Shown here in pieces: positions 1 to 64,000 of a stretch of 64,000 nucleotides of DNA. A program made the position numbers and the translations under genes. Position 1 is the stretch's first letter. Each line of letters opens with the position of its first letter. Below the pieces are notes generated by a model, which was given only the letters and a program-made list of their open reading frames with translations, was not told the DNA's origin and did not search any database. The DNA is from Massilibacteroides vaginae (GTDB taxonomy: Bacteria; Bacteroidota; Bacteroidia; Bacteroidales; Tannerellaceae). Location: contig NZ_FXDJ01000006.1 of assembly GCF_900178525.1 (NCBI RefSeq), positions 186,001-250,000 on the forward strand. The letters are read 5' to 3'.

Positions 1-653
1 TGCTCCGGCCAACCGTAACGCAAGATGTTTCCGATGTCAAAATACCAACCTATCAGCGGGTGATTTATTTCATCAACAAAGCGGCGGGCTTCAACGGGAC
101 TTAGTATAAAGTTGCTCCATACATTCTCCAGACCGATATACATACCTGTTTTTTCGACCGCCGGAATGAGTTTTCGAATGGATTCCAAGGCGGTGTTGTA
201 GGCTTGCTCATAGGGAATTGTTTCGTTTACAACGCCCGGAACGACCAATACGGTATCTCCGCCAAGCGCTTTTACTTCCTCCAACGACTTAGCAACCGAA
301 TCAATGCATTCCTGTCTTACTTTCGGATCAGGATGGGAAAGGGGTTTAGACCAGTGGTCCTTGTTCACCACGCTGGGCAATTCAATCCCCGTTTTAGCTT
401 TTGCGTCCAACAGCTCTTTTATCGGTATCTCAACGGGCGCATTAAATTCGATTCCGTCAAAACCGAGATCTTTTACCATTTTAAACTTATCGAGAAGCGG
501 GATATCTTCTTTTATCATGCCATACCCCAAGCCTTTTTTAAGTTTCTTCTGATTGATGATCTGCGTCTCTTCTGTTGAGGCTGTAACAAAAGACGGGACG
601 ACAGACAATCCGGATAAAACAGCAGCTGATTTTATAAAATTTCTTCGTTCCAT
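1..653 (-). CDS. Exported sugar phosphate isomerase/epimerase-like TIM barrel (partial)
   Basis: The 5' part of a gene on the minus strand; its 3' end lies beyond the window edge, so about 217 residues are visible. The N-terminus reads MERRNFIKSAAVLSG, a twin-arginine-like signal followed by a hydrophobic stretch, so the protein is probably exported. The body (LGFDGIEFNAP, GGDTVLVVPG, GLENVW, GWYFDIGN) matches the xylose-isomerase-like TIM barrel family (AP endonuclease 2 fold); the E and D in these strand ends are typical metal ligands. It starts 4 bases after the stop of the Gfo/Idh/MocA gene, so it is the last visible gene of the sigma-FecR-SusCD operon. Such barrels commonly isomerise or epimerise keto-sugars; the exact substrate cannot be read from sequence. 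Confidence 0.85.
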   Translation of the reverse strand, partial: MERRNFIKSAAVLSGLSVVPSFVTASTEETQIINQKKLKKGLGYGMIKEDIPLLDKFKMVKDLGFDGIEFNAPVEIPIKELLDAKAKTGIELPSVVNKDHWSKPLSHPDPKVRQECIDSVAKSLEEVKALGGDTVLVVPGVVNETIPYEQAYNTALESIRKLIPAVEKTGMYIGLENVWSNFILSPVEARRFVDEINHPLIGWYFDIGNILRYGWPE

Positions 654-657
654 ATAC

Positions 658-1980
658 TTATTTTAATTGAGTTATGCCCGGAATGGCAATTGGAATAGTA
701 TGCTTTGTGTCCCATGATACATTCTCAGGAAACAGGGTTTCCAATGAGCAAAGTGCTTGTTCACAAGAGATGGTCTGACCGGTGTAACCGGCCATTCTTC
801 CGGCAAGAGCCACTAAGTTAGAGCGCGTCATCCAGTCGCCGTCATTGATCGGCCTATTGTCTCTGATAGAAGCGAACAGTTCATCGTGTTCCTGTTGATA
901 CATGCTCCGGACTTTCGAACGCTGGTACGCGTTTTCGTCCGTAAACTTGGTTTCGTCGGCATATACCCAAGGATTTTTTCCTTTTATTTCGTGCAGTCCG
1001 GTACGGCAATCCACAATACATTTACCGTCTTTTCCGGTTAGCTCCACGGCATACGAAGGAGCGGTGTTTGTCTGCTGGCGACAAGAGAAGTAAGCTTTTG
1101 CCCCATTTGAATATTCGTAAGTAACCGCAAAGTGATCATAGACATTACCGAATTTAGGATCCACCCTTTTTTGTCTTCCTCCGGTACCGCTGACCCGAAT
1201 AGGCATGGCGTCGCCCATTCCCCACTGCAACATATCAAGGCTATGTATGGCCTGCTCTATGATGTGATCGCCCGAAAGCCAGTTGTAATACAACCAGTTC
1301 CGTAGCTGATACTCAAAGTCCGACCAGCCATTCTGACGATCTTTAGACCAAAGTTCGCCGGTATTGTAAGTTGCCTCGGCCGAAAGGATTTCTCCGATTT
1401 GTCCATTTAGAACCCGGCCAAACGTTTCTCTTTTGGGGAGGTGATATCTCCAGCAAAAACCGGAGACTAACGACAGCGATTTTTCTCTTGCCTTTTGAGC
1501 CGCCATAATTACCCTACGCAAACCGGGACCATCTACGGCAAACGGTTTCTCACAGAAAATGTGTTTTCCCGCATTTACCGCGGCTTCAAGATGCATTGGG
1601 CGAAAAGCGGGAGGAGCTGCCAAAAGAACAACATCAACATCCGAATCAATCAGCTTCTGATAAGCATCCAGACCTACGAATTTCTTATTGTCCGGCACCT
1701 GTACCTTCTGCGCCATTTTCCCTTTCAACTTCTTATAAGAAGCGTCCAGCTGATCACCGAAAGCATCAGCCATGGCAGTCAGCACAACATTGGGATCGGC
1801 ATTCAGCGCCTCTTCTGCCGCGCCCGTGCCACGTCCGCCACAACCTATCAACCCGACTTTTAGCGTATTGCTATTGGCCGACCAGGCCGATTCGGATGCT
1901 AAAATCGTACTTTTAGGAATAAGCGTACCAACAGTGGCTACACCTGCCGTTTTAATAAAATTTCTTCTTGAAAACTTCAT
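658..1980 (-). CDS. Exported Gfo/Idh/MocA family oxidoreductase
   Basis: 440 residues. It starts with MKFSRRNFIKTAG, a twin-arginine-like signal shared with the downstream isomerase, so a periplasmic location is likely. A Rossmann motif (VGLIGCGGRGTG, about residues 42-53) and the EKPF motif (HIFCEKPFAVD, near residue 145), which carries the conserved lysine, define the NAD(P)-dependent Gfo/Idh/MocA family. Members oxidise or reduce sugar hydroxyls, often at C3 of glycosides, usually with a tightly bound NAD when exported. It lies 17 bases after SusD and 4 bases before the isomerase, so it is in the same operon. The substrate is unknown; a role in processing the glycan imported by the SusCD pair is inferred from context. 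Confidence 0.9.
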   Translation of the reverse strand: MKFSRRNFIKTAGVATVGTLIPKSTILASESAWSANSNTLKVGLIGCGGRGTGAAEEALNADPNVVLTAMADAFGDQLDASYKKLKGKMAQKVQVPDNKKFVGLDAYQKLIDSDVDVVLLAAPPAFRPMHLEAAVNAGKHIFCEKPFAVDGPGLRRVIMAAQKAREKSLSLVSGFCWRYHLPKRETFGRVLNGQIGEILSAEATYNTGELWSKDRQNGWSDFEYQLRNWLYYNWLSGDHIIEQAIHSLDMLQWGMGDAMPIRVSGTGGRQKRVDPKFGNVYDHFAVTYEYSNGAKAYFSCRQQTNTAPSYAVELTGKDGKCIVDCRTGLHEIKGKNPWVYADETKFTDENAYQRSKVRSMYQQEHDELFASIRDNRPINDGDWMTRSNLVALAGRMAGYTGQTISCEQALCSLETLFPENVSWDTKHTIPIAIPGITQLK

Positions 1981-1997
1981 ACTATTTTGATTTAAAG

Positions 1998-3938
1998 TTA
2001 ATAACCCGGATTTTGCTGTAACTGAGGAGCTTTATTCATTTCTTCGATAGCTATCGGCAACCAATATTGCCTTTTATTCCACTCTCTGGTATCCGCCAGA
2101 GTTGTTGTATTATAGATATATATCGAAACTCCGTCCTCAAAATGATAAATATATGTAGGACTAAAACTCTTTATTACTTTATCACAAATCATCCATTTAC
2201 GTATGCTATACCAACGGTCACCCTCTCCCATCATTTCGATAAGGCGTTCATGTCTATACCATTCACGTGCCTGATTCTGGTCTGCAGACAACTCTCTTCC
2301 AGGTAATCCTGCTCGATTTCTTATTTTATTAACAGCCTTCAAACCTTCTTCTACTTCACCTAATTCAATGCAAGCTTCAGCATAATCCAGCATGACCTCA
2401 GCCAATCTCATCTCAACCCAGGTATTTTCATTATTATCGATTTCTCCGTTCAACGTAACATCAAGCATTTTACGTATATAATACCCTGTTTTTGTACCAT
2501 TCCATGCTTGGTTTGCCGCAGATCTTGAATCTGCTCCACCTATTTGATCAGACTCCATTTTACTTATCTCGCTCATCAGGCTTGCCACATCTTTTCCAAT
2601 CAAGGCGTTGCCCGGACGTTTAATTTTATGTCCTATCTGAATCTTATTGTCAGTAGAAGGTCTATCTCTCCAAGGAGCTCCGTCAAATAAAATAGATGCA
2701 TAAAAACGAGGCTCTCTTCCAATATATGGATTATGTTCAGGATCCGTCTCCAATTGTTGTTTAGTGAAAGCTCTAACACTTTTATCTCCCGGTTTATATT
2801 TGTCCCATTGGAAAGAAGATCCATCTTTCATTTCATATTCCCGTACCAAATCTTCTATCGGTTCATTATTCCCCCAACAATTATAACCGTTAGGTCCCCA
2901 GTAGAGATTATTCCTAGCAACATTCCCTTGTTTATTCAGGTATTGTACACCAAATATAATTTCGTCGTCCCAAACGCCTTTCTGTAAAAATATTCCGGCA
3001 TAATTTTCAGCATAAGCTTGTATCTCCGCTTCAGTAATATCTGCGGAAGGTTCTCCAGCTGCACCGGTCAGCGCATATTTGCCATATTTACCATCCAGCA
3101 CTTCTTTCGCAGCATTCTTTGCAGCCAACAACCTGTCTGTTCGATTCCCTCCATCAAAGGAAACCAAAGGATTAGAAGCTTCATATCCTCCGTTAGTAAG
3201 CTCTCCGGCAACAAAGCTCAACAATCTTGACTTTAATGCAGCCGCTGTTCCTTTTGTTGCTCGCCCTTGTTCAATATCCGCTTTAAGAGGTAAACCTTCA
3301 ATAGCCAGATCAACATCCTTGAGAATAAAGTCTACTGTTTCCTGCAGAGTAGAGCGTTTTGGCAGAAGGAAGTCATCTTTCAAATCATATTTTTTATCCG
3401 AAAGCACCAACCCGCCATAAGATCTCAGGAGATTCGTATAGTCAAAAGCCCTAATAAAAAGTGCTTCTGCTTTTATCTGCTGTAGCTTAGCTTCTTCAGC
3501 AGCTGTTTTTACAGGTACATCATCAATTCCATCCAATAACGTATTGACGTTTTTAATATTCCTATACAGATCATGCCAGAGTATAAAACTATACCTTACA
3601 CCTACACTATTTCCTGTACCTCCGAAATGCCCTAAATAACTTGGCGTTAATGTACCTTTTGTGAATGTTACATTACCTGCCCTATGAATATTAAGTAACT
3701 CATCTGTAGAAGAAGACAACAAATCCTCTTTCATTCCCAATACATTCTCATGATCACCACCTATTTGATCATAACACTGATACAAAAAGGCCTCTACCAG
3801 ATTTATGTCCCGGAATAAAGATTCTTCATTAAATGAGTCAACCGGATCTTGATTAAGTACATTATCACAAGATGTTGTCATAAATATTATTGCAATAACA
3901 GAAATGCAACACTTATATATCAAATTATTCTTTTCCAT
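1998..3938 (-). CDS. SusD/RagB family nutrient-binding outer membrane lipoprotein
   Basis: 646 residues. A signal peptide ends in a lipobox (FMTTSCDN, Cys near residue 24), so the protein is lipidated and expected on the outer membrane surface. The TPR-like N-terminal region (IKAEALFIRAFDYTNLLRSYGG) and the C-terminal RagB/SusD signature (WVEMRLAEVMLDYAEACIELG, INKIRNRAGLPGR) are clear. It follows SusC by 30 bases. SusD proteins form the lid of the SusC transporter and capture glycans or other nutrients. Substrate specificity is not readable from sequence. Confidence 0.96.
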   Translation of the reverse strand: MEKNNLIYKCCISVIAIIFMTTSCDNVLNQDPVDSFNEESLFRDINLVEAFLYQCYDQIGGDHENVLGMKEDLLSSSTDELLNIHRAGNVTFTKGTLTPSYLGHFGGTGNSVGVRYSFILWHDLYRNIKNVNTLLDGIDDVPVKTAAEEAKLQQIKAEALFIRAFDYTNLLRSYGGLVLSDKKYDLKDDFLLPKRSTLQETVDFILKDVDLAIEGLPLKADIEQGRATKGTAAALKSRLLSFVAGELTNGGYEASNPLVSFDGGNRTDRLLAAKNAAKEVLDGKYGKYALTGAAGEPSADITEAEIQAYAENYAGIFLQKGVWDDEIIFGVQYLNKQGNVARNNLYWGPNGYNCWGNNEPIEDLVREYEMKDGSSFQWDKYKPGDKSVRAFTKQQLETDPEHNPYIGREPRFYASILFDGAPWRDRPSTDNKIQIGHKIKRPGNALIGKDVASLMSEISKMESDQIGGADSRSAANQAWNGTKTGYYIRKMLDVTLNGEIDNNENTWVEMRLAEVMLDYAEACIELGEVEEGLKAVNKIRNRAGLPGRELSADQNQAREWYRHERLIEMMGEGDRWYSIRKWMICDKVIKSFSPTYIYHFEDGVSIYIYNTTTLADTREWNKRQYWLPIAIEEMNKAPQLQQNPGY

Positions 3939-3968
3939 ATTTTTTGTGATTTTATCATTTGTATGCCG

Positions 3969-6900
3969 TCAAAAAGTAAGTTTAACACCCAGATTAATGG
4001 ATTTCATCGCCGGATAATATTGAGGATTAGCCACTTCAGGGTCATAATTTCTTTGAGCTGAATAGATCAGGAATAAATTATAGCCCGACACATATACATC
4101 AGCTTTAGAAACACCAACTTTTTTAGTTAAAAGTTGAGGAATAGTATAATTGACCATAACACTCTTCAATCGTAGATAAGCCATATTATCATACCAATAA
4201 GAATTACCATTACTTAAATATGACCAGTATTGATCAGCACGATGAAAAGGTCTGGCTTGATTTGAATTGCTATTCTCAGGAGTCCAATAACCATTTGCAA
4301 TCCATTGGAACACATTCTGACCAACACCTCTATTACCTTCAATAGAACTTACATAGTAGTTACCTTGTCCTTGTGCCAATGCAGAGAACGACCAGTTTTT
4401 ATATGCCAGATCCAACTTAATACCATAGAATAACTCAGGAGCATCAGTTTTATCCATTAAAATACGGTCATCCGCATTAATCACGCCATCCCCATTATAA
4501 TCTTCAAAAATCACATCTCCCGGTTTTGCTCCAGCCCAATGAGGGTATGCATCTACTTCGGCTTGTGTTTTAAATATTCCTATTGCATTATATACTAATT
4601 TTGTTCCATACGGATGACCGGTTTCTCTTTGCCATTCCACAGCACGTTCAGGTTCATCCATAAACTTCACTTTATTACGCGCCAAGCTCAGGTTTCCCGA
4701 TAAATCGAGTCTTACTTCTCCAAATTTTTTATGAAAACCGGCGTCGATTTCGAAACCTCTATTATCCACTATACCTATATTTTCGTCGGGCAATGCCAAA
4801 CCGGTAAAACTGGGCACAGACGCATTTTTCTTTACAAGAATATCGGAACGTCTGTTAAAGAAAAACTCTGTATTTAAGTGGAACATTTGATTCAAAAATT
4901 GAGAATCAAATCCAAAGTTATAGGTAGTTTGTTTCTCCCATGTTATATTAGAGTTTGCAACTACAGACTGGTAAATCTTTGTTACCACATCTTTTGAACT
5001 ACCCAATGTTACCCCTGCATCAAGAGCATATTTATTAATATATTGGAAAGGATCTCCCGGGTCCATCCCCATTTTACCATAAGTTCCCCTCAGTTTGAAA
5101 TAGTCAATAAACGATAAGTTCTCTTTCCAGAAACTTTCTTCTGATGCACGCCATGCTAAAAGAATTGCCGGGAAATTTCCCCATCTGCTGGAAGGAGGAA
5201 ATTTAATAGAACCATCACGACGAAATATAAATTCCATCAAATACCTGTCTTTATAGCTATAGTTTAATCGGCTAATCCAGGATTGACGAGCATAAATGCT
5301 CAGTTTACCGGAATTCGATTTATCTTTCTCACCTCCTGCATCTAAAGCTTGAACTAAATCAGAAATGAAGTATTTACGATAGGCATCAAAAATAAAGTAA
5401 TCTTCGTCTAACTGTTCAAAAGCACCAAAAATAGAGAATGTGTGATCTCCAAATGTTCGTCCGTAATTAAAACTGATATTAAACATTTGCTTTCTTGTTC
5501 TTGAATTTTCCTGAGTCAGTTCAGGAGAATCAAGACCACGCAAACGGGGTTCAAGATCCATACTGGTGATAAAACCATCTTCATTTCTTACTGCTGTTTC
5601 ATAATCAGCATAATATAAAGTCCATGGTTTTTTAAAAACTTTCTTATTATAATTGCTCACATCATAATTAAAGAATCCATCAATAGATAATCCCTCAATC
5701 ATAGGAGGTTTAATGGATGCACGGAATGTCAGCTCGTTTTTATAGTTTTCCTGCTCGTCGTATCCTGCATCAAAACTTGTGTTGACAACAGGATTCACAC
5801 CACCTTCAAAATCGGGTCCGGGTTCTCCGGTAGGCCAAAAAGAAGGAACTGTAGGAACAACTAAAGTAGCCCATCCAACCAACTTGGATGTTTCTGTTGT
5901 AGGATATTTCTTTGACGTCATAAATCCGGCATATTGAACAGATGCGTCAAGCCAATCGGTGATAGGCACATCAATTTTGGCTCTTAAATTATACTGTTTG
6001 TATTTTGTGGATTCTTGCTTATAAAACGCCTGATTGTTTTTATAGCCGAAAGAAACATAATACCTCATTTTTTCATACCCACCATTAATAGATAAGCTAT
6101 GCCGGGTATCTGTTGTCCAGTCTTTAACCAAATCGCCCATCCAATCGGAATTAGGATGCTCCCATGGGTCTATTCCGCTTTTAAACAATTCAATATCCCT
6201 GTCAGAATAAAGTCTGCTTAGCCCTTCATAATCCTGATAATCTGAAATATACTGAGAATATTCACCGGCATTTGCAAGTTTAGGCAGAATTGTCGGAGCT
6301 TTAAAGCTGGCAGAAAATTGATAATCTAATTTTGCTTTCTGACTAGCTCCGCTTTTTGTTGTAACAAGTATTACCCCATTTGCAGCACGCGATCCATAGA
6401 TTGCCGCAGACGCATCCTTCAGCACAGATATACTTTCTATATCATTTGGATCAATCTCATACAAACTTCTGTCAGGAATACCATCAATTACGACTAAAGG
6501 ATTTAATGGTTTCGAATCACCTTTTCGATCCCCTAAAGTAGATCGTCCACGAATAAGTATCTGCGCTTCATCTTTTCCAGGTTCACCCGAACCTTGTATT
6601 ACCGTTGCCCCCGGCAATCTTCCTGAAATAGCATTTGTTACATCAAAAGCATTCGTAGAAGCAATTTCTTCCCCCTGTATGGCAGCAACTGCACCAACAA
6701 GGTTTTCCTTCTTTTGTACACCATAACCAATAACAACCACTTCACCTAAAGCCTGACGATCCTCTAACAGTTTTACAGTAAGCGTACTTTGTGAATCTAT
6801 CACTATAGACTGCTGTATATAACCTACATATCTTATTTCTACCACATTGCCAGTAGAAACATCCAGCGAGAACTTTCCGTCAAAATCAGTTATTGTTCCA

Positions 6901-7361
6901 TCAGTAGTACCTTTGATTACGACATTGGCTCCAATAATAGCTTCACCTTTCTCATCTAATACAGTACCTGTTATTTTCTTTTTTTGTGTAACCTGATTTG
7001 TTGAGGGCTTCTCTTTTTCCTTTTGAACCGACAGCACAATATGCGAACCTTCTATTTTATACTTTACACCGGTTCCTTTGAACAGTTTATCCAAAACGTC
7101 GGAAATAGATTCATTTTCCACACTAATAGACACAATCCTATCCATATCTATTTGTGTGTTGTAAACAAACATATAGTCCGTCTGCTGTTCAATAACGCGA
7201 AGGGCTTGTTCTACATTTATATTTTTCTCATTTATAGTCACGTCCGTTTTTTGGGACTTAACTTCAAGAGCAGATGAATACACTATGCACGAGAATAAGA
7301 GAATAACCTGAAGGCATACAGATTTAATATTGCAAAATCTCCATAATAGTTTTTTTTCCAT
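3969..7361 (-). CDS. SusC/RagA family TonB-linked outer membrane transporter with STN signalling domain
   Basis: 1130 residues. Domain order: signal peptide (about 1-32), STN secretin/TonB short N-terminal domain (about 45-110), a carboxypeptidase-regulatory-like beta-sandwich (about 128-205, KITGTVLDEKGEAIIGANVV), a SusC signature with TonB box region (EVVVIGYGVQKKENL), plug domain (VTNAISGRLPGATV, ILIRGRSTLG, VLKDASAAIYGSRAANGVI) and a long C-terminal beta-barrel. The STN domain is characteristic of transporters that signal to a FecR anti-sigma factor, and fecR and the ECF sigma gene lie directly upstream. With SusD it forms a TonB-driven importer. Confidence 0.97.
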   Translation of the reverse strand: MEKKLLWRFCNIKSVCLQVILLFSCIVYSSALEVKSQKTDVTINEKNINVEQALRVIEQQTDYMFVYNTQIDMDRIVSISVENESISDVLDKLFKGTGVKYKIEGSHIVLSVQKEKEKPSTNQVTQKKKITGTVLDEKGEAIIGANVVIKGTTDGTITDFDGKFSLDVSTGNVVEIRYVGYIQQSIVIDSQSTLTVKLLEDRQALGEVVVIGYGVQKKENLVGAVAAIQGEEIASTNAFDVTNAISGRLPGATVIQGSGEPGKDEAQILIRGRSTLGDRKGDSKPLNPLVVIDGIPDRSLYEIDPNDIESISVLKDASAAIYGSRAANGVILVTTKSGASQKAKLDYQFSASFKAPTILPKLANAGEYSQYISDYQDYEGLSRLYSDRDIELFKSGIDPWEHPNSDWMGDLVKDWTTDTRHSLSINGGYEKMRYYVSFGYKNNQAFYKQESTKYKQYNLRAKIDVPITDWLDASVQYAGFMTSKKYPTTETSKLVGWATLVVPTVPSFWPTGEPGPDFEGGVNPVVNTSFDAGYDEQENYKNELTFRASIKPPMIEGLSIDGFFNYDVSNYNKKVFKKPWTLYYADYETAVRNEDGFITSMDLEPRLRGLDSPELTQENSRTRKQMFNISFNYGRTFGDHTFSIFGAFEQLDEDYFIFDAYRKYFISDLVQALDAGGEKDKSNSGKLSIYARQSWISRLNYSYKDRYLMEFIFRRDGSIKFPPSSRWGNFPAILLAWRASEESFWKENLSFIDYFKLRGTYGKMGMDPGDPFQYINKYALDAGVTLGSSKDVVTKIYQSVVANSNITWEKQTTYNFGFDSQFLNQMFHLNTEFFFNRRSDILVKKNASVPSFTGLALPDENIGIVDNRGFEIDAGFHKKFGEVRLDLSGNLSLARNKVKFMDEPERAVEWQRETGHPYGTKLVYNAIGIFKTQAEVDAYPHWAGAKPGDVIFEDYNGDGVINADDRILMDKTDAPELFYGIKLDLAYKNWSFSALAQGQGNYYVSSIEGNRGVGQNVFQWIANGYWTPENSNSNQARPFHRADQYWSYLSNGNSYWYDNMAYLRLKSVMVNYTIPQLLTKKVGVSKADVYVSGYNLFLIYSAQRNYDPEVANPQYYPAMKSINLGVKLTF

Positions 7362-7504
7362 AATTTTACGATCTAAAATTCTAGTATTAATACTTCTCTT
7401 CTCCAGAAAGTAAATTCTTTATCTGGATTTAATGGTTAACTGAATATTTTTCAACTAAAACCGACAAAAAGGTTGTTTCATAGGCTGTGTGTTTTATTAA
7501 TACC

Positions 7505-8449
7505 CTACTTAATGATTATTGTATTCGTTTTTTTATCCCGGAAATAAGAAAAACGGATACTCTCCTGCAAGAGGCCTAAAGCATAATCTATACCATCGGT
7601 TTGAAGAAACTTACCTGTATATAGATATTGATTTACATTTTGGTTTAATACATTTATTTTACAACCATACGACTTCTCAAAAACAGTCATTATATCGTCA
7701 AAACGTTCTTTATGAAAACTTAGAATACCATCCCGCCAGTCAAATTTTTCGAGGTCGGTTAATGTTGAAATTTGCAGATCTCCATTTAGATAGCTACACA
7801 GTGTATTTGGATCTAATTTCACATATTTTTCAGGAGATGATGCATCAACAATTTTTACAGACCCTTCAAAAAGGGCTGTTTCAAATCTATTTTTAGAGAC
7901 ATCAACATTAACGTTAAACTTTGTTCCTAAAACTTCTATTTTATGATTACCGGCAGATACACGAAAGGGAATATTTTCATTTCTGAAAATATCAAAATAG
8001 GCCTCTCCTTCAATTATTACTTCGCGAACGTCTTCGTTAAAAGTCACAGGATATTTTATAGAAGTACCTGCGTTTAAGCAGACTTTACTTCCATCAGGAA
8101 GGTCTATATTAACCCGTTGACCAAATGGAACCGTTATTGTTTGATAGGCGGTATGCGGTGTGACAGTCTTTTTAGTATATAAAGAATAAAAGGAAATGAA
8201 TATCAACAAAAGTAGTACTGCGGCCTTTGAATAAGTCCAATAAATCTTTTTAAGAAAATGCTTATTGACAGCTTGTTCTTTTTTAGGTGTACTCAACTGT
8301 CGGCTAAATAAGCTCAGATTATAAATCTTCCTCTCCTTCAGGAAATGATCGTAATAATCTGGATGTTCCTCCAAATAATGCTTTAAATGTATTTTTTCTT
8401 TTTCAGAGAAACTACCTGAGAAAAATTTATGTAAATCCGGCTCCTTCAT
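7505..8449 (-). CDS. FecR family anti-sigma factor
   Basis: About 314 residues from the start I prefer (MKEPDLHKFFSGSFSEKE); an in-frame ATG 36 bases upstream at 8485 would add 12 residues. Cytoplasmic N-terminus, one membrane segment (AAVLLLLIFISFYSLYT), then the periplasmic FecR domain (VPFGQRVNIDLPDGSKVCLN, EGEAYFDI, VLGTKFNV) and a C-terminal DUF4974-like domain (FHKERFDDIMTVFEKSYGCK). The periplasmic part is expected to receive the signal from the STN domain of the SusC protein and to control the sigma factor encoded immediately upstream. The 143-base gap before susC could hold the sigma-dependent promoter, but I could not recognise its elements. Confidence 0.93.
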   Translation of the reverse strand: MKEPDLHKFFSGSFSEKEKIHLKHYLEEHPDYYDHFLKERKIYNLSLFSRQLSTPKKEQAVNKHFLKKIYWTYSKAAVLLLLIFISFYSLYTKKTVTPHTAYQTITVPFGQRVNIDLPDGSKVCLNAGTSIKYPVTFNEDVREVIIEGEAYFDIFRNENIPFRVSAGNHKIEVLGTKFNVNVDVSKNRFETALFEGSVKIVDASSPEKYVKLDPNTLCSYLNGDLQISTLTDLEKFDWRDGILSFHKERFDDIMTVFEKSYGCKINVLNQNVNQYLYTGKFLQTDGIDYALGLLQESIRFSYFRDKKTNTIIIK

Positions 8450-8500
8450 TCTTTTTATAGTTTGCGAACTATATATAAAGAACACGGGGAGGACAACAGC

Positions 8501-9079
8501 CTAGTTGTAAATAGTTAACAAAATATAAAACAGATAATCTTTCAGATTAGTTCTTAACTCGACCAAGGCTCTTGAAATATGATATTCAACACCTTTGACA
8601 CTCATATTCATAATTTCAGCAATCTCTTTTCTGGTTTTATTTTCATCCCTACTCATAATAAATATCTTTCTTGTGTCTGATGGTAATTTACTTAACGTAT
8701 CCTCCACAATTGCAGTAATTTCTGTTTTAAATAATTCGTTAGGCTCACAAGATGACAAGGAGTTAATCTGCAAATCCAACTCCCATTGATACAAATCACG
8801 AATATTATCTGAAATCGACTCTTGATATTTTCTTTGCCTGAGGTGGTTTAAGCATTTGTGTTTTACTACGGTAAGAATGAACGCAAGTATATTTGAGTTA
8901 GCCTGGTTAGTCAAACTATCTCTATTTGTCCAATACTCCATGAATGATTCAAGAACATAATCTTCTGATGCTTCAAAATCGCCAGTATAGGAAAAAGCAA
9001 AATGAATCAGCGGTTTTTCATACTTTCGAATTATCCTATTCAGTTTTTTCAAGTCTTGTGTATGATTAATATCATGCAT
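8501..9079 (-). CDS. ECF-type RNA polymerase sigma factor (FecI-like)
   Basis: 192 residues with sigma-70 region 2 (HFAFSYTGDFEASEDYVLESFMEYW as separate conserved blocks, about residues 25-50) and region 4 with its helix-turn-helix (LPSDTRKIFIMSRDENKTRKEIAEIMNMSVKG in parts, about 133-165). First gene of the minus-strand sigma-FecR-SusC-SusD-oxidoreductase-isomerase cluster. In Bacteroidetes such sigma factors are held by the neighbouring FecR protein and released when the cognate SusC is engaged. No TAnnTTTG promoter is obvious in the ~150 bases upstream. Confidence 0.94.
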   Translation of the reverse strand: MHDINHTQDLKKLNRIIRKYEKPLIHFAFSYTGDFEASEDYVLESFMEYWTNRDSLTNQANSNILAFILTVVKHKCLNHLRQRKYQESISDNIRDLYQWELDLQINSLSSCEPNELFKTEITAIVEDTLSKLPSDTRKIFIMSRDENKTRKEIAEIMNMSVKGVEYHISRALVELRTNLKDYLFYILLTIYN

Positions 9080-9876
9080 CGGTTAATCCTATAAATTGTT
9101 GATTTAAAAAAAATATTACAGATTTAGGGTCTCTCAAATTTGACTATTTTAAGACAATTCGACTACCCTCAGTACTAAATCTCACTATCTGTAAATAAAA
9201 TTAGCAACATGGTAAAGATACATTTATTTTTTGCAGGACAAAAAAACATAAAACCCTGCCCTATTTTTCACCATTAATTTTGTCGATAAAAATGATGATT
9301 TTAAATACAATTCCAATCAGGATTTTTTTATTCAGACTTCATTTAGATCAGGCAGAAAGTCCGGTTTACATATTGCCTTTTACTGAAGCAAATTAACAAT
9401 TCAAATTTCACGCTGAAATGGAGGCGTTTTTTTGCAATACTATATGTTTGAAAATATATCCTTTATTTTTCTGAAGATAACCTTTATTTTTCCAAAAATA
9501 ACCTTTATGTTTTTCGAAACACACAATTCATTGATTATCAAAAGGATAAGGAGACATCCAAAACCAGCAAACAAAGTGCCGTTTTTAACTTAAAAAAGGA
9601 GTAAAATTATTGTCGCCAATTTGAATTTCCATATATTGATGAATAGAAATATTAAGGCCATAATGTTTTTTAGTGTACATGGTTTTCCACTATACACTTG
9701 GACTATACATTAACATAGTTTTAACAATTAATGTACACTTTGGATACACCAGTTAATGTGGAGTCCTTTGGTCAAAAAAAATCAGTTTTACTAATTTTAC
9801 ACATAACAAACAAACCATAATGTGCTTATTATCAACTATTTATTTGGAGTTTTTTCTTAATTTCACTTTAACAAAA
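9080..9876. other. Long noncoding AT-rich region between the ECF sigma gene and tRNA-Ala
   Basis: About 800 bases without a credible gene on either strand. It contains the three-unit 21-bp repeat element (9446-9508) and, at 9674-9749, related tandem and inverted repeats around the word TGTACAC. The rest shows no further structure that I can support. The promoter of the sigma operon should be within the first few hundred bases but I cannot place it. Confidence 0.6.
9446..9508 (-). repeat. Three-unit 21-bp repeat element (copy A)
   Basis: Read on the minus strand, three consecutive 21-bp units start with ATAAAGGTTAT (9508-9488), ATAAAGGTTAT (9487-9467) and ATAAAGGATAT (9466-9446). The layout, two GGTTAT units followed by a GGATAT unit, is the same as in the element at 57476-57538. 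Similarity to that copy continues about 25 bases past the last unit (CAA.CA.ATAGTATT..AAAAA). Function unknown. Confidence 0.8.
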
Positions 9877-9904
9877 AAGAGAAGCCAAAACAATGACTTC
9901 TCTT
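9877..9904 (-). terminator. Terminator of tRNA-Ala
   Basis: Stem AAGAGAAG / CTTCTCTT with a 12-base loop. On the minus strand it is followed by a run of T residues, 7 bases after the tRNA 3' end. Confidence 0.75.
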
Positions 9905-9910
9905 ATAAAG

Positions 9911-9984
9911 TGGAGCATATCGGACTCGAACCGATCACCTTTAGACTGCCAGTCTAACGCTCTAGCCAGATGAGCTAATGCCCC
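9911..9984 (-). tRNA. tRNA-Ala (GGC)
   Basis: On the minus strand, acceptor stem GGGGCAT / ATGCTCC, D arm AGCTCATCTGGCTAGAGC, anticodon stem TTAGA / TCTAA with loop CTGGCAG (anticodon GGC), and a T arm containing GGTTCGAGTCC. The discriminator base is A and CCA is not encoded. A promoter and a terminator flank it, so it is a single-tRNA transcript. Confidence 0.96.
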
Positions 9985-9997
9985 ATAATTTCGAGTG

Positions 9998-10005
9998 CAA
10001 ATATA
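9998..10005 (-). promoter_or_regulatory. Probable promoter (-7 TATATTTG) of tRNA-Ala
   Basis: TATATTTG on the minus strand, matching the Bacteroidetes -7 consensus TAnnTTTG, 13 bases upstream of the mature tRNA 5' end. No clear -33 element. Confidence 0.6.
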
Positions 10006-10025
10006 GGCGTTTTCCTGATATATCC

Positions 10026-10033
10026 TATCTTTG
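10026..10033 (+). promoter_or_regulatory. Probable promoter (-7 TATCTTTG) of DUF4286-ruvC
   Basis: TATCTTTG matches TAnnTTTG and lies 19 bases before the ATG of the DUF4286 gene, divergent from the tRNA-Ala promoter. No clear -33 element. Confidence 0.6.
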
Positions 10034-10052
10034 TGTGATAAAATAAAGAGAT

Positions 10053-10367
10053 ATGATTGTTTACAACACTACTTTTCATATAGATAATGGGGTTTTGGAT
10101 GAGGGCGTTGCTTTCTTAAGGGAGGTGTATTTGCCTCGCGCAAGTGCAAGTGGTTTTCTTCTGAATCCTTTACTTCGGAAAGTTTTGCATGATTCGGAAG
10201 ATGAGGGGGTGAATTTCTCTGTTCAGTTTCATGTTAAGAACATCGACACGTTAAATTTTTGGTTAGAAAGCGAGGGTAAACTTTTGCATCAAGAGTTGGT
10301 TGCTAAGTTTGGGCCTAAAATTGCCGGGTTTAGTACGCTTCTTGAAGAAATTGACTGGAGAAAATGA
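10053..10367 (+). CDS. DUF4286 family protein
   Basis: 104 residues, the family's usual size. The sequence ([23 protein letters not shown] at the start, in two conserved blocks, and LEEIDWRK at the end) matches the small Bacteroidetes family DUF4286, which has no established function. There is no signal peptide or membrane segment. Its stop overlaps the ruvC start by 4 bases, so the two are translationally coupled. The arrangement with ruvC is, as far as I recall, common in the order, but no role in recombination has been shown to my knowledge. Confidence 0.88.
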
Positions 10368-10921
10368 GTAAAGAGCGTGTCATCTTAGGAATTGATCCGG
10401 GTACGATTGTCATGGGTTATGGAATTTTAGTTGTTAGGGGGAATAAGCCGAGCATGGAGGCTATTGGTGTATTGCAATTGAATAAGTTTGATGATCACTA
10501 TCTGCGTCTTCGAAAAATTTTCGAACGCGTTACTTCCTTAATCGATCAATATCATCCGGATGAATTGGCTATTGAGGCTCCTTTTTTCGGAAAGAATGTG
10601 CAGAGTATGTTGAAATTAGGCCGGGCACAAGGTGTTGCCATGTCTGCGGCCTTAAATAGGGATATTCCGATTTTTGAATACGCTCCCTTGAAGATTAAAA
10701 TGGCTATCACCGGAAATGGTAATGCGTCTAAAGAGCAGGTAGCAGGTATGTTGCAACGTATACTACATATCCCTGAATCGTCAATGCTACCGCAACTGGA
10801 TGCAACAGACGGACTGGCCGCCGCGCTTTGTCATTATCTGCAATCGAATAATCCTATTGCTGAAAAGAAATACACAGGATGGAAGGATTTTATTGCCAAA
10901 AACCCCAAAAAGATAAGGTGA
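10364..10921 (+). CDS. ruvC: Crossover junction endodeoxyribonuclease RuvC
   Basis: 185 residues. RuvC resolves Holliday junctions by symmetric nicking, working with RuvAB in recombinational repair. The four acidic active-site residues are visible: D11 (GIDPGT), E71 ([10 protein letters not shown]), D146 and D149 ([14 protein letters not shown]). Length and spacing fit the family. Overlaps the DUF4286 gene by 4 bases. Confidence 0.97.
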
Positions 10922-10933
10922 TAAATAAGAAAT

Positions 10934-10964
10934 GAGGCCCTTCAAGTATTGTTTGAAGAGCCTC
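10934..10964. terminator. Bidirectional terminator between ruvC and gdh
   Basis: Hairpin with arms GAGGC..TTCAA and TTTGAA..GCCTC, followed by GTTTT on the plus strand and a T-rich tract on the minus strand. It sits between two convergent genes. Confidence 0.7.
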
Positions 10965-10992
10965 TGTTTTAATCATTCAAATAGTTTAATTC

Positions 10993-12327
10993 TTATACAA
11001 CCCCTTGTGCCATCATTGCACGGGCTACTTTCATAAAGCCTGCGATATTCGCTCCTTTTACATAATTAATATATTTTCCATCATTGCCATGAGCCACACA
11101 CTGATCGTGGATACTTCCCATAATTTGATGTAGCTTCGCATCTACTTCAGCTGCTGTCCACGAAATATGCATCGCATTTTGTGTCATTTCCAGTCCGGAT
11201 GTTGCTACACCACCGGCATTAACAGCCTTTCCGGGTGCAAATAGCTGATTATGCTCAATAAATAAATCCACTGCTTCAGCCGTACAGCCCATATTGGATA
11301 CCTCAGCCACGCAGAGTGTTTTGTTTGCGATTAGCATACGTGCATCTTCTTCATTTAACTCATTCTGTGTAGCACACGGAAGCGCGATATCTACTTTATG
11401 TTCCCATGGTTTTTTATTGGGGAAGAAAGTCGCACCTGGGAATTCATCTGCGTAAGGGGCTACAATATCATTCCCTGAGTTACGTAACTCAAGCATATAA
11501 TCAATCTTTTTACCGGAAATGCCATCCGGATCATAGATGTATCCGTCAGGTCCTGAAATCGTAACTACTTTAGCACCTAATTCTGTAGCCTTTATTGTAG
11601 CACCCCAGGCCACATTTCCAAAACCGGAGACTGACACACTCTTACCTTTAATATCTATGCCATGCGTTTTCAGCATTTGGTGCACAAAATAAAGGGCGCC
11701 GAATCCGGTTGCTTCCGGACGAAGGATAGAACCTCCGAATTCCATTCCTTTTCCTGTAAATGTTCCGGTGTTTTCACGTGCCAGTTTCTTATACATACCA
11801 TACATATAGCCTACTTCTCGTCCGCCAACACCTATATCACCGGCCGGAACATCTGTGTCCGGTCCTATATTATGCCACAACTCGAGTATAAAGGCTTGGC
11901 AGAAACGCATGATCTCCGCGTCGCTCTTTCCGCGAATAGAGAAGTCGGAACCGCCTTTACCACCACCCATAGGCAATGTTGTCAATGCATTTTTAAACGT
12001 TTGTTCGAAACCGAGAAATTTCAATATTGAAAGATTTACAGACGGGTGGAAGCGGATACCTCCTTTATACGGACCAATTGCGTTATTATATTGTACGCGA
12101 TAACCAAGGTTTACCTGAACTTTTCCTTTGTCATCTACCCAAGGCACCCGAAATGTGAGTATCCGTTCAGGTTCGACCAGACGCTCAATAATACCAGCTT
12201 TTTCGAATTCCGGATGTTGGTTATACACATCTTCTATTGAAAGAAGAACTTCTTTTACGGCTTGCAAGTATTCCTTCTCTCCAGGATGTTTTGCTTCAAG
12301 CTCTGCAAGAATCAGGTCTGTTTTCAT
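10993..12327 (-). CDS. gdh: Glutamate dehydrogenase, probably NAD-dependent type
   Basis: 444 residues from the ATG at 12327. I chose this start over the ATG at 12336 because MKTDLILAELEAKHPGE aligns end to end with the N-terminus of the second paralogue at 17841-19175. Catalyses reversible oxidative deamination of glutamate to 2-oxoglutarate. The glycine-rich catalytic segment PMGGGKGGSDF (about residues 119-129) carries the active-site lysine. The dinucleotide site reads GFGNVAWG followed by TISGPDGYIYD, which resembles the NAD-specific clostridial and Porphyromonas-type enzymes, whereas the paralogue has the GSGNVAQY..SDSDG pattern of NADP enzymes. Cofactor assignment is inferred from this motif only. 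Confidence 0.93.
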   Translation of the reverse strand: MKTDLILAELEAKHPGEKEYLQAVKEVLLSIEDVYNQHPEFEKAGIIERLVEPERILTFRVPWVDDKGKVQVNLGYRVQYNNAIGPYKGGIRFHPSVNLSILKFLGFEQTFKNALTTLPMGGGKGGSDFSIRGKSDAEIMRFCQAFILELWHNIGPDTDVPAGDIGVGGREVGYMYGMYKKLARENTGTFTGKGMEFGGSILRPEATGFGALYFVHQMLKTHGIDIKGKSVSVSGFGNVAWGATIKATELGAKVVTISGPDGYIYDPDGISGKKIDYMLELRNSGNDIVAPYADEFPGATFFPNKKPWEHKVDIALPCATQNELNEEDARMLIANKTLCVAEVSNMGCTAEAVDLFIEHNQLFAPGKAVNAGGVATSGLEMTQNAMHISWTAAEVDAKLHQIMGSIHDQCVAHGNDGKYINYVKGANIAGFMKVARAMMAQGVV

Positions 12328-12363
12328 AAGCATCATTTTTTAGTTAGACTTACATATTGATCA

Positions 12364-12393
12364 CAAATGTATGGAAAAACAGGAGTTAACCAA
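12364..12393 (-). promoter_or_regulatory. Promoter of gdh (TTG-N19-TACATTTG)
   Basis: On the minus strand TTG (12393-12391), 19 bases, then TACATTTG (12371-12364). This fits both Bacteroidetes elements and lies 36 bases upstream of the chosen gdh start. Confidence 0.75.
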
Positions 12394-12506
12394 GTTTCCG
12401 TCTGTCTTTTTTCGCCTTTTGTACAACATATTCAAAAATCCTGTCAGGGTAATTGCGTTTTATGGCTATATCCGTGTTTCTTATAGGTTTATCTTATGTT
12501 TTTAGC

Positions 12507-12514
12507 TATTTTTG
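12507..12514 (+). promoter_or_regulatory. Possible promoter (-7 TATTTTTG) of the PEP-synthase-like gene
   Basis: TATTTTTG matches TAnnTTTG and lies 24 bases before the ATG at 12539. No -33 match was seen, so this is tentative. Confidence 0.4.
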
Positions 12515-12538
12515 ACGCGATAAATACGATGATTAATT

Positions 12539-15496
12539 ATGAGCAATATTCCTAATTTCAAGAATCTTGTCTTTAAAGATACCTCATTTGCCAACCTGAT
12601 GAATAAGCGTATCTACAATATATTACTGATAGCCACCAAGTACGATTCCTTTATGCTGGAAGATGACGGGCGCGTGGATGAACAAATATTCAATGAATAT
12701 GTGGGACTAAGTTTGCGATATCCTCCACGTTTTACGCAAGTCAGCACAAAGAAAGAAGCTTTAGCCGAGCTTTCAAAGCGCAACTTTGAGTTGGTTATAT
12801 ACATGCCTAATATGGATGACGCGGACATGTTTGGTTCGGCTAAAGTGATCAAGTCGCTTTATCAGGAAATTCCGATCGTTGTATTAACACCTTTTTCAAA
12901 AGAAGTTTCCAAACGTGTCGCGAATGAAGATTTAAGTGCTTTTGACTACATTTTCAGTTGGCTTGGAAACTCCGAGTTGCTATTGGCAATCATTAAGTTG
13001 ATAGAAGACAAGATGAATGCGCCGGACGATACGCTCAGCGTAGGTGTTCAGATTATTTTGTTGGTGGAAGACTCGATTCGCTTCTATTCTTCGGCCTTAC
13101 CTCACCTGTATCGCTTCGTGCTGGAACAAAGTCAGGAATTTTCAAAAGAGGCGCTGAACGCACATCAACGCACATTGCGTATGCGTGGCCGGCCTAAAAT
13201 TAAACTTGCCCGCAACTATGAGGAAGCAGTCAGGATATTTGACCAGTACAGAGACAACATTCTGGGCATTATTTCAGACATGAGTTTTCCTCGTGAAGGG
13301 AAAAAGGATCCCTACGCCGGTTACCGGTTCGGGCAGTATGTCAGAGATACCGGGATGATTATTCCCATTGTTATGGAATCTTCCGAATCAGATAATGTAG
13401 TTTATGCCAAAAAGCTGAAAGCGTCTTTCATCGACAAAAATTCGAAAAGTTATCCGCAGGATTTACGCAAAAAGATCATGCAACGATTTGGATTTGGTGA
13501 TTTTGTTATTCTTAATCCCAAAACCAAACAGGAGATCATGCGTATACATGATCTGAAAGACCTGCAAAAAAAGATATTCAACATACCGGACGAATCGATT
13601 TTGTATCACCTTTGTCGTAATCATTTCTCGCGCTTTTTCTATTCACGGGCCATGTTCCCACCGGCAGAAGTGCTGAAGCGAATAGCTGTAAGTGACTATA
13701 AAGACATGAGTGAAGCCCGGCAGTTGATTTTTGACCTCATTGTTCAGTACAGACGGATGAAGAATACCGGCGTTGTTGCTGTTTACCAGAAAGAACGATT
13801 CGACGAATACAGTAATTTTGCCCGTATCGGAGAGGGATCGTTAGGAGGTAAAGGGCGTGGTCTGGCTTTTATCGGAGCCATGGTAAAACGTTATCCGGAG
13901 TTCGACAGCAATCACTTCGGGGTTAATATCCCCAGAACAGTTGTTATCTGTACAGATATCTTCGATACGTTTATGGAAACGAATGATCTCTATCCGCTTG
14001 CTTTGAGTGACGCTTCCGACGAAGATATCTTAAAATATTTCCTAAGGTCGAGTCTGCCGGCTGATTTAGTGGAAGATTTTATCGCCTTCTTTGATGTAAT
14101 AAAAGGTCCGCTTGCAGTGCGCTCTTCCAGCTTGCTGGAGGATTCACACTATCAACCTTTTGCCGGTATTTATTCGACCTATATGATTCCGAAGGTTGAT
14201 GATAAGTATGAAATGCTTCGGGCGGTTAGCGATGCGATCAAAGCGGTATATGCTTCCGTGTTTTACAAGGACAGCAAAGCCTATATGACCGCGACTTCCA
14301 ATGTTATCGACCAGGAAAAAATGGCGATTGTACTGCAAGAAGTTGTGGGCACACAGTATAACACACATTTCTATCCGAACATATCGGGTGTTGCCCGTTC
14401 GCTCAACTTCTACCCCATCGGTAACGAAAAGGCGGAAGACGGCATTGTTAACATCGCTCTTGGTTTAGGGAAGTATATTGTTGATGGCGGACAAACACTA
14501 CGTTTCTCGCCTCGTCATCCGCACAGTATTCTGCAAATGAGCACACTCGACTTTGCCTTACGAGAAACACAAACCCGGTTTTACGCGCTCGACCTGACCA
14601 ATCAAGCCAAACAGTTTGCGATAGATGATTCTTTCAACCTGCTCAGACTGAATTTAAAAGACGCGGAAACCGATGGCGGACTCAAATTTTTAGTTTCCAC
14701 CTATGATCCTTACGATCAGGTTATTCGTGACGGATTCTACCCCGGAGGACGCAAAATACTTTCTTTTGCCAACATTCTTCAACACGATGTATTTCCACTG
14801 GCAGAAACGTTAGACAGGATTTTGCACGTAGGACAAGAAGAGATGGGGCGTCCTATAGAAATAGAATTCGCCGTTACCATTAATCCGAATGATTTCACAC
14901 AGGCTACCTTTTATTTACTACAGGTAAGACCGATCGTGGAAAATAAGGAAGTAATGAACGAAGATCTTACGCAAACGGATCAACAAGACACTATTCTTTA
15001 TTCAACCAGCGCGTTAGGACATGGCATCATACAGAACGTACAAGACATTATCTATGTTAAAACCGAAGCGTTTAACTCGGCAGACAATCAGCTGATCGGG
15101 TTTGAATTAGAGAAACTGAACAGCAAGTTCACCAATTCGGAGTCCGGGTATATTCTGGTAGGTCCCGGTCGTTGGGGAAGTAGCGACCCATGGTTAGGCA
15201 TTCCGATAAAATGGCCTCACATTTGCCATGCCCGGGTTATTGTAGAATGCGGACTTGAGAATTATCGGATAGACCCAAGTCAGGGAACACATTTTTTCCA
15301 GAATCTGACGTCATTCGGGGTCGGTTATTTCACCGTTAATCCATTCAAAAACGATGGTTGGTTTGATGAAGATTTTCTGAACGGACTACCTGCTATCGAA
15401 GAGACAAAACATCTTCGACATGTGCGTTTTAACAAACCTGTGATAATTAAGATGAATGGTAAAAAAGGTATTGGCTTAATCCTTAAACCGGATTAA
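12539..15496 (+). CDS. Double receiver-like / PEP synthase ATP-grasp fusion protein
   Basis: 985 residues, cytoplasmic. Residues about 25-160 and 170-325 look like two response-regulator receiver folds: the first is degenerate (NILLIATKYDSF, FELVIYMPNMDD), the second keeps ILLVEDS and GIISDMSFP with a candidate phospho-acceptor Asp. From about 425 to 800 the PPDK/PEP-synthase ATP- and pyruvate-binding domain is clear (GEGSLGGKGRGLAFI, GPLAVRSSSLLED, FYLLQVRPIVENK). The C-terminal ~170 residues (GYILVGPGRWGSSDPWLG, SQGTHFFQNLTS) are a separate domain that I do not recognise. The phosphohistidine swivelling domain and PEP-binding barrel of real PEP synthase are missing, so a complete PEP synthase reaction is unlikely. 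It converges on the MurU-like gene with a 20-base gap. Confidence 0.85.
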   Translation: MSNIPNFKNLVFKDTSFANLMNKRIYNILLIATKYDSFMLEDDGRVDEQIFNEYVGLSLRYPPRFTQVSTKKEALAELSKRNFELVIYMPNMDDADMFGSAKVIKSLYQEIPIVVLTPFSKEVSKRVANEDLSAFDYIFSWLGNSELLLAIIKLIEDKMNAPDDTLSVGVQIILLVEDSIRFYSSALPHLYRFVLEQSQEFSKEALNAHQRTLRMRGRPKIKLARNYEEAVRIFDQYRDNILGIISDMSFPREGKKDPYAGYRFGQYVRDTGMIIPIVMESSESDNVVYAKKLKASFIDKNSKSYPQDLRKKIMQRFGFGDFVILNPKTKQEIMRIHDLKDLQKKIFNIPDESILYHLCRNHFSRFFYSRAMFPPAEVLKRIAVSDYKDMSEARQLIFDLIVQYRRMKNTGVVAVYQKERFDEYSNFARIGEGSLGGKGRGLAFIGAMVKRYPEFDSNHFGVNIPRTVVICTDIFDTFMETNDLYPLALSDASDEDILKYFLRSSLPADLVEDFIAFFDVIKGPLAVRSSSLLEDSHYQPFAGIYSTYMIPKVDDKYEMLRAVSDAIKAVYASVFYKDSKAYMTATSNVIDQEKMAIVLQEVVGTQYNTHFYPNISGVARSLNFYPIGNEKAEDGIVNIALGLGKYIVDGGQTLRFSPRHPHSILQMSTLDFALRETQTRFYALDLTNQAKQFAIDDSFNLLRLNLKDAETDGGLKFLVSTYDPYDQVIRDGFYPGGRKILSFANILQHDVFPLAETLDRILHVGQEEMGRPIEIEFAVTINPNDFTQATFYLLQVRPIVENKEVMNEDLTQTDQQDTILYSTSALGHGIIQNVQDIIYVKTEAFNSADNQLIGFELEKLNSKFTNSESGYILVGPGRWGSSDPWLGIPIKWPHICHARVIVECGLENYRIDPSQGTHFFQNLTSFGVGYFTVNPFKNDGWFDEDFLNGLPAIEETKHLRHVRFNKPVIIKMNGKKGIGLILKPD

Positions 15497-15516
15497 GCCG
15501 GTGCTTACACCATTTA

Positions 15517-16248
15517 TTAAGCCTTCATCCATTCTTCCGCTTTGGCTAAAAAGTCCGGTTTACCCACATCAAAAAGACTCAGATCTTCAGATGGATAAGC
15601 CAGAATATCAGTCTTAGCGCAAATAGAAAGATAGAAATTTATGATCGGAAATTTCCCGGTCCACTCTTCCATCCATTCAAAAATCTTGGGCGAAAGTACA
15701 TGAACACCCCCAAAAGCGTATTCCGTATATTGTAAAGGATCAAAGTCGGGGAAATAAGATTTCACTTCACCGGTTTCTCTGTTACGCCAACCGCAAAGTT
15801 TGGATTGCTTGTCAAACAACAGATAGCGGGAAGTTTCGCGTTTACTTACCAAAAGGGTTGCCAGCGGATTATTAGCCAGATGATAGTCATATAGCGCCCG
15901 AAGATCCACATTCGAAATGATATCCACATTGTGAATCAGGAAGGGCTCGTCTCCTTGCAGGAAACTCATTGCTTTCTTTATTCCACCTCCGGTATCGAGC
16001 AGATAATCACTTTCGTCAGAGATTTGAATATCCAATCCAAAATTATCGTTAGCAGTCAGATAATCAATTATCTGCTGTCCGAAATGATGTACATTAATAA
16101 TTACATGATGAAAACCCGCTGCTTTCAATTTCAAAATCACATGTTCAAGCATAGGTTTCCCATTCAGCGGAATTAAAGCCTTCGGAACTTCATCTGTTAA
16201 TGGCTTCAAACGCGAACCGATACCGGCTGCAAAAATCATTGCTTTCAT
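15517..16248 (-). CDS. Nucleotidyltransferase, MurU-like NDP-sugar synthase
   Basis: 243 residues. N-terminal signature MKAMIFAAGIGSRLKPLTD with the nucleotide-binding GxGSRL (about 9-14) and PKALIPLNGKPMLEH, typical of sugar-1-phosphate nucleotidyltransferases; HNVDIISN contains the metal-binding Asp. Size and motifs fit MurU (MurNAc-1-phosphate uridylyltransferase) as well as short mannose-1-phosphate guanylyltransferases. Its start overlaps by 4 bases the stop of the AmgK-like kinase gene, and AmgK-MurU is the known anabolic recycling pair for N-acetylmuramic acid, so a MurU role is favoured by context. Confidence 0.85.
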   Translation of the reverse strand: MKAMIFAAGIGSRLKPLTDEVPKALIPLNGKPMLEHVILKLKAAGFHHVIINVHHFGQQIIDYLTANDNFGLDIQISDESDYLLDTGGGIKKAMSFLQGDEPFLIHNVDIISNVDLRALYDYHLANNPLATLLVSKRETSRYLLFDKQSKLCGWRNRETGEVKSYFPDFDPLQYTEYAFGGVHVLSPKIFEWMEEWTGKFPIINFYLSICAKTDILAYPSEDLSLFDVGKPDFLAKAEEWMKA

Positions 16249-17675
16249 ATTATGGCGTCAAATGTTTGATCAATATTCTGTTCCCTATGGGTTAAATGAA
16301 CTTTTACCCCAAATTTAGCATGCAAATGTTCTGCCAGATGCTGTGCCGAATACACCGAACGGTGTCTGCCTCCGGTACAGCCAAAACAAATCATCAAATT
16401 CGTGAATCCTCTGTCAAGATACCGCTTTACCGTAGCATCAACCAGGGTATAAGCATTATCAAGAAAGTGTGTGATCTCTCCGTCTTTCTCTAAGAATTCA
16501 ACAACCGGCTCATCCAGTCCGTTGAAATGGTTGTAGCGTTCGTATTTACCCGGATTATTTATTGCCCGGCAATCAAACACAAACCCTCCCCCATTACCCG
16601 AAGGGTCATTGGGTATTCCCTTTTTATAGGAAAAGCTTACCACCTTGACTTCCAGCATTCTCTTTTGCATATCGTCTGAAAATTGCGACAATAAGCATAA
16701 GTCCTTCAATACGGCACAAAGGTAAGGGTATTCTATATAGTCTTCCCGAAGCAGGTGTTTCAGGTTCTCAATGGCATAAGGAATACTTTGAATAAAGTGC
16801 GGCTTCTTTTCGAAATACCCGCGAAACCCATAGGCTCCTAAAACCTGAAGTGTACGGAAAAGCACGAAGTGGCGTAAGCGTAAAAGAAAATCCTCACGAT
16901 CTACGGTTGTAAATTCGGATAACGCATCGATGTATTCATCAACGAGTTCAAACCTGAGGTCTTCCGGAAATCGTGCCTTTGCCTGCCACAAGAAGGAGGC
17001 TATATCGTAATAAACCGGACCTTTTCGTCCACCTTGAAAATCGATAAACCAGGGTTCCCCGTCTTTCACCATCACATTTCGCGATTGAAAATCCCGGTAA
17101 AGGAAAGTAGAAGAGGGTTTATCGAGCAATACTTTTACTAATTTATTGAAATCGTCTTCCAGGCGATTTTCCTGAAAGTCGAGACCGGTCGATTTAAGAA
17201 AACAATATTTAAAATAATTCAAGTCCCAAAGTACGGCGCGCTCATTGAATTCCGCTTGTGGATAACAATACGAAAAATCCATTCCTTCGGCTCCTTTAAA
17301 CTGTATTTGCGGTAACAAATGAATTGTTTTGCGTAACAATCTACGTTCGTCTTCATCAAAAACACTACTTTGGCGTCCTTTCACTATTTCGTCAAACAAC
17401 AACGAATCCCCCAGATCTTCCTGCAGGTAAAAAAGTTCGTTGCCCGAAACATGGTACACCTTAGGTACCGGCAAACCCTGTCTTCTGAAATGAGAAGACA
17501 TATAAATAAAAGCTCTGTTTTCCTCTTTAGAGGTTCCGCTAACACCTATTAGTGTTTTCTCTCCGGTCAAACGGAAATACCTCCGGTTTGATCCGGAAGA
17601 TGGCAATTCTGTTATATCTTTCGCAGGGACACCAATGTTAGATAAATAAAGTTTTCTCAGTTCGTCGGCAACCAT
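16245..17675 (-). CDS. AmgK-like sugar kinase fused to a RapZ C-terminal domain
   Basis: 476 residues. Residues about 1-330 form an aminoglycoside-phosphotransferase-type kinase (APH fold): FLYRDFQSRNVMVKD holds the catalytic Asp (the usual preceding His is Tyr) and FIDFQGGRKGPVYYDIAS the metal-binding Asp, as in AmgK, which phosphorylates MurNAc/GlcNAc at C1. Residues about 340-476 match the RapZ C-terminal domain (SFSYKKGIP, FDCRAINNPGKY, CFGCTGGRHRSVYSAQHLA), which in enterobacteria binds glucosamine-6-phosphate and controls amino-sugar synthesis. There is no RapZ N-terminal P-loop domain. The 4-base overlap with the MurU-like gene indicates a two-gene operon. Confidence 0.88.
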   Translation of the reverse strand: MVADELRKLYLSNIGVPAKDITELPSSGSNRRYFRLTGEKTLIGVSGTSKEENRAFIYMSSHFRRQGLPVPKVYHVSGNELFYLQEDLGDSLLFDEIVKGRQSSVFDEDERRLLRKTIHLLPQIQFKGAEGMDFSYCYPQAEFNERAVLWDLNYFKYCFLKSTGLDFQENRLEDDFNKLVKVLLDKPSSTFLYRDFQSRNVMVKDGEPWFIDFQGGRKGPVYYDIASFLWQAKARFPEDLRFELVDEYIDALSEFTTVDREDFLLRLRHFVLFRTLQVLGAYGFRGYFEKKPHFIQSIPYAIENLKHLLREDYIEYPYLCAVLKDLCLLSQFSDDMQKRMLEVKVVSFSYKKGIPNDPSGNGGGFVFDCRAINNPGKYERYNHFNGLDEPVVEFLEKDGEITHFLDNAYTLVDATVKRYLDRGFTNLMICFGCTGGRHRSVYSAQHLAEHLHAKFGVKVHLTHREQNIDQTFDAII

Positions 17676-17768
17676 TGTTATGCATTTATGCTACGAAGTT
17701 AAAACTTTAATGCACAAAAGGCAATTCTAATCCGATAAATATATTGAAACCTATATAAAGAAAAAAGG

Positions 17769-17806
17769 AAGGGAGGCCGCTAACTTAAGTTAGTAAAACC
17801 TCCCTT
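17769..17806 (-). terminator. Terminator of gdhA
   Basis: Stem AAGGGAGG / CCTCCCTT with an inner CTAACTTAAGTTAG palindrome in the loop region. On the minus strand it is followed by TTTTTTC. It lies 35 bases past the gdhA stop. Confidence 0.85.
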
Positions 17807-17840
17807 CGCATGATTATTAATCTCAGATGCAATAGATTTC

Positions 17841-19175
17841 TTACAAAATGCCCTGCGACATCATCGCTTTGGCAACCTTCATAAATCCGGCAATATTTGC
17901 GCCTTTAACATAATTGATAGTTCCATCGGCTTCGGTTCCATACTTCACACATTGTTCGTGAATTGAGAACATTATACTTTTTAATTTTTCATCTACCTCT
18001 TCACTTGCCCAACTCAGCTTCATGGCATTTTGTGTCATCTCCAGTCCAGACACCGACACACCACCGGCATTTGCAGCCTTACCCGGGGCATAAAGAATTT
18101 TCGCTTTAAGGAATGCGTCGATAGCTTCGGGCGTTGAGGGCATGTTTGCTCCTTCTGAAACCGCGAAACATCCATTGGCCAACAACGCTTTGGCGTCGTC
18201 TTCGTTTAATTCATTCTGGGTAGCACTCGGCATGGCGATATCGCATTTTTCATGCCATGGGCGACCACCTGCCACATATTTACAACCATACTCTTCGGCG
18301 TATTCACGAATACGACCGCGATACAGGTTTTTCAGATCCATTATATGTTTCAGCTTTTCAGCATCAATGCCTTCGGGATCATAAATATAGCCGTCTGAGT
18401 CTGAAAGCGTTACCACTTTCGCCCCAAGACTGATTAATTTCTCAGTTGTATATTGTGCCACATTTCCGGATCCGGAAACGGCAACTGTTTTTCCTTTGAT
18501 ATCAATATTGCGGGTTTTAAGCATTTCCAGCAGGAAATATACATTTCCATATCCGGTAGCTTCCGGACGAATCAACGATCCGCCGAATTCAATTCCCTTA
18601 CCTGTGAATGTTCCCGTATTTTCGCGTGCCAGTTTTTTATACATTCCATACATGTAAGCCACTTCACGCCCACCTACACCTATATCACCGGCAGGAACAT
18701 CCGTGTCCGGACCGATATGACGCCAAAGCTCCATCACAAAAGCCTGACAGAAACGCATAATTTCAGCATTAGACTTTCCACGCGGGCTGAAATCCGAACC
18801 TCCCTTTCCTCCGCCCATAGGCAAAGTTGTCAGTGAGTTTTTAAATGTTTGTTCAAAAGCCAGAAACTTCAGAATACCCAGATTAACAGATGAGTGGAAA
18901 CGAATCCCACCTTTATAAGGTCCAATCGCATTATTATGCTGCACACGGTATCCCATATTCGTATGTACGTTGCCTTTATCATCCACCCAGGTTACACGGA
19001 AAGAAAAAATTCTGTCCGGAATACACAGACGCTCAATCAGATTTGTTTTTTCAAATTCAGGATGTTCATTATATACATCTTCAATTGTAGTTAAAACTTC
19101 AGCAACTGCCTGATGATACTCCGGTTCATTTGGAAATTTTCTTTTTAGAAGGTCCAATACTTCATTAGATTTCAT
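17841..19175 (-). CDS. gdhA: Glutamate dehydrogenase, probably NADP-dependent
   Basis: 444 residues, a full-length paralogue of the enzyme at 10993-12327 and collinear with it. The catalytic glycine-rich segment PMGGGKGGSDF (about 119-129) is present. The Rossmann site GSGNVAQYTTEKLISLGAKV with LSDSDGYIYD matches enterobacterial NADP-specific GdhA, so it probably serves ammonium assimilation while the paralogue may run in the catabolic direction; that division is inferred. It has its own promoter and terminator, and a palindrome at its predicted transcription start. Confidence 0.94.
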   Translation of the reverse strand: MKSNEVLDLLKRKFPNEPEYHQAVAEVLTTIEDVYNEHPEFEKTNLIERLCIPDRIFSFRVTWVDDKGNVHTNMGYRVQHNNAIGPYKGGIRFHSSVNLGILKFLAFEQTFKNSLTTLPMGGGKGGSDFSPRGKSNAEIMRFCQAFVMELWRHIGPDTDVPAGDIGVGGREVAYMYGMYKKLARENTGTFTGKGIEFGGSLIRPEATGYGNVYFLLEMLKTRNIDIKGKTVAVSGSGNVAQYTTEKLISLGAKVVTLSDSDGYIYDPEGIDAEKLKHIMDLKNLYRGRIREYAEEYGCKYVAGGRPWHEKCDIAMPSATQNELNEDDAKALLANGCFAVSEGANMPSTPEAIDAFLKAKILYAPGKAANAGGVSVSGLEMTQNAMKLSWASEEVDEKLKSIMFSIHEQCVKYGTEADGTINYVKGANIAGFMKVAKAMMSQGIL

Positions 19176-19221
19176 TGAATGATTATTTTGAATGTTATAC
19201 CATATACCTATTCGTCAGAAT

Positions 19222-19237
19222 GTCGTTGACCAACGAC
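19222..19237. promoter_or_regulatory. Palindrome over the gdhA transcription start, possible operator
   Basis: Arms GTCGTTG and CAACGAC separated by 2 bases. The predicted start, about 7 bases after the -7 element, falls near 19235, inside the palindrome. The regulator is unknown. Confidence 0.45.
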
Positions 19238-19241
19238 CGAA

Positions 19242-19272
19242 CAAAGGTAAGCATTTACGCCCAACTAACAAA
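19242..19272 (-). promoter_or_regulatory. Promoter of gdhA (TTTG-N19-TACCTTTG)
   Basis: On the minus strand TTTG (19272-19269), exactly 19 bases, then TACCTTTG (19249-19242), a full match to the Bacteroidetes -33/-7 pattern. Confidence 0.85.
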
Positions 19273-19666
19273 TATTTGAAAGCAAAAATAAGCAATAAAA
19301 GTCATTTAGTCATCAAAACAACTAATCAATGATATATATATTCATTCTATAGTTTATTTAGAAATCTATTTTATAACAAAAAAATGAAAAGTTACTTTAT
19401 TTAAAAAAACATATCCTTTATTTTCCTTTTTCTATATCTGTGGAAAAACTTTTCTACAGTTGTGGTAAAGTTTTTCTATATATATGGAAAAAGCAAAATA
19501 TACTTTGTGTTTGAATAAACATCCTTTTATTTATCAAATTACTCCTTTCTCCCTGCATTTTATTTGAAACGCTGTTTTTTTACAGGATTAAAATTTTCCT
19601 TTTTCGCTTTTATTGTGCTTATTTGCATACGTCAATTAAAATATAAATCTGTCTATATTATAATGT
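19273..19666. other. AT-rich noncoding region between gdhA and the DUF4861 gene
   Basis: Divergent intergenic region with no credible ORF. It holds the three-unit 22-bp element at 19426-19506. The promoter of the DUF4861 gene is not recognisable. The remainder is AT-rich without other clear structure. Confidence 0.55.
19426..19506 (+). repeat. Three-unit 22-bp repeat element (copy B)
   Basis: Three 22-bp units begin at 19432 (CTATATCTGTGG), 19454 (CTACAGTTGTGG) and 19476 (CTATATATATGG), each with a GTGG or ATGG followed by an A-rich run and then T-rich DNA. The block from 19426 to about 19506 is nearly identical to 33666-33746, differing at about 6 positions. The left flank carries ATATCCTTTATTTT, related to the words in the 21-bp elements. 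Confidence 0.85.
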
Positions 19667-20812
19667 ATGAATAAAACGATTAGTTTTTTACTGCTTCTGG
19701 TACTTATTGGTTGTACAAACAAAAATTCATTTAAAGTAACTGTTGCTAACCCTTCTTCATTCGACCGCACGAATGAAATTGTGGAACTACCGCTCACCGG
19801 CATTATTTTAAAAATGCAGGATAAGGATTTTATCATTACGGATGCGAATGACAAACAGATTCCTTATCAGAAAACGTTTGACAACAAGGTGATTTTTCCG
19901 GTTAATATAACGGCAAATAATAAGGTGACTTATACAATCAAAGAAGGTAGTCCGGAACCTTATACACCTGTCGTTTTTGGCAAACTTTATCCGGAACGGG
20001 TGGATGATATTGCCTGGGAAAACGACCGCATCGCGTTCAGAACCTACGGTCCTGCCCTACAGGCTACGGGCGAAAAGGCTTATGGGTTTGACATTTGGGT
20101 TAAACGTGTGCCCGAACTGGTGGTTAAGGAACGTTACCGCAAGGAACTGGAAGATAAAATTTCATATCATACCGATCATGGCAATGGTTTAGACTATTAT
20201 AAAGTAGGCCCTACGTTGGGAGCAGGTGCTCCGGCATTGATCGTTAACGACTCGATCGCGTATCCCTATTGCTATAAAACATTCGAGATTGTAGACAACG
20301 GTCCGTTGCGTTTCACGGTAAAACTAACCTACAATCCACTGACTATTAATGAGAACAATTCTGTTATTGAGCATCGTACCATCTCCTTAGATGCGGGTAC
20401 GCAAATGAATAAGGTTACGGTTTTCTATAAAAACCTGACCGAATCTTTGCCCGTTGCGGCCGGTATCGTATTGCATGAACCAAGTGATGAGTTTGTGGTA
20501 AGTAAGGACGGGGGATACATAGCCTATGCTGATCCGGCTGATCCCGAAAACGGACAAACTTATATCGGTGCTGCTTTCCCTTTGGCTTTGAATGAAGCTA
20601 AAGCGGTTTATTTTTCCGACAAAGAAAAAGCGGAACGCGGAGCAAACGGTCATATTTTAGGTATTGCAGACTATAAACCGGGTAGTGAGTTTGTTTATTA
20701 CTTTGGCGCAGGCTGGAACAAATGGGGGTTTGAAACTCCGGCAGACTGGTTTAGCTATGTTAAAGCATTTAGTACGCAACTTAAAGAGCCGCTTGAAGTT
20801 AGTTATGAATAA
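19667..20812 (+). CDS. DUF4861 domain lipoprotein
   Basis: 381 residues. The signal peptide ends in a lipobox (LVLIGCTNK, Cys near residue 16). The rest matches DUF4861 (VANPSSFDRTNEIVELPL, GKLYPERVDDIAWENDRIAFRTYGPALQ in parts, YHTDHGNGLDYYKVGPTLGAG). Members are exported proteins often found with glycan-degrading enzymes; no activity is established to my knowledge. No CAZyme lies next to it here. The MATE gene starts 19 bases downstream and may be cotranscribed. Confidence 0.88.
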   Translation: MNKTISFLLLLVLIGCTNKNSFKVTVANPSSFDRTNEIVELPLTGIILKMQDKDFIITDANDKQIPYQKTFDNKVIFPVNITANNKVTYTIKEGSPEPYTPVVFGKLYPERVDDIAWENDRIAFRTYGPALQATGEKAYGFDIWVKRVPELVVKERYRKELEDKISYHTDHGNGLDYYKVGPTLGAGAPALIVNDSIAYPYCYKTFEIVDNGPLRFTVKLTYNPLTINENNSVIEHRTISLDAGTQMNKVTVFYKNLTESLPVAAGIVLHEPSDEFVVSKDGGYIAYADPADPENGQTYIGAAFPLALNEAKAVYFSDKEKAERGANGHILGIADYKPGSEFVYYFGAGWNKWGFETPADWFSYVKAFSTQLKEPLEVSYE

Positions 20813-20831
20813 GCGTCTGTTTACATAAGCG

Positions 20832-22127
20832 ATGAACAGGCAAATATTACGATTAGCCATTCCTTCTATCGTTTCTAATATCACTGTTCCTTTATTAGGG
20901 TTGGTCGATATGGCTATTGTCGGGCATTTGGGTTCTGCTTCCTATATTGGTGCAATAGCGGTAGGAACGATGATGTTCAATATTATATATTGGGTGTTTG
21001 GGTTTCTGCGTATGGGTACGGGAGGTTTAGCCGCTCAAGCGTATGGAGAACGTAATCTGAAAGGATTGATGCAGCTACTCACCCGCTCTATCACAATCGC
21101 CTTAGGTTTGGCATTAGCCCTCATCCTTCTGCAGTATCCGATAGAATGGCTCACGTTCCGATTGGTAGAGAGCAGTAATGAAGTAGCCGCTTTAGCTACG
21201 ATTTATTTCCGGATCTGCATCTGGGGTGCTCCGGCAATACTTAGTTTATATTGTTTTACGGGTTGGTTTATCGGAATGCAAAACACGCGTATCCCTATGA
21301 TAATCGCCATCACACAAAACATCATTAATATTATTGGCAGCCTGCTTCTTGTTTATGTTTTTGATCTGGGTATTGCAGGACTCGCTTCTGCCACATTGAT
21401 TGCCCAATACAGTGGTGTGTTTATGGCCATAGGTTTCTGGCTTATTTATTACAGCAGACTGAAGGTGCATTTCAATTTCAGGAAAAGCTTTGAATCAAAA
21501 GCAATGCGGATATTCTTTTCGGTAAACAGCGATATTTTTCTCCGCACGCTTTGTCTTGTTTCCGTAACAACCTTTTTCACCACCACAGGCGCCAAACAAG
21601 GCGACTTAGTATTGGCCGTCAACGCCTTACTCATGCAGCTGTTCACCCTTTATTCTTATTTCATGGATGGATTCGCTTATGCCGGTGAGGCATTGACCGG
21701 ACGTTTTGTAGGAGCCGGCAATCGTGTAGCCCTGCTGAGAATGATCCGTCAATTATTTGTTTGGGGAATTTCATTAGCTGTTTTCTTTACGCTCCTTTAT
21801 TTATTAGGCGGGAAAGATTTTCTGCGTTTGCTTACGAATAATAAAGACGTCATTTCTACTTCAGCAAACTATTTTTATTGGGTACTGGCGATTCCTCTTG
21901 CGGGATTTTCCGCTTTTTTATGGGACGGGATTTTTATCGGAGCTACTCAAACAAGAAAAATGTTATATTCCATGTTGATCTCTTCCTTTTTGTTTTTCTT
22001 TTTATTCTTCTTATTAAACAATCAGCTGGGAAATCATGCGCTTTGGTTGGCTTTCATTTGTTATCTCTCGTTCAGAGGTATCCTTCAAACGTTCTGGAGT
22101 CGTTCTTTTATTAAAGAATTTGGGTAA
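20832..22127 (+). CDS. MATE family efflux transporter (DinF-like)
   Basis: 431 residues with about twelve hydrophobic segments. N-terminal motif RLAIPSIVSNITVPLLGLVDMAIVGHLGS (in parts) and the central GFAYAGEALTGRFVGAG are typical of the DinF branch of the MATE family, which exports drugs or metabolites using Na+ or H+ gradients. Substrate unknown. Followed after 31 bases by a HAD phosphatase gene. Confidence 0.93.
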   Translation: MNRQILRLAIPSIVSNITVPLLGLVDMAIVGHLGSASYIGAIAVGTMMFNIIYWVFGFLRMGTGGLAAQAYGERNLKGLMQLLTRSITIALGLALALILLQYPIEWLTFRLVESSNEVAALATIYFRICIWGAPAILSLYCFTGWFIGMQNTRIPMIIAITQNIINIIGSLLLVYVFDLGIAGLASATLIAQYSGVFMAIGFWLIYYSRLKVHFNFRKSFESKAMRIFFSVNSDIFLRTLCLVSVTTFFTTTGAKQGDLVLAVNALLMQLFTLYSYFMDGFAYAGEALTGRFVGAGNRVALLRMIRQLFVWGISLAVFFTLLYLLGGKDFLRLLTNNKDVISTSANYFYWVLAIPLAGFSAFLWDGIFIGATQTRKMLYSMLISSFLFFFLFFLLNNQLGNHALWLAFICYLSFRGILQTFWSRSFIKEFG

Positions 22128-22158
22128 CTTTGTATATAAACTAAATAAAAAACAAAGC

Positions 22159-22806
22159 ATGAAGCAATTAGTGATATTCGATCTGGACGGAACACTCCTA
22201 AACACGATTGCCGACCTGGCAGTCAGCACTAATTACGCCTTATCACAAAATGGATTTCCTACACACGAAACAGCAGCTTATAATTTTTTTGTAGGAAATG
22301 GCATAAACAAACTATTCGAACGCGCACTACCGGATGGAGAAAAAACGGAAGAAAACATTCGCTTGATAAGGGCGTCTTTTTTACCCTATTACGATAAGCA
22401 TCATACGGATTATAGTTCTCCTTATCCGGGCATTCCGGAGTTACTCGCGGCCTTGCAGGCAAAAGGGATCACGCTTGCCGTCGCATCCAACAAATACCAG
22501 TCTGCCACAGAAGAGTTAATACGTCATTTCTTTCCCAACATTTCTTTTGCGATAGTGCTTGGACAAAGGGAAGGTATTCCTCCAAAGCCGGATCCGTCTA
22601 TCGTAAATCAAATTTTAGCGCATACGGGAATAACGAAAGAAAACACGCTATATGTAGGCGACTCGGGAGTAGATATGCAAACTGTTCTGAACAGTGAAGT
22701 AGATGGCGTTGGCGTAACCTGGGGATTTCGTCCCAGAGCGGAACTGGAAAAATTTAATCCTAAACATATAGTAGATGAGGCGTGGGAAATAGCGTCTTTT
22801 ATCTAA
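22159..22806 (+). CDS. HAD family hydrolase, phosphoglycolate phosphatase-like
   Basis: 215 residues from the ATG at 22159. The open frame extends upstream to 22036 but those codons overlap the MATE gene, and MKQLVIFDLDGTLLNT is the family N-terminus. Motif I has D8 and D10 (FDLDGT), motif II VASNK, motif III KPDP, motif IV VGDSGVDMQT. The cap region fits subfamily IA, which includes Gph. Such enzymes dephosphorylate 2-phosphoglycolate or other small phosphates; the true substrate is not certain. Confidence 0.9.
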   Translation: MKQLVIFDLDGTLLNTIADLAVSTNYALSQNGFPTHETAAYNFFVGNGINKLFERALPDGEKTEENIRLIRASFLPYYDKHHTDYSSPYPGIPELLAALQAKGITLAVASNKYQSATEELIRHFFPNISFAIVLGQREGIPPKPDPSIVNQILAHTGITKENTLYVGDSGVDMQTVLNSEVDGVGVTWGFRPRAELEKFNPKHIVDEAWEIASFI

Positions 22807-22830
22807 CGTGTTTTACGAAAGTATAACGCT

Positions 22831-22857
22831 GGTTGTTTGACACAACGAACAACAACC
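22831..22857 (+). terminator. Weak hairpin after the HAD gene
   Basis: Arms GGTTGTT and AACAACC. A T-rich but interrupted tract follows. It could be a weak terminator of the DUF4861-MATE-HAD transcript or part of the fhs leader. Confidence 0.3.
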
Positions 22858-22906
22858 TTATTCAAATCTTTTTGTTATCATAATACATCTTAATCAATAA
22901 ATACGC

Positions 22907-24574
22907 ATGAAATCTGACATCGAAATCGCGAGAAGTGTATCTCTTTCAAAAATCAATGAAGTAGCGGATAAAACAGGCATTCCGCATGAAGAAGTGCTTA
23001 ATTACGGTCACCATATTGCTAAAGTACCGCTTCGTTTTATTAATGAGGAAAAAGTACGGAAGAGCAATCTGATTTTAGTAACGGCAATTACACCGACTAA
23101 GGCCGGAATCGGAAAAACAACCGTTTCTATCGGTTTGGCGCTGGGGTTAAACAGAATTAAAAAAAACGCGATTGTTGCGCTTCGTGAGCCGTCTCTCGGT
23201 CCATGCTTTGGCATGAAGGGAGGAGCAGCCGGAGGTGGTTATGCTCAAGTAGTTCCGATGGAGAATATAAACCTGCATTTTACGGGAGATTTCCATGCGA
23301 TCACTTCAGCGCACAACATGATCACTGCGTTGCTTGATAACTACATTTATCAGAACAGAAAAACAGGTAGTGGTTTAAAAGAAATTAAATGGAAACGCGT
23401 ATTGGATGTAAATGACCGTAGTTTACGAAATGTGATAACCGGTTTAGGAGGCTCGGCAAATGGCATACCTACCGAATCCGGATTTGACATTACCCCGGCT
23501 TCGGAAATTATGGCGATATTCTGTTTATCTACCGACCTAGACGATCTTCGCCGTCGCGTAGGAAATATCCTTTTAGGGTATACTTTTGAAAATAAGCCTT
23601 TCACGGTTAACGATCTGGGCATTTCGGGTGCTATCACTGCCTTGCTGAAAGACGCTTTACTGCCTAATTTAGTTCAAACAACAGAAAACACGGCGGCATT
23701 TGTACACGGAGGTCCTTTTGCTAACATTGCTCATGGATGCAACTCCGTTCTTGCCACCAAAATGGCTCTTTCTTATGGAGATTATGTGATAACGGAAGCA
23801 GGTTTTGGTGCCGACTTGGGAGCTGAAAAATTCTTCAACATCAAATGCCGGAAAACCGGCTTAGCCCCCAAATTAACCGTGATTGTCGCAACTGCCCAAA
23901 GTTTAAAAATGCACGGCGGTGTACCTGAAGACAAAATCAAAGAACAGAACATTGAAGGATTAAAGAACGGACTTGCCAATCTGGACAAACATATAGAGAA
24001 CATGAAAAGTTTCGGTCAGGAAGTGATCGTTACTTTTAATCGATTCGCGACAGACACCGATGAAGAAATAGCCTTAGTTGACGAACATTGCCGCAAGTTA
24101 GGTGTAGGATTCGCCATGAACACCGTGTTTGCCGAAGGTGGTAAAGGTGGCGAAGAGCTTGCCCGTCTTGTTGTAGACACAATCGAGAAGCGACCTTCTA
24201 AACCACTTCAGTTCACCTATGAAGACAGTGATTCTATCCGCACTAAAGTAAAAAAGGTTACCGAAAAGATTTACGGAGCAGCCTCCATCGTCTATTCTTC
24301 GCCTGCTGAAAAGAAAATAAAACAGGTTGAAGAACTGGGCTTTTCGCACTTCCCGATCTGTATCGCTAAAACGCAATATTCTTTCTCAGCGGATGCGAAA
24401 GCTTACGGCGTAGCAAAAGATTTTGAATTGGTGGTAAGAGACATCGTTATCAACAGCGGCTCAGAAATGATTGTAATTATCATGGGTGAGATCATGCGTA
24501 TGCCGGGCCTGCCAAAGATTCCACAGGCACAGAAGATCGATGTCGTTGACGGACTGATCGAAGGATTGAGTTAA
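22907..24574 (+). CDS. fhs: Formate-tetrahydrofolate ligase
   Basis: 555 residues, full family length. It makes 10-formyl-THF from formate, THF and ATP in one-carbon metabolism. The P-loop-like ATP site [11 protein letters not shown] lies at about 62-72; other family blocks are [32 protein letters not shown] and [13 protein letters not shown]. It ends 2 bases from the convergent apbE gene, with no terminator visible between them. Confidence 0.97.
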
Positions 24575-24576
24575 TC

Positions 24577-25605
24577 TCAGGGATTTTCTAAAACAGCTAA
24601 TTCTTTTCTATTCGGGAGGTATTTTAACAAGCCTTCCGAATAGGAAACCCGCTCCTCTCCATTCTCGCCCGTATAGATCAGGAAATATTCAATTTCAGGA
24701 ACTTTCTTTGCAATTTCGGCCGCCTGCTCTACCCCCAACACCATAAAAACAGTCGCATAGGCATCAGCCGTCATGCAATCGTCGGCAATAACTGTAGCAC
24801 TTAATATTGATTTTTCAGCAGGATAGCCGGTTACCGGATCAATTGTGTGGGCATATCTCTTGCCATCTTTAATGTAATAATTACGATAGTTGCCGGAAGT
24901 AGCGATGCCGCCTTTCTTACAAAGTCTTACCACCTCTTTCGCGACATTAATCATTCCGGTAGAATCATCTTCAGGTTCATTAATCCCTATGCTCCAGCAT
25001 TTCCCATTGGGGTTAACGCCTTTTACTACAAACTCTCCACCGATTTCGATCATGTAATTTTCAACCCCTTCTTTTTCCATCAAGCGAGCAATTACATCAC
25101 AAGAAAATCCTTTAGCGATAGCCGATGTATTTAGAATAACACGCGAGTCGTCTTTTTTAATTTGTCCATTATCAATTCTAATCTTTTCATAGCCGGTAAA
25201 TGTTTTCAGACTATCGATCATGTGCTGAGAGACACTGTCCATATTAGCAAATCCGAACCCCCAAAGGTTAATCAGCGGTGCACAGGTAATATCAAATGCC
25301 CCGTTACTTATCCCGGATATTTCCTGCGCCTTATTAAAGACTTCAACAAACCATTCGTCTAATTCGACCGGCTCATTTCTGTTTACCTTTGAAATTATCG
25401 AATTCGGATTAAAAGGATTAAGCGACAAGCTGAACTTCTGGAATTCCGCATCGATCTCTGCGGTTAATGGCTTGGATGACTGATATTTAATTGCATAAAT
25501 CGTATGAAAAATGCTACCTTTCTCTTCATAATAAACCTTTTCTTTATTACAGGATGACAGAAAGATCAAGAAAAACAAGAGTGAAAATAAAGCGTGCTTT
25601 GACAT
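24577..25605 (-). CDS. apbE: FAD:protein FMN transferase, lipoprotein
   Basis: 342 residues. Signal peptide with lipobox (LIFLSSCNKE, Cys near 19), so it is anchored in the envelope facing the periplasm. ApbE transfers FMN from FAD to Thr of flavoproteins such as the Na+-translocating Nqr and Rnf subunits. Family motifs: FNPNSIISKVNRNEP, GAFDITCAPLINLWGFG, AIAKGFSCD, AHTIDPVTGYPAE, and the Mg-binding DDCMTADAYAT. Confidence 0.95.
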   Translation of the reverse strand: MSKHALFSLLFFLIFLSSCNKEKVYYEEKGSIFHTIYAIKYQSSKPLTAEIDAEFQKFSLSLNPFNPNSIISKVNRNEPVELDEWFVEVFNKAQEISGISNGAFDITCAPLINLWGFGFANMDSVSQHMIDSLKTFTGYEKIRIDNGQIKKDDSRVILNTSAIAKGFSCDVIARLMEKEGVENYMIEIGGEFVVKGVNPNGKCWSIGINEPEDDSTGMINVAKEVVRLCKKGGIATSGNYRNYYIKDGKRYAHTIDPVTGYPAEKSILSATVIADDCMTADAYATVFMVLGVEQAAEIAKKVPEIEYFLIYTGENGEERVSYSEGLLKYLPNRKELAVLENP

Positions 25606-25631
25606 AAAAATTTCTCATTAAAAATTGTTGA

Positions 25632-26201
25632 TCAGGAGGTAAACCAAATATGCTCAAGAAGAATTTTCAACCCAATACAAATCAGAAAAATACCACCTAT
25701 TAAGTCTACGTTAAGATTCATTTTTCGACCAAAATGGCTGCCGAAATAAACGCCAAACGCAGAAAATACAAAAGTAATGATTCCGATGGTTGTAGCTCGC
25801 ATAAAAATACTGTAATTTAATATCGCGAATGTTATTCCTACAGCAAAGGCGTCAATACTTGTGGCTATGGCTAAACCACAAAGTGTTTTATTACAAAACG
25901 GATTACGATGTGTTTCAGGCTCTTCTCTGTCATTAAAGCTCTCATAAATTGCTTTTATTCCAATAGCAGTCAGAAGAAGAAACGCGATCCAATGGTCAAT
26001 ATCTGAAATATACTGTTCAAACCCCATCCCTAAAAGATAGCCAAGCACTGTCATGCCTGCCTGAAATAATCCCATTGCAGAAGCAATCCTCATTACACTT
26101 TTCATTGTGCAACGACCAATTACAGCTCCGCCAGTTATTGACACTGCCATACTATCCATGGATAGCCCTGCAGCAAGAAGCATAGTGTCTAAAAATATCA
26201 T
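25632..26201 (-). CDS. mntP: Manganese efflux pump MntP
   Basis: 189 residues with six hydrophobic segments. The family repeat with buried acidic residues is visible (LAAGLSMDSMAVSITGG near the start and GLAIATSIDAFAVGITFA in the second half). MntP exports excess Mn2+. Length is standard. It follows the nitroreductase gene by 7 bases on the same strand. No yybP-ykoY-type riboswitch is apparent in that gap. Confidence 0.95.
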   Translation of the reverse strand: MIFLDTMLLAAGLSMDSMAVSITGGAVIGRCTMKSVMRIASAMGLFQAGMTVLGYLLGMGFEQYISDIDHWIAFLLLTAIGIKAIYESFNDREEPETHRNPFCNKTLCGLAIATSIDAFAVGITFAILNYSIFMRATTIGIITFVFSAFGVYFGSHFGRKMNLNVDLIGGIFLICIGLKILLEHIWFTS

Positions 26202-26208
26202 ATTGTAT

Positions 26209-26733
26209 TTAGAAAGACTCTCTCAACACCACTTCAGAGATACTCTTTCTTTTCTTCAGGCTATTAGTAAATATATCAGGATTAGTTGGATAACCGATCG
26301 GAATAATTGCCGCCGGTTCAATAGCTTCGGGCAAATTAAAAAACGCGCGACATAATGCTGTATCAAAATTACAAACGATGCAACTTCCCAGCTCTTCTTC
26401 GGTTGCGGCAAGGCATATATGCTCAATCACTATACCCAGATCAATATCTAAATGATCCTTATCATCCGATTTGCGTTTCCAGGATTCATTTCGATTGCCA
26501 CATACAAGAAGAAACAAGGGCACCGGCTTTATCCAATCACGCGGATAAGATTTGATTATAGCTTCACGTCCTTTTTCCGAAGTAACAACGACAAAACGCC
26601 ACGGCTGAAAATTATTCGCTGAAGGAGCGAGTCTGGCAGCATCTAAGATCCGTTCGATCTTTTGTTCTTCTATTGGTTGCGTTAAGTAATCACGAACAGA
26701 CAGTCTTCTTTGTGCTAATTCAGCAAAAGTCAT
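26209..26733 (-). CDS. Nitroreductase family protein
   Basis: 174 residues. FMN-dependent NAD(P)H oxidoreductase fold: MTFAELAQRRLSVRDYL, ARLAPSANNFQPWRFVVV (FMN phosphate contacts), and the C-terminal IIPIGYPTNP. Substrates of this family vary widely and cannot be set from sequence. It overlaps the glycosyltransferase stop by 4 bases, so the genes are coupled. Confidence 0.92.
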   Translation of the reverse strand: MTFAELAQRRLSVRDYLTQPIEEQKIERILDAARLAPSANNFQPWRFVVVTSEKGREAIIKSYPRDWIKPVPLFLLVCGNRNESWKRKSDDKDHLDIDLGIVIEHICLAATEEELGSCIVCNFDTALCRAFFNLPEAIEPAAIIPIGYPTNPDIFTNSLKKRKSISEVVLRESF

Positions 26734-27686
26734 AATTCTGTTTGAATTTTATAATTATTTCTATTAGACGCGTTTCTTGATATTAATTCACCAATAAAAC
26801 CCGACAGGAACATCTGTGTTCCCAAAATCATTGCAGTTAGTGATATGTAGAAATACGGAGAATTGGTTACCAAAGGCCTTAGGTCTCCTCCGGAAAACAT
26901 GGATACAAGCTTCATGCTAAGTACGATGATCAGCGAAATAAAACCTACAAGAAACATTACGCTGCCCCATACACCGAAAAAATGCATCGGTTTTTTTCCG
27001 AACTTCGAGGTAAACCATAATGTTATCAGGTCTAAATAACCATTCACGAAACGGTTCAAACCAAACTTGGTTGTTCCGTATTTACGCGCCTGATGCTGAA
27101 CAACCTTCTCGCCAATTTTACTAAAGCCGGCTATCTTGGCTAAATAAGGAATATAACGGTGCATATCATTATACACCTCAATATTCTTTATTACGATATT
27201 TTTATAGGCTTTCAGACCGCAGTTAAAGTCATGCAGATTTTTGATTCCGGAAAACTTCCGGGCTGTTGCATTGAAGATTTTAGAAGGCAGGTTTTTTGAA
27301 AAAACCGGATCATAACGTTTTTTCTTCCAACCGGAAACCAAGTCATATCCATCCTCTTTTATCATCCGGTATAGTTCGGGAATTTCATCCGGGCTATCTT
27401 GTAAATCGGCATCCATTGTTATCACCACATCTCCTTCCGCACGTTGAAAACCACAATGCAGCCCCGGAGATTTCCCATAGTTACGTCTGAATTTAATACC
27501 TTTTACATTTTCAGACTTCTTACTTAATGCCTCTATTACAGTCCATGAACTATCCGTACTTCCATCATCAATAAAGATAACTTCATACGTAAAATGATGA
27601 TCATTCATAACCCGTTCAATCCAGCTGAATAGTTCAGGAAGTGATTCCTCTTCGTTATATAGCGGTATAACCACAGATATATCCAT
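26730..27686 (-). CDS. GtrB/DPM1-like glycosyltransferase family 2 membrane protein
   Basis: 318 residues. GT-A domain (VVIPLYNEEESLPEL, FIDDGSTDSSW, TMDADLQDSPDEIPELY with the DxD motif) followed by two C-terminal membrane segments (about 233-260 and 273-300). This architecture is typical of enzymes that move a sugar from a nucleotide donor to polyprenyl phosphate (GtrB, ArnC, DPM1). The acceptor and sugar are not determinable. Confidence 0.93.
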   Translation of the reverse strand: MDISVVIPLYNEEESLPELFSWIERVMNDHHFTYEVIFIDDGSTDSSWTVIEALSKKSENVKGIKFRRNYGKSPGLHCGFQRAEGDVVITMDADLQDSPDEIPELYRMIKEDGYDLVSGWKKKRYDPVFSKNLPSKIFNATARKFSGIKNLHDFNCGLKAYKNIVIKNIEVYNDMHRYIPYLAKIAGFSKIGEKVVQHQARKYGTTKFGLNRFVNGYLDLITLWFTSKFGKKPMHFFGVWGSVMFLVGFISLIIVLSMKLVSMFSGGDLRPLVTNSPYFYISLTAMILGTQMFLSGFIGELISRNASNRNNYKIQTEL

Positions 27687-27699
27687 TATTATCGCTTTT

Positions 27700-28221
27700 C
27701 TATTTTTTATTTTTTACATTGATCCGGTTGGTAATAAACGCAACCGGGAAGGAAACAACAATACCGTATAATATATTATTGAATATGCCTTGTATAGTCA
27801 TTTGTATCGGTGTAGGAGTTGCCATAGCTTCAACTGTCTCTTTCATTTCCTGACTAACTCCCGAATTATTAATCAGGGCAATTGCCGAGCTTAAAGAATC
27901 AGCAATAAAATTAGGAGGAGCCAGATAACGATAAAAAATATAATGTTCCAAAGAAACAAATAGTGCCGCAAAAACATAAATCAACACACCTAACGACCAG
28001 TCTTGTGAAAAACTGATTCTATTCGGTAAATAGACCCGAGAATGTAAAATCAATACTGCCAGTAGGAAAGGAACGAAAAATGTCAGTCCCCAATAAACAA
28101 ACGAAAAGAAAGAGTATGAAACGCTTAACACGAAAAAAACATACTTAAAAGCCCAGAACAGCCCCATTATGAGTCCGTAAACCATCGCGCTTTTAAGTAA
28201 CATATTTCTATCGCCTTTCAT
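27700..28221 (-). CDS. DUF4199 domain membrane protein
   Basis: About 173 residues from MKGDRNMLLKSAMVYG. I prefer this start because the upstream in-frame codons (to 28269) are not family-like. Four hydrophobic segments (LIMGLFWAFKYVFFVLSV, YWGLTFFVPFLLAVLIL, WSLGVLIYVFAALFVSLE, FNNILYGIVVSFPVAFI) match DUF4199, a Bacteroidetes membrane family of unknown function usually found upstream of a GtrB-like glycosyltransferase, as here (13-base gap). Confidence 0.85.
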   Translation of the reverse strand: MKGDRNMLLKSAMVYGLIMGLFWAFKYVFFVLSVSYSFFSFVYWGLTFFVPFLLAVLILHSRVYLPNRISFSQDWSLGVLIYVFAALFVSLEHYIFYRYLAPPNFIADSLSSAIALINNSGVSQEMKETVEAMATPTPIQMTIQGIFNNILYGIVVSFPVAFITNRINVKNKK

Positions 28222-28312
28222 TTTTTCGTATTTATTTAGAACAAGGCAAAAGTAACTATTTATTAGCAATATCAGAACACTAACCTCAAAATAGTACCCT
28301 TGCCCTACCCTT

Positions 28313-29071
28313 TTATAACTGATAAGAAAGTCCTAAGGAGAAATAAATATTATACATCTTATAACTCACGCCTTTAAAATCTGCCGGAAAAATAGGAACA
28401 AGTCCCCAAGTCAGCTCACCGGTCGCTGCAATTCGTTTGGTCAAATTCCAGTTCGCTCCGGCCATAATTCCGGCGTCAATATCTTTCAGATGGTCGGAAA
28501 AATCGTATATTGAATTTTCCACGGTTATCCGGTCGCCGGTAGGTCCGCCTTCACGAATGTAACCATCAGTGGCTGTGCCTGAGAATTTTGACGTATGAAT
28601 CCAGGAGAAATAACCTCCGGCATGAAAACGCCAGTTTGCAAAAGGTCTGTAAGACGCCAAAACGGGAATTGTAAAATAACCGTTCTTTACTTTTGTAGCA
28701 TTCCTGCCCGAAAAGGTTCCGGTAAATCGTCCTGTTTGATCGCCCTCGCCAACAACCAGATCGGTATGCCAGTACTTCACATCGGCCGAAGTATTCATCC
28801 CTTTGTAATCAATGGTTATACCGGATGAAACACCCCATTGATTATTACTTTCAAACCATCGGGTAGAACGGATACCGATCACGGGGTTTACCTGCGCCGT
28901 AAACGAATTGATCTTCCTGATTTCCGCCGGCAAAGGCAAAGGTGCTGTTCCACCCAGATTTAGCCCTATTCTTATTTCGTGCGTCCATTTGGCGTTGTCT
29001 GTCTGTGCAAACAAAGGGTTTGTCAGAAACAGAAGGCCAATCAGTAGAATTATTGTGTGTTTATTTTTCAT
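28313..29071 (-). CDS. Outer membrane beta-barrel protein
   Basis: 252 residues with a cleavable signal peptide (LLFLTNPLFAQ) and alternating amphipathic strands ending in an aromatic-rich terminus (YFSLGLSYQL), the pattern of a small beta-barrel. No enzyme motif. It follows the PCMD lipoprotein gene by 9 bases and is probably cotranscribed with it. Function unknown. Confidence 0.8.
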   Translation of the reverse strand: MKNKHTIILLIGLLFLTNPLFAQTDNAKWTHEIRIGLNLGGTAPLPLPAEIRKINSFTAQVNPVIGIRSTRWFESNNQWGVSSGITIDYKGMNTSADVKYWHTDLVVGEGDQTGRFTGTFSGRNATKVKNGYFTIPVLASYRPFANWRFHAGGYFSWIHTSKFSGTATDGYIREGGPTGDRITVENSIYDFSDHLKDIDAGIMAGANWNLTKRIAATGELTWGLVPIFPADFKGVSYKMYNIYFSLGLSYQL

Positions 29072-29080
29072 GACAATTAT

Positions 29081-30205
29081 CTATTTACGCGTTACCCTTA
29101 CATTATCAACTCTCATTTTGCTGCCCGGTGTTCCGGAATACAAATCGCCATTATAGCTGGACGAGAATACGATAGCCAGTTTATACTTGTTTTTAGAAAA
29201 GTCTATTTCTACTCCCGGTTTGTAAACAAAAGGAATATCAAAGTTCATCATCTCTCCGTTCGGAGTTGAGCCTCTGTAACGGTTTTCTGTTGAAGCAACA
29301 ATGTTGGGATGATTAAGAATGCTGGTACCATCAAGCATAGTCAGCGTTTCATCTACTTTAAATAAAACTCCGTAAAGCGCGCAACTGTCCTTTCTGTTAG
29401 GAATCTCTACACTTCCCTTATCCGCTTTCAGAATATAGTTTCCACTACCGGCCAAATAACTATACCTTCCTTGCAAACGGTCCGGAAGATAATCACAGAC
29501 CACACCAAATTTTGTTGACGACAAAGGATCTTTAATCGCATTTGTCAAATCCATTGTTCCGGTAAACAGCGAACCGGCCACTACCGGAATATATTGTATG
29601 TTCATTACATTACCCGGACCCAGGTCTGTTCTTAACACAGCCATTTTCCCGCCATCACTCTGAATAGAGGCTACCGGGTATTTTTCCGGTTCAAGATATT
29701 GTTGATACAAAGCCACCCCACGATTACTCGACGACCAGATATAGATTTTATTTTTATCTCCTTCGCTATATTCAAACGGCAGTTCATACCTGGCTGTTCC
29801 AATATTATTGGTATATATATCCCAATTGTCAAAATCACTTTGATAAAACATATAGGAGTTTAGCGTAATTTTATACAAGCGCTTTTGCTTTCCATCCGGT
29901 GAAGTTACGGTATACGTTACCGGCTGTGAAAAATCCTGTGCAATTCCAATAGCCGGAACAATAGTGGCACCTTCGGTTATCGTTATTTCCGGAGTTAACG
30001 ACGAAACATCTTCTCCTTTTGATATGGTAATCAGCACCTCCGTTACTCCTTCTTCTCCCCTGTTAAAAAGAGGATCGCTCAACATGATACTCGCGGGCAA
30101 CGAAAAACTGATCATATCAGCCTCTGGGCTTAGTGGTTCGTCCTTTATACAAGAAGAAAAACCGAAAGCGCCGAGAATAAACAATAGTAAAAATCTTGTT
30201 TTCAT
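29081..30205 (-). CDS. PCMD domain lipoprotein
   Basis: 374 residues. Lipobox GFSSCIKD (Cys near 19). An Ig-like segment (LTPEITITEGATIVPA, FSQPVTYTVTSPDG) is followed by the PCMD domain, a putative carbohydrate-metabolism beta-sandwich (WSSSNRGVALYQQY, FTGTMDL, SSTKFGVVCDYLPDRLQGRY in parts, IVFSSSYNGDLYSGTPGSKM, VDNVRV). It is a shorter relative of the next upstream protein, from which it is separated by 89 bases. Probably surface-exposed; ligand unknown. Confidence 0.85.
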   Translation of the reverse strand: MKTRFLLLFILGAFGFSSCIKDEPLSPEADMISFSLPASIMLSDPLFNRGEEGVTEVLITISKGEDVSSLTPEITITEGATIVPAIGIAQDFSQPVTYTVTSPDGKQKRLYKITLNSYMFYQSDFDNWDIYTNNIGTARYELPFEYSEGDKNKIYIWSSSNRGVALYQQYLEPEKYPVASIQSDGGKMAVLRTDLGPGNVMNIQYIPVVAGSLFTGTMDLTNAIKDPLSSTKFGVVCDYLPDRLQGRYSYLAGSGNYILKADKGSVEIPNRKDSCALYGVLFKVDETLTMLDGTSILNHPNIVASTENRYRGSTPNGEMMNFDIPFVYKPGVEIDFSKNKYKLAIVFSSSYNGDLYSGTPGSKMRVDNVRVTRK

Positions 30206-30294
30206 AAAATAAGAATAAATGAAGAAAGAAACCCTCTTAGCACAAATTTCTCCGGCTAAAAGGGCTTTATTAATATTTTCAAACCTAAGCTGAA

Positions 30295-31806
30295 TTATTC
30301 AGAAATCAACTCAAAGTCATCAACAAAGAGTACACTTCCAGGAGCTCCGCTAAAGCTATCACCATCTTTACTGGATGAACAAATAATAGCTAATCGATAT
30401 TTCTTAGCAGGATCATAAGCCTTTATATACTGAAATTCAAATTCAAACGATGTATATTCCGCTTTTGCAGTTCCGTCCTGAAGCTGAGCTACAGCGACCA
30501 GTTTATCTGAGGTATAAGCATTTACTCCTGTCAGATATTCTTCATAATTTGGATCATCAAAAGTCGATACTTCGTAAAGAATGGCGTTGATTGCACATTC
30601 ATCCTTTTGACCTTCTACAACAGTAAATTCATTCGCTTCATCTTTAGAAGACTTATAATAGACTTCACCTGGAGCATATTTATAGTATCCTTTCAGTACA
30701 CTTGGCTTCGTAGAAAAAGGAACCCCGAATTTTGTGCTTGCCAAGGTATTTGTCATTTCCGTTTCAAACTCTCCTAAGAACAATGTACCTGTAGTTACTT
30801 TAGGCACCTTCACGAAACCATAATCAGCTCCTTTTGTATCCAATGTTTCAATCCGTGCAGCAGATTTTCCTGAATAAGCATCATCATTTTGTGTTACAAC
30901 AACACGGTCAGTCATTTGCATGGCTTTCAACAGGAAGGCTCCGGTATTACTTGAAGACCATCCTCCTGCTACTTCATAAAAAGTATTCTCAGGTGTTTGC
31001 CCTTCATTTGCGACAACCCATTCTTCAAATCCATATTTACGACCCTTACCACCTACAGAAACAGTATAAACAGCAGTCGTTATCCCGTCTTCGGAAGTCA
31101 CCGTATAAGTAACAGCTTTAGAGAAGTCCTGCTTCTCACCGCTCTTAGGAGAAATAGTAGCCTTGTCTGATATTTTAATTTCAGGAGCTAAAGCCGCTAA
31201 CGCTTCAACAGGAATTGTGTCAGCAACATAGAATATTATGTTCTTTCCATCAATTAGCGGTTGAGTTGTTACATACTCCGAGCTAAAAGTAAATTCAGTG
31301 ATCAAAGCCGTCGAACTTTGATCTACGGCAAGTTTTGTTCCATTAAATTTCACTTCAACTTTCGTTCCCTTCACTAACCCTTCAACTACATTAACTCCGA
31401 TTGTAATATTCGTTTTTTCTCCTTCGATGGTTCCATTAATATCCAGATCGCAAGTTCCAAGATTACTAAGTTCTGATTTTGTCTGACTTGAAAAGGCATG
31501 AACACCTCCATCATTTTTCACATCAATATCACTAACCACAATATCTCCAACAGAAAAGCCACTGAATTGGAAATTTTTTAATTGCAGCTTCAGCTTATTA
31601 TCACCAGTCTTATCAATGTAAATTTTTTGAGGAAGCTGATCCTTAATCTCAGTCCCTTCAGTAAGCGTAGCATTTATATCCAACGTTCCTTTATACACTC
31701 CCGTTATAGAGTCGTCAGCTACTTTAGGATCATCATCGTCACTACAAGCACTAAACAAACTTACAGAACACAATAAAACAATTACATAAAATAAATTCTT
31801 TTTCAT
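30295..31806 (-). CDS. PCMD domain lipoprotein with extra N-terminal beta domain
   Basis: 503 residues. Lipobox SLFSACSDDDD (Cys near 21) followed by acidic residues. The N-terminal ~130 residues (GVYKGTLDINATLTEG, IYIDKTGDNKLKLQLKNF) look like a calycin/lipocalin-like beta domain. Then an Ig-like segment (LAPEIKISDKATISPKSGEK, FSKAVTYTVTSEDG) and a PCMD domain (WSSSNTGAFLLK, FLGEFETEM, ASTKFGVPFSTKP, ICSSSKDGDSFSGAPGS). With the next PCMD gene and the beta-barrel it forms a likely three-gene envelope operon. Confidence 0.85.
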   Translation of the reverse strand: MKKNLFYVIVLLCSVSLFSACSDDDDPKVADDSITGVYKGTLDINATLTEGTEIKDQLPQKIYIDKTGDNKLKLQLKNFQFSGFSVGDIVVSDIDVKNDGGVHAFSSQTKSELSNLGTCDLDINGTIEGEKTNITIGVNVVEGLVKGTKVEVKFNGTKLAVDQSSTALITEFTFSSEYVTTQPLIDGKNIIFYVADTIPVEALAALAPEIKISDKATISPKSGEKQDFSKAVTYTVTSEDGITTAVYTVSVGGKGRKYGFEEWVVANEGQTPENTFYEVAGGWSSSNTGAFLLKAMQMTDRVVVTQNDDAYSGKSAARIETLDTKGADYGFVKVPKVTTGTLFLGEFETEMTNTLASTKFGVPFSTKPSVLKGYYKYAPGEVYYKSSKDEANEFTVVEGQKDECAINAILYEVSTFDDPNYEEYLTGVNAYTSDKLVAVAQLQDGTAKAEYTSFEFEFQYIKAYDPAKKYRLAIICSSSKDGDSFSGAPGSVLFVDDFELISE

Positions 31807-31981
31807 ATACTCACGTATTTAGTTATATAAAGCCTTTTTTCACAAAAAAAGCATCACTCTATCCAAAAATGACGATAAAGTAACAAATATTTTTTGTCAT
31901 TTCACGTATTAAAGTGGATTTGCACCAAAATAATCTAATTAGGGCCTATAGATTAAGGAATATCACTATATCAAACCAAAA

Positions 31982-32011
31982 AGAGGATAACTTGTTTAAA
32001 AGTTATCCTCT
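31982..32011 (-). terminator. Terminator of the tRNA-Tyr/tRNA-Gly transcript
   Basis: Perfect 12-bp stem AGAGGATAACTT / AAGTTATCCTCT with a 6-base loop. On the minus strand it is followed by CTTTTTGG. It sits just past the tRNA-Gly 3' end. Confidence 0.85.
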
Positions 32012-32017
32012 CGATAG

Positions 32018-32090
32018 AGCGGAAGACGGGGCTCAAACCCGCGACCCTCAGCTTGGAAGGCTAATGCTCTATCAACTGAGCTACTTCCGC
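32018..32090 (-). tRNA. tRNA-Gly (TCC)
   Basis: Acceptor stem GCGGAAG / CTTCCGC, D stem GCTC / GAGC, anticodon stem TTAGC / GCTGA with loop CTTCCAA (anticodon TCC), T stem GCGGG / CCCGT. The discriminator is T, as usual for bacterial tRNA-Gly. CCA is not encoded. Cotranscribed with tRNA-Tyr, 7 bases away. Confidence 0.96.
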
Positions 32091-32097
32091 AATTTTG

Positions 32098-32180
32098 TGG
32101 GCAGTGATGGATTCGAACCACCGAAGGCGTAAGCCAGCTGAGTTACAGTCAGCCCCATTTGGCCACTCTGGTAACTGCCC
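32098..32180 (-). tRNA. tRNA-Tyr (GTA)
   Basis: Class II tRNA with a long variable arm. Acceptor stem GGGCAGT / ACTGCCC, anticodon stem CTGA / TCAG around loop CTGTAAC (anticodon GTA), T arm with GGTTCGAATCC, discriminator A, no encoded CCA. Confidence 0.96.
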
Positions 32181-32201
32181 CCATTATTTTCTTTTGCGAT
32201 G

Positions 32202-32231
32202 CAAAGGTAGAAATTAATTTTTAATTAGCAA
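32202..32231 (-). promoter_or_regulatory. Promoter of the tRNA-Tyr/tRNA-Gly unit (TTG-N19-TACCTTTG)
   Basis: TTG (32231-32229), 19 bases, then TACCTTTG (32209-32202) on the minus strand, 21 bases upstream of tRNA-Tyr. The -33 element overlaps the last codons of ribH. Confidence 0.85.
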
Positions 32232-32707
32232 GAAAAATCTATCATTTTTATTGCAGTAATTGCAGCTTCATCGCCTTTGTTACCTAACTTTCCACCTGCA
32301 CGGTCTTCTGCTTGTTGCATGTTGTCTGTAGTTAACAATCCGAATATGAATGGGATATCATACATCAGGTTTAACTCTGTAACACCTTGCGTAACACCTG
32401 AACATACATAATCAAAATGCGGCGTATCTCCTTTAACTACACAACCTAAAACGATCACAGCATTTACATCTTGTGATTCGGCCAGTTTTTTTGCGCCAAA
32501 CGTAAGTTCGAAACTTCCCGGAACACGTTTTACAACAATATTTTCCGGCTTCACGCCGTGTTTCTCCAGCGTATTACAGGCTCCTTCTAAAAGCTTTTCC
32601 GTAATATGCTTATTCCATTCCGAAACAATAATTCCAAAGCTCATTTCCGAAGCATCGGGAACGCTGTTGAAATCGTAATCGGATAAATTCTGATATGCTG
32701 TCGCCAT
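32225..32707 (-). CDS. ribH: 6,7-dimethyl-8-ribityllumazine synthase
   Basis: 160 residues. Catalyses the penultimate step of riboflavin synthesis and normally assembles into a large shell. Family motifs: [45 protein letters not shown] with catalytic His near 97, and GLLTTDN. It follows the TPR gene by 2 bases. No FMN riboswitch is visible upstream. Confidence 0.97.
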
Positions 32708-32709
32708 AA

Positions 32710-33396
32710 TTATTTGCTCAATTCTGAAGCACGCACAATATACTTATCAATATCAGACGCTTCTGTTGAAGAGGCGTAAGCTTCTTTTATCGTTGTGTAA
32801 GCTTTTACCGCGTCTTTGTATTGTTTCAGGCTCTCATAAGCAACTCCTGCCTTTTTCAAGTAAATCGGGCTGATCAATTTATTATTCGCTTTAGAAGCAG
32901 CTTGTTCAAAATAGCTGATTCCTTCTTTTACTTTACCTGCATTTACATACGCATCTCCGATCATACCGGTAACGGCCGGCGAAACCATCTGATCTTTCGA
33001 GCTGAAAGATTTCAACAGATCGATAGCTTTGTCATTATCGCCTTGTTTGAAGTAACAAATACCTGCATAAGCTTTTGCTAAATTTCCGGCAGAAGTACCT
33101 CCGTATTCTTTCGCTATCGATTCAAATCCGGCATAGTCTGCACCATTGCCATTCAACGCCAATGCGAAAGAGTCTTTTGCGAAATACTGTTCGCCTTTAA
33201 ATAAGGCAATCGAGGCAGTTTTTTCACGTGGCTCTGAGTATCCATAATGGAATCCCAGATACAGGCCAACTACAACTGCCACACCAATAATTCCGTAAAT
33301 AATCTGCTTTTGGTTTTTTTCAATAAAGTGTTCTGTTTTCGAAACAATTTCGCCAACTTCTAATTCCGCGTCGGTATTTTTACCTTTGGTAGCCAT
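32710..33396 (-). CDS. TPR-repeat membrane protein
   Basis: 228 residues. One membrane segment near the N-terminus ([23 protein letters not shown], about 35-57), then tetratricopeptide-like helical pairs ([44 protein letters not shown]). The layout resembles YfgM/UPF0070-type proteins that act near the Sec translocon, but a specific role cannot be assigned. Cotranscribed with ribH. Confidence 0.85.
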
Positions 33397-33458
33397 AATT
33401 ATATTATAAGTTATTTGTTTATTATCATTTAAAACATCACGCAGGACGATTTAAAGCG

Positions 33459-33466
33459 CAAAAGTA
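33459..33466 (-). promoter_or_regulatory. Probable promoter (-7 TACTTTTG) of the TPR-ribH operon
   Basis: TACTTTTG on the minus strand, 63 bases upstream of the TPR gene start. No -33 match. Confidence 0.5.
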
Positions 33467-33813
33467 GTTTTTTTTACCGATATAGCGATATTATTCCTTA
33501 TATTTTTTGTTTTTACACATAGAACTCCCTTGTGCAAAGTATTTCATACACACGACAATGAAAAATTTGTCTGCGATTCGCAACCATGTATAGCACTCAA
33601 AATTTATTATCCGTATTATTTTATTTGCCCTTTAGGATATAATCTTGCCAATAAAGGATATTTCTCTTTTTCTATATCTGTGGAAAAACTTTTCTACATC
33701 TGTGGTAAAGTTTTTCTATATATATGGAAAAAGGAAAATATCCTTTATTATTATCGTTATATAGTATACCGGCTCTTTTTAATAGGAATAAATCGTGTTT
33801 GACTTTTTTATAG
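33467..33813. other. Noncoding divergent region between the TPR gene and recF
   Basis: About 350 bases without a credible gene. It carries the 22-bp-unit repeat element at 33650-33749. The remaining sequence is AT-rich and shows nothing else that I can support. Confidence 0.55.
33650..33749 (+). repeat. Three-unit 22-bp repeat element with terminal inverted repeats (copy C)
   Basis: Units start at 33672 (CTATATCTGTGG), 33694 (CTACATCTGTGG) and 33716 (CTATATATATGG), almost identical to 19432-19497. Here the block is flanked by a perfect 14-bp inverted repeat: AATAAAGGATATTT at 33650-33663 and AAATATCCTTTATT at 33736-33749. ATATAGTAT lies just to the right, as beside the other elements. Confidence 0.85.
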
Positions 33814-33821
33814 TACATTTG
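33814..33821 (+). promoter_or_regulatory. Probable promoter (-7 TACATTTG) of recF
   Basis: TACATTTG matches TAnnTTTG, 42 bases before the recF ATG. The nearest upstream TTTG is only 12 bases away, so the -33 element is unclear. Confidence 0.55.
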
Positions 33822-33863
33822 TCTTAACAAGGATGGTGCGTCCTTGATTCAAAAAAGTCTGTA

Positions 33864-34961
33864 ATGATACTCAAAAAGCTTTCTATCCTTAATTATAAGA
33901 ATATTGAACAGGCGGAAGTCGGGTTCTCTTCTAAGATCAATTGTTTTTTCGGAAACAATGGTATGGGAAAAACGAATCTGCTGGATGCCATCTATTATTT
34001 GTCTTTTACTAAAAGTCATATTAACACGCCGGACAGCCAGATTATAAAAAACGGACAGGATATGTGCGTCGTTCAGGGAGGGTATGATTACGCCGGACGT
34101 GAAGAGGATATTTTTTGCGCAATCCGTGCCGGACAAAGAAAGCAGTTTAAACGCAACAAAAAGGAATACGATAAACTATCCGAACACATCGGACTTCTGC
34201 CTTTGGTAATGATCTCTCCTGCGGATGTGGAACTGATCAGAGGGGGGAGCGATGAAAGGCGCCGTTTCCTGGATATGATCATTTCTCAACAAGACAAGCA
34301 ATACCTGCACGCGCTTATACAATATAATAAGGCGCTTCATCAAAGAAATGTGTTGCTAAAGAATCAATCCCGGGATTATTCTCTTTTCGAAGTACTGGAG
34401 ATGCAGCTGGCTATGTACGGCAAACTGGTGTACGAAACCCGCAAACGTTTGGTGGAGGATTTCGTGCCTATCTTTAACGACTATTACCACCGGATTTGTG
34501 GTTTCTCGGAAGGGGTTGACCTGCGCTATGTTTCTCATTTAGACAAGGGGGAATTGCAGGAACTATTAGCCCAAAACAGGGAGCGCGACAGCATATTATC
34601 CTATACCTCCACCGGTATTCATAAAGATGAATTAGAAATGCTTCTCAACGAGTCGTTGATCCGTAGAGTTGGCTCGCAAGGCCAGAACAAAACCTTCCTG
34701 ATCGCCCTCAAGTTAGCGCAATTCGCGTTCCTGAAAGAGAAAGGAAACACCACGCCTATTCTATTATTAGATGATCTGTTTGATAAGTTAGACGCCAACC
34801 GGGTAGAACAGATTATCCAGTTGGTGAATAATGAGCAGTTCGGTCAAATTTTCATCACGGATACCAACCGGAAATACCTGGATGAAATCCTGTCATTAAC
34901 AGGCAATAACTACTCTTTATTTAAAGTGGATAACGGTGAAGTAAAACCGCTGACAGTGTAG
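33864..34961 (+). CDS. recF: DNA replication and repair protein RecF
   Basis: 365 residues. SMC-like ATPase that loads RecA at gaps with RecO and RecR. Walker A GNNGMGKT at about 30-37; the ABC-type signature block (GSQGQNKTFLIALKLAQF) and Walker B (ILLLDDLFDKLD) are near the C-terminus. The DUF721 gene follows after 3 bases. Confidence 0.97.
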   Translation: MILKKLSILNYKNIEQAEVGFSSKINCFFGNNGMGKTNLLDAIYYLSFTKSHINTPDSQIIKNGQDMCVVQGGYDYAGREEDIFCAIRAGQRKQFKRNKKEYDKLSEHIGLLPLVMISPADVELIRGGSDERRRFLDMIISQQDKQYLHALIQYNKALHQRNVLLKNQSRDYSLFEVLEMQLAMYGKLVYETRKRLVEDFVPIFNDYYHRICGFSEGVDLRYVSHLDKGELQELLAQNRERDSILSYTSTGIHKDELEMLLNESLIRRVGSQGQNKTFLIALKLAQFAFLKEKGNTTPILLLDDLFDKLDANRVEQIIQLVNNEQFGQIFITDTNRKYLDEILSLTGNNYSLFKVDNGEVKPLTV

Positions 34962-34964
34962 CCT

Positions 34965-35258
34965 ATGCAACGGAAAAACACACAAATGATTGGCGAAGTG
35001 CTCCGAGACATCTTTGAGGAGAACACCGAGTTGTACGAAAAAATCCTGGAGATACGTATAAAAAGAGCCTGGGGTGTAGTGTTGGGGGATATGGTTCTTC
35101 AATACACACGAAACCTTTATGTAAAAGACCAAGTACTGTATGTTTCGCTAACCTCCTCCGTATTGCGCAATGAATTAACCCTTTGCCGGGATCGATTGGT
35201 CAAAAGCCTCAACGACTACGCGCGGTCTGCGGTTATAAAGGAGATTGTGATCCGGTAA
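34965..35258 (+). CDS. DUF721 (DciA-like) protein
   Basis: 97 residues, matching the compact DUF721 family (VLRDIFEENTELYEKILEIRIKRAW in parts, VLYVSLTSSVLRNELTLCRD). Some members (DciA) help load the replicative helicase; the short Bacteroidetes form next to recF is consistent with a replication or repair role, but that is inference. The stop is 1 base from the convergent cyclo-ligase stop. Confidence 0.88.
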   Translation: MQRKNTQMIGEVLRDIFEENTELYEKILEIRIKRAWGVVLGDMVLQYTRNLYVKDQVLYVSLTSSVLRNELTLCRDRLVKSLNDYARSAVIKEIVIR

Positions 35259-35259
35259 T

Positions 35260-35832
35260 TCAGATAGGCATTATCACTTCTTTGTCAGTAACAATCAGCT
35301 CCATCTTTATGTCGTTCGGGCAGGAAGGCACTTCGGGCACAAGCTGAAAATGAAAGCAAAGTCCTACGCGCATCGCGTTTTGCAGTTCCGGCTCTGTGAA
35401 GAGTTTGTCGTAATACCCTTTCCCCCGCCCCATACGATTCATGTCCTTATCGAACGCAACGCCCGGAGTTATAATCAGGTCGGGTTTAGGCTTCTTTACT
35501 GTTGAAAAGGGAATAGGCTCAAGTATACCGAAAACACCGGGCTTCAGTGTATCGTCCGCTTCATATTGGTGCAACTCCAATAAATCGCCACAGATCACCG
35601 GGAGGTAGATCGTTTTGTGCGAAGCCCATTTCTGAATAAACGAGGCGGTTTGCACTTCATCCGGCATCGCGTGATAAATAGCAAAACTATCCGCGCGTTG
35701 GAATACGTCGAGTTGCTCTATCTGTTCCAACGCGAGGCAAGAAAGATCAGACAATAAAGTCCGGGAATACTCTTTCTTTCGCAAGGCCATAAGCCTTCGA
35801 AGGGATCGTTTGGCTTCGAAGATTTCCTCCAT
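35260..35832 (-). CDS. 5-formyltetrahydrofolate cyclo-ligase
   Basis: About 190 residues from MEEIFEAKRSLRRLMALRKKEYS, which is the family N-terminus; an upstream in-frame ATG at 35880 would add 16 non-family residues. It converts 5-formyl-THF to 5,10-methenyl-THF with ATP. Motifs: AIYHAMPDEVQT, IITPGVAFDKDMNRMGRGKGYYDKLF in parts (phosphate-binding GRGKGYYD). The gene start overlaps the 3' end of the upstream protease gene by 86 bases in another frame, an unusually long overlap. Confidence 0.9.
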   Translation of the reverse strand: MEEIFEAKRSLRRLMALRKKEYSRTLLSDLSCLALEQIEQLDVFQRADSFAIYHAMPDEVQTASFIQKWASHKTIYLPVICGDLLELHQYEADDTLKPGVFGILEPIPFSTVKKPKPDLIITPGVAFDKDMNRMGRGKGYYDKLFTEPELQNAMRVGLCFHFQLVPEVPSCPNDIKMELIVTDKEVIMPI

Positions 35833-37471
35833 GAGTCGCTTTTTGTATAAATTCAATGAAAGATAAGGTTCTTCCCTCATTCAGTTCCTTGATTGCGCGC
35901 AGCAAACTCGGATCATCTTTCAGGAAGACAGGATAGAATCCGGCTTCATCAAAGAAGTTTCGTATGATATAAGCCTGCAAATGATTCTCTATAAGTTTAC
36001 CCGACACATTAATTAATGTTGGTCTTTTTCGTATCCCCTTAGTTACCGCAAAGTTTGTAAATTCCTCGAGCAAAGGTTGTTGTTGCAAATAGCGATACAA
36101 TTCCTTATAATCTTTAAAGGAAGAGAAACGCTCTCTGTTCCTGTCTGAATATTCCAAAGCGTATTGATAAATTATTCCTGAATTTACAACACTGGAGAAA
36201 TAAGAAGTTATTCCACTTGTATCACGCGGGATAAATATATCAGGCATAATTCCTCCGCCACCATAAACCGGACGACCTTCCATTGTTTCAAATCGAAGAT
36301 TATCGTCTACTTTTATGCTGTCAGCCGAGTCAAACTCTCCGTGCATAAAGCGGTTGTAAATGTCCAGATCATAGTCTTCCGTTTTACCCAACTCGTACGT
36401 TTTCTGAATACTACGTCCGGAAGGCACATAATAACGAGCAATAGTGAGACGAAGTTCGGATCCATCACTTAAAGGTATAGGAGCCTGTACAAGCCCTTTG
36501 CCATAAGTTCTTCTGCCGATAATCAAACCCCGGTCGTTATCTTGTATGGCACCGGCGAATATCTCGCTTGCGGAAGCAGATATCTCATCAGTAAGCACAA
36601 CAATCGGATCTTCCTTACAAGTACCTGTGCCGTTAGCATATACATCCCGTCGGGGGAAAGATTTACCTTCGGTGTACACAATCAACCGCCCGTCCGGCAT
36701 AAATTCGTTGATCATATTAATCGCGGCATCCATATACCCTCCGGTATTTCCGCGTAGGTCGATTACAAAAGCTGTTGATCCCTCCTGTTTCAGTTGGGCA
36801 ATAGCAGTAAGAAAATCATTGTACGTTGTACGCCCGAACTTGCTTACCTTTATATAGCCAATATCTTTAGTCAATGCATAAGCAACATCCACCGAATGAA
36901 CCGGCACATCACCACGGGTTACGTCAAAAGAAAGTAGCTCTTTCTCACCTCCACGCTTTACCCCTAAGGTTACGGTACTGTTTTTATCACCGCGGAGTGT
37001 TTTCATAATCAGCGACTGACTTGAACTATTTCCCGCGTAAGTGGAGTCGTTAATCGTAATGATACGGTCAAATGGCAATAGCCCCGCTTTTTCGGCCGGA
37101 CCTCCCGGAATCACACTAATCACAAGTATCGTATCTGTCTGCATATTAAAAGAAACACCGATACCACTGAAAGAACCTTCTAATTCCTCGTTAGCTACCT
37201 GCGCGTCCGCAGCCGAGATGTACACCGAGTGCGGATCGAGTTCACTGAAGATTTTCGGAATTGTTCCTTCTACGAGATCAACCATATTAACCGTATCCAC
37301 ATATTGTTGATCGATAATATCCAATATGGCATTTATTTTATTTCCACGGGAGTAGGTTTGCCTTTTTCCCTGACCGATTACAAAGTAATAATTCCCTATA
37401 AAAATACCAAGTGCAATACTTGTTGCGATAATTACCGGAAGCCAAATACTCAGTCGCTTGTTTTTATTCAT
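35747..37471 (-). CDS. S41 family C-terminal processing peptidase (CtpA/Prc type)
   Basis: 574 residues from MNKNKRLSIWLPVI; nine extra codons upstream to 37498 overlap the deaminase gene. One N-terminal membrane anchor (about 7-27), then a PDZ domain (GIGVSFNMQTDTILVISVIPGGPAEKAGL in parts, about 92-170) and the S41 catalytic core with the Ser in DEISASASEIFAGA and the Lys in GRRTYGKGLVQ. Cleaves periplasmic or lipoprotein C-termini. The last ~38 residues run on into the cyclo-ligase gene and do not look family-like, suggesting a lost stop or frameshift in this lineage. Confidence 0.93.
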   Translation of the reverse strand: MNKNKRLSIWLPVIIATSIALGIFIGNYYFVIGQGKRQTYSRGNKINAILDIIDQQYVDTVNMVDLVEGTIPKIFSELDPHSVYISAADAQVANEELEGSFSGIGVSFNMQTDTILVISVIPGGPAEKAGLLPFDRIITINDSTYAGNSSSQSLIMKTLRGDKNSTVTLGVKRGGEKELLSFDVTRGDVPVHSVDVAYALTKDIGYIKVSKFGRTTYNDFLTAIAQLKQEGSTAFVIDLRGNTGGYMDAAINMINEFMPDGRLIVYTEGKSFPRRDVYANGTGTCKEDPIVVLTDEISASASEIFAGAIQDNDRGLIIGRRTYGKGLVQAPIPLSDGSELRLTIARYYVPSGRSIQKTYELGKTEDYDLDIYNRFMHGEFDSADSIKVDDNLRFETMEGRPVYGGGGIMPDIFIPRDTSGITSYFSSVVNSGIIYQYALEYSDRNRERFSSFKDYKELYRYLQQQPLLEEFTNFAVTKGIRKRPTLINVSGKLIENHLQAYIIRNFFDEAGFYPVFLKDDPSLLRAIKELNEGRTLSFIEFIQKATHGGNLRSQTIPSKAYGLAKERVFPDFIV

Positions 37472-37916
37472 TATTTTTATCTTTTTCCACTTCAACAAAA
37501 TCCACTTGTATACCAGCCCTGATCAGCAGGTTAGATCCATCTTCAATTCTGTACTTTTCAGAATAAACGACACGCTCAATGCCCGATTGGATAATTAGTT
37601 TGGCACACTCAATACAAGGTGCTGCCGTGACATAGATCGTTGCACCTTTGCTGCTGTTTGACGACGCAGCTACTTTTGTAATCGCATTAGCCTCCGCATG
37701 TAATACATAGGGTTTGGTTACATTGTTCTCGTCTTCGCACACGTTTTCAAAACCTGCGGGCGTACCATTATAACCATCCGAGATAATCATTTTGTCTTTT
37801 ACGATGAGTGCCCCTACCCTGCGGCGTTTGCAATAAGAGTTTTCCGCCCAAACCAGTGCCATTCTTAAGTACCGTCTATCTATTTCCAGCTGTCTGCTTT
37901 CTGTCTTTTTCTCCAT
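37464..37916 (-). CDS. dCMP deaminase family protein
   Basis: About 150 residues from MEKKTESRQLEIDRRY; a further in-frame ATG is at 37931. Zinc cytidine/deoxycytidylate deaminase fold with HAEANAI (zinc His and catalytic Glu) and PCIECAK (zinc Cys pair). Converts dCMP to dUMP for dTMP synthesis. Its stop overlaps the protease start by 8 bases, giving a deaminase-protease-cyclo-ligase operon. Confidence 0.93.
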   Translation of the reverse strand: MEKKTESRQLEIDRRYLRMALVWAENSYCKRRRVGALIVKDKMIISDGYNGTPAGFENVCEDENNVTKPYVLHAEANAITKVAASSNSSKGATIYVTAAPCIECAKLIIQSGIERVVYSEKYRIEDGSNLLIRAGIQVDFVEVEKDKNNE

Positions 37917-38010
37917 ATAATGAAATAGCAATTCACATTATTAGTCGCAAATGTAATGATTCTTAGCAGACTAAGACCCGGTAAGCTGTTTAATTTATTA
38001 TAAAGTATGC

Positions 38011-38036
38011 ATAAAACAGGCCCTTCCGGGTTTTAT
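38011..38036 (-). terminator. Possible terminator overlapping the M3 peptidase stop
   Basis: ATAAAAC / GTTTTAT outer stem with an inner GG / CC pair. It includes the stop codon of the upstream minus-strand gene. The minus-strand T tract after it is weak. Confidence 0.35.
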
Positions 38037-40120
38037 TTCTTTATTCCGTTTCGTTCTAACAGGGCATCAATTGTAGGTTCTTGCCCACGGAATCGTTTAT
38101 AGAGTACAGCAGGATCCTCTGTATCACCTTTTGACAAAATATTCTCGCGGAAAGAACGAGCAACTTCTTTATTAAAGATACCGGCTTTCTTAAAAGCAGC
38201 GAAAGCGTCCGCGTCGAGCACTTCGGCCCACTTGTAACCATAGTAACCGGCCGCGTATCCACCGGCAAATAAATGCGAGAAGTTGCTGCTCATCAATGTA
38301 CCCGGCACTTCCGGTAAAATCATTGCCGGTGCCCAGGCCTGTTTCTCAAAAGCAATTACATCTCCTGCAAACGGCTCTGTTATTGTATGCCAGGCCATAT
38401 CCAACAAACCAAAGCTTAGTTGTCTGCTGCAAAGATATCCCGCGTTATAATTGGCCGCATTCAATAAGTTATCAATCAATTCCGCCGGAATCTTTTCTCC
38501 GGTTTCATAATGAACAGCAATAATGTCAAGGAATTCTTTCTCTTCAAGCCAATTTTCCATGATCTGCGATGGTAATTCCACAAAATCACGGGAAACACTT
38601 GTGCCCGACAAACTGGAATAGGTTCCTTCGGCCAACATACCGTGCAGGGCATGGCCAAACTCATGCAGGAAAGTATTCACTTCATCATACGTCAATAATG
38701 ATGGTTTGGTTTCAGTAGGGCGGGTAAAGTTCATCACAATAATAATTTGGGGACGGCTATCTTTACCATCCGCTTCCTTGTATTGTGATTTCATACTGCT
38801 CATCCAGGCTCCGGATTGTTTGCCCGAACGGGGGTGAAAGTCTGTATAAAGTACCGACAGGAATGTGCCGTCTTCATCATACACCTCATAAGCAGTAACT
38901 TCGGGATGATACACCGGGATTTCCTTATTTTCTTTGAAAGTAATTCCGTATAATTGAGTAGCCAGTCCGAACACAGCTTTCGTAGCGTTACTCAACTCAA
39001 AATAAGGACGTGTCATTTCATCATTCACGCTAAACTTGCTGTCTTTAAGTTTTTCAGCGTAATAATTCCAATCCCAGGGCATTATTGGAGTTAATCCTTC
39101 TGCAAATTCAGCAACTTCTTTGTATTCCGCTTCGGCAACCGGCTTATAAGCATCCAGAAGGTCATTCAGAAGTTTATACACATTCTCCTGGTTCTTTGCC
39201 ATGGTATATTGCAAACGATATTCCGCAAAATTACGATTACCCATTAAGCGAGCTATCTCTAACCGGATATTTACAATCTTACGGATCACCTCTTTGTTGT
39301 CAAACTCATCCCCTTTGTTTCCTACGCTTAAGTATTCCTTGTACATCATTTCACGCAGGGTTCTGTTATCCGCATAACGCATAAAGGGGACGTAGCTCGG
39401 ATAAGAAAGGTCAAACAACCAGCCTTCTTTTCCTTTTTCGCGTGCCATTGCCACAGCAGCTTCACGTACACTTTCCGGCAATCCTGCCAGATCAACTTCG
39501 TTTGTAATCAGATATTCAAACCTGTTTTTATCTTTTAACGCATTTTGATTGAATTGAAGATTGAGCAGACTTAATTCCGTACTCAAACTACGGTATTTTT
39601 CTTTACCTTGCGCATCAAGCGTAGCACCGCTTTTCTGGAAAGCCTCATAGGTTTTTTCCAGCAAACGCTTATCTTCAACAGACAGGTTTAGGTTATCTTT
39701 CTGATCGTATATCTGCTTAACCCTTCCGAACAAGGCCTCGTTCAGGTAAATATTATTTGAACTGGCTGACAATTTCGGAGAAACACGTTGGGATATCTCC
39801 ATCATTTCATCAGTCGAGGAGGCATTCAATACATTGAAGAATGCAGATCTGACACGATCCAGTAGTTTTCCGCTCCTTTCTAAAGCAACAATCGTATTCT
39901 CAAATTCCGGAGCAGCCGGATTGTTAGCAATACCCGTAATTTCATCTTCCAGTTCGGCTATCGCTTTATCAAAAGCAGGTTCATAATGTTCGGGCTTTAT
40001 TTTGTCAAAAGGAAGCGTTCCGAAGGGGGTGTTATATGGTTTAAAGAAAGGATTGTTTTGCGCGTGTATCATACATGTAATATTTAACATTGAGATTATT
40101 ACTATTAAAGCCTTATTCAT
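38033..40120 (-). CDS. M3 family metallopeptidase (peptidyl-dipeptidase Dcp-like)
   Basis: 695 residues. An N-terminal signal sequence (IVIISMLNITCMIHAQ) suggests a periplasmic location. The zinc motif HEFGHALHG lies near residue 486, with the third ligand Glu expected about 25 residues later (DFVELPSQIMENW). Dcp-type enzymes release dipeptides from peptide C-termini. Full family length. Confidence 0.95.
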   Translation of the reverse strand: MNKALIVIISMLNITCMIHAQNNPFFKPYNTPFGTLPFDKIKPEHYEPAFDKAIAELEDEITGIANNPAAPEFENTIVALERSGKLLDRVRSAFFNVLNASSTDEMMEISQRVSPKLSASSNNIYLNEALFGRVKQIYDQKDNLNLSVEDKRLLEKTYEAFQKSGATLDAQGKEKYRSLSTELSLLNLQFNQNALKDKNRFEYLITNEVDLAGLPESVREAAVAMAREKGKEGWLFDLSYPSYVPFMRYADNRTLREMMYKEYLSVGNKGDEFDNKEVIRKIVNIRLEIARLMGNRNFAEYRLQYTMAKNQENVYKLLNDLLDAYKPVAEAEYKEVAEFAEGLTPIMPWDWNYYAEKLKDSKFSVNDEMTRPYFELSNATKAVFGLATQLYGITFKENKEIPVYHPEVTAYEVYDEDGTFLSVLYTDFHPRSGKQSGAWMSSMKSQYKEADGKDSRPQIIIVMNFTRPTETKPSLLTYDEVNTFLHEFGHALHGMLAEGTYSSLSGTSVSRDFVELPSQIMENWLEEKEFLDIIAVHYETGEKIPAELIDNLLNAANYNAGYLCSRQLSFGLLDMAWHTITEPFAGDVIAFEKQAWAPAMILPEVPGTLMSSNFSHLFAGGYAAGYYGYKWAEVLDADAFAAFKKAGIFNKEVARSFRENILSKGDTEDPAVLYKRFRGQEPTIDALLERNGIKK

Positions 40121-40243
40121 ACTTATTGGAATTAATTTGTGTTATAAAATAAACCGTTAGCAAAGTTAATAAAAACAATGAAACCGATTATCTATCACTA
40201 TTATCTCTATCATTTTATTCTATCTTAATATAGACACAATCTG

Positions 40244-40275
40244 TTTGACAAACGGTTATTATAAGTGTATCTTTG
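40244..40275 (+). promoter_or_regulatory. Promoter of dps (TTTG-N20-TATCTTTG)
   Basis: TTTG at 40244-40247, 20 bases, then TATCTTTG at 40268-40275, 42 bases before the ATG. The -33 element lies inside an 11-bp palindrome GTTTGACAAAC (40243-40253). Confidence 0.75.
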
Positions 40276-40316
40276 TAATAAAAAAAACACAACGTATTAA
40301 TTAAAGATTAAGAATT

Positions 40317-40808
40317 ATGAAAACATTAGATTATCTTCACTTGGATGCTTCAGGAGCAAGCAAAGTAACAAAAGCTCTTCAACAATTATTGTCAGACTAT
40401 CAAGTATTCTATACAAACTTACGTAATTTCCACTGGAATATTAAAGGTCATGGTTTCTTTGTTCTTCATTCTAAATTCGAAGAATTGTATGACGATACTG
40501 CAGAAAAAGTAGATGAGATTGCAGAACGTATCCTGATGCTGGGTGGTGTTCCTGAAAATAAATTCAGCGAATACCTGAAGACTTCAAAAATAAAAGAAAC
40601 CGAGGTTACTACTTGCGGCGAACAAGCTTTGAAGAATGTGCTTGACACGTACGGTTATCTGATTGGTGAGGAAAGAAAAGTTCTTGCGCTTGCCGGAGAA
40701 GTAAATGATGAATCAACGGTAGCTTTAATGAGCGACTACCTGAAAGAACAGGAAAAGTTAGTTTGGATGCTGGTGGCTTATTCTACTTGCGATTGCAAAG
40801 AAAAATAA
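40317..40808 (+). CDS. dps: Dps family DNA-binding ferritin-like protein
   Basis: 163 residues. Dps forms 12-subunit shells that oxidise and store iron and protect DNA under oxidative stress. The inter-subunit ferroxidase ligands are visible in NFHWNIKGHGFFVLHSKFEELYDDTAEKVDEIAER (shown in parts: FHWNIKG, FVLHSKFEELYDD, DEIAERI). Stands alone with its own promoter and terminator. Confidence 0.95.
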   Translation: MKTLDYLHLDASGASKVTKALQQLLSDYQVFYTNLRNFHWNIKGHGFFVLHSKFEELYDDTAEKVDEIAERILMLGGVPENKFSEYLKTSKIKETEVTTCGEQALKNVLDTYGYLIGEERKVLALAGEVNDESTVALMSDYLKEQEKLVWMLVAYSTCDCKEK

Positions 40809-40827
40809 TTCATATAAAAACAAATCG

Positions 40828-40861
40828 AAAAAGAGGTTGGTCGTAAGATCAGCCTCTTTTT
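40828..40861. terminator. Bidirectional terminator between dps and the DUF5686 gene
   Basis: A-run, GAGGTTGGTC stem, GTAA loop, GATCAGCCTC, T-run. The two genes are convergent and both can use it. Confidence 0.85.
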
Positions 40862-40865
40862 TATT

Positions 40866-43430
40866 TTAGAACTTAAACACAAAACTGAAACGCAATCCGT
40901 GTTTGTCAATTCCGGGATTGTCCAGATAAGTCATACGCCACACATAATCCAACCGGAAAAACTTCAGAATGTTCTCTACACCGACTCCGGCTTCCAGGTA
41001 AGGATCATCTCCCATCACATGCGAACGTTCAGGAAACGCGAAAAGTCCCTCTCCTTTCTTCCAGGGATTATTTTTATCCGTCAGGTTGCCGTATAGACCT
41101 CTAAAGGAAAACACCTCCCTCAGCTTCATCTTCTTCAATAAAGGAATGCGGTTTAATAGCAAACCATTCGCATAGTAGGTAATATCCCATGACACATATT
41201 CGTCATTAATAAACTCAATGGCATTCATATTGGTATATGATTCCGGCTGAATGGTATACGACAGGTTTGCATTGGGTAGAATCAGCAGAGGATAGGGCAC
41301 TTTGTTCCATACCTTGCCTGTTTTCCCGATAACATCGAGGTATCCGAAGGCGGAAAACCAGAAACGTTTCTGAATGGCTAAGTCAGTTCGGTTATACGTA
41401 TAGTCCGAACCCAACACGCCTTTCCCGGCAATAATATGCGAAAAGCTAAACACAGGCGCGTCGAAGGTTACCGGGTAACGATAGTTACGGCTTTCGTAAA
41501 ACTTTTCATTTGGCGCATACCTGAATCCCAACTCCAGTTCGCTCATTTTATAGTCGTTCAACGGGGTTACCTGTCCTTCCGCCGCGATTTGATTGAACTC
41601 CGCATAAGGTGTGGCGTATTCTTTTTTGTTCCTCAAGATAACCTTGTAGGATAGATTATTATAATACTCCCGCGTATAGGTTAGTTCGGCATTGCGCAAA
41701 TAAGTGGCACGATCATCTTTTTGTCTTTTAAATGCCAGAAACATATTATCCTTGTTCGTATACAGGTAATGCTGCCCCAGTTGATTGATGTCATAGATGT
41801 ACTCAAACCGCAGCGAATGCACCGGAAACTCTTTGCGGAACTCTGTTTTGTCTATAAATGAATACTCGCCGATAATGTCATACTTCCATTCTTTGTCTTT
41901 TGTGCCGTAAGCCGCATAACCATCCAAAAAGAAGCGTTTACTAAGCGCCGTCATAGTGGTACCTCCTAAACGAAAACGGGTTCCTTCTATAGCATTCGCA
42001 CTAATCATTGTATTCATAGGGCCAAACTCAAACTTGCTTTTTTTCGGATCGACGTGTGTGGGGATATAACCGGCTACTAATGCCGAAACGACCTTCTCGG
42101 TTACATAAAAGACCGGTATTTCACGCAGTCTTTTCATCAATGCGGCCACCCGGTTCAAACTCTTTTCGTTTAATTCATCGGGGCGGGCGTTCAACCAGAA
42201 ATCGTCCGGCTTCAGGGCGGCATCCTTTGCGGTAACATTTGCTCCGAGCACATCAAAAACAGACAAATCCGAAGGTTCCTCAAAGGAGTGATCGCTATAC
42301 ACATTCAATCGTCTTGCATAAATTCCCTTTGGACCTGAGGTAAGGTTTAGCACTACACTGATATCATCTTTTGTTATAATTCGTGTGCCATCTTCTCTTC
42401 GTTCAAAACTTTGCTCAATACTCATTTGATTCACAAAATTAAGATTGATATCTTTCGGCACATTTAACTGCGCGTGTTGAACAAAATAAGTTGAATCCAA
42501 CGTAATGTATAAATGCCCGGTAAATCCAAACGATTCCGAATTAAACGGAACAAAACCGAGATCTACGCATTTTTGATTGTTAAACTCCAAGGTGTCCAGC
42601 AGGTAATACTTGTAAAAGCTGGGACCGATAGAAGACAACGGACTAACAAACCGGTTAAGAAAAAGTGGTATATCATTCTGAAATAAATCTACCTCGCGAA
42701 ACACTTCATTCAAAATTTGCTGCATACCATCCTGTGTAAACATTTCGTCAACACCATTCGCTTTCAGACCGTGAATAACGCTTTTTTCCGATTTGGGAGA
42801 TTTCCTGTAATACATTGTCTCGTATTTTTCCTTTTCGGATAAGGGAAGTACGGTGTTATCTACGCCTACCGTATCAACAAAATCAGACAAGAACCCGAAC
42901 TTACCTTCAGATTTAGCTTTCTTCGCTCTGTATTGGTTGAGCGCGAGTACAATATTCTCATATTTATTATACGAAAAGAAATCGTGATTCTTCGGATCCG
43001 AATATTCCTTTGCCTCAATAGCCTTACGGATAAACAAAACCGCCGGATTTTCTTTTTTTGTGTACTTCTCTTTCTTAGGCTTAATCACTATTTCATTCAA
43101 ATTAATAGTGGAGGGAGCAAGTTCTATTTTCAAATTGTTCGATTTGCCGGGAACGATGTTTATTCGCTTTTCCCTATATCCTAAATAAGAAATCAACAAG
43201 ACTGATTTTTTAGAAGGAACATTCAACGAGAATGTTCCGTTATCAGCAGTAGTGGTACCAATTGATGTACCTTCAAGTAATATCGATACGTAAGCCAGCT
43301 TTTCGCCGGTTATCGAATCAGCGACAACTCCTTTTATTGGCGTACTTTGTGCAAAAAGCGCACCAACCTGAACACCAAGGAAGAAGATAACCCAGATAAC
43401 TCTATCCAAAATTTCACCTATTAAATACAA
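40866..43430 (-). CDS. DUF5686 outer membrane protein with carboxypeptidase-regulatory-like domain
   Basis: 854 residues. Signal peptide ending VGALFAQ. Residues about 32-110 form the beta-sandwich seen in TonB-dependent proteins (IKGVVADSITGEKLAYVSILLEG in parts). The remainder matches DUF5686, with many amphipathic strands expected to form an outer membrane barrel, ending in LRFSFVFKF. Function unknown; members are widespread in Bacteroidetes. A second DUF5686 protein without the N-terminal sandwich is at 58507-60675. Confidence 0.88.
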   Translation of the reverse strand: MYLIGEILDRVIWVIFFLGVQVGALFAQSTPIKGVVADSITGEKLAYVSILLEGTSIGTTTADNGTFSLNVPSKKSVLLISYLGYREKRINIVPGKSNNLKIELAPSTINLNEIVIKPKKEKYTKKENPAVLFIRKAIEAKEYSDPKNHDFFSYNKYENIVLALNQYRAKKAKSEGKFGFLSDFVDTVGVDNTVLPLSEKEKYETMYYRKSPKSEKSVIHGLKANGVDEMFTQDGMQQILNEVFREVDLFQNDIPLFLNRFVSPLSSIGPSFYKYYLLDTLEFNNQKCVDLGFVPFNSESFGFTGHLYITLDSTYFVQHAQLNVPKDINLNFVNQMSIEQSFERREDGTRIITKDDISVVLNLTSGPKGIYARRLNVYSDHSFEEPSDLSVFDVLGANVTAKDAALKPDDFWLNARPDELNEKSLNRVAALMKRLREIPVFYVTEKVVSALVAGYIPTHVDPKKSKFEFGPMNTMISANAIEGTRFRLGGTTMTALSKRFFLDGYAAYGTKDKEWKYDIIGEYSFIDKTEFRKEFPVHSLRFEYIYDINQLGQHYLYTNKDNMFLAFKRQKDDRATYLRNAELTYTREYYNNLSYKVILRNKKEYATPYAEFNQIAAEGQVTPLNDYKMSELELGFRYAPNEKFYESRNYRYPVTFDAPVFSFSHIIAGKGVLGSDYTYNRTDLAIQKRFWFSAFGYLDVIGKTGKVWNKVPYPLLILPNANLSYTIQPESYTNMNAIEFINDEYVSWDITYYANGLLLNRIPLLKKMKLREVFSFRGLYGNLTDKNNPWKKGEGLFAFPERSHVMGDDPYLEAGVGVENILKFFRLDYVWRMTYLDNPGIDKHGLRFSFVFKF

Positions 43431-43554
43431 TGGGCAAAAATAAACAATTATACTATTGCACGAATGTGCCCAAATACGTGCATATTATTCCATTTAGAAA
43501 GTATAACAAATAAAAAGCGAAAAGTGTTTCTCGCCGTCTTTGAGGTAAACATAA

Positions 43555-43595
43555 AAAGAGCGTCATCCCTTATGTTTTAAAGAATGACGCTCTTT
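43555..43595 (-). terminator. Terminator of the ABC exporter operon
   Basis: 12-bp stem AAAGAGCGTCAT / ATGACGCTCTTT, 22 bases past the permease stop. The minus-strand tail is T-rich. Confidence 0.8.
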
Positions 43596-43617
43596 TTCCC
43601 ATCTCCTGTTTGCGTAG

Positions 43618-44928
43618 TTACTTATATCTCATCCATTTAATCAATTCTTTTAAATCCGGCTTCTTGCCATACATCAAAATACCGACCCGGTATATTTTAG
43701 CCGAGAACCAGGTAATTAAGATAGCGGTTCCATATAATAAAGCAACAGACAAAAGTAATTGCCAGTAAGGTACATCGAAAGGTAAACGGATCATCATTAC
43801 GATTGGTGATGTAAGCGGAATCAACGAACACCAAAATGCCAACGGTCCATCCGGGTTTTCCATGCTGTAAATACCCGCATACAAAGCGAAGACCATCAAA
43901 ACAGTGATCGGTATCATAAACTGTTGTGTATCCTCCTGCGAATCAACAGCCGAGCCAATCGCGGCAAATAAAGAAGCGTAAAGCATATATCCGCCGATGA
44001 AAAACAGGATGAAGAACAGACCTATTTCCGTAAAGTTGATCGTATTGAGCATTTCAAACACCTCGGAATTATTGGCAAGGATATCGGGCGCATTCAGTCC
44101 AGGCTGATTCATAGCACCTACCGCAGCCATATCCGAACCCATTCCAATACCGAAAATTAGTTGCGATCCAAGTAGAAGAGCCATCGTAAGAATCCCCCAG
44201 AGGAATAATTGTGTTAACCCAACAAAGCAAATTCCTATAATTTTACCCATCATCAGATCGAACGGACGCACAGACGAAATAATAACCTCTATAATACGGT
44301 TGCTTTTTTCTTCCATAACTCCCTGCATCACCATACCGCCATAAATCATAATAAACATATAGATCAGCATGGTAAAAACCATACCTGTTATTGAGGCTAC
44401 CATAGAAGAAGATCGGCTTTCTGTTCCATCGGCACTCCACTTAATGGTCTGCACATTGAAATTGATCTTTGACTCTTGTATAATCTCTTTCAGATTGGGG
44501 ATATTAAACGAAGCCATCTTCTCTTCTTCCAATTCTTTAGCAATGGCCTGATTCACCAGTCGACTTAATTCACCCGGAATCTGTTTCTCCGAATAAATAA
44601 TTGCAGCCGAAGGATTTTCCAACAGATCATCGGTTATACTCAGAAAGGCAAATATTTCTTTTTTATCACTTATACGATAGTCTTCAAGCGATTTCCCCCC
44701 CTGTATAAAACGATAGGTTTCCGTATCCTGAAATAAGCCGGAGTATTTACCGGTATCATCAAGAACAGCAATATTATGCACGTCATCTCCTTTAAGCGTA
44801 GAAAGCCAAAACGGTACAAATATCATGGCGACAAAAAGAAAAGGCAACAGGAATGTTAATAGTAAAAACGACTTTTTACTAACTCTGCGCAAGTATTCGC
44901 GTTTTATAATTAATCCGATTTTATTCAT
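43618..44928 (-). CDS. ABC transporter permease (NatB-like)
   Basis: 436 residues. One N-terminal membrane segment (SFLLLTFLLPFLFVAMIFVPFW), a large extracytoplasmic domain (about 45-190), then five C-terminal segments (MVFTMLIYMFIMIYGGMVMQG, ICFVGLTQLFLWGILTMALLL, FFILFFIGGYMLYASLFAA and others). The motif EEKSNRIIEVIISSVRPFDLMMGKIIG is typical of ABC-2 NatB-like subunits. It overlaps the ATPase gene by 4 bases. Transported substrate unknown (Na+ or drugs in relatives). Confidence 0.93.
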   Translation of the reverse strand: MNKIGLIIKREYLRRVSKKSFLLLTFLLPFLFVAMIFVPFWLSTLKGDDVHNIAVLDDTGKYSGLFQDTETYRFIQGGKSLEDYRISDKKEIFAFLSITDDLLENPSAAIIYSEKQIPGELSRLVNQAIAKELEEEKMASFNIPNLKEIIQESKINFNVQTIKWSADGTESRSSSMVASITGMVFTMLIYMFIMIYGGMVMQGVMEEKSNRIIEVIISSVRPFDLMMGKIIGICFVGLTQLFLWGILTMALLLGSQLIFGIGMGSDMAAVGAMNQPGLNAPDILANNSEVFEMLNTINFTEIGLFFILFFIGGYMLYASLFAAIGSAVDSQEDTQQFMIPITVLMVFALYAGIYSMENPDGPLAFWCSLIPLTSPIVMMIRLPFDVPYWQLLLSVALLYGTAILITWFSAKIYRVGILMYGKKPDLKELIKWMRYK

Positions 44929-45851
44929 ACGGCTTTAGGGTTTGGTGTAGATACTGTATTAATAAATATATCGTTCATCGAAGGCAATTCTTCGGAGAAA
45001 GAAAGAATTTCGCCCTGCTTGGTTAAGAAACCCAACAGTTCCGAATTGCTCATATCGGCTTCCTTATGAATGCGAAGTTCGCGAACGCCTCTTTCCGTTG
45101 TATCAGACAGAATGGAATATTTGTCACTCGCCATGTCAACCGTATTTTCGGAAGAAAGTACTTTCAGCAGGAACGTATTTCCTTTAAAACGATTACGTAC
45201 TTCTGTTACATCTCCCGACAACACCACTTCCGACCGGTTGATCAACGCGATATCATCGCATATTTCTTCAACCGAAGCCATGTTGTGTGTAGAAAAGATG
45301 ATTGTATGCCCTTGGTCCTTCAGGTCAAGTATTTCACGTTTCAGTAGATCGGCGTTAACCGGGTCGAATCCACTAAATGGCTCATCGAATATCAACAAAG
45401 GCGGTTCATGGATCACGGTGATGATAAACTGAATTTTCTGTTGCATCCCTTTGGATAACTCTTCCAGTTTACGGTTCCACCAAGACATGATATCAAACTT
45501 TTCGAACCAATGGATCAACCGTTTGCGGGCAACCGGATAAGACAAACCTTTTAATTGCGCCAGATATACCGCCTGTTCGCCTACTTTCATTTTTTTATAC
45601 AAACCTCGTTCTTCAGGCATGTATCCGATCCGGTAAATATCTTCGGGAAGAGACAACCTGCCATCAAAACGAACCACTCCACTATCCGGAGCCGTAATTC
45701 GGTTTATTATTCTGATAAGTGTGGTTTTTCCGGCTCCATTGGGACCAAGCAAACCAAAAACCTTCCCTTTAGCTACCTGAATACTCACTTTATTGAGCGC
45801 TAAATGGCCGGAATATTGTTTAACGACATCTTCTGTTTCTAAAAAATTCAT
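44925..45851 (-). CDS. ABC transporter ATP-binding protein (NatA-like)
   Basis: 308 residues. Walker A GPNGAGKT at 36-43, signature ELSKGMQQK near 131-139, Walker B LLIFDEP near 152-158, H-loop STHNMASVEE. The C-terminal extension of about 90 residues fits the NatA/CcmA-type exporters that pair with ABC-2 permeases. Translationally coupled to the permease; lies 15 bases from the dnaG stop on the same strand. Confidence 0.95.
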   Translation of the reverse strand: MNFLETEDVVKQYSGHLALNKVSIQVAKGKVFGLLGPNGAGKTTLIRIINRITAPDSGVVRFDGRLSLPEDIYRIGYMPEERGLYKKMKVGEQAVYLAQLKGLSYPVARKRLIHWFEKFDIMSWWNRKLEELSKGMQQKIQFIITVIHEPPLLIFDEPFSGFDPVNADLLKREILDLKDQGHTIIFSTHNMASVEEICDDIALINRSEVVLSGDVTEVRNRFKGNTFLLKVLSSENTVDMASDKYSILSDTTERGVRELRIHKEADMSNSELLGFLTKQGEILSFSEELPSMNDIFINTVSTPNPKAV

Positions 45852-45866
45852 ACAATTTGTTTTTGG

Positions 45867-47909
45867 TTACATCTTTAATATAATTCGTTCGCCAAGTTGT
45901 TTACTAAGTACGTTCTTAATCTCGTTCAACTTAGCTAATTCCTGCATTTTTTTAATTATTTCCTCCATATTACCTTCTGCCTGCGCCTTTTTGATCGAAT
46001 TCTGAATGAGTTTGATCTGATGCCTGATATACGCATCCTTTAACGCATACAAATCCCGGGGCACGTACTGATCCAAATTATCTTCTTCCTGCTCCAGTTC
46101 CCGGTATTTCGAGTGGTATTTACTGAGTTCGTACTTATCGTCTATCAGATTGGCTGCCAATCGGCTGACATTGGCATCAGGGTGCGCAAGAAAATATTTA
46201 TGCGCGAAAAACCCTTCTTGTTTACAACGCTCTGCCGCTTCTTCCAGCATTTGCTTAAAAAGAGGAGTCATAAAGGCCAGATCATCACGCGCCATATCGA
46301 AATGAATAAATTCGGCCACGCGCATAACGATATGTTCATTGGTTTCCTCGTCCGTATAATCATACAATACGCGTTCGCCGTAGCGAACAATATAGCGCAA
46401 CAAGGCGATTTCGAATACTTCATAAGGCGAACGTTGTACAAAAATCTCCTGCGGAGACTCCTTTACCTGCAAGCCACCTTCCATCCGCAGCAGTTCTTCT
46501 TCCGAAATAGGAGGCGCATCACCGGGGGAAACAGTACTTGCCTCCGGATTGGGTTCACCGGCATAAATAGGCGGAGCAGCAGGTCGGACCGGAACTGGGG
46601 CTTGTTTTTGCAAACGAAGTTTATTTACCTGAGCAAGCACAAGACGTTCGTCTACTTCCATCATAGAGCTACACTCACGTATATAAAATGTACGCGCGAT
46701 ATCATTCGGAATGATCGCGATCGAATTGATAATATCTGTAATTAACCCGGAACGTTGCATCGGATCTTTTTCCGCATCACCCAGCAAAAGTTCTGTTTTA
46801 AAACGAATAAAGTCCGTTTCGTTTTTCTCGATAAAACCGGTAAAGCCGGCGGCGTTATGTTTGCGTGCAAAAGAGTCCGGGTCTTCCCCGTCGGGCAGTA
46901 AAACAACCTTTATATTCATCCCCTCTTCCAACAAAAGGTCTATCCCACGCAAGGCGGCCTTTATACCGGCAGCGTCGCCGTCATACAATACCGTTATATT
47001 GTTAGTAAAACGGTGAATCATACGTATCTGTCCGGGGGTTAAGGCTGTACCCGAAGAGGCTACAACGTTTTCTATTCCGGCCTGATGCATGGAGATCACA
47101 TCCGTATAGCCTTCCACTAAAAAACATTTATCGTTTTTTACAATCGCCTGTTTTGCAAAAAACATCCCGTAAAGCTCATTACTCTTGTGGTATATTTCAC
47201 TTTCGGGAGAGTTGACGTATTTAGCGGCTTTTTCATCCTTTTTCAGAATACGCCCACCAAACCCGACCACTTTTCCACTTACCGTATGGATCGGGAATAA
47301 AACACGCCCGCGAAATCGGTCGTTTACTTTTCCGTTATCATAGGCAATAACCAAACCTGTTTTTTCCAGAAATTCTTGTTTATAGCCCTTACGCTGGGAC
47401 TCCTGAAAAAGCGCATCCCATTGATCCAGACTATACCCCAACTGAAACTTACGAATGGTATCTTCCCTGAATCCCCTTTCGGCGAAATAGCGCAAACCCA
47501 CACTTCTCCCCTCTACATGCTCGTGCAGAATCGTTGAAAAATAATTTTGCGCCCAAGTATTGATAATAAACATACTCTCACGGGTGCTTTGTGTTTCTTT
47601 TTCCTTATCGGTAAGCTCCCGTTCCTGTATTTCGATATTGTATTTTTTGGCAAGAATGCGTAAAGCGTCAAAATAGGTAATCTGTTCATGCTTCATAATA
47701 AAGTGAACAGCCGTACCACCTTCGCCGCACGAAAAACATTTGCAAATATTCTTTGCCGGAGAAACGTAAAAAGACGGGGTTTTATCCGCATGAAACGGAC
47801 ATAATCCCACGTAATTCACCCCCCTTTTCCTCAGTGTAACAAACTCAGACACGACATCCACAATATTGGCTGCATCAAGAATCCGGTCTATCGTTAGTTG
47901 ATCAATCAT
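45867..47909 (-). CDS. dnaG: DNA primase DnaG
   Basis: 680 residues from MIDQLTIDRILDAANIVDVV; the frame is open to 47990 but those codons are not primase-like and the likely promoter lies within them. CHC2 zinc-binding domain with C37, H40, C58, C61 (GLCPFH, CKCFSCGEGG). The TOPRIM catalytic centre has VEGYTDVISMHQAG and YDGDAAGIKA. The C-terminal ~200 residues are the helicase-interacting region. Synthesises RNA primers at the replication fork. Confidence 0.97.
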   Translation of the reverse strand: MIDQLTIDRILDAANIVDVVSEFVTLRKRGVNYVGLCPFHADKTPSFYVSPAKNICKCFSCGEGGTAVHFIMKHEQITYFDALRILAKKYNIEIQERELTDKEKETQSTRESMFIINTWAQNYFSTILHEHVEGRSVGLRYFAERGFREDTIRKFQLGYSLDQWDALFQESQRKGYKQEFLEKTGLVIAYDNGKVNDRFRGRVLFPIHTVSGKVVGFGGRILKKDEKAAKYVNSPESEIYHKSNELYGMFFAKQAIVKNDKCFLVEGYTDVISMHQAGIENVVASSGTALTPGQIRMIHRFTNNITVLYDGDAAGIKAALRGIDLLLEEGMNIKVVLLPDGEDPDSFARKHNAAGFTGFIEKNETDFIRFKTELLLGDAEKDPMQRSGLITDIINSIAIIPNDIARTFYIRECSSMMEVDERLVLAQVNKLRLQKQAPVPVRPAAPPIYAGEPNPEASTVSPGDAPPISEEELLRMEGGLQVKESPQEIFVQRSPYEVFEIALLRYIVRYGERVLYDYTDEETNEHIVMRVAEFIHFDMARDDLAFMTPLFKQMLEEAAERCKQEGFFAHKYFLAHPDANVSRLAANLIDDKYELSKYHSKYRELEQEEDNLDQYVPRDLYALKDAYIRHQIKLIQNSIKKAQAEGNMEEIIKKMQELAKLNEIKNVLSKQLGERIILKM

Positions 47910-47936
47910 TTCAATCTTAAAAAATCTATAGATGAA

Positions 47937-47944
47937 CAAAAATA
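47937..47944 (-). promoter_or_regulatory. Possible promoter (-7 TATTTTTG) of dnaG
   Basis: TATTTTTG on the minus strand, 28 bases upstream of the chosen dnaG start. It supports the internal start, since upstream codons would not be transcribed. Confidence 0.5.
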
Positions 47945-47966
47945 CGATTATTTTTATAGAAAGATA

Positions 47967-47974
47967 TATCTTTG
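47967..47974 (+). promoter_or_regulatory. Possible promoter (-7 TATCTTTG) of the DUF5106/thioredoxin-like gene
   Basis: TATCTTTG, 22 bases before the ATG at 47997 and divergent from the dnaG promoter. Confidence 0.5.
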
Positions 47975-47996
47975 TAAGCTTTAAATACATAAGACA

Positions 47997-48935
47997 ATGA
48001 TTATGAAATTTGTATACGTTTTTGCGCTGATGATGCTTTGTGCATCATGTAATGCTTCCAACTCTTCTGCCACTCAGAATGAAGAAGTTCAACAAACCAA
48101 TCGCCCTGTATTCCAAATGATTGATATCCCGAGCATATTGACCAGCCCTGATGAGCGCGCGGAATATCTCGTAAAAAACTATTGGAATAAATTTAATTTT
48201 TCCGACACAACAAACCTCGCCTATCCGGACGCAATCGAACAGCCGTTTGTGGATTACATCGACATACTTCCACACACAACACTGGAAGTGGCATCTGCCG
48301 CACTAAGAAGCACGATGGATAAAGCCGGCGCAGAAAAAAAGGTATTTGCGCATTTCTTCGAGTTATTTGAAAAATACCTGTACGACCCTAATTCGCCGAT
48401 GAGAAACGAAGAGTTTTTCATCCCTATTCTGGAGTCGGCAATCGCCTCTCCTACTTTAGACGATACAGAAAAAATCCGTCCGCAGAGTTTATTGCAACTT
48501 GCCCAAAAGAACAGGTTAGGAACGCTTGCCCACGATTTTACATTTACATTGGAAAACGGACAAAAACAATCGCTGTACCAACAGAAAGCAGAATATATCC
48601 TTGTCTATTTTTACAACCCGGGCTGTCCGGCATGCGAAGAAACCAGCGGAAAGATGAAGACTTCTCCTCTGATTGCCAATTTAACCAATAGTAAAAATTT
48701 AAAAATAGTAGCTATATATCCGGACGAAGACCTGACAGAATGGAAAAAATACCTCAACAACATCCCTAAAAACGCCGGTTGGGTAAGCGGCTACGATCAG
48801 GACGTCTACCTCAAAAACGAAGAGATATACGACCTCAAAGCAATTCCCACACTCTACCTCTTAGATAAAGACAAGAAAGTAGTATTGAAAGACGCGGCCA
48901 TAGAAGAAATTGAAGCATTTCTTTCAACAAAATAA
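47997..48935 (+). CDS. Thioredoxin-like lipoprotein with DUF5106 N-terminal domain
   Basis: 312 residues (an ATG 6 bases further in is also possible). Lipobox MLCASCNAS (Cys near 19). The N-terminal half (RAEYLVKNYWNKFNFSDT and following) fits DUF5106. The C-terminal half is a TlpA/thioredoxin-like fold with a CPAC redox motif (VYFYNPGCPACEETSG). Probably a periplasmic thiol-disulfide reductase. Monocistronic from its own promoter. Confidence 0.87.
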   Translation: MIMKFVYVFALMMLCASCNASNSSATQNEEVQQTNRPVFQMIDIPSILTSPDERAEYLVKNYWNKFNFSDTTNLAYPDAIEQPFVDYIDILPHTTLEVASAALRSTMDKAGAEKKVFAHFFELFEKYLYDPNSPMRNEEFFIPILESAIASPTLDDTEKIRPQSLLQLAQKNRLGTLAHDFTFTLENGQKQSLYQQKAEYILVYFYNPGCPACEETSGKMKTSPLIANLTNSKNLKIVAIYPDEDLTEWKKYLNNIPKNAGWVSGYDQDVYLKNEEIYDLKAIPTLYLLDKDKKVVLKDAAIEEIEAFLSTK

Positions 48936-49168
48936 GCCGCTGAATTACATCTCGAAAAAGCATTGATTTTCAAAGACTAAAAACATAAAGGTTATTTTTC
49001 GAAAAATAAAGGATATATTTTGAAAAATAACCTTTATGTTTTTATAGATATAGTAATATGTTTTTAGAAGCATTAATTGAGATCATTTTTCACAGATTAT
49101 CTCTCCTATTACAACCCCAGTCCGGCAGTTAAGCCAAATAATGTTAACAACAGAAAAATATGTTTCAT
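48936..49168. other. Noncoding stretch after the thioredoxin-like gene
   Basis: Holds the repeat element at 48979-49043. The ~120 bases after it contain no gene that I can support. Confidence 0.5.
48979..49043. repeat. Repeat element with perfect 22-bp inverted arms (copy D)
   Basis: Left arm at 48979-49000 contains ACATAAAGGTTATTTTTC; the right arm at 49022-49043 is its exact complement in reverse; the 21-bp centre contains ATAAAGGATAT. Relative to copies A and E, one 21-bp unit is inverted, which turns the array into a long hairpin. ATAGATATAGTAATAT follows. Confidence 0.85.
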
Positions 49169-49190
49169 AAATATGTTTCAAAACATATTT
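49169..49190. promoter_or_regulatory. 22-bp palindrome upstream of the small-RNA promoter, possible operator
   Basis: Arms AAATATGTTT and AAACATATTT separated by CA. A third half-site AAATATGTTT lies immediately upstream (49156-49165). The palindrome covers the expected -33 region of the promoter at 49197-49204. Confidence 0.5.
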
Positions 49191-49196
49191 TCTCCA

Positions 49197-49204
49197 TATA
49201 TTTG
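49197..49204 (+). promoter_or_regulatory. Promoter (-7 TATATTTG) of the small transcript
   Basis: TATATTTG is an exact match to the Bacteroidetes -7 element. The predicted start is about 7 bases downstream, near 49211. Confidence 0.65.
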
Positions 49205-49210
49205 CACTGT

Positions 49211-49277
49211 GTTTTTCATGGTATTAGATTTTAAAGTTAGCAATGAAGATTGGTTGTCGTGATGACAACCTTTTTTT
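49211..49277 (+). ncRNA. Putative small RNA or leader-peptide transcript
   Basis: A strong -7 promoter and a strong terminator bracket about 67 bases. Inside, from the ATG at 49219, lies a 14-codon frame (MVLDFKVSNEDWLS) whose TGA stop falls in the loop of the terminator hairpin GGTTGTC / GACAACC. This layout fits either a small RNA or a translated attenuator leader. I have an uncertain recollection of similar short peptides in other Bacteroidales genomes. No gene on the plus strand follows within 9 kb. Confidence 0.45.
49252..49277 (+). terminator. Terminator of the small transcript
   Basis: Stem GGTTGTC / GACAACC with a short loop, followed by seven T residues. Confidence 0.85.
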
Positions 49278-49325
49278 GTTTTATACAAATATGATTTTAC
49301 ATACCGGACAAAAAAACCACTGACC

Positions 49326-49391
49326 TATGAAGAACAGTGGATTTTAAACGAAAACTTAATTAAAGAGGTTTGTCGTGACGGCGACTTTTTT
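49326..49391 (+). ncRNA. Degenerate second copy of the small transcript
   Basis: GGATTTTAAA, then AAGAGGTTTGTCGTGACGGCGAC and T6 (read in parts), parallels GATTTTAAA .. GATTGGTTGTCGTGATGACAACC of the first copy. The terminator stem is shorter (GTCG / CGAC). A CCACTG / CAGTGG hairpin precedes it. No clear -7 promoter is seen. Confidence 0.3.
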
Positions 49392-49395
49392 CATA

Positions 49396-50115
49396 CTAAA
49401 ACGCACGGAAATTTAACTGAAAGTTAAGCACTGGATAAACCGTAAAATTTTTCATAAACTTATTAAAGCTATCGAGTTTGTCACTTATTTCTAAGTGATC
49501 TAAATCTGCAATCAATTGCCCTTCGGTTACGACAAACTTGGGTCTACCGTGAAACATAGCACCTAATTCAAATTTAAAACCGACACGTTTGTTTTTTGTC
49601 ACGGAATTTCCAAAACCCAATCCCAAATAAGGCTTAAGTGCATTTGTCTCTAACTGAACTGTAACATTCTCATCGGATGGTTTAACAATTATATCTCCGA
49701 TTTCGACTAAACGATCCGCTTTTCCGGAGATCTTAACAATTCCGGAGGTTCCCATATAAACACCTCCTGTTAAATGAAAAGTGCTTTTACGGAAAGGAAA
49801 AAAATCAGCCAATAACAAACCGTTCACCATGTTACCTTTTGCTTTCATTGGAATAGGATCAGTGCTTGAATAGCCCTCATATCTTATAATACCGTCGTAA
49901 TCGTAATTATAAGAATAACTAAACACCATCAGTCCTGTTCTAAGAGAGAGGAAATTATTAATTGGTGATGCAACCTGCAAGCCCACTCCAAGGGTACTAA
50001 CATTAGCGGACACAGATAAATGTTCAAAGGGCTTTACCTCTTGTTGTGCACTAAGCTTTAACACAGAAAGGGCAAAAAGGACAAGAACGAATGTCCTTAC
50101 AATACTGTTTTTCAT
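49396..50115 (-). CDS. Outer membrane beta-barrel protein
   Basis: 239 residues with a signal peptide (FVLVLFALSVLKLSAQ) and alternating strands (FLSLRTGLMVFSYSYNYDY, FHLTGGVYMGTSG, LKPYLGLGFGNSV) ending in FQLNFRAF, consistent with a small outer membrane barrel. No catalytic motif. Function unknown. Separated by 68 bases from the upstream esterase gene on the same strand. Confidence 0.78.
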   Translation of the reverse strand: MKNSIVRTFVLVLFALSVLKLSAQQEVKPFEHLSVSANVSTLGVGLQVASPINNFLSLRTGLMVFSYSYNYDYDGIIRYEGYSSTDPIPMKAKGNMVNGLLLADFFPFRKSTFHLTGGVYMGTSGIVKISGKADRLVEIGDIIVKPSDENVTVQLETNALKPYLGLGFGNSVTKNKRVGFKFELGAMFHGRPKFVVTEGQLIADLDHLEISDKLDSFNKFMKNFTVYPVLNFQLNFRAF

Positions 50116-50183
50116 AAAAAGAATTAAAGTTTAAAATAATAAAAACTTATACAACAAATATGTCTTGATAATAAATTATATTT

Positions 50184-50993
50184 TCATTTCTTTCCGTCAA
50201 AGAACTTCTTAAAATATAATATCTGATAGTCTATTGAATTACGCCAGTAGTCAGCGTTATGAACACCGGGACGAACCTGAAATTCATGATCTATTTGATA
50301 TTTGCGAAGCTTTTTGTGCAAGTCCAGATTCACTTCATAAAAGAAATCACCGTATCCGCAATCAACAATTATGGCCAGATCTCCATTTTTTAAGCGATCT
50401 ATCTGATTGATTACAGTATGTTGTTCCCAGATTTCCCGATTACTGCTTGCTTCTCCTAATTGCTTACTCATTTCCCAATTATTTGGGAATGGGCGAATGT
50501 CTACCCCGCCACTGGTACTACCCACTGCTCCAAAAACAGATTTATTCCTTAGGGCTAACCACATGGCACCATGTCCGCCCATGCTCAAACCTGTAATGGC
50601 TCTTGCGCTACGGTCTTTCTTTACCGGATAATTCGCATCGATATAGTCGACTAATTCTTTTGCTACAAATGTTTCGTAACGGTAAGAAGGGTCTTTCGGG
50701 CTATCCCAATACCAACTATTTTTCCCATCGGGACAAACGAAAGTTATTCCTGTTTGGTCTGCTATTTTCGGAAGATCAGGTTTAATTCCAATCCAGGAAC
50801 GGGCATTGCCGCTATAACCATGAAGTAAATAAACAACCGGAGCTTCAGATTTAGCTCCTGACGGGGAAACGACAACTACCTCCACTTGTTTATTCATTGA
50901 GTTGCTTCGAACCAGGATTGTATCTACTTTTGCAGCATATAAAGATGACGCGCTGCAAACCAAGAGGAGTAAAAGGGCATTGATCTTTTTCAT
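50184..50993 (-). CDS. Secreted alpha/beta-hydrolase esterase (esterase D-like)
   Basis: About 269 residues from MKKINALLLLLVCSASSLYAA, with a signal peptide; an ATG 9 bases upstream (51002) is also possible. Putative esterase fold: LLHGYSGNARSW, nucleophile elbow GLSMGGHGA, acid region IIVDCGYGDFF and catalytic His in RPGVHNADYW. Relatives are carbohydrate esterases (acetyl, feruloyl) or S-formylglutathione hydrolases. The signal peptide favours a carbohydrate ester substrate, which is inference. Confidence 0.88.
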   Translation of the reverse strand: MKKINALLLLLVCSASSLYAAKVDTILVRSNSMNKQVEVVVVSPSGAKSEAPVVYLLHGYSGNARSWIGIKPDLPKIADQTGITFVCPDGKNSWYWDSPKDPSYRYETFVAKELVDYIDANYPVKKDRSARAITGLSMGGHGAMWLALRNKSVFGAVGSTSGGVDIRPFPNNWEMSKQLGEASSNREIWEQHTVINQIDRLKNGDLAIIVDCGYGDFFYEVNLDLHKKLRKYQIDHEFQVRPGVHNADYWRNSIDYQILYFKKFFDGKK

Positions 50994-51077
50994 TTTAATC
51001 ATATTAAATTATCGGGTGGTGAATATAATAAAAAAGGCAAACGTTTCCATTCGCCTTTTATATTATCGGTCTGTTTT

Positions 51078-52559
51078 TTAATAAGAACGTGCAAATAATA
51101 CACGACGGGCAGAAGGTTTACCGGTCACTATACATACGCCCGGAGTCTCGTCTCCTTCCAGTGGGATACAGCGAATCGTTGCTTTCGTTTCATTCTTGAT
51201 CTGTTCTTCTGTTTCAGATGTGCCGTCCCAGTGAGCAAGAATAAAATTACCTTCGTCCAACTTTACTTTAAAGTCGTCATAAGTATCCGCTTCTACTGTA
51301 TGAGAAGCGCGATAGTCGAATGCTTTCTTAAAGATATTCTGCTGAATTTCGTCCAACAGATTTTTCACAAATTCTTCGATACCGTCGCAAGTGATTGTTT
51401 CTTTCACTAAAGTGTCACGACGCATTACTTCTATTGTATTATTCTCCAGGTCACGTCCTCCCATCGCAAGACGTACAGGTACACCCTTCAGTTCATACTC
51501 CGCAAATTTCCATCCCGGCTTTTTATTGTCGGCATCATCGAATTTCACGGAAATTCCCATTTTCTTTAGATTAGCAACAATACCTTTCACCTTTTCACTG
51601 ATTTGTGCTAATTGCTCGTCGTTGCGATAAATCGGAACAATTACGACCTGAATCGGAGCCAATTGAGGAGGCAAAACCAAGCCATTGTCATCTGAATGTG
51701 CCATAATCAACGCACCGATCAAACGAGTAGATACACCCCAGGAAGTTGCCCAAGCATGATCCGTCTGACCGTTTTTGTCGATAAATGTTACATCAAACGC
51801 TTTACCGAAGTTTTGTCCGAGGAAGTGCGATGTTCCGGCTTGTAATGCTTTTCCATCCTGCATCATAGCCTCAATAGTGTATGTTTCAATCGCTCCGGCA
51901 AAACGTTCGCTCGCTGTTTTCGATCCCTTTACAACAGGCAATGCCATATAGTTTTCGGCAAAATCAGCATAAATATCGTGTATAATACGGGCTTCTTCCA
52001 ATGCTTCTTCCTGTGTGGCATGAGCAGTATGTCCTTCTTGCCATAAGAATTCGGCAGTACGAAGGAACAGACGGGTACGCATCTCCCAGCGCATCACATT
52101 TGCCCATTGATTACAAAGAATCGGCAAGTCCCGATAAGACTGTATCCAATTCCGATAGGTATTCCAGATAATCGTTTCGGAAGTAGGACGAATAATCAAC
52201 TCTTCTTCCAATTTAGCATTGGGGTCGACCTCCACACCGGTTTTGTCTGCATTCGTTCTTAAACGATAATGAGTTACAACCGCGCATTCTTTTGCAAAAC
52301 CTTCAACGTGTTCGGCTTCTTTACTTAGAAATGACTTCGGTATCAATAAGGGGAAATAGGCATTTTCATGTCCTGTTTCCTTAAACTTAGCATCAAGTAT
52401 ATGCTGCATTTTTTCCCAAATCGCATAACCGTACGGTTTAATAACCATACAACCACGCACTGCCGAATTTTCCGCCAAATTGGCTTTGATCACCAGATCC
52501 TGATACCATTGCGCGTAATTTTCACTACGCTTGGTAAGTTCTTTCAACTCCTTTGCCAT
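51078..52559 (-). CDS. proS: Proline-tRNA ligase (short, archaeal/eukaryotic-like type)
   Basis: 493 residues. Class II synthetase motifs: [38 protein letters not shown] in parts with LRWEMR-like [24 protein letters not shown] (motif 2), and motif 3 [17 protein letters not shown]. There is no editing insertion between motifs 2 and 3, and the C-terminal zinc-type extension marks the archaeal/eukaryotic-like form common in Bacteroidetes. Confidence 0.96.
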
Positions 52560-52611
52560 TTCTGTTTTTACTTCTAATATATAACGTTCAATATTATTAC
52601 TTTAAGATTTG

Positions 52612-52619
52612 CAAAGGTA
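52612..52619 (-). promoter_or_regulatory. Probable promoter (-7 TACCTTTG) of proS
   Basis: TACCTTTG on the minus strand, 53 bases upstream of the proS ATG. No -33 match. Confidence 0.55.
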
Positions 52620-52926
52620 TAAAATATTTTGTTCCGAAAGTTACCCGATTACAATACATATCATGCCTATAAACAAAGAAAGCACCTCTGAGGAAGGCAC
52701 TTTCTATTTTTCGCAGACTCAATTTAAATTCTACTAACCTAATCTTTCTTTTTCTTTGTGTAAAACGTGTGTAAATGTAGAAACGTACTGTTTCGATATA
52801 CTACCTATTATTCGAATATCGTGCCAAACGTTTCAGCATTCCATCAGATAAAACATTGAGCCCTGACAATCAACACATTTTAGTTAACATTCATTCAGAA
52901 AGCACATTTGATCATTATTCATAAAA
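52620..52926. other. Noncoding stretch between proS and the histidine kinase gene
   Basis: About 300 bases. It contains an imperfect hairpin near 52679-52705 (GAAAG..CC / GG..CTTTC) that could be a secondary terminator. Nothing else is recognisable. Confidence 0.4.
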
Positions 52927-52963
52927 TGGGGAAAAAGATGTGGAGCTGTGGATTTTTTCCCCA
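52927..52963 (-). terminator. Terminator of the phosphoethanolamine transferase-kinase operon
   Basis: 10-bp stem TGGGGAAAAA / TTTTTCCCCA directly after the histidine kinase stop codon. On the minus strand it is followed by TTTTATG. Confidence 0.8.
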
Positions 52964-55441
52964 CTATACTCCCCACATTTGTTTAGTAACATCCGCCATA
53001 ACCGATTTTATCTGGTTGTCTACTTCTGCTATCAGAGATCGCCATGCCTCATCAGAAAGTTCGTTGTCGTTCTTTTCCAAAAGTCTTAAACGCTGAACCA
53101 AATGGTTTGCTCCGATCATTGAAAACACCGGAATCATCTTATGCGCCACCTTTGACGCTTTCTCACGATCAAGCTGGTTTACTGTAGATTTAAGCAACTC
53201 TACATTATCTGAAGTTTCCTTTTTAAAGGTTTCCAAAATTGTATTTAGGGCTTCTTTATCCCCTTCGGCAAAGTCGGTCAAAGAGGAAAAATCCAGTACC
53301 ATATCCTGATCAAAATCCGTTGCTAAAAGGTCATTAAGAACAGATACAAGTTCTTTTGCCGTAAACGGTTTATTCAAGAATCCGGTGAAGCCTGCCTTCA
53401 GGTAAACATCTTCCTCATTCGCCACACTGGCGGATAAAGCGACGATAGGTAAATCTGCTGCTCCTTCGATACCGGAAGCACGGATTAGTTTCACCAGTTC
53501 AAAACCGTCTAAGCCGGGCATTTGAATATCCGAAATCACCACATCATAAGACTGATTTTCCACTAATGAAAGTACTTTTTGGGGATCCACACAGGTTTCG
53601 ACCTCAATCGCGTTCTGCTTTAACAGTTCTTCCGTTAGTGCCAGCTGAAGAGGATCATCGTCTACCAATAAACACTTGATGGTATGTCCGTTTACTTTCA
53701 GTTCAGACTCAGTGGTATTTGACGGGGTTGGGGTGTTCGCGATTGTTTCTTTTTCAATTTCCACCAAGGGTATACTCACATAAAATGTACTTCCTTCGCC
53801 TAATTTGCTTTCCAACGAGATGGTTCCTTCCATCAGTTCGATAAGCTTACGAGTAATAGACAGTCCGAGTCCGAAACCCTCCTTTTTCTCATTTTTCAAC
53901 CGGGTAAACTCTCCGAATATCGAGTTTTGCTCTTCTTCAGGAATACCGGGGCCCGTATCATGCACAGAAAGATCTAGCACTCCATCTTTAACATCGACCG
54001 ACAAAATAACTTTTCCGGTATGTGTAAATTTGAGTGCGTTGGACAACAAATTACTTACAATCTGCCTTATTCTAATCGTATCTCCCGAATAGGTCAAGTC
54101 AGTTCCCGGCTTACTAATATTCATCCGGAATTCTATTTTCTTCGCATCAGCGATTGGCTTGAAGCTTAGGAAAATATCATCAAACAATAGCTTAACATTG
54201 AAAGCTACCTTCTGTATCTCCATTTTCCCTGAATCCAAACGATGAAAATCCAGCAAATCATTGACCAAAGCAAGAATATGATTAGACGAACTCACCATAT
54301 TTTCCAGATAATAACGCTGCCGCTCATCCGGTTTTCGCTTTAACAACAGTTCAATATATCCAATTATGGACGACATCGGTGCGCGAATATCATGGCTGAT
54401 GGTTAACATGAATTTTTCTTGTTTCACCAATAGTTCTTCCGCATATTGCTTTGCCTTTTCCAATTGAAGCCTGTAATATAGGCTTCGCGAAATATCCCGG
54501 CTAATTATAAACACAAAACCAAGAATCACCAGAATAGCGATAATAACGACAATACCCAATATACGTGCGGATTCCTTGTAAAGCTTTTGCTTATTTGCCA
54601 ATTTCTCCATCGAAGTAATGGTTTCCTCTTCTTCAATTGCGTAGAGTATTTGATTTATACGCGCATTGATTAGCACATCATTATGTCGTAGCTCCGTTGC
54701 TTTATCGTATAGCTGATAATTAAACTGCTTGCGCTCTTTCTCCAGCTTATCCTGAAAATCTTTTAGTAAAGCCGCCTGTTTTTCCTCCTGATTTGAAATA
54801 TTATGTGTTGTATCAGTTCGCAAATCACTCGTGGTGTTTACCACAACTCCTACTTCTTCTTTGGGTGGCACAAAAGCATCGGCCAGTCTTTTAAAAAAAT
54901 TCTTTTTCTTCCGGATAATAACGACCGAGTCTGTTTTAGTCTGTACTTGTTCTTTTACAGCTACTTGCGTAACGGTATCCAAGGCCATTGTTTTAGGTTT
55001 CGCCTTGTACACCTTTGTTTTGTTCATCTCTTTCCAGATAGAATACAACTCAGTCGTGTTCAATCTTTTATTTTCAATCAACACGTCGATTGTATCAACC
55101 CCCTGGATGTGAAAAGAGTCTGTCAGCACATCGCGCAACTCATCTAAATAAATCAGGGATTCATCCATTGTTTGGTTGAAAAGCTCAAAATACTCATCCG
55201 TCATACCAATAGGCTGACCAACTGAAGCACTTTCGTTTAATAATGAGATGATGCGGGTAATGAGATGTTTCTTTTCACGTTGTTCTTGCTCCGTTCCATC
55301 GTCAGTACTCATGCCTTTTATTATACTTAGAATATAGAAGATAGAGCCGAAAGCAATTACAGCAAAAAAGATATAACCCAAAATAACTTTCAGGGTTAGA
55401 TTTTTAGACTTTTCTTCAATCGTTTCATTGTTTTTTTTCAT
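52964..55441 (-). CDS. Hybrid sensor histidine kinase with receiver and HPt domains
   Basis: About 825 residues from MKKNNETIEEKSKN; an in-frame ATG at 55471 lies deeper inside the preceding gene. Two membrane segments (about 18-40 and 295-318) bracket a ~250-residue sensor region without a recognised domain. Then HisKA (MLTISHDIRAPMSSIIGYIE, phospho-His near 345), HATPase_c (DTGPGIPEEEQ, GFGLGLSITRKL), a receiver domain (CLLVDDDPLQLAL, Asp in VVISDIQMPGLDG) and a C-terminal HPt domain (KVAHKMIPVFSMIGA). No DNA-binding domain is present, so an output regulator must exist elsewhere. It overlaps the phosphoethanolamine transferase gene by 17 bases. Confidence 0.93.
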   Translation of the reverse strand: MKKNNETIEEKSKNLTLKVILGYIFFAVIAFGSIFYILSIIKGMSTDDGTEQEQREKKHLITRIISLLNESASVGQPIGMTDEYFELFNQTMDESLIYLDELRDVLTDSFHIQGVDTIDVLIENKRLNTTELYSIWKEMNKTKVYKAKPKTMALDTVTQVAVKEQVQTKTDSVVIIRKKKNFFKRLADAFVPPKEEVGVVVNTTSDLRTDTTHNISNQEEKQAALLKDFQDKLEKERKQFNYQLYDKATELRHNDVLINARINQILYAIEEEETITSMEKLANKQKLYKESARILGIVVIIAILVILGFVFIISRDISRSLYYRLQLEKAKQYAEELLVKQEKFMLTISHDIRAPMSSIIGYIELLLKRKPDERQRYYLENMVSSSNHILALVNDLLDFHRLDSGKMEIQKVAFNVKLLFDDIFLSFKPIADAKKIEFRMNISKPGTDLTYSGDTIRIRQIVSNLLSNALKFTHTGKVILSVDVKDGVLDLSVHDTGPGIPEEEQNSIFGEFTRLKNEKKEGFGLGLSITRKLIELMEGTISLESKLGEGSTFYVSIPLVEIEKETIANTPTPSNTTESELKVNGHTIKCLLVDDDPLQLALTEELLKQNAIEVETCVDPQKVLSLVENQSYDVVISDIQMPGLDGFELVKLIRASGIEGAADLPIVALSASVANEEDVYLKAGFTGFLNKPFTAKELVSVLNDLLATDFDQDMVLDFSSLTDFAEGDKEALNTILETFKKETSDNVELLKSTVNQLDREKASKVAHKMIPVFSMIGANHLVQRLRLLEKNDNELSDEAWRSLIAEVDNQIKSVMADVTKQMWGV

Positions 55442-57146
55442 ACACAATATTCCATTTGTCGAGCATCTCAAAATCTTGCTTTTTCAATCCTATCTCCCAG
55501 AAAGGTACAGGATCGTCATGATCTCCAAGATACATCCGGTCTCTGACTTCGAACAATTCTGATGATAATGCATAAGACATATCAGACACATCTGTTTTAA
55601 TATTTGCTACATCCAAAATGGTGTGAAACAAACTGTTGGTACTTACCGGCAAGTCTGCGTGCTTACTTATCCAGTCATATTTTTCAGGAAAAGAGGCTTT
55701 GTAATCTTCCGAAAACCAATAAATATACGGAATATGCAATTGATAATAGGTAGGAATGGGCGAAGCATGCAAATACCGATTGCGCTTATCGTCAAAAATA
55801 TCTTCACCGTGATCAGTTAAATAGGCTAAAGCCGCACAGGTGTTCGACTTATCTATCCGCTTGATTATTTCGCTCAACACATAATCCGTATAGCAGATTG
55901 TATTATCATAAGCATTACGTAATTCTTTCTTCAGCGCAGCCCTTATTCCATCCGCTTTATCGGGTGTAAATATTGAAAACTCCCTTGGATAGCGTTCGTA
56001 ATAATTAAAATGGGAACCATAGGTGTGGAGAACAATAAACAGATTGCCGGCTGATTCTGTCATTTCCTTTTCCAGATAGGGTAGCAACGCGTCATCATAC
56101 GGCGACTTCAGGTACGATCCGGTTTTAAAGGAGCTTATATCAATAAATGTATCCGCTTCTCGATAAAAGCATTCAATTATAGAAGTAGTCAGCTTCTGAT
56201 TTGCGATAACTACCGTTTTAAAACCTGCTTCTTTAAATGCCGTTACTATACTTTTTTGTTCGTACAGAATCGCATAATTTTCCGCACTTGCTGCCGACAG
56301 GATAACCGGAACGCTCTTATGCGTATTATTCGATTGCGTAATTGCGTCCTTCAGGTAAATCAGGTTAGGCGTTTTTTGCAGATTCGGCGTTGTTTCACGT
56401 TCATAGCCATACAAACTCCATTCCATTGCCCTACCGGTTTCTCCGACAACCAACACATACACTTCGCGCTTACCATCTGCTCTTTCGGTTTTTACTGAGT
56501 TAAAGGTAAAACCTGCTGACGTTTTCTTATAATTGGTGTTTTTCCTTGATTTATTAATTGCAAAACACAGATTATATATAGCATTGCCCGGATAAACATC
56601 GTTCTTAAATAAAAAGCGATAATCGAGAAATGCCGACGAAGAACAAACCAGCAGACTGATCAGCAGGAGTATGCCTCCGCGCTTTGCCCATCTCCATCGG
56701 AAATCAACCGGAAGTTTATTCTTCAGCAACGTAGAATGAAACGCCAACACCAACGTAGGCAACGTATAGAAAAGGAACACACAGCTAATAACAATAAATA
56801 TATTCGACAACAATTCGCTTGCTTCCGAAGCATTAGAGCTCGTTAAGTTTAAAAACATATCTACAGCAATTACCGACTCGCCAAAAAGATACAGCAAAAC
56901 AAGCTGCCCACCATCTAAAATCACTTTGGGCACCAAAAACCACATAACTATCCCCGGTTTAGATGCGAGAAGTAAAACCAACATCAAAACAGACATGGGG
57001 AGAATAACTGCGGATAAACCCAAAAGCACCGGTAGCGGTTCTGTGAAAAACAACACCAGATTTGGAATAATGGATAATACAACAAACACAAAATACAAAT
57101 GTGTTTGCTCACAACACCATTGCTTAATTAAATTTACACTCCGCAT
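55425..57146 (-). CDS. Phosphoethanolamine transferase (EptA-like, sulfatase family)
   Basis: 573 residues. About five N-terminal membrane segments (first ~190 residues), then a periplasmic alkaline-phosphatase-fold domain. The nucleophile motif VVGETGRAMEWSLYGYERETTPNL (in parts; Thr of GETGRA near 235), AITQSNNTHKSVPVILS, and the metal ligands in YLTDHGEDIFD match EptA/Mcr-type enzymes that add phosphoethanolamine to lipid A or other glycans, often giving polymyxin resistance. The exact acceptor here is unknown. Confidence 0.92.
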   Translation of the reverse strand: MRSVNLIKQWCCEQTHLYFVFVVLSIIPNLVLFFTEPLPVLLGLSAVILPMSVLMLVLLLASKPGIVMWFLVPKVILDGGQLVLLYLFGESVIAVDMFLNLTSSNASEASELLSNIFIVISCVFLFYTLPTLVLAFHSTLLKNKLPVDFRWRWAKRGGILLLISLLVCSSSAFLDYRFLFKNDVYPGNAIYNLCFAINKSRKNTNYKKTSAGFTFNSVKTERADGKREVYVLVVGETGRAMEWSLYGYERETTPNLQKTPNLIYLKDAITQSNNTHKSVPVILSAASAENYAILYEQKSIVTAFKEAGFKTVVIANQKLTTSIIECFYREADTFIDISSFKTGSYLKSPYDDALLPYLEKEMTESAGNLFIVLHTYGSHFNYYERYPREFSIFTPDKADGIRAALKKELRNAYDNTICYTDYVLSEIIKRIDKSNTCAALAYLTDHGEDIFDDKRNRYLHASPIPTYYQLHIPYIYWFSEDYKASFPEKYDWISKHADLPVSTNSLFHTILDVANIKTDVSDMSYALSSELFEVRDRMYLGDHDDPVPFWEIGLKKQDFEMLDKWNIVYEKKQ

Positions 57147-57217
57147 TTACAAATAATAAAGAAATACTCAAAACTACACATACTATCTCTCATTTAAATA
57201 AGGTCTGATACAACTTG

Positions 57218-57225
57218 CAAAAATA
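57218..57225 (-). promoter_or_regulatory. Probable promoter (-7 TATTTTTG) of the EptA-kinase operon
   Basis: TATTTTTG on the minus strand, 72 bases upstream of the EptA-like start. Confidence 0.5.
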
Positions 57226-57398
57226 AAAGTAATTATGGAGATATGAATTTCATAATTCATAAAAGTTATTGAAAAGAACGCGAACAAGTTCCGATAGCGG
57301 CTTATTATACATTATTAACAATAAGACCGGTTTTCACATTGAATCAAATGAAGCGAAAAGACCGCTCGGCAACGACTTTTTTTCTCATTTTCACAGAT

Positions 57399-57425
57399 AA
57401 AAACAGGGCTTGGCTGCCTGTTTTT
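57399..57425. terminator. Orphan terminator-like hairpin
   Basis: Perfect 9-bp stem AAAAACAGG / CCTGTTTTT with a 9-base loop. No annotated gene ends beside it; the Crp gene upstream on the minus strand already has its own terminator at 57579-57619. Confidence 0.55.
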
Positions 57426-57475
57426 ACCACTTTTATATCTTCATGATAATCAGCATATTATAACCCCTCTAAAAC

Positions 57476-57538
57476 ATAAAGGTTATTTTTCCGGAAATAA
57501 AGGTTATTTTTGGAAAAATAAAGGATATATTTTCAATC
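57476..57538 (+). repeat. Three-unit 21-bp repeat element (copy E)
   Basis: Units at 57476 (ATAAAGGTTAT), 57497 (ATAAAGGTTAT) and 57518 (ATAAAGGATAT), 21 bases each, the same order as copy A on the opposite strand. The right flank also matches copy A (ATAGTATT then an A run). Confidence 0.85.
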
Positions 57539-57578
57539 AGATAGTATTATAAAAAATTCGCTTTAATTCCTTCAAAAC

Positions 57579-57619
57579 AGAAGAGGGGACTTTCGGAATT
57601 ACCGGAAGCCCCCTCTTCT
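57579..57619 (-). terminator. Terminator of the Crp/Fnr gene
   Basis: Stem AGAAGAGGGG / CCCCTCTTCT. It lies 19 bases past the regulator's stop codon. Confidence 0.7.
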
Positions 57620-57637
57620 TATTTTGTCGGATCAATT

Positions 57638-58378
57638 TCAACCCATTTTGCTAATCTTTTTTAACTTTTCTTCATCTATGAGCTTTATCTTACGCCCATC
57701 TAAAGCGATTATACGCTCGGACACAAAAGTGGATAACGTACGTATAGCATTTGATGTAGTCATATTGGACAGGTTTGCCAAGTCTTCACGCGCCAGATAA
57801 ATACTCAATGTCGCACCGTCTTCTTCCAACCCATAGCTTTCTTTAAGGAACAAAAGAGATTCTGCCAAACGCCCGCGGATATGCTTCTGGGTCAGATTTA
57901 CAGTTCTTTCATCTGCTATTCCTAAATCAACCGACAACTGCCGTATAAAGAACATAGCCAGGTTTGCATTCCCCATCAACAGATCCGTAACAACAGTCAT
58001 TGGAATAAGACACACCGTAGAAGCCTCAAATGCAGCTGCGTTTGTCAGATAATCTTCCTGAGCGAAATTAGCCCGGTATCCGAAATACTGAACCGGCTTA
58101 ATCATTCTGATAATCTGACTTCTCCCTCCAACACCTTCTTTGAAGATTTTCACCTTACCTTTCAGTAAGCACATCATATCCTTTGGCTCGTCGCCCTCAC
58201 AGTAAATCAACTCATTGCGTTTGAACTGTTGGATCGTCGAACTACCGCGGAGTATATCCCGTTCCTTATCGGTCAGGACTCTCCATACATCTGATAAGCT
58301 GGCCGACAAATCGACCTCTCCTTGTTGTTGTTTAACCACGACTGCTATATAACATACTTGTGAAGCACAAATATACAT
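57638..58378 (-). CDS. Crp/Fnr family transcriptional regulator
   Basis: About 246 residues as called. The cyclic-nucleotide-binding-like domain (FKRNELIYCEGDEPKDMMCLLKGKVKIF in parts) is followed by a C-terminal winged helix (RGRLAESLLFLKESYG, REDLANLSNMTTSNAIRTLS). The start is uncertain: a TATATTTG promoter element abuts the ATG at 58378, so translation may begin further in, for example at a TTG after a strong AAGGAGAGG ribosome-binding site near 58310. No Fnr-type cysteine cluster is visible, so the effector is unknown. Confidence 0.88.
   Translation of the reverse strand: MYICASQVCYIAVVVKQQQGEVDLSASLSDVWRVLTDKERDILRGSSTIQQFKRNELIYCEGDEPKDMMCLLKGKVKIFKEGVGGRSQIIRMIKPVQYFGYRANFAQEDYLTNAAAFEASTVCLIPMTVVTDLLMGNANLAMFFIRQLSVDLGIADERTVNLTQKHIRGRLAESLLFLKESYGLEEDGATLSIYLAREDLANLSNMTTSNAIRTLSTFVSERIIALDGRKIKLIDEEKLKKISKMG
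58368..58375 (-). promoter_or_regulatory. Possible promoter (-7 TATATTTG) of the Crp/Fnr gene
   Basis: TATATTTG on the minus strand, directly adjacent to the most upstream plausible ATG. If used, the mRNA would start about 14 bases inside the called CDS. Confidence 0.45.
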
Positions 58379-58471
58379 TATTTCTTTTAATGTAGTAATA
58401 TAATACGATTGAATAATTATATCGTTCTTAATATTTCGGGTCACAAATCAAGCTTTTTCATTTTTATTTTT

Positions 58472-58479
58472 TACGTTTG
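58472..58479 (+). promoter_or_regulatory. Probable promoter (-7 TACGTTTG) of the second DUF5686 gene
   Basis: TACGTTTG, 27 bases before the TTG start at 58507. Confidence 0.5.
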
Positions 58480-58506
58480 TAATCAGATCAAAATAAAGTG
58501 GAATAA

Positions 58507-60675
58507 TTGAATAGGTTTTTCTTCATACTCATATTTCTTTCTGTTGCATTCCAATTAACCGCCTTAACCGTAGCGGACAGAAAAAAGCATGTTTTATCTG
58601 CACTCGACAACAAACATACCTCGACCGAGATCGCAGACTCAATTATGCACTGTGTGATATGGGCTGCCTCTAAACACGAAAAAACACTCGCCAAATACGA
58701 GGCCGAGATTTACATTAAAGGACGTACGGAGATTCTACAAAACAACGCGCTTATTCGTTTGGCTCATCACATATTGCCGGTAAACCGAAAAAACAGAGAT
58801 ATGTTGTTCGAGATTGCCAGCTTTTCCCAATATACCGCTCCCAACATTTACAAACATGAAATCAAAGCCATTACTGGGAATAGTATTCCCAATCAAAAGA
58901 AACAGCAGGAGGCACTTAATTTCCTCAATATAAACCTCTACTCTCCTACGCTTTATAAGGAAGACTTGCTAACTCCCATATCCACAAACGCTTTTTCTTA
59001 TTATGCTTTTGACCTCGACGGCAGCGAACAATACGATGGTTATACGGTCTACAAGATACGTCTTACCCCTAAGATGGAAAGTCAAAACCTAATCTCCGGT
59101 TTCATCTACATCAGGGATGAAGAATGGACTGTTGATAAAATAGACATAAACGGTCGTTATAATTTTGCGGATTTCAATCTGGTTATATCCTATAATAAGG
59201 AGAAAGGGAAATTTATTTTACCTGAAAACGCAGATCTTAAAATGCGGGTAAGCTTGTTAGGAAATGTGATTGAAACCTCTTATCACTCAAATTTCAAGAA
59301 CAAAAAAGTTGAATGGATAGAGCAGACAGATGGACCTAAAAAGAAGAAATCACTCGACTTGACCAATCAGTATTCTTTATCAAACAAAGAAATACCGATC
59401 ATCAACGATTCTACATTCTGGGCTACCTATCGTGACAATCCGCTTTCTGCTGAGGAGAAAAGATTGTATGAAATGACCTCCATTTATCAACTCGGAAATG
59501 ATACGGCACGATCGGCCAAATATCTTGAGATAACCGAAAATCTTACCGGGTCTATTAATATGAATATAAAAAGCACCCAACTTCGGTATTCGGGATTATT
59601 TAATCCGTCGCAGTTGGGATATTCCAGAATGAACGGTATTACGTACAAGCAAAAACTCCGTTTTACCAAAAGATACCAAAACGACCGTCAGTTTCGTTTT
59701 TTGCCCGAAGTCGGATTAATATTCAAGCGAAAAGAAATCTTCCTCAAACTGGGAACCGAGTTTGAATATTATCCTCAGCGGTTAGGTAATTTCAGTTTCT
59801 CGGTGGGGAATACTTATCAAAGTTATTCGTCGCTCTTCATGCAGGAAATTAAGGAACACACGAAAGATTCTATTTTCAATTTTGATAATTTTGAACTCCC
59901 TTACTTTAAAACCTATTTTGCTGATTTCAGACATAGTATTGAGGTTTTTCATGGGTTTCAGGTGTCCGCCGGACTTTCTTATTATCAACGCAAGCCTTCC
60001 AAAAAGGAATTTTCTATTAACAATCCGGAAATTGCAGAGCTGATAAACAAAGATTACAACGATTTCACACCGGTTATCAGTGCCTCATATACACCAAGAA
60101 TGTACTATAGGATGGTCGGGAATAAAAAGGAATACATGCATTCTTATTATCCGACAATTACAGCAGAAGTAGCCAGGGGGATTCCCGGAATACTTAGCAG
60201 CAACGGCGATTATTGCAGAATAGAAGCGAACGTACAACAAGCCGTTTCGATCGGTTTAAGCCGGGAATTAAGTTACAACATAAGTGGCGGTTTGTATACG
60301 GAACAGAAGTCGGTTTATTTTGCTGATTTCCGTTTTTTCGGACAGAGTTTCTTCCCGGACAGATGGAGTGAGGAAATGGGAGGCAGATTCCATTTATTAA
60401 AACGAGAGTGGTACAATGCGTCCGACAAATATGCACAAGCTCATTTCATGTATGAAAGTCCGTTCATACTATTACATCTGTTCAAAAAAGGCATATCGAA
60501 ATATGTACTTTCCGAACGTTTCTACTTCGGTCAGTTATGGACTCCGGTGTTGAATAGCTATACGGAAATTGGCTATGGGATAGGTAATAACATCTTTAAT
60601 ATAGCCGGATTCGTTAGCTTCAGAGGCAAAGAATATCAGCGGTGCGGATTCCGGTTTGCGTTTGAACTTTTTTAA
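58507..60675 (+). CDS. DUF5686 outer membrane protein (short form)
   Basis: 722 residues from a TTG start, supported by the signal peptide that begins there (MNRFFFILIFLSVAFQLTALT) and by the promoter just upstream; the next in-frame ATG would remove the signal. DUF5686 blocks are present (TPISTNAFSYYAFDLDGSEQYDGYTVYKIRL in parts, GFIYIRDEEWTVDKIDINGRY in parts). Unlike the homologue at 40866-43430 it lacks the N-terminal carboxypeptidase-regulatory-like domain. The C-terminus (GFRFAFELF) fits a barrel. Function unknown. Confidence 0.87.
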   Translation: MNRFFFILIFLSVAFQLTALTVADRKKHVLSALDNKHTSTEIADSIMHCVIWAASKHEKTLAKYEAEIYIKGRTEILQNNALIRLAHHILPVNRKNRDMLFEIASFSQYTAPNIYKHEIKAITGNSIPNQKKQQEALNFLNINLYSPTLYKEDLLTPISTNAFSYYAFDLDGSEQYDGYTVYKIRLTPKMESQNLISGFIYIRDEEWTVDKIDINGRYNFADFNLVISYNKEKGKFILPENADLKMRVSLLGNVIETSYHSNFKNKKVEWIEQTDGPKKKKSLDLTNQYSLSNKEIPIINDSTFWATYRDNPLSAEEKRLYEMTSIYQLGNDTARSAKYLEITENLTGSINMNIKSTQLRYSGLFNPSQLGYSRMNGITYKQKLRFTKRYQNDRQFRFLPEVGLIFKRKEIFLKLGTEFEYYPQRLGNFSFSVGNTYQSYSSLFMQEIKEHTKDSIFNFDNFELPYFKTYFADFRHSIEVFHGFQVSAGLSYYQRKPSKKEFSINNPEIAELINKDYNDFTPVISASYTPRMYYRMVGNKKEYMHSYYPTITAEVARGIPGILSSNGDYCRIEANVQQAVSIGLSRELSYNISGGLYTEQKSVYFADFRFFGQSFFPDRWSEEMGGRFHLLKREWYNASDKYAQAHFMYESPFILLHLFKKGISKYVLSERFYFGQLWTPVLNSYTEIGYGIGNNIFNIAGFVSFRGKEYQRCGFRFAFELF

Positions 60676-61517
60676 AATTGCGGACGAACAACAAGTATGC
60701 CACTATTCTTTGATACTGACTTTGCGTATTCCTGTAATGTGCCGGATTGTACAACTACCTTTTTCTGCGTGGAAGAGGCATGAACAAAAGTCAATCTGCC
60801 GGATTCCCATCTGGCAATACCTACATGAGACACATCTAAACCGGCTATTGAGGTTACAAAACAAATCATATCTCCATCCTTAATGCCTTCACCACAAGCA
60901 TCGATCCGATCTTTGGAAATAAAGTAATGCGAACGATCATTGACCGATTTTTCGACAGCTGCCATATCGGCGATCAACGCAGGATTATCTTTCAGCAGCT
61001 TATATTTATCAGCGTTTCGACTCATGAAAAACAAATCAATTGATAACGGATCTCCACCTATTTCTTTCGTAACATCCTTTACCAAGCCCTTTTGGGTATT
61101 TTCAAAGATCCAATCTGTAGTATAATGGAGCCGGCTGGTATAGCCATCAATAATACTGTTCCGATAACGGAATTGTTTCAGATTTTCACAGAATGATTCG
61201 AAAGAAGGTTTTCCGTCTACAACGGTTTTCGACAGAGACAAAACCGTTTCTACAAACGTAGTGCAATCCAACTCCCGCAAATTAACAACCAATCCTTCGG
61301 GTTCCTTTTCCAAGGTTGCAGCCACATAAGGCGTATTCAAAAAGAACATGGAAGTAGCCATTATTACCTCTTGCGAAGTATAGTCATCCGCTGAAATATA
61401 ATTGATGTAGCGATCAAAAATTTCCCGGTCCTGCTGCACCATGTACAACTTATCCTCAACCGCATAGGTCGAAAAAGAACACAGAAATACGACGAATAGA
61501 AGGTAATAAAATTTCAT
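60672..61517 (-). CDS. DUF1460 domain protein, amidase-like
   Basis: 281 residues with a signal peptide (LLFVVFLCSFSTYA). DUF1460 has an NlpC/P60-related cysteine-hydrolase fold and includes N-acetylmuramoyl-L-alanine amidase-like proteins. The nucleophile is probably the Cys in RELDCTTFVE and the His the one in LDVSHVGIA. Likely a periplasmic cell-wall or muropeptide hydrolase. It starts 4 bases after uvrB and overlaps the convergent DUF5686 gene by 4 bases. Confidence 0.88.
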   Translation of the reverse strand: MKFYYLLFVVFLCSFSTYAVEDKLYMVQQDREIFDRYINYISADDYTSQEVIMATSMFFLNTPYVAATLEKEPEGLVVNLRELDCTTFVETVLSLSKTVVDGKPSFESFCENLKQFRYRNSIIDGYTSRLHYTTDWIFENTQKGLVKDVTKEIGGDPLSIDLFFMSRNADKYKLLKDNPALIADMAAVEKSVNDRSHYFISKDRIDACGEGIKDGDMICFVTSIAGLDVSHVGIARWESGRLTFVHASSTQKKVVVQSGTLQEYAKSVSKNSGILVVRPQF

Positions 61518-61521
61518 ACTG

Positions 61522-63543
61522 TTATTTTTTAGTAGTCAATAAGTCCTGCAATTTAAGCAATTCATCCCGATATTGAGCAGCCTCGATAAAGTCGAGTTTT
61601 TTAGCAGCTTCAGCCATTTGTTTGCGCGTGCGTTCAATCGCTTTCTCTAATTGGGGGCGCGACATGTAGCTAATCACCGGATCTGCAACAAGGCTTGGTT
61701 GCGGCTCAACATAAGCATAAGGATCGATCGCAAGCGTACCTTTTTCCGACAACAAGGAAGATGTGTTTCGTTTCACCTGTGTAGGTGTGATGCCATGAGC
61801 TTCGTTATATGCCAACTGTTTCTCACGCCTACGGTTCGTTTCGTCTATAGTAAGCTGCATACTGGCCGTGATTTTATCCGCGTAGAAGATCACCTTTCCA
61901 TTCACATTACGGGCCGCGCGTCCGGCAGTTTGCGTCAGCGAACGGTGAGATCTGAGGAATCCTTCTTTATCCGCATCAAGTATGGCAACAAGAGATACTT
62001 CTGGTAAATCCAGACCTTCACGCAACAAGTTCACTCCGATCAACACATCAAACAAGCCCTTTCGCAAATCATCCATAATCTGAATGCGGTCAAGTGTTTC
62101 CACATCACTATGAATATAATTACAGCGCACGCCCATCCTACCCAAGTAAGCAGTAAGCTCTTCGGCCATACGTTTGGTCAGGGTAGTAACCAACACCCGT
62201 TCGTCAATGGCAGAACAACGCTGTATTTCTTCCATCAGATCATCAATCTGGTTCATTGTAGGCCGGATATCAATCACCGGATCAAGAAGTCCGGTCGGTC
62301 GAATCACCTGATCAACGATTACCCCTTCACTCTTTTCCAATTCAAAATCCGCAGGTGTCGCACTAACGTAAATGGCACAATGAATAAGTGACTCGAACTC
62401 TTCAAACATAAGTGGGCGATTGTCCGTTGCCGCCGGCAGACGAAATCCATATTCCACCAAGTTTTGTTTTCTCGAACGGTCTCCACCATACATGGCACGT
62501 ATCTGAGGTATAGTAACATGACTTTCGTCAACTACGAGCATAAAATCTTCGGAGAAATAATCTAACAAACAATAAGGACGTTCGCCGGCTTCGCGTCCGT
62601 CAAAATAGCGGGAGTAGTTTTCAATGCCGGAGCAATGCCCCAATTCCCGGATCATTTCAAGATCAAACGTAACACGTTCATAAAGACGCTTGGCTTCAAA
62701 ATGCTTCCCTATGGACTTCAAGTACTCTACCTGAGTTCCAAGATCCACATCAATTTGTCCGATTGCCCTGTTCAGCTGATCCTGTGTAGTTACAAACAGA
62801 TTAGTCGGATAGATATTCAGCTCATTTTGTTCATCGATTTCTTTTCCCGTATCCGGCTCAAAAGTAGAAATTCGCTCTATCTCATCACCCCAGAATTCTA
62901 TTCGGTAAGCCATTCCATCGAATGTTTCAATCGCGGGGAAGATATCCACTGTATCCCCATTCACGCGAAACGTGCCCCGTCGAAATTCCACTTTGTCATT
63001 TACATATAAAGCACCTACAAACCGGCGAATCATTTCATCCCGGTCTATCCTCATTCCCGTTTCCAGATGCACCACTTTCTCGGCAAAAGCACTCGGGTCC
63101 GCCATACCATACAGGCAAGAAACAGAAGAAACAACAATCACATCCTTACGTCCGGATAATAAAGAAGCCGTTGCCCGCAAACGAAGTTTATCTATCTCAT
63201 CGTTGATGGCCAGGTCTTTTTCTATATAGGTATCTGTAGTAGGAAGGTAAGCCTCAGGCTGGTAATAATCATAATACGAAACAAAATACTCCACCGCGTT
63301 ATTCGGAAAGAAAGCCTTAAACTCACTGTAAAGCTGAGCTGCCAAAGTTTTATTATGACTAAGGATCAAGGTAGGTCGTTGCACTTTCTCAATCACATTC
63401 GCGACTGTAAAAGTTTTGCCCGAACCTGTAACACCAAGCAAGGTTTGGAAAGGAACTCCGCTAAGCAAGCCTTCCGTTAATGCGGCAATAGCCTCCGGCT
63501 GATCACCGGTAGGCTTAAACGGAGAAGATAATTCAAAATTCAT
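61522..63543 (-). CDS. uvrB: Excinuclease ABC subunit UvrB
   Basis: 673 residues. Walker A GVTGSGKT at 37-44, the beta-hairpin YYDYYQPEAYLP that verifies DNA damage, helicase motif VVDESHVT, motif VI QTAGRAARN, and the C-terminal UVR domain (KLDFIEAAQYRDELLKLQ) that contacts UvrC. Key component of nucleotide excision repair. Lies between pspC (3-base gap) and the DUF1460 gene. Confidence 0.98.
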   Translation of the reverse strand: MNFELSSPFKPTGDQPEAIAALTEGLLSGVPFQTLLGVTGSGKTFTVANVIEKVQRPTLILSHNKTLAAQLYSEFKAFFPNNAVEYFVSYYDYYQPEAYLPTTDTYIEKDLAINDEIDKLRLRATASLLSGRKDVIVVSSVSCLYGMADPSAFAEKVVHLETGMRIDRDEMIRRFVGALYVNDKVEFRRGTFRVNGDTVDIFPAIETFDGMAYRIEFWGDEIERISTFEPDTGKEIDEQNELNIYPTNLFVTTQDQLNRAIGQIDVDLGTQVEYLKSIGKHFEAKRLYERVTFDLEMIRELGHCSGIENYSRYFDGREAGERPYCLLDYFSEDFMLVVDESHVTIPQIRAMYGGDRSRKQNLVEYGFRLPAATDNRPLMFEEFESLIHCAIYVSATPADFELEKSEGVIVDQVIRPTGLLDPVIDIRPTMNQIDDLMEEIQRCSAIDERVLVTTLTKRMAEELTAYLGRMGVRCNYIHSDVETLDRIQIMDDLRKGLFDVLIGVNLLREGLDLPEVSLVAILDADKEGFLRSHRSLTQTAGRAARNVNGKVIFYADKITASMQLTIDETNRRREKQLAYNEAHGITPTQVKRNTSSLLSEKGTLAIDPYAYVEPQPSLVADPVISYMSRPQLEKAIERTRKQMAEAAKKLDFIEAAQYRDELLKLQDLLTTKK

Positions 63544-63546
63544 TCT

Positions 63547-63747
63547 TTAATTATCGGGGTCGACAGGCATAACAAGCCAAAGGATGAAATACGCAATTAC
63601 ACCTGAAAACAAAGTGAATACAGAAAGTAGAATATACCCGACACGCACAAGCGTCGGATCTACATCAAAATAGTTCGCAATACCTCCACAAACACCGCCT
63701 ATCATTTTATCTTTCAATGATCGGCTTAATCTTTTGCGTGTTTCCAT
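63547..63747 (-). CDS. PspC domain small membrane protein
   Basis: 66 residues: RLSRSLKDKMIGGVCGGIANYFDVDPTLVRV in parts, followed by one hydrophobic segment (ILLSVFTLFSGVIAYFILWL). This is the standard PspC domain, in enterobacteria a membrane partner in the phage-shock response. Here it is short and stands without other psp genes. First gene of the uvrB operon. Confidence 0.93.
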   Translation of the reverse strand: METRKRLSRSLKDKMIGGVCGGIANYFDVDPTLVRVGYILLSVFTLFSGVIAYFILWLVMPVDPDN

Positions 63748-63781
63748 CTTCTTTCTTCTTTTAAATGGGTGATTAATAGAT

Positions 63782-63812
63782 CAAAAATAGGAAAATCTTA
63801 ACATATTACAAA
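63782..63812 (-). promoter_or_regulatory. Promoter of pspC-uvrB (TTTG-N19-TATTTTTG)
   Basis: TTTG (63812-63809), 19 bases, then TATTTTTG (63789-63782) on the minus strand, a full match to the Bacteroidetes pattern. The -33 element overlaps the last codons of the upstream gene. Confidence 0.8.
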
Positions 63813-64000
63813 TAAAGAGCTACCTTATTTCTATCTGTTTCAACTGTTTCAAATTCGGATGTCACCGCACTGCTTCCCATAGGCACTCGTTCTTTACGAT
63901 ACACCATTTTACTATGCACTACGCTTCGTGCTGAAGTATGGAATTCCACAGCTCCGGTCTCGGCTTCTATACGCGCAACATTATCTTCGCGTACACCACA
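63806..64000 (-). CDS. Unidentified protein, C-terminal fragment (partial)
   Basis: The last 64 codons of a minus-strand gene that begins beyond the window edge. The frame is open from the edge to a TAA at 63808-63806 and the codon use looks coding (REDNVARIEAETGAVEFHTS, then SSAVTSEFETVETD). I do not recognise the family. Polar and charged, no membrane segment in the visible part. Confidence 0.65.
   Translation of the reverse strand, partial: CGVREDNVARIEAETGAVEFHTSARSVVHSKMVYRKERVPMGSSAVTSEFETVETDRNKVALYL

Follow-up and report, generated by a model that had tools for sequence, protein, structure and literature searches.

A gene that joins an AmgK-like kinase and the C-terminal domain of RapZ (RapZ_C) in a single polypeptide, and that is followed by a MurU-like nucleotidyltransferase gene, is found in the window, that is, the whole stretch of 64,000 nucleotides of Massilibacteroides vaginae DNA that was analysed (Table 1). 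The fusion represents a conserved version of a salvage module that is already known. Judging from protein family and gene context, the two genes likely form a MurNAc salvage module of the Bacteroidota, in which the kinase would phosphorylate MurNAc at C1 and the MurU-like enzyme would make UDP-MurNAc. The two domains are paired so widely that RapZ_C is probably a sensor of, or a processing site for, some phosphorylated amino sugar in this recycling step. Its phosphate loop may be catalytic, which would make the domain an amino-sugar 6-phosphatase partner with a MupP-like role, and this is the reading that we prefer, by a narrow margin, over that of a pure sensor.

Table 1. Features of the fusion gene and of its partner gene (window positions; residue numbers refer to the fusion protein).
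Feature	Position	Strand	Details
MurU-like nucleotidyltransferase gene	15517..16248	-	243 aa, ATG start; overlaps the fusion gene by ATGA (16245-16248)
Fusion gene, AmgK-like APH kinase and RapZ C-terminal domain	16245..17675	-	476 aa, ATG start
RapZ C-terminal domain	16278..16652	-	residues 342-466; PF22740, AF2 domain model
Phosphate loop GCTGGRHRS, CxxGxxRS signature	16356..16382	-	residues 432-440; 7 positions invariant
Kinase/RapZ_C linker, low confidence	16662..16670	-	residues 336-338; sole run of at least 3 residues with pLDDT < 50
APH kinase domain	16917..17618	-	residues 20-253 (Pfam); AmgK model 30-326
Metal-binding motif IDFQGG	17028..17045	-	residues 211-216; D212, Q214 invariant in 110/110 rows
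Kinase catalytic loop YRDFQSRN	17076..17099	-	residues 193-200; R194, D195, F196, R199, N200 invariant in 110/110 rows

The original prediction had placed an APH-type kinase and a RapZ_C signature in one chain, and both kinase motifs and the GCTGGRHRS loop do lie in the same protein. Each half is matched by its own Pfam family: APH with 62.4 bits (cut-off 23.2) and PF22740, the RapZ C-terminal domain, with 118.3 bits (cut-off 27). Among the named kinase models of NCBIfam, the AmgK models NF045759 and NF045698 score best (67.6 and 31.4 bits), below their equivalog cut-offs of 550 and 500. Sequence comparison gives 3csv, an APH-family protein, as a solved relative of the kinase half and Escherichia coli RapZ as one of the RapZ_C half. 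The model of the full-length fusion (pLDDT 91.9, pTM 0.71), whose only low-confidence run lies between the two halves, also has 3csv as its top PDB match (E 5e-12). A frameshift, a chance joining or an assembly artefact was ruled out, since in a scan of GTDB genomes, which confirmed 587 relatives, the best 80 of the 587 loci were analysed and all of them (80/80) are fused.

The kinase half belongs to the APH fold by its Pfam score and by the invariance of the catalytic Asp195 and Asn200 and of the metal Asp212. The conservation of the two kinase motifs (Table 1) was read from an alignment of 110 fused rows, three of which are duplicates of the window or of another fused locus (L087). The Tyr noticed beforehand in place of the usual His of the catalytic loop (Y193) turned out to be a rule of the family: position 193 is Tyr in 102 of the 110 rows and Phe in the other 8, unlike in 3csv, where a His precedes the catalytic Arg-Asp. 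Outside the fused proteins, this position is His in five distant homologues of family f18 that lack RapZ_C, Phe in the genome G009, also devoid of RapZ_C, and Ile in three of the split kinases among those listed.

The product of the second gene matches the NCBIfam MurU model NF045761 with 132.6 bits, which is the top score among 43 models and lies below the equivalog cut-off of 250. This cut-off was exceeded in none of 9 genomes and none of 14 controls, so the model is a narrow one. Among solved structures, 4y7t is the closest MurU (E 1.2e-25). The four-base overlap between the two genes, which had been noticed from the outset, was borne out, and the linkage extends to most of the family. Of 106 non-duplicate fused loci, 98 are followed on the same strand by a MurU gene, at a distance of 200 bp or less in 95 and of 246, 449 and 1125 bp in the three others, and in 45 of the 106 the two genes overlap by 1 to 4 bases; in the remaining 8, MurU is absent from the 1.46-4.99 kb of downstream sequence examined. 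Four genomes without RapZ_C (G009, G010, G063 and G075) also carry a kinase gene directly followed by a MurU-like gene. In one of them (G010, locus L162) the pair is followed by genes for a NamZ exo-muramidase and a sodium:solute symporter, a context that was examined in this one genome and that supports MurNAc salvage for the kinase-MurU pair itself. The arrangement is like that of AmgK and MurU in Pseudomonas and Caulobacter, in which the gene of an APH-fold kinase is also directly followed by that of a MurU-type uridylyltransferase, whereas the fusion bears an extra C-terminal RapZ domain and scores far below the equivalog cut-offs. On the strength of the best family match, the synteny and the L162 context, the predicted AmgK-MurU assignment is likely correct as regards function, while the equivalog cut-offs were not reached. 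The AmgK/MurU route is assigned to Tannerella forsythia in the available text of two papers (PMC7670621; PMC13046382), and T. forsythia ATCC 43037 (L024) carries the kinase-RapZ_C fusion.

The survey of the fusion in Bacteroidetes that the original prediction had called for finds it widespread: in addition to the best 80 of the 587 loci, all fused, RapZ_C is present in 159 of the 198 genomes of the order Bacteroidales. In an even sample of the phylum Bacteroidota it is found in 36 of 296 genomes, within a frame of 478-524 aa in 27 of the 36 and of 134-155 aa in the other 9. The kinase accompanies RapZ_C in all 36 (142 bits or more), while an equally strong kinase match occurs in just 1 of the 260 genomes without RapZ_C (G009, 229 bits), in a naive count that ignores relatedness; weak matches of 48-84 bits appear in 63 further genomes without RapZ_C, all from family f18. 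Where RapZ_C is encoded by a gene of its own, this gene adjoins that of the kinase in 7 of 9 genomes of the phylum sample and, among the matches listed for the order (frames of 132-161 aa), in 8 of 8. Overall, a separate RapZ_C gene exists in at least 17 genomes and lies beside the kinase gene in 15 of the 17 listed. The match ends of such adjacent genes are 29-182 bp apart (about 300 bp in G358), and the order is kinase, RapZ_C, MurU in all 7 adjacent split cases of the phylum sample. In the two remaining genomes, G271 and G180, RapZ_C and the kinase are unlinked, and the kinase gene is not accompanied by a MurU-like gene within the 8.5 and 9 kb examined. At least two changes of the split state are required by the strongly supported branches of a tree that was built quickly (LG+G4; SH-aLRT only; long branches flagged) and used for this minimum only. 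In 21 Bacteroidales devoid of RapZ_C (20 of the order's 39, plus G238), a lone kinase was found in 5 and neither protein in 16. RapZ_C is thus the usual, not the obligatory, partner of the kinase, in cis or in trans, which agrees no less well with a pathway enzyme or a complex than with a built-in switch. A search of largely open-access literature found in the text available no paper that pairs RapZ with AmgK or describes the fusion.

The RapZ_C half is like the C-terminal domain of E. coli RapZ in its fold, in its phosphate loop and in the Phe and Asp of its dimer contact. Its AF2 model (pLDDT 92.6) matches chain 5o5o_B of E. coli RapZ with a VIA Z score of 19.9 and an rmsd of 1.5 over 124 residues; in the same comparison, which covered 592 chains, all listed non-RapZ families remain at Z 6.6 or less (phosphofructokinase, for instance, at 6.2). 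Foldseek gives RapZ chains at E <= 7.6e-6 and its next row at 0.53. Conservation was examined in 56 RapZ_C domains out of 116 collected (alignment A2), the others being 43-81% identical to the window protein. Seven loop residues (C433, T434, G435, G436, H438, R439 and S440) are invariant in 110/110 fused rows and in 56/56 rows of A2, in which F367, D368, R370 and G376 are invariant as well. On the other hand, the fusion differs from E. coli RapZ in having no RapZ N-terminal domain, a Gly for H190, five extra residues before the FD strand, and no basic cluster at the C-terminus.

These differences bear on the name that databases give to the protein. The records of Parabacteroides distasonis and Bacteroides finegoldii call the matching gene "RNase adapter RapZ", and the NCBIfam RapZ model does match the C-terminal part of the fusion (residues 331-465 only, 101.7 bits), though below its cut-off of 244. 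A true RNase adapter, that is, a RapZ that binds small RNAs, is nonetheless extremely improbable here. E. coli RapZ contacts RNA through seven basic residues, K170, R184, K194, R196, R211, R238 and K251 (PMC9841335, available text). In the 56 domains, the K170 position holds Lys or Arg in 54, R184 is Arg in all and R196 is Lys in 41; against this, an aromatic residue takes the place of R238 throughout, Gln that of K251 in 49, the R211 position holds Lys in 6 and mostly some other residue in the rest, K194 is basic in just 26, and H190 is Gly. The N-terminal P-loop domain of RapZ (PF03668) has no match across the whole genome of M. vaginae, whereas the control search finds it in 6 of 14 named genomes. 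The window protein also ends without a basic cluster, and the authors of an EMBO J 2020 paper state, in the part available, that the RNA-binding tail is restricted to the Enterobacteriaceae. With the N-terminal domain and the basic tail absent, and with three of the seven RNA contacts lost in most rows while three others are retained or replaced conservatively, the identity as an RNase adapter was largely rejected.

A mainly structural role has also been considered, in which RapZ_C would dimerise the kinase and scaffold MurU, the phosphate loop being a relic or a structural anion site. Mutation of F181 and D182 abolishes dimerisation of the isolated domain in E. coli RapZ (PMC5737377, in part), and these residues correspond to the invariant F367 and D368 of the fusion; the constant gene order of the adjacent split cases is likewise what a scaffold would suggest. 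Yet a relic would scarcely be expected to keep seven positions unchanged in 56/56 sequences, those other than the window protein being 43-81% identical to it, and we regard this explanation as quite improbable.

The pocket of E. coli RapZ is made up of H190, T248, G249, H252 and R253, and C247 lies nearby (PMC5737377; PMC9841335, both in part). The residues of the sulphate/malonate pocket (T248, G249, H252 and R253 in E. coli numbering) are kept in 56/56 domains. The position of His190 is His in E. coli and in two alphaproteobacterial RapZ proteins, and Gly in 56/56 rows of A2. In E. coli, the replacement of His190 by Ala abolishes RapZ activity in vivo, and C247S also abolishes activity (PMC9841335, available text). 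The original prediction proposed that GlcN6P tunes the kinase within one polypeptide. On this reading, RapZ_C might be a sensor of GlcN6P, or of a related amino-sugar phosphate, which would activate or silence the AmgK kinase joined to it and so adjust salvage to the state of de novo amino-sugar synthesis, with no chemistry at the loop. The isolated C-terminal domain of E. coli RapZ binds GlcN6P with a KD of 10 nM by SPR (PMC7073468, in part), GlcN6P belongs to the same metabolic map, and the kept pocket and the fold match point the same way. The phosphate loop is invariant, but the His190 that E. coli RapZ needs is Gly in all 56 domains. RapZ_C is encoded apart from the kinase in at least 17 genomes, and unlinked to it in 2, and allostery in cis is therefore not obligatory. 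Moreover, the ligand is not simply transferable by homology: YvcJ of Bacillus subtilis is reported to bind UDP-GlcNAc, a binding abolished by K22A, a change outside the RapZ_C-type domain (PMC7525490, available text). Altogether, a pure sensor is a possible explanation, slightly less probable than a catalytic site.

The CxxGxxR(S/T) loop is the signature of Cys-dependent phosphatases. In Pseudomonas, the phosphatase MupP turns MurNAc-6P into MurNAc, the substrate of AmgK. MupP works by the aspartate chemistry of the HAD superfamily and its fold is unrelated to that of RapZ_C. Joining a phosphatase to AmgK in one protein would be an economical arrangement. The architecture, the linkage, the co-occurrence, the invariance and the fold are observed, and a substrate, a hydrolysis and a transfer between the halves are inferred as follows. 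The kinase half would phosphorylate the anomeric carbon of MurNAc, perhaps also of GlcNAc, and this product would be converted to UDP-MurNAc by the MurU-like enzyme. The RapZ_C half would provide a second site, for an amino-sugar 6-phosphate, built from the invariant CxxGxxR(S) loop, at which Cys433 and Arg439 might strip the 6-phosphate from MurNAc-6P or a related amino-sugar phosphate; the freed sugar would then be handed to the kinase half. RapZ_C would thereby stand in for MupP, a MurNAc-6P phosphatase that it would resemble in the proposed reaction only. The existence of the separate RapZ_C gene in at least 17 genomes fits such an enzymatic role at least as well as allostery in cis.

Several published observations are consistent with a catalytic loop. 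Khan and Gorke have pointed out that the RapZ loop resembles that of Cys-dependent tyrosine phosphatases and have wondered about hydrolysis (PMC7199280, in part), and in the model of the window protein the CxxGxxR(S/T) loop is likewise predicted between a strand and a helix. What the C-terminal domain binds in its crystal with GlcN6P is "likely a chemically transformed product" (Islam et al., PMC9841335, available text), and the loss of RapZ activity in C247S fits the same reading. Xanthomonas HpaP, cited by the RapZ authors on mutant phenotypes in distant species, has ATPase and phosphatase activity according to the title of its paper. Against the catalytic reading, the likeness to tyrosine phosphatases is weak by structure and absent by sequence, and no general acid was identified. 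Tyrosine phosphatase chains match the RapZ_C model within noise (Z 4.6-5.9), tied with unrelated folds, and the RapZ_C profile finds among PDB sequences E. coli RapZ and two chance rows, and no phosphatase. In the passages of the literature examined, sugar-phosphate hydrolysis by a RapZ domain is not reported. The unlinked RapZ_C genes of G271 and G180, the 8 fused loci in which no downstream MurU was found and the 5 lone kinases of the order also count against the proposed module.

The metabolic surroundings of RapZ_C were compared by counting AnmK and MurQ (strong match, E < 1e-50) in the phylum sample. The 36 RapZ_C genomes comprise 13 with both AnmK and MurQ, 12 with AnmK only, 4 with MurQ only and 7 with neither. 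AnmK is not enriched in these genomes: it occurs in 25 of 36 (one by the weak match of G216), against 206 of 296 for the sample as a whole. RapZ_C is present in every one of the 12 genomes that have AnmK without a strong MurQ match, although these belong to just six families; among the genomes devoid of RapZ_C, a strong MurQ match is missing in G009 and family f18 only. The 12 fit the phosphatase reading, since MurNAc-6P in them could feed the kinase only once its 6-phosphate had been removed; in only 4 of them is a MupP-like HAD protein found at E <= 1e-10. Conversely, MurNAc-6P is not an obvious metabolite in the genome of M. vaginae and in 7 of the 36, because AnmK is absent, the 7 being also without a strong MurQ match. 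The distribution of RapZ_C relative to AnmK and MurQ was not counted as proof of a phosphatase, and structure and co-occurrence together neither prove a phosphatase nor rule against one. The NCBIfam MupP model NF009696 cannot decide the absence of MupP, as its cut-off was passed by none of 19 genomes and none of 14 controls, including Caulobacter vibrioides; a MupP homologue is listed for Caulobacter crescentus (eLife 2026, PMC13046382, in part).

M. vaginae and T. forsythia themselves are less favourable to the phosphatase. AnmK is found in none of five Bacteroidales (M. vaginae, T. forsythia and three others), whereas the control, Bacteroides ihuae, has one. Compared with the AmgK system of Pseudomonas and Caulobacter, the genome of M. 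vaginae is without AnmK and its best match to the MupP model reaches 55.3 bits. This genome has MurQ, in a cluster that also encodes NamZ, an MFS permease and a BadF-family protein below threshold (29.3 bits, cut-off 31.5), which is a possible kinase. Like T. forsythia, it may well be supplied with free MurNAc. A MurNAc-6P phosphatase would create a futile cycle with the MurNAc 6-kinase and the etherase of T. forsythia, as it would with MurQ and the possible kinase of M. vaginae. It also speaks against a phosphatase that in T. forsythia the deletion of murK favours the use of MurNAc for the cell wall; this species grows on GlcNAc-anhMurNAc, and weakly on anhMurNAc, though AnmK is not predicted (PMC7670621, available text). 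As for its kinase, AmgK is not named in the available text of PMC10465942, and PMC5790795 matched the search in its reference lines only.

A bolder and rather unlikely extension of the catalytic reading concerns the origin of the domain. RapZ_C might be by origin a Cys-dependent amino-sugar-6-phosphate phosphatase, which in Bacteroidota would still be the missing MurNAc-6P phosphatase and, with AmgK, a two-step enzyme that takes the 6-phosphate off and puts the 1-phosphate on, the GlcN6P sensor RapZ of E. coli being the derived form. 

The fusion is a testable clue to the origin of RapZ, and the phosphatase guess published by the RapZ authors becomes testable in a protein for which confounding effects of RNA binding are unlikely. 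That RapZ_C so constantly accompanies an AmgK-like kinase is evidence from evolution, obtained independently of E. coli, that the basic business of this domain is amino-sugar phosphates rather than RNA. Public records name the salvage kinase fusion an RNase adapter. In Bacteroidales, among them the MurNAc-auxotrophic T. forsythia, this AmgK-RapZ_C fusion appears to be the kinase that supplies UDP-MurNAc salvage.

The neighbourhood of the kinase-RapZ fusion can be compared with that of Parabacteroides distasonis, in whose record NZ_OY725790.1 a glutamate dehydrogenase gene likewise lies ahead of the fusion; this neighbourhood is therefore common to the window and P. distasonis. The record, which is labelled as a Parabacteroides plasmid, carries housekeeping genes, among them glutamate dehydrogenase, together with the fusion, and it may be a chromosomal piece with a wrong plasmid label. 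Within the window, the pairing of receiver and PPDK_N domains in the 985-aa protein is an unusual architecture. The HAD phosphatase reaches 147 bits against the phosphoglycolate phosphatase models, below their cut-off of 225, and about 54-55 bits with the model of MupP, the MurNAc-6P phosphatase.

Features of the window, of the M. vaginae genome and of other genomes
Feature	Location	Strand	Remarks
Glutamate dehydrogenase genes (two)	window 10993-12336 and 17841-19175	-	on either side of the fusion region
985-aa protein, response-regulator receiver and PEP/pyruvate-binding (PPDK_N) domains	window 12539-15496	+	
HAD phosphatase	window 22159-22806	+	closest models: phosphoglycolate phosphatase
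Bacteroidetes FopS small RNA, Rfam RF04319	window 49209-49280	+	72.8 bits
MurQ, weak BadF-family match, FAD/FeS protein, NamZ, MFS permease	L170 15172-15987 and L171 5-6206		M. vaginae genome, cluster G000:C2
Kinase, MurU, NamZ exo-muramidase, sodium:solute symporter	L162 2787-7383		family f18 genome
Separate RapZ C-terminal domain gene, MFS permease gene directly after	L113 3776-5493		genome G271; kinase unlinked

Elsewhere in the M. vaginae genome, the cluster running from the etherase gene murQ to the MFS permease is similar to the murTKQ region of Tannerella forsythia. In the family f18 genome, which lacks the RapZ C-terminal domain, the kinase-MurU-NamZ-symporter cluster looks like a unit for the uptake and salvage of free MurNAc.
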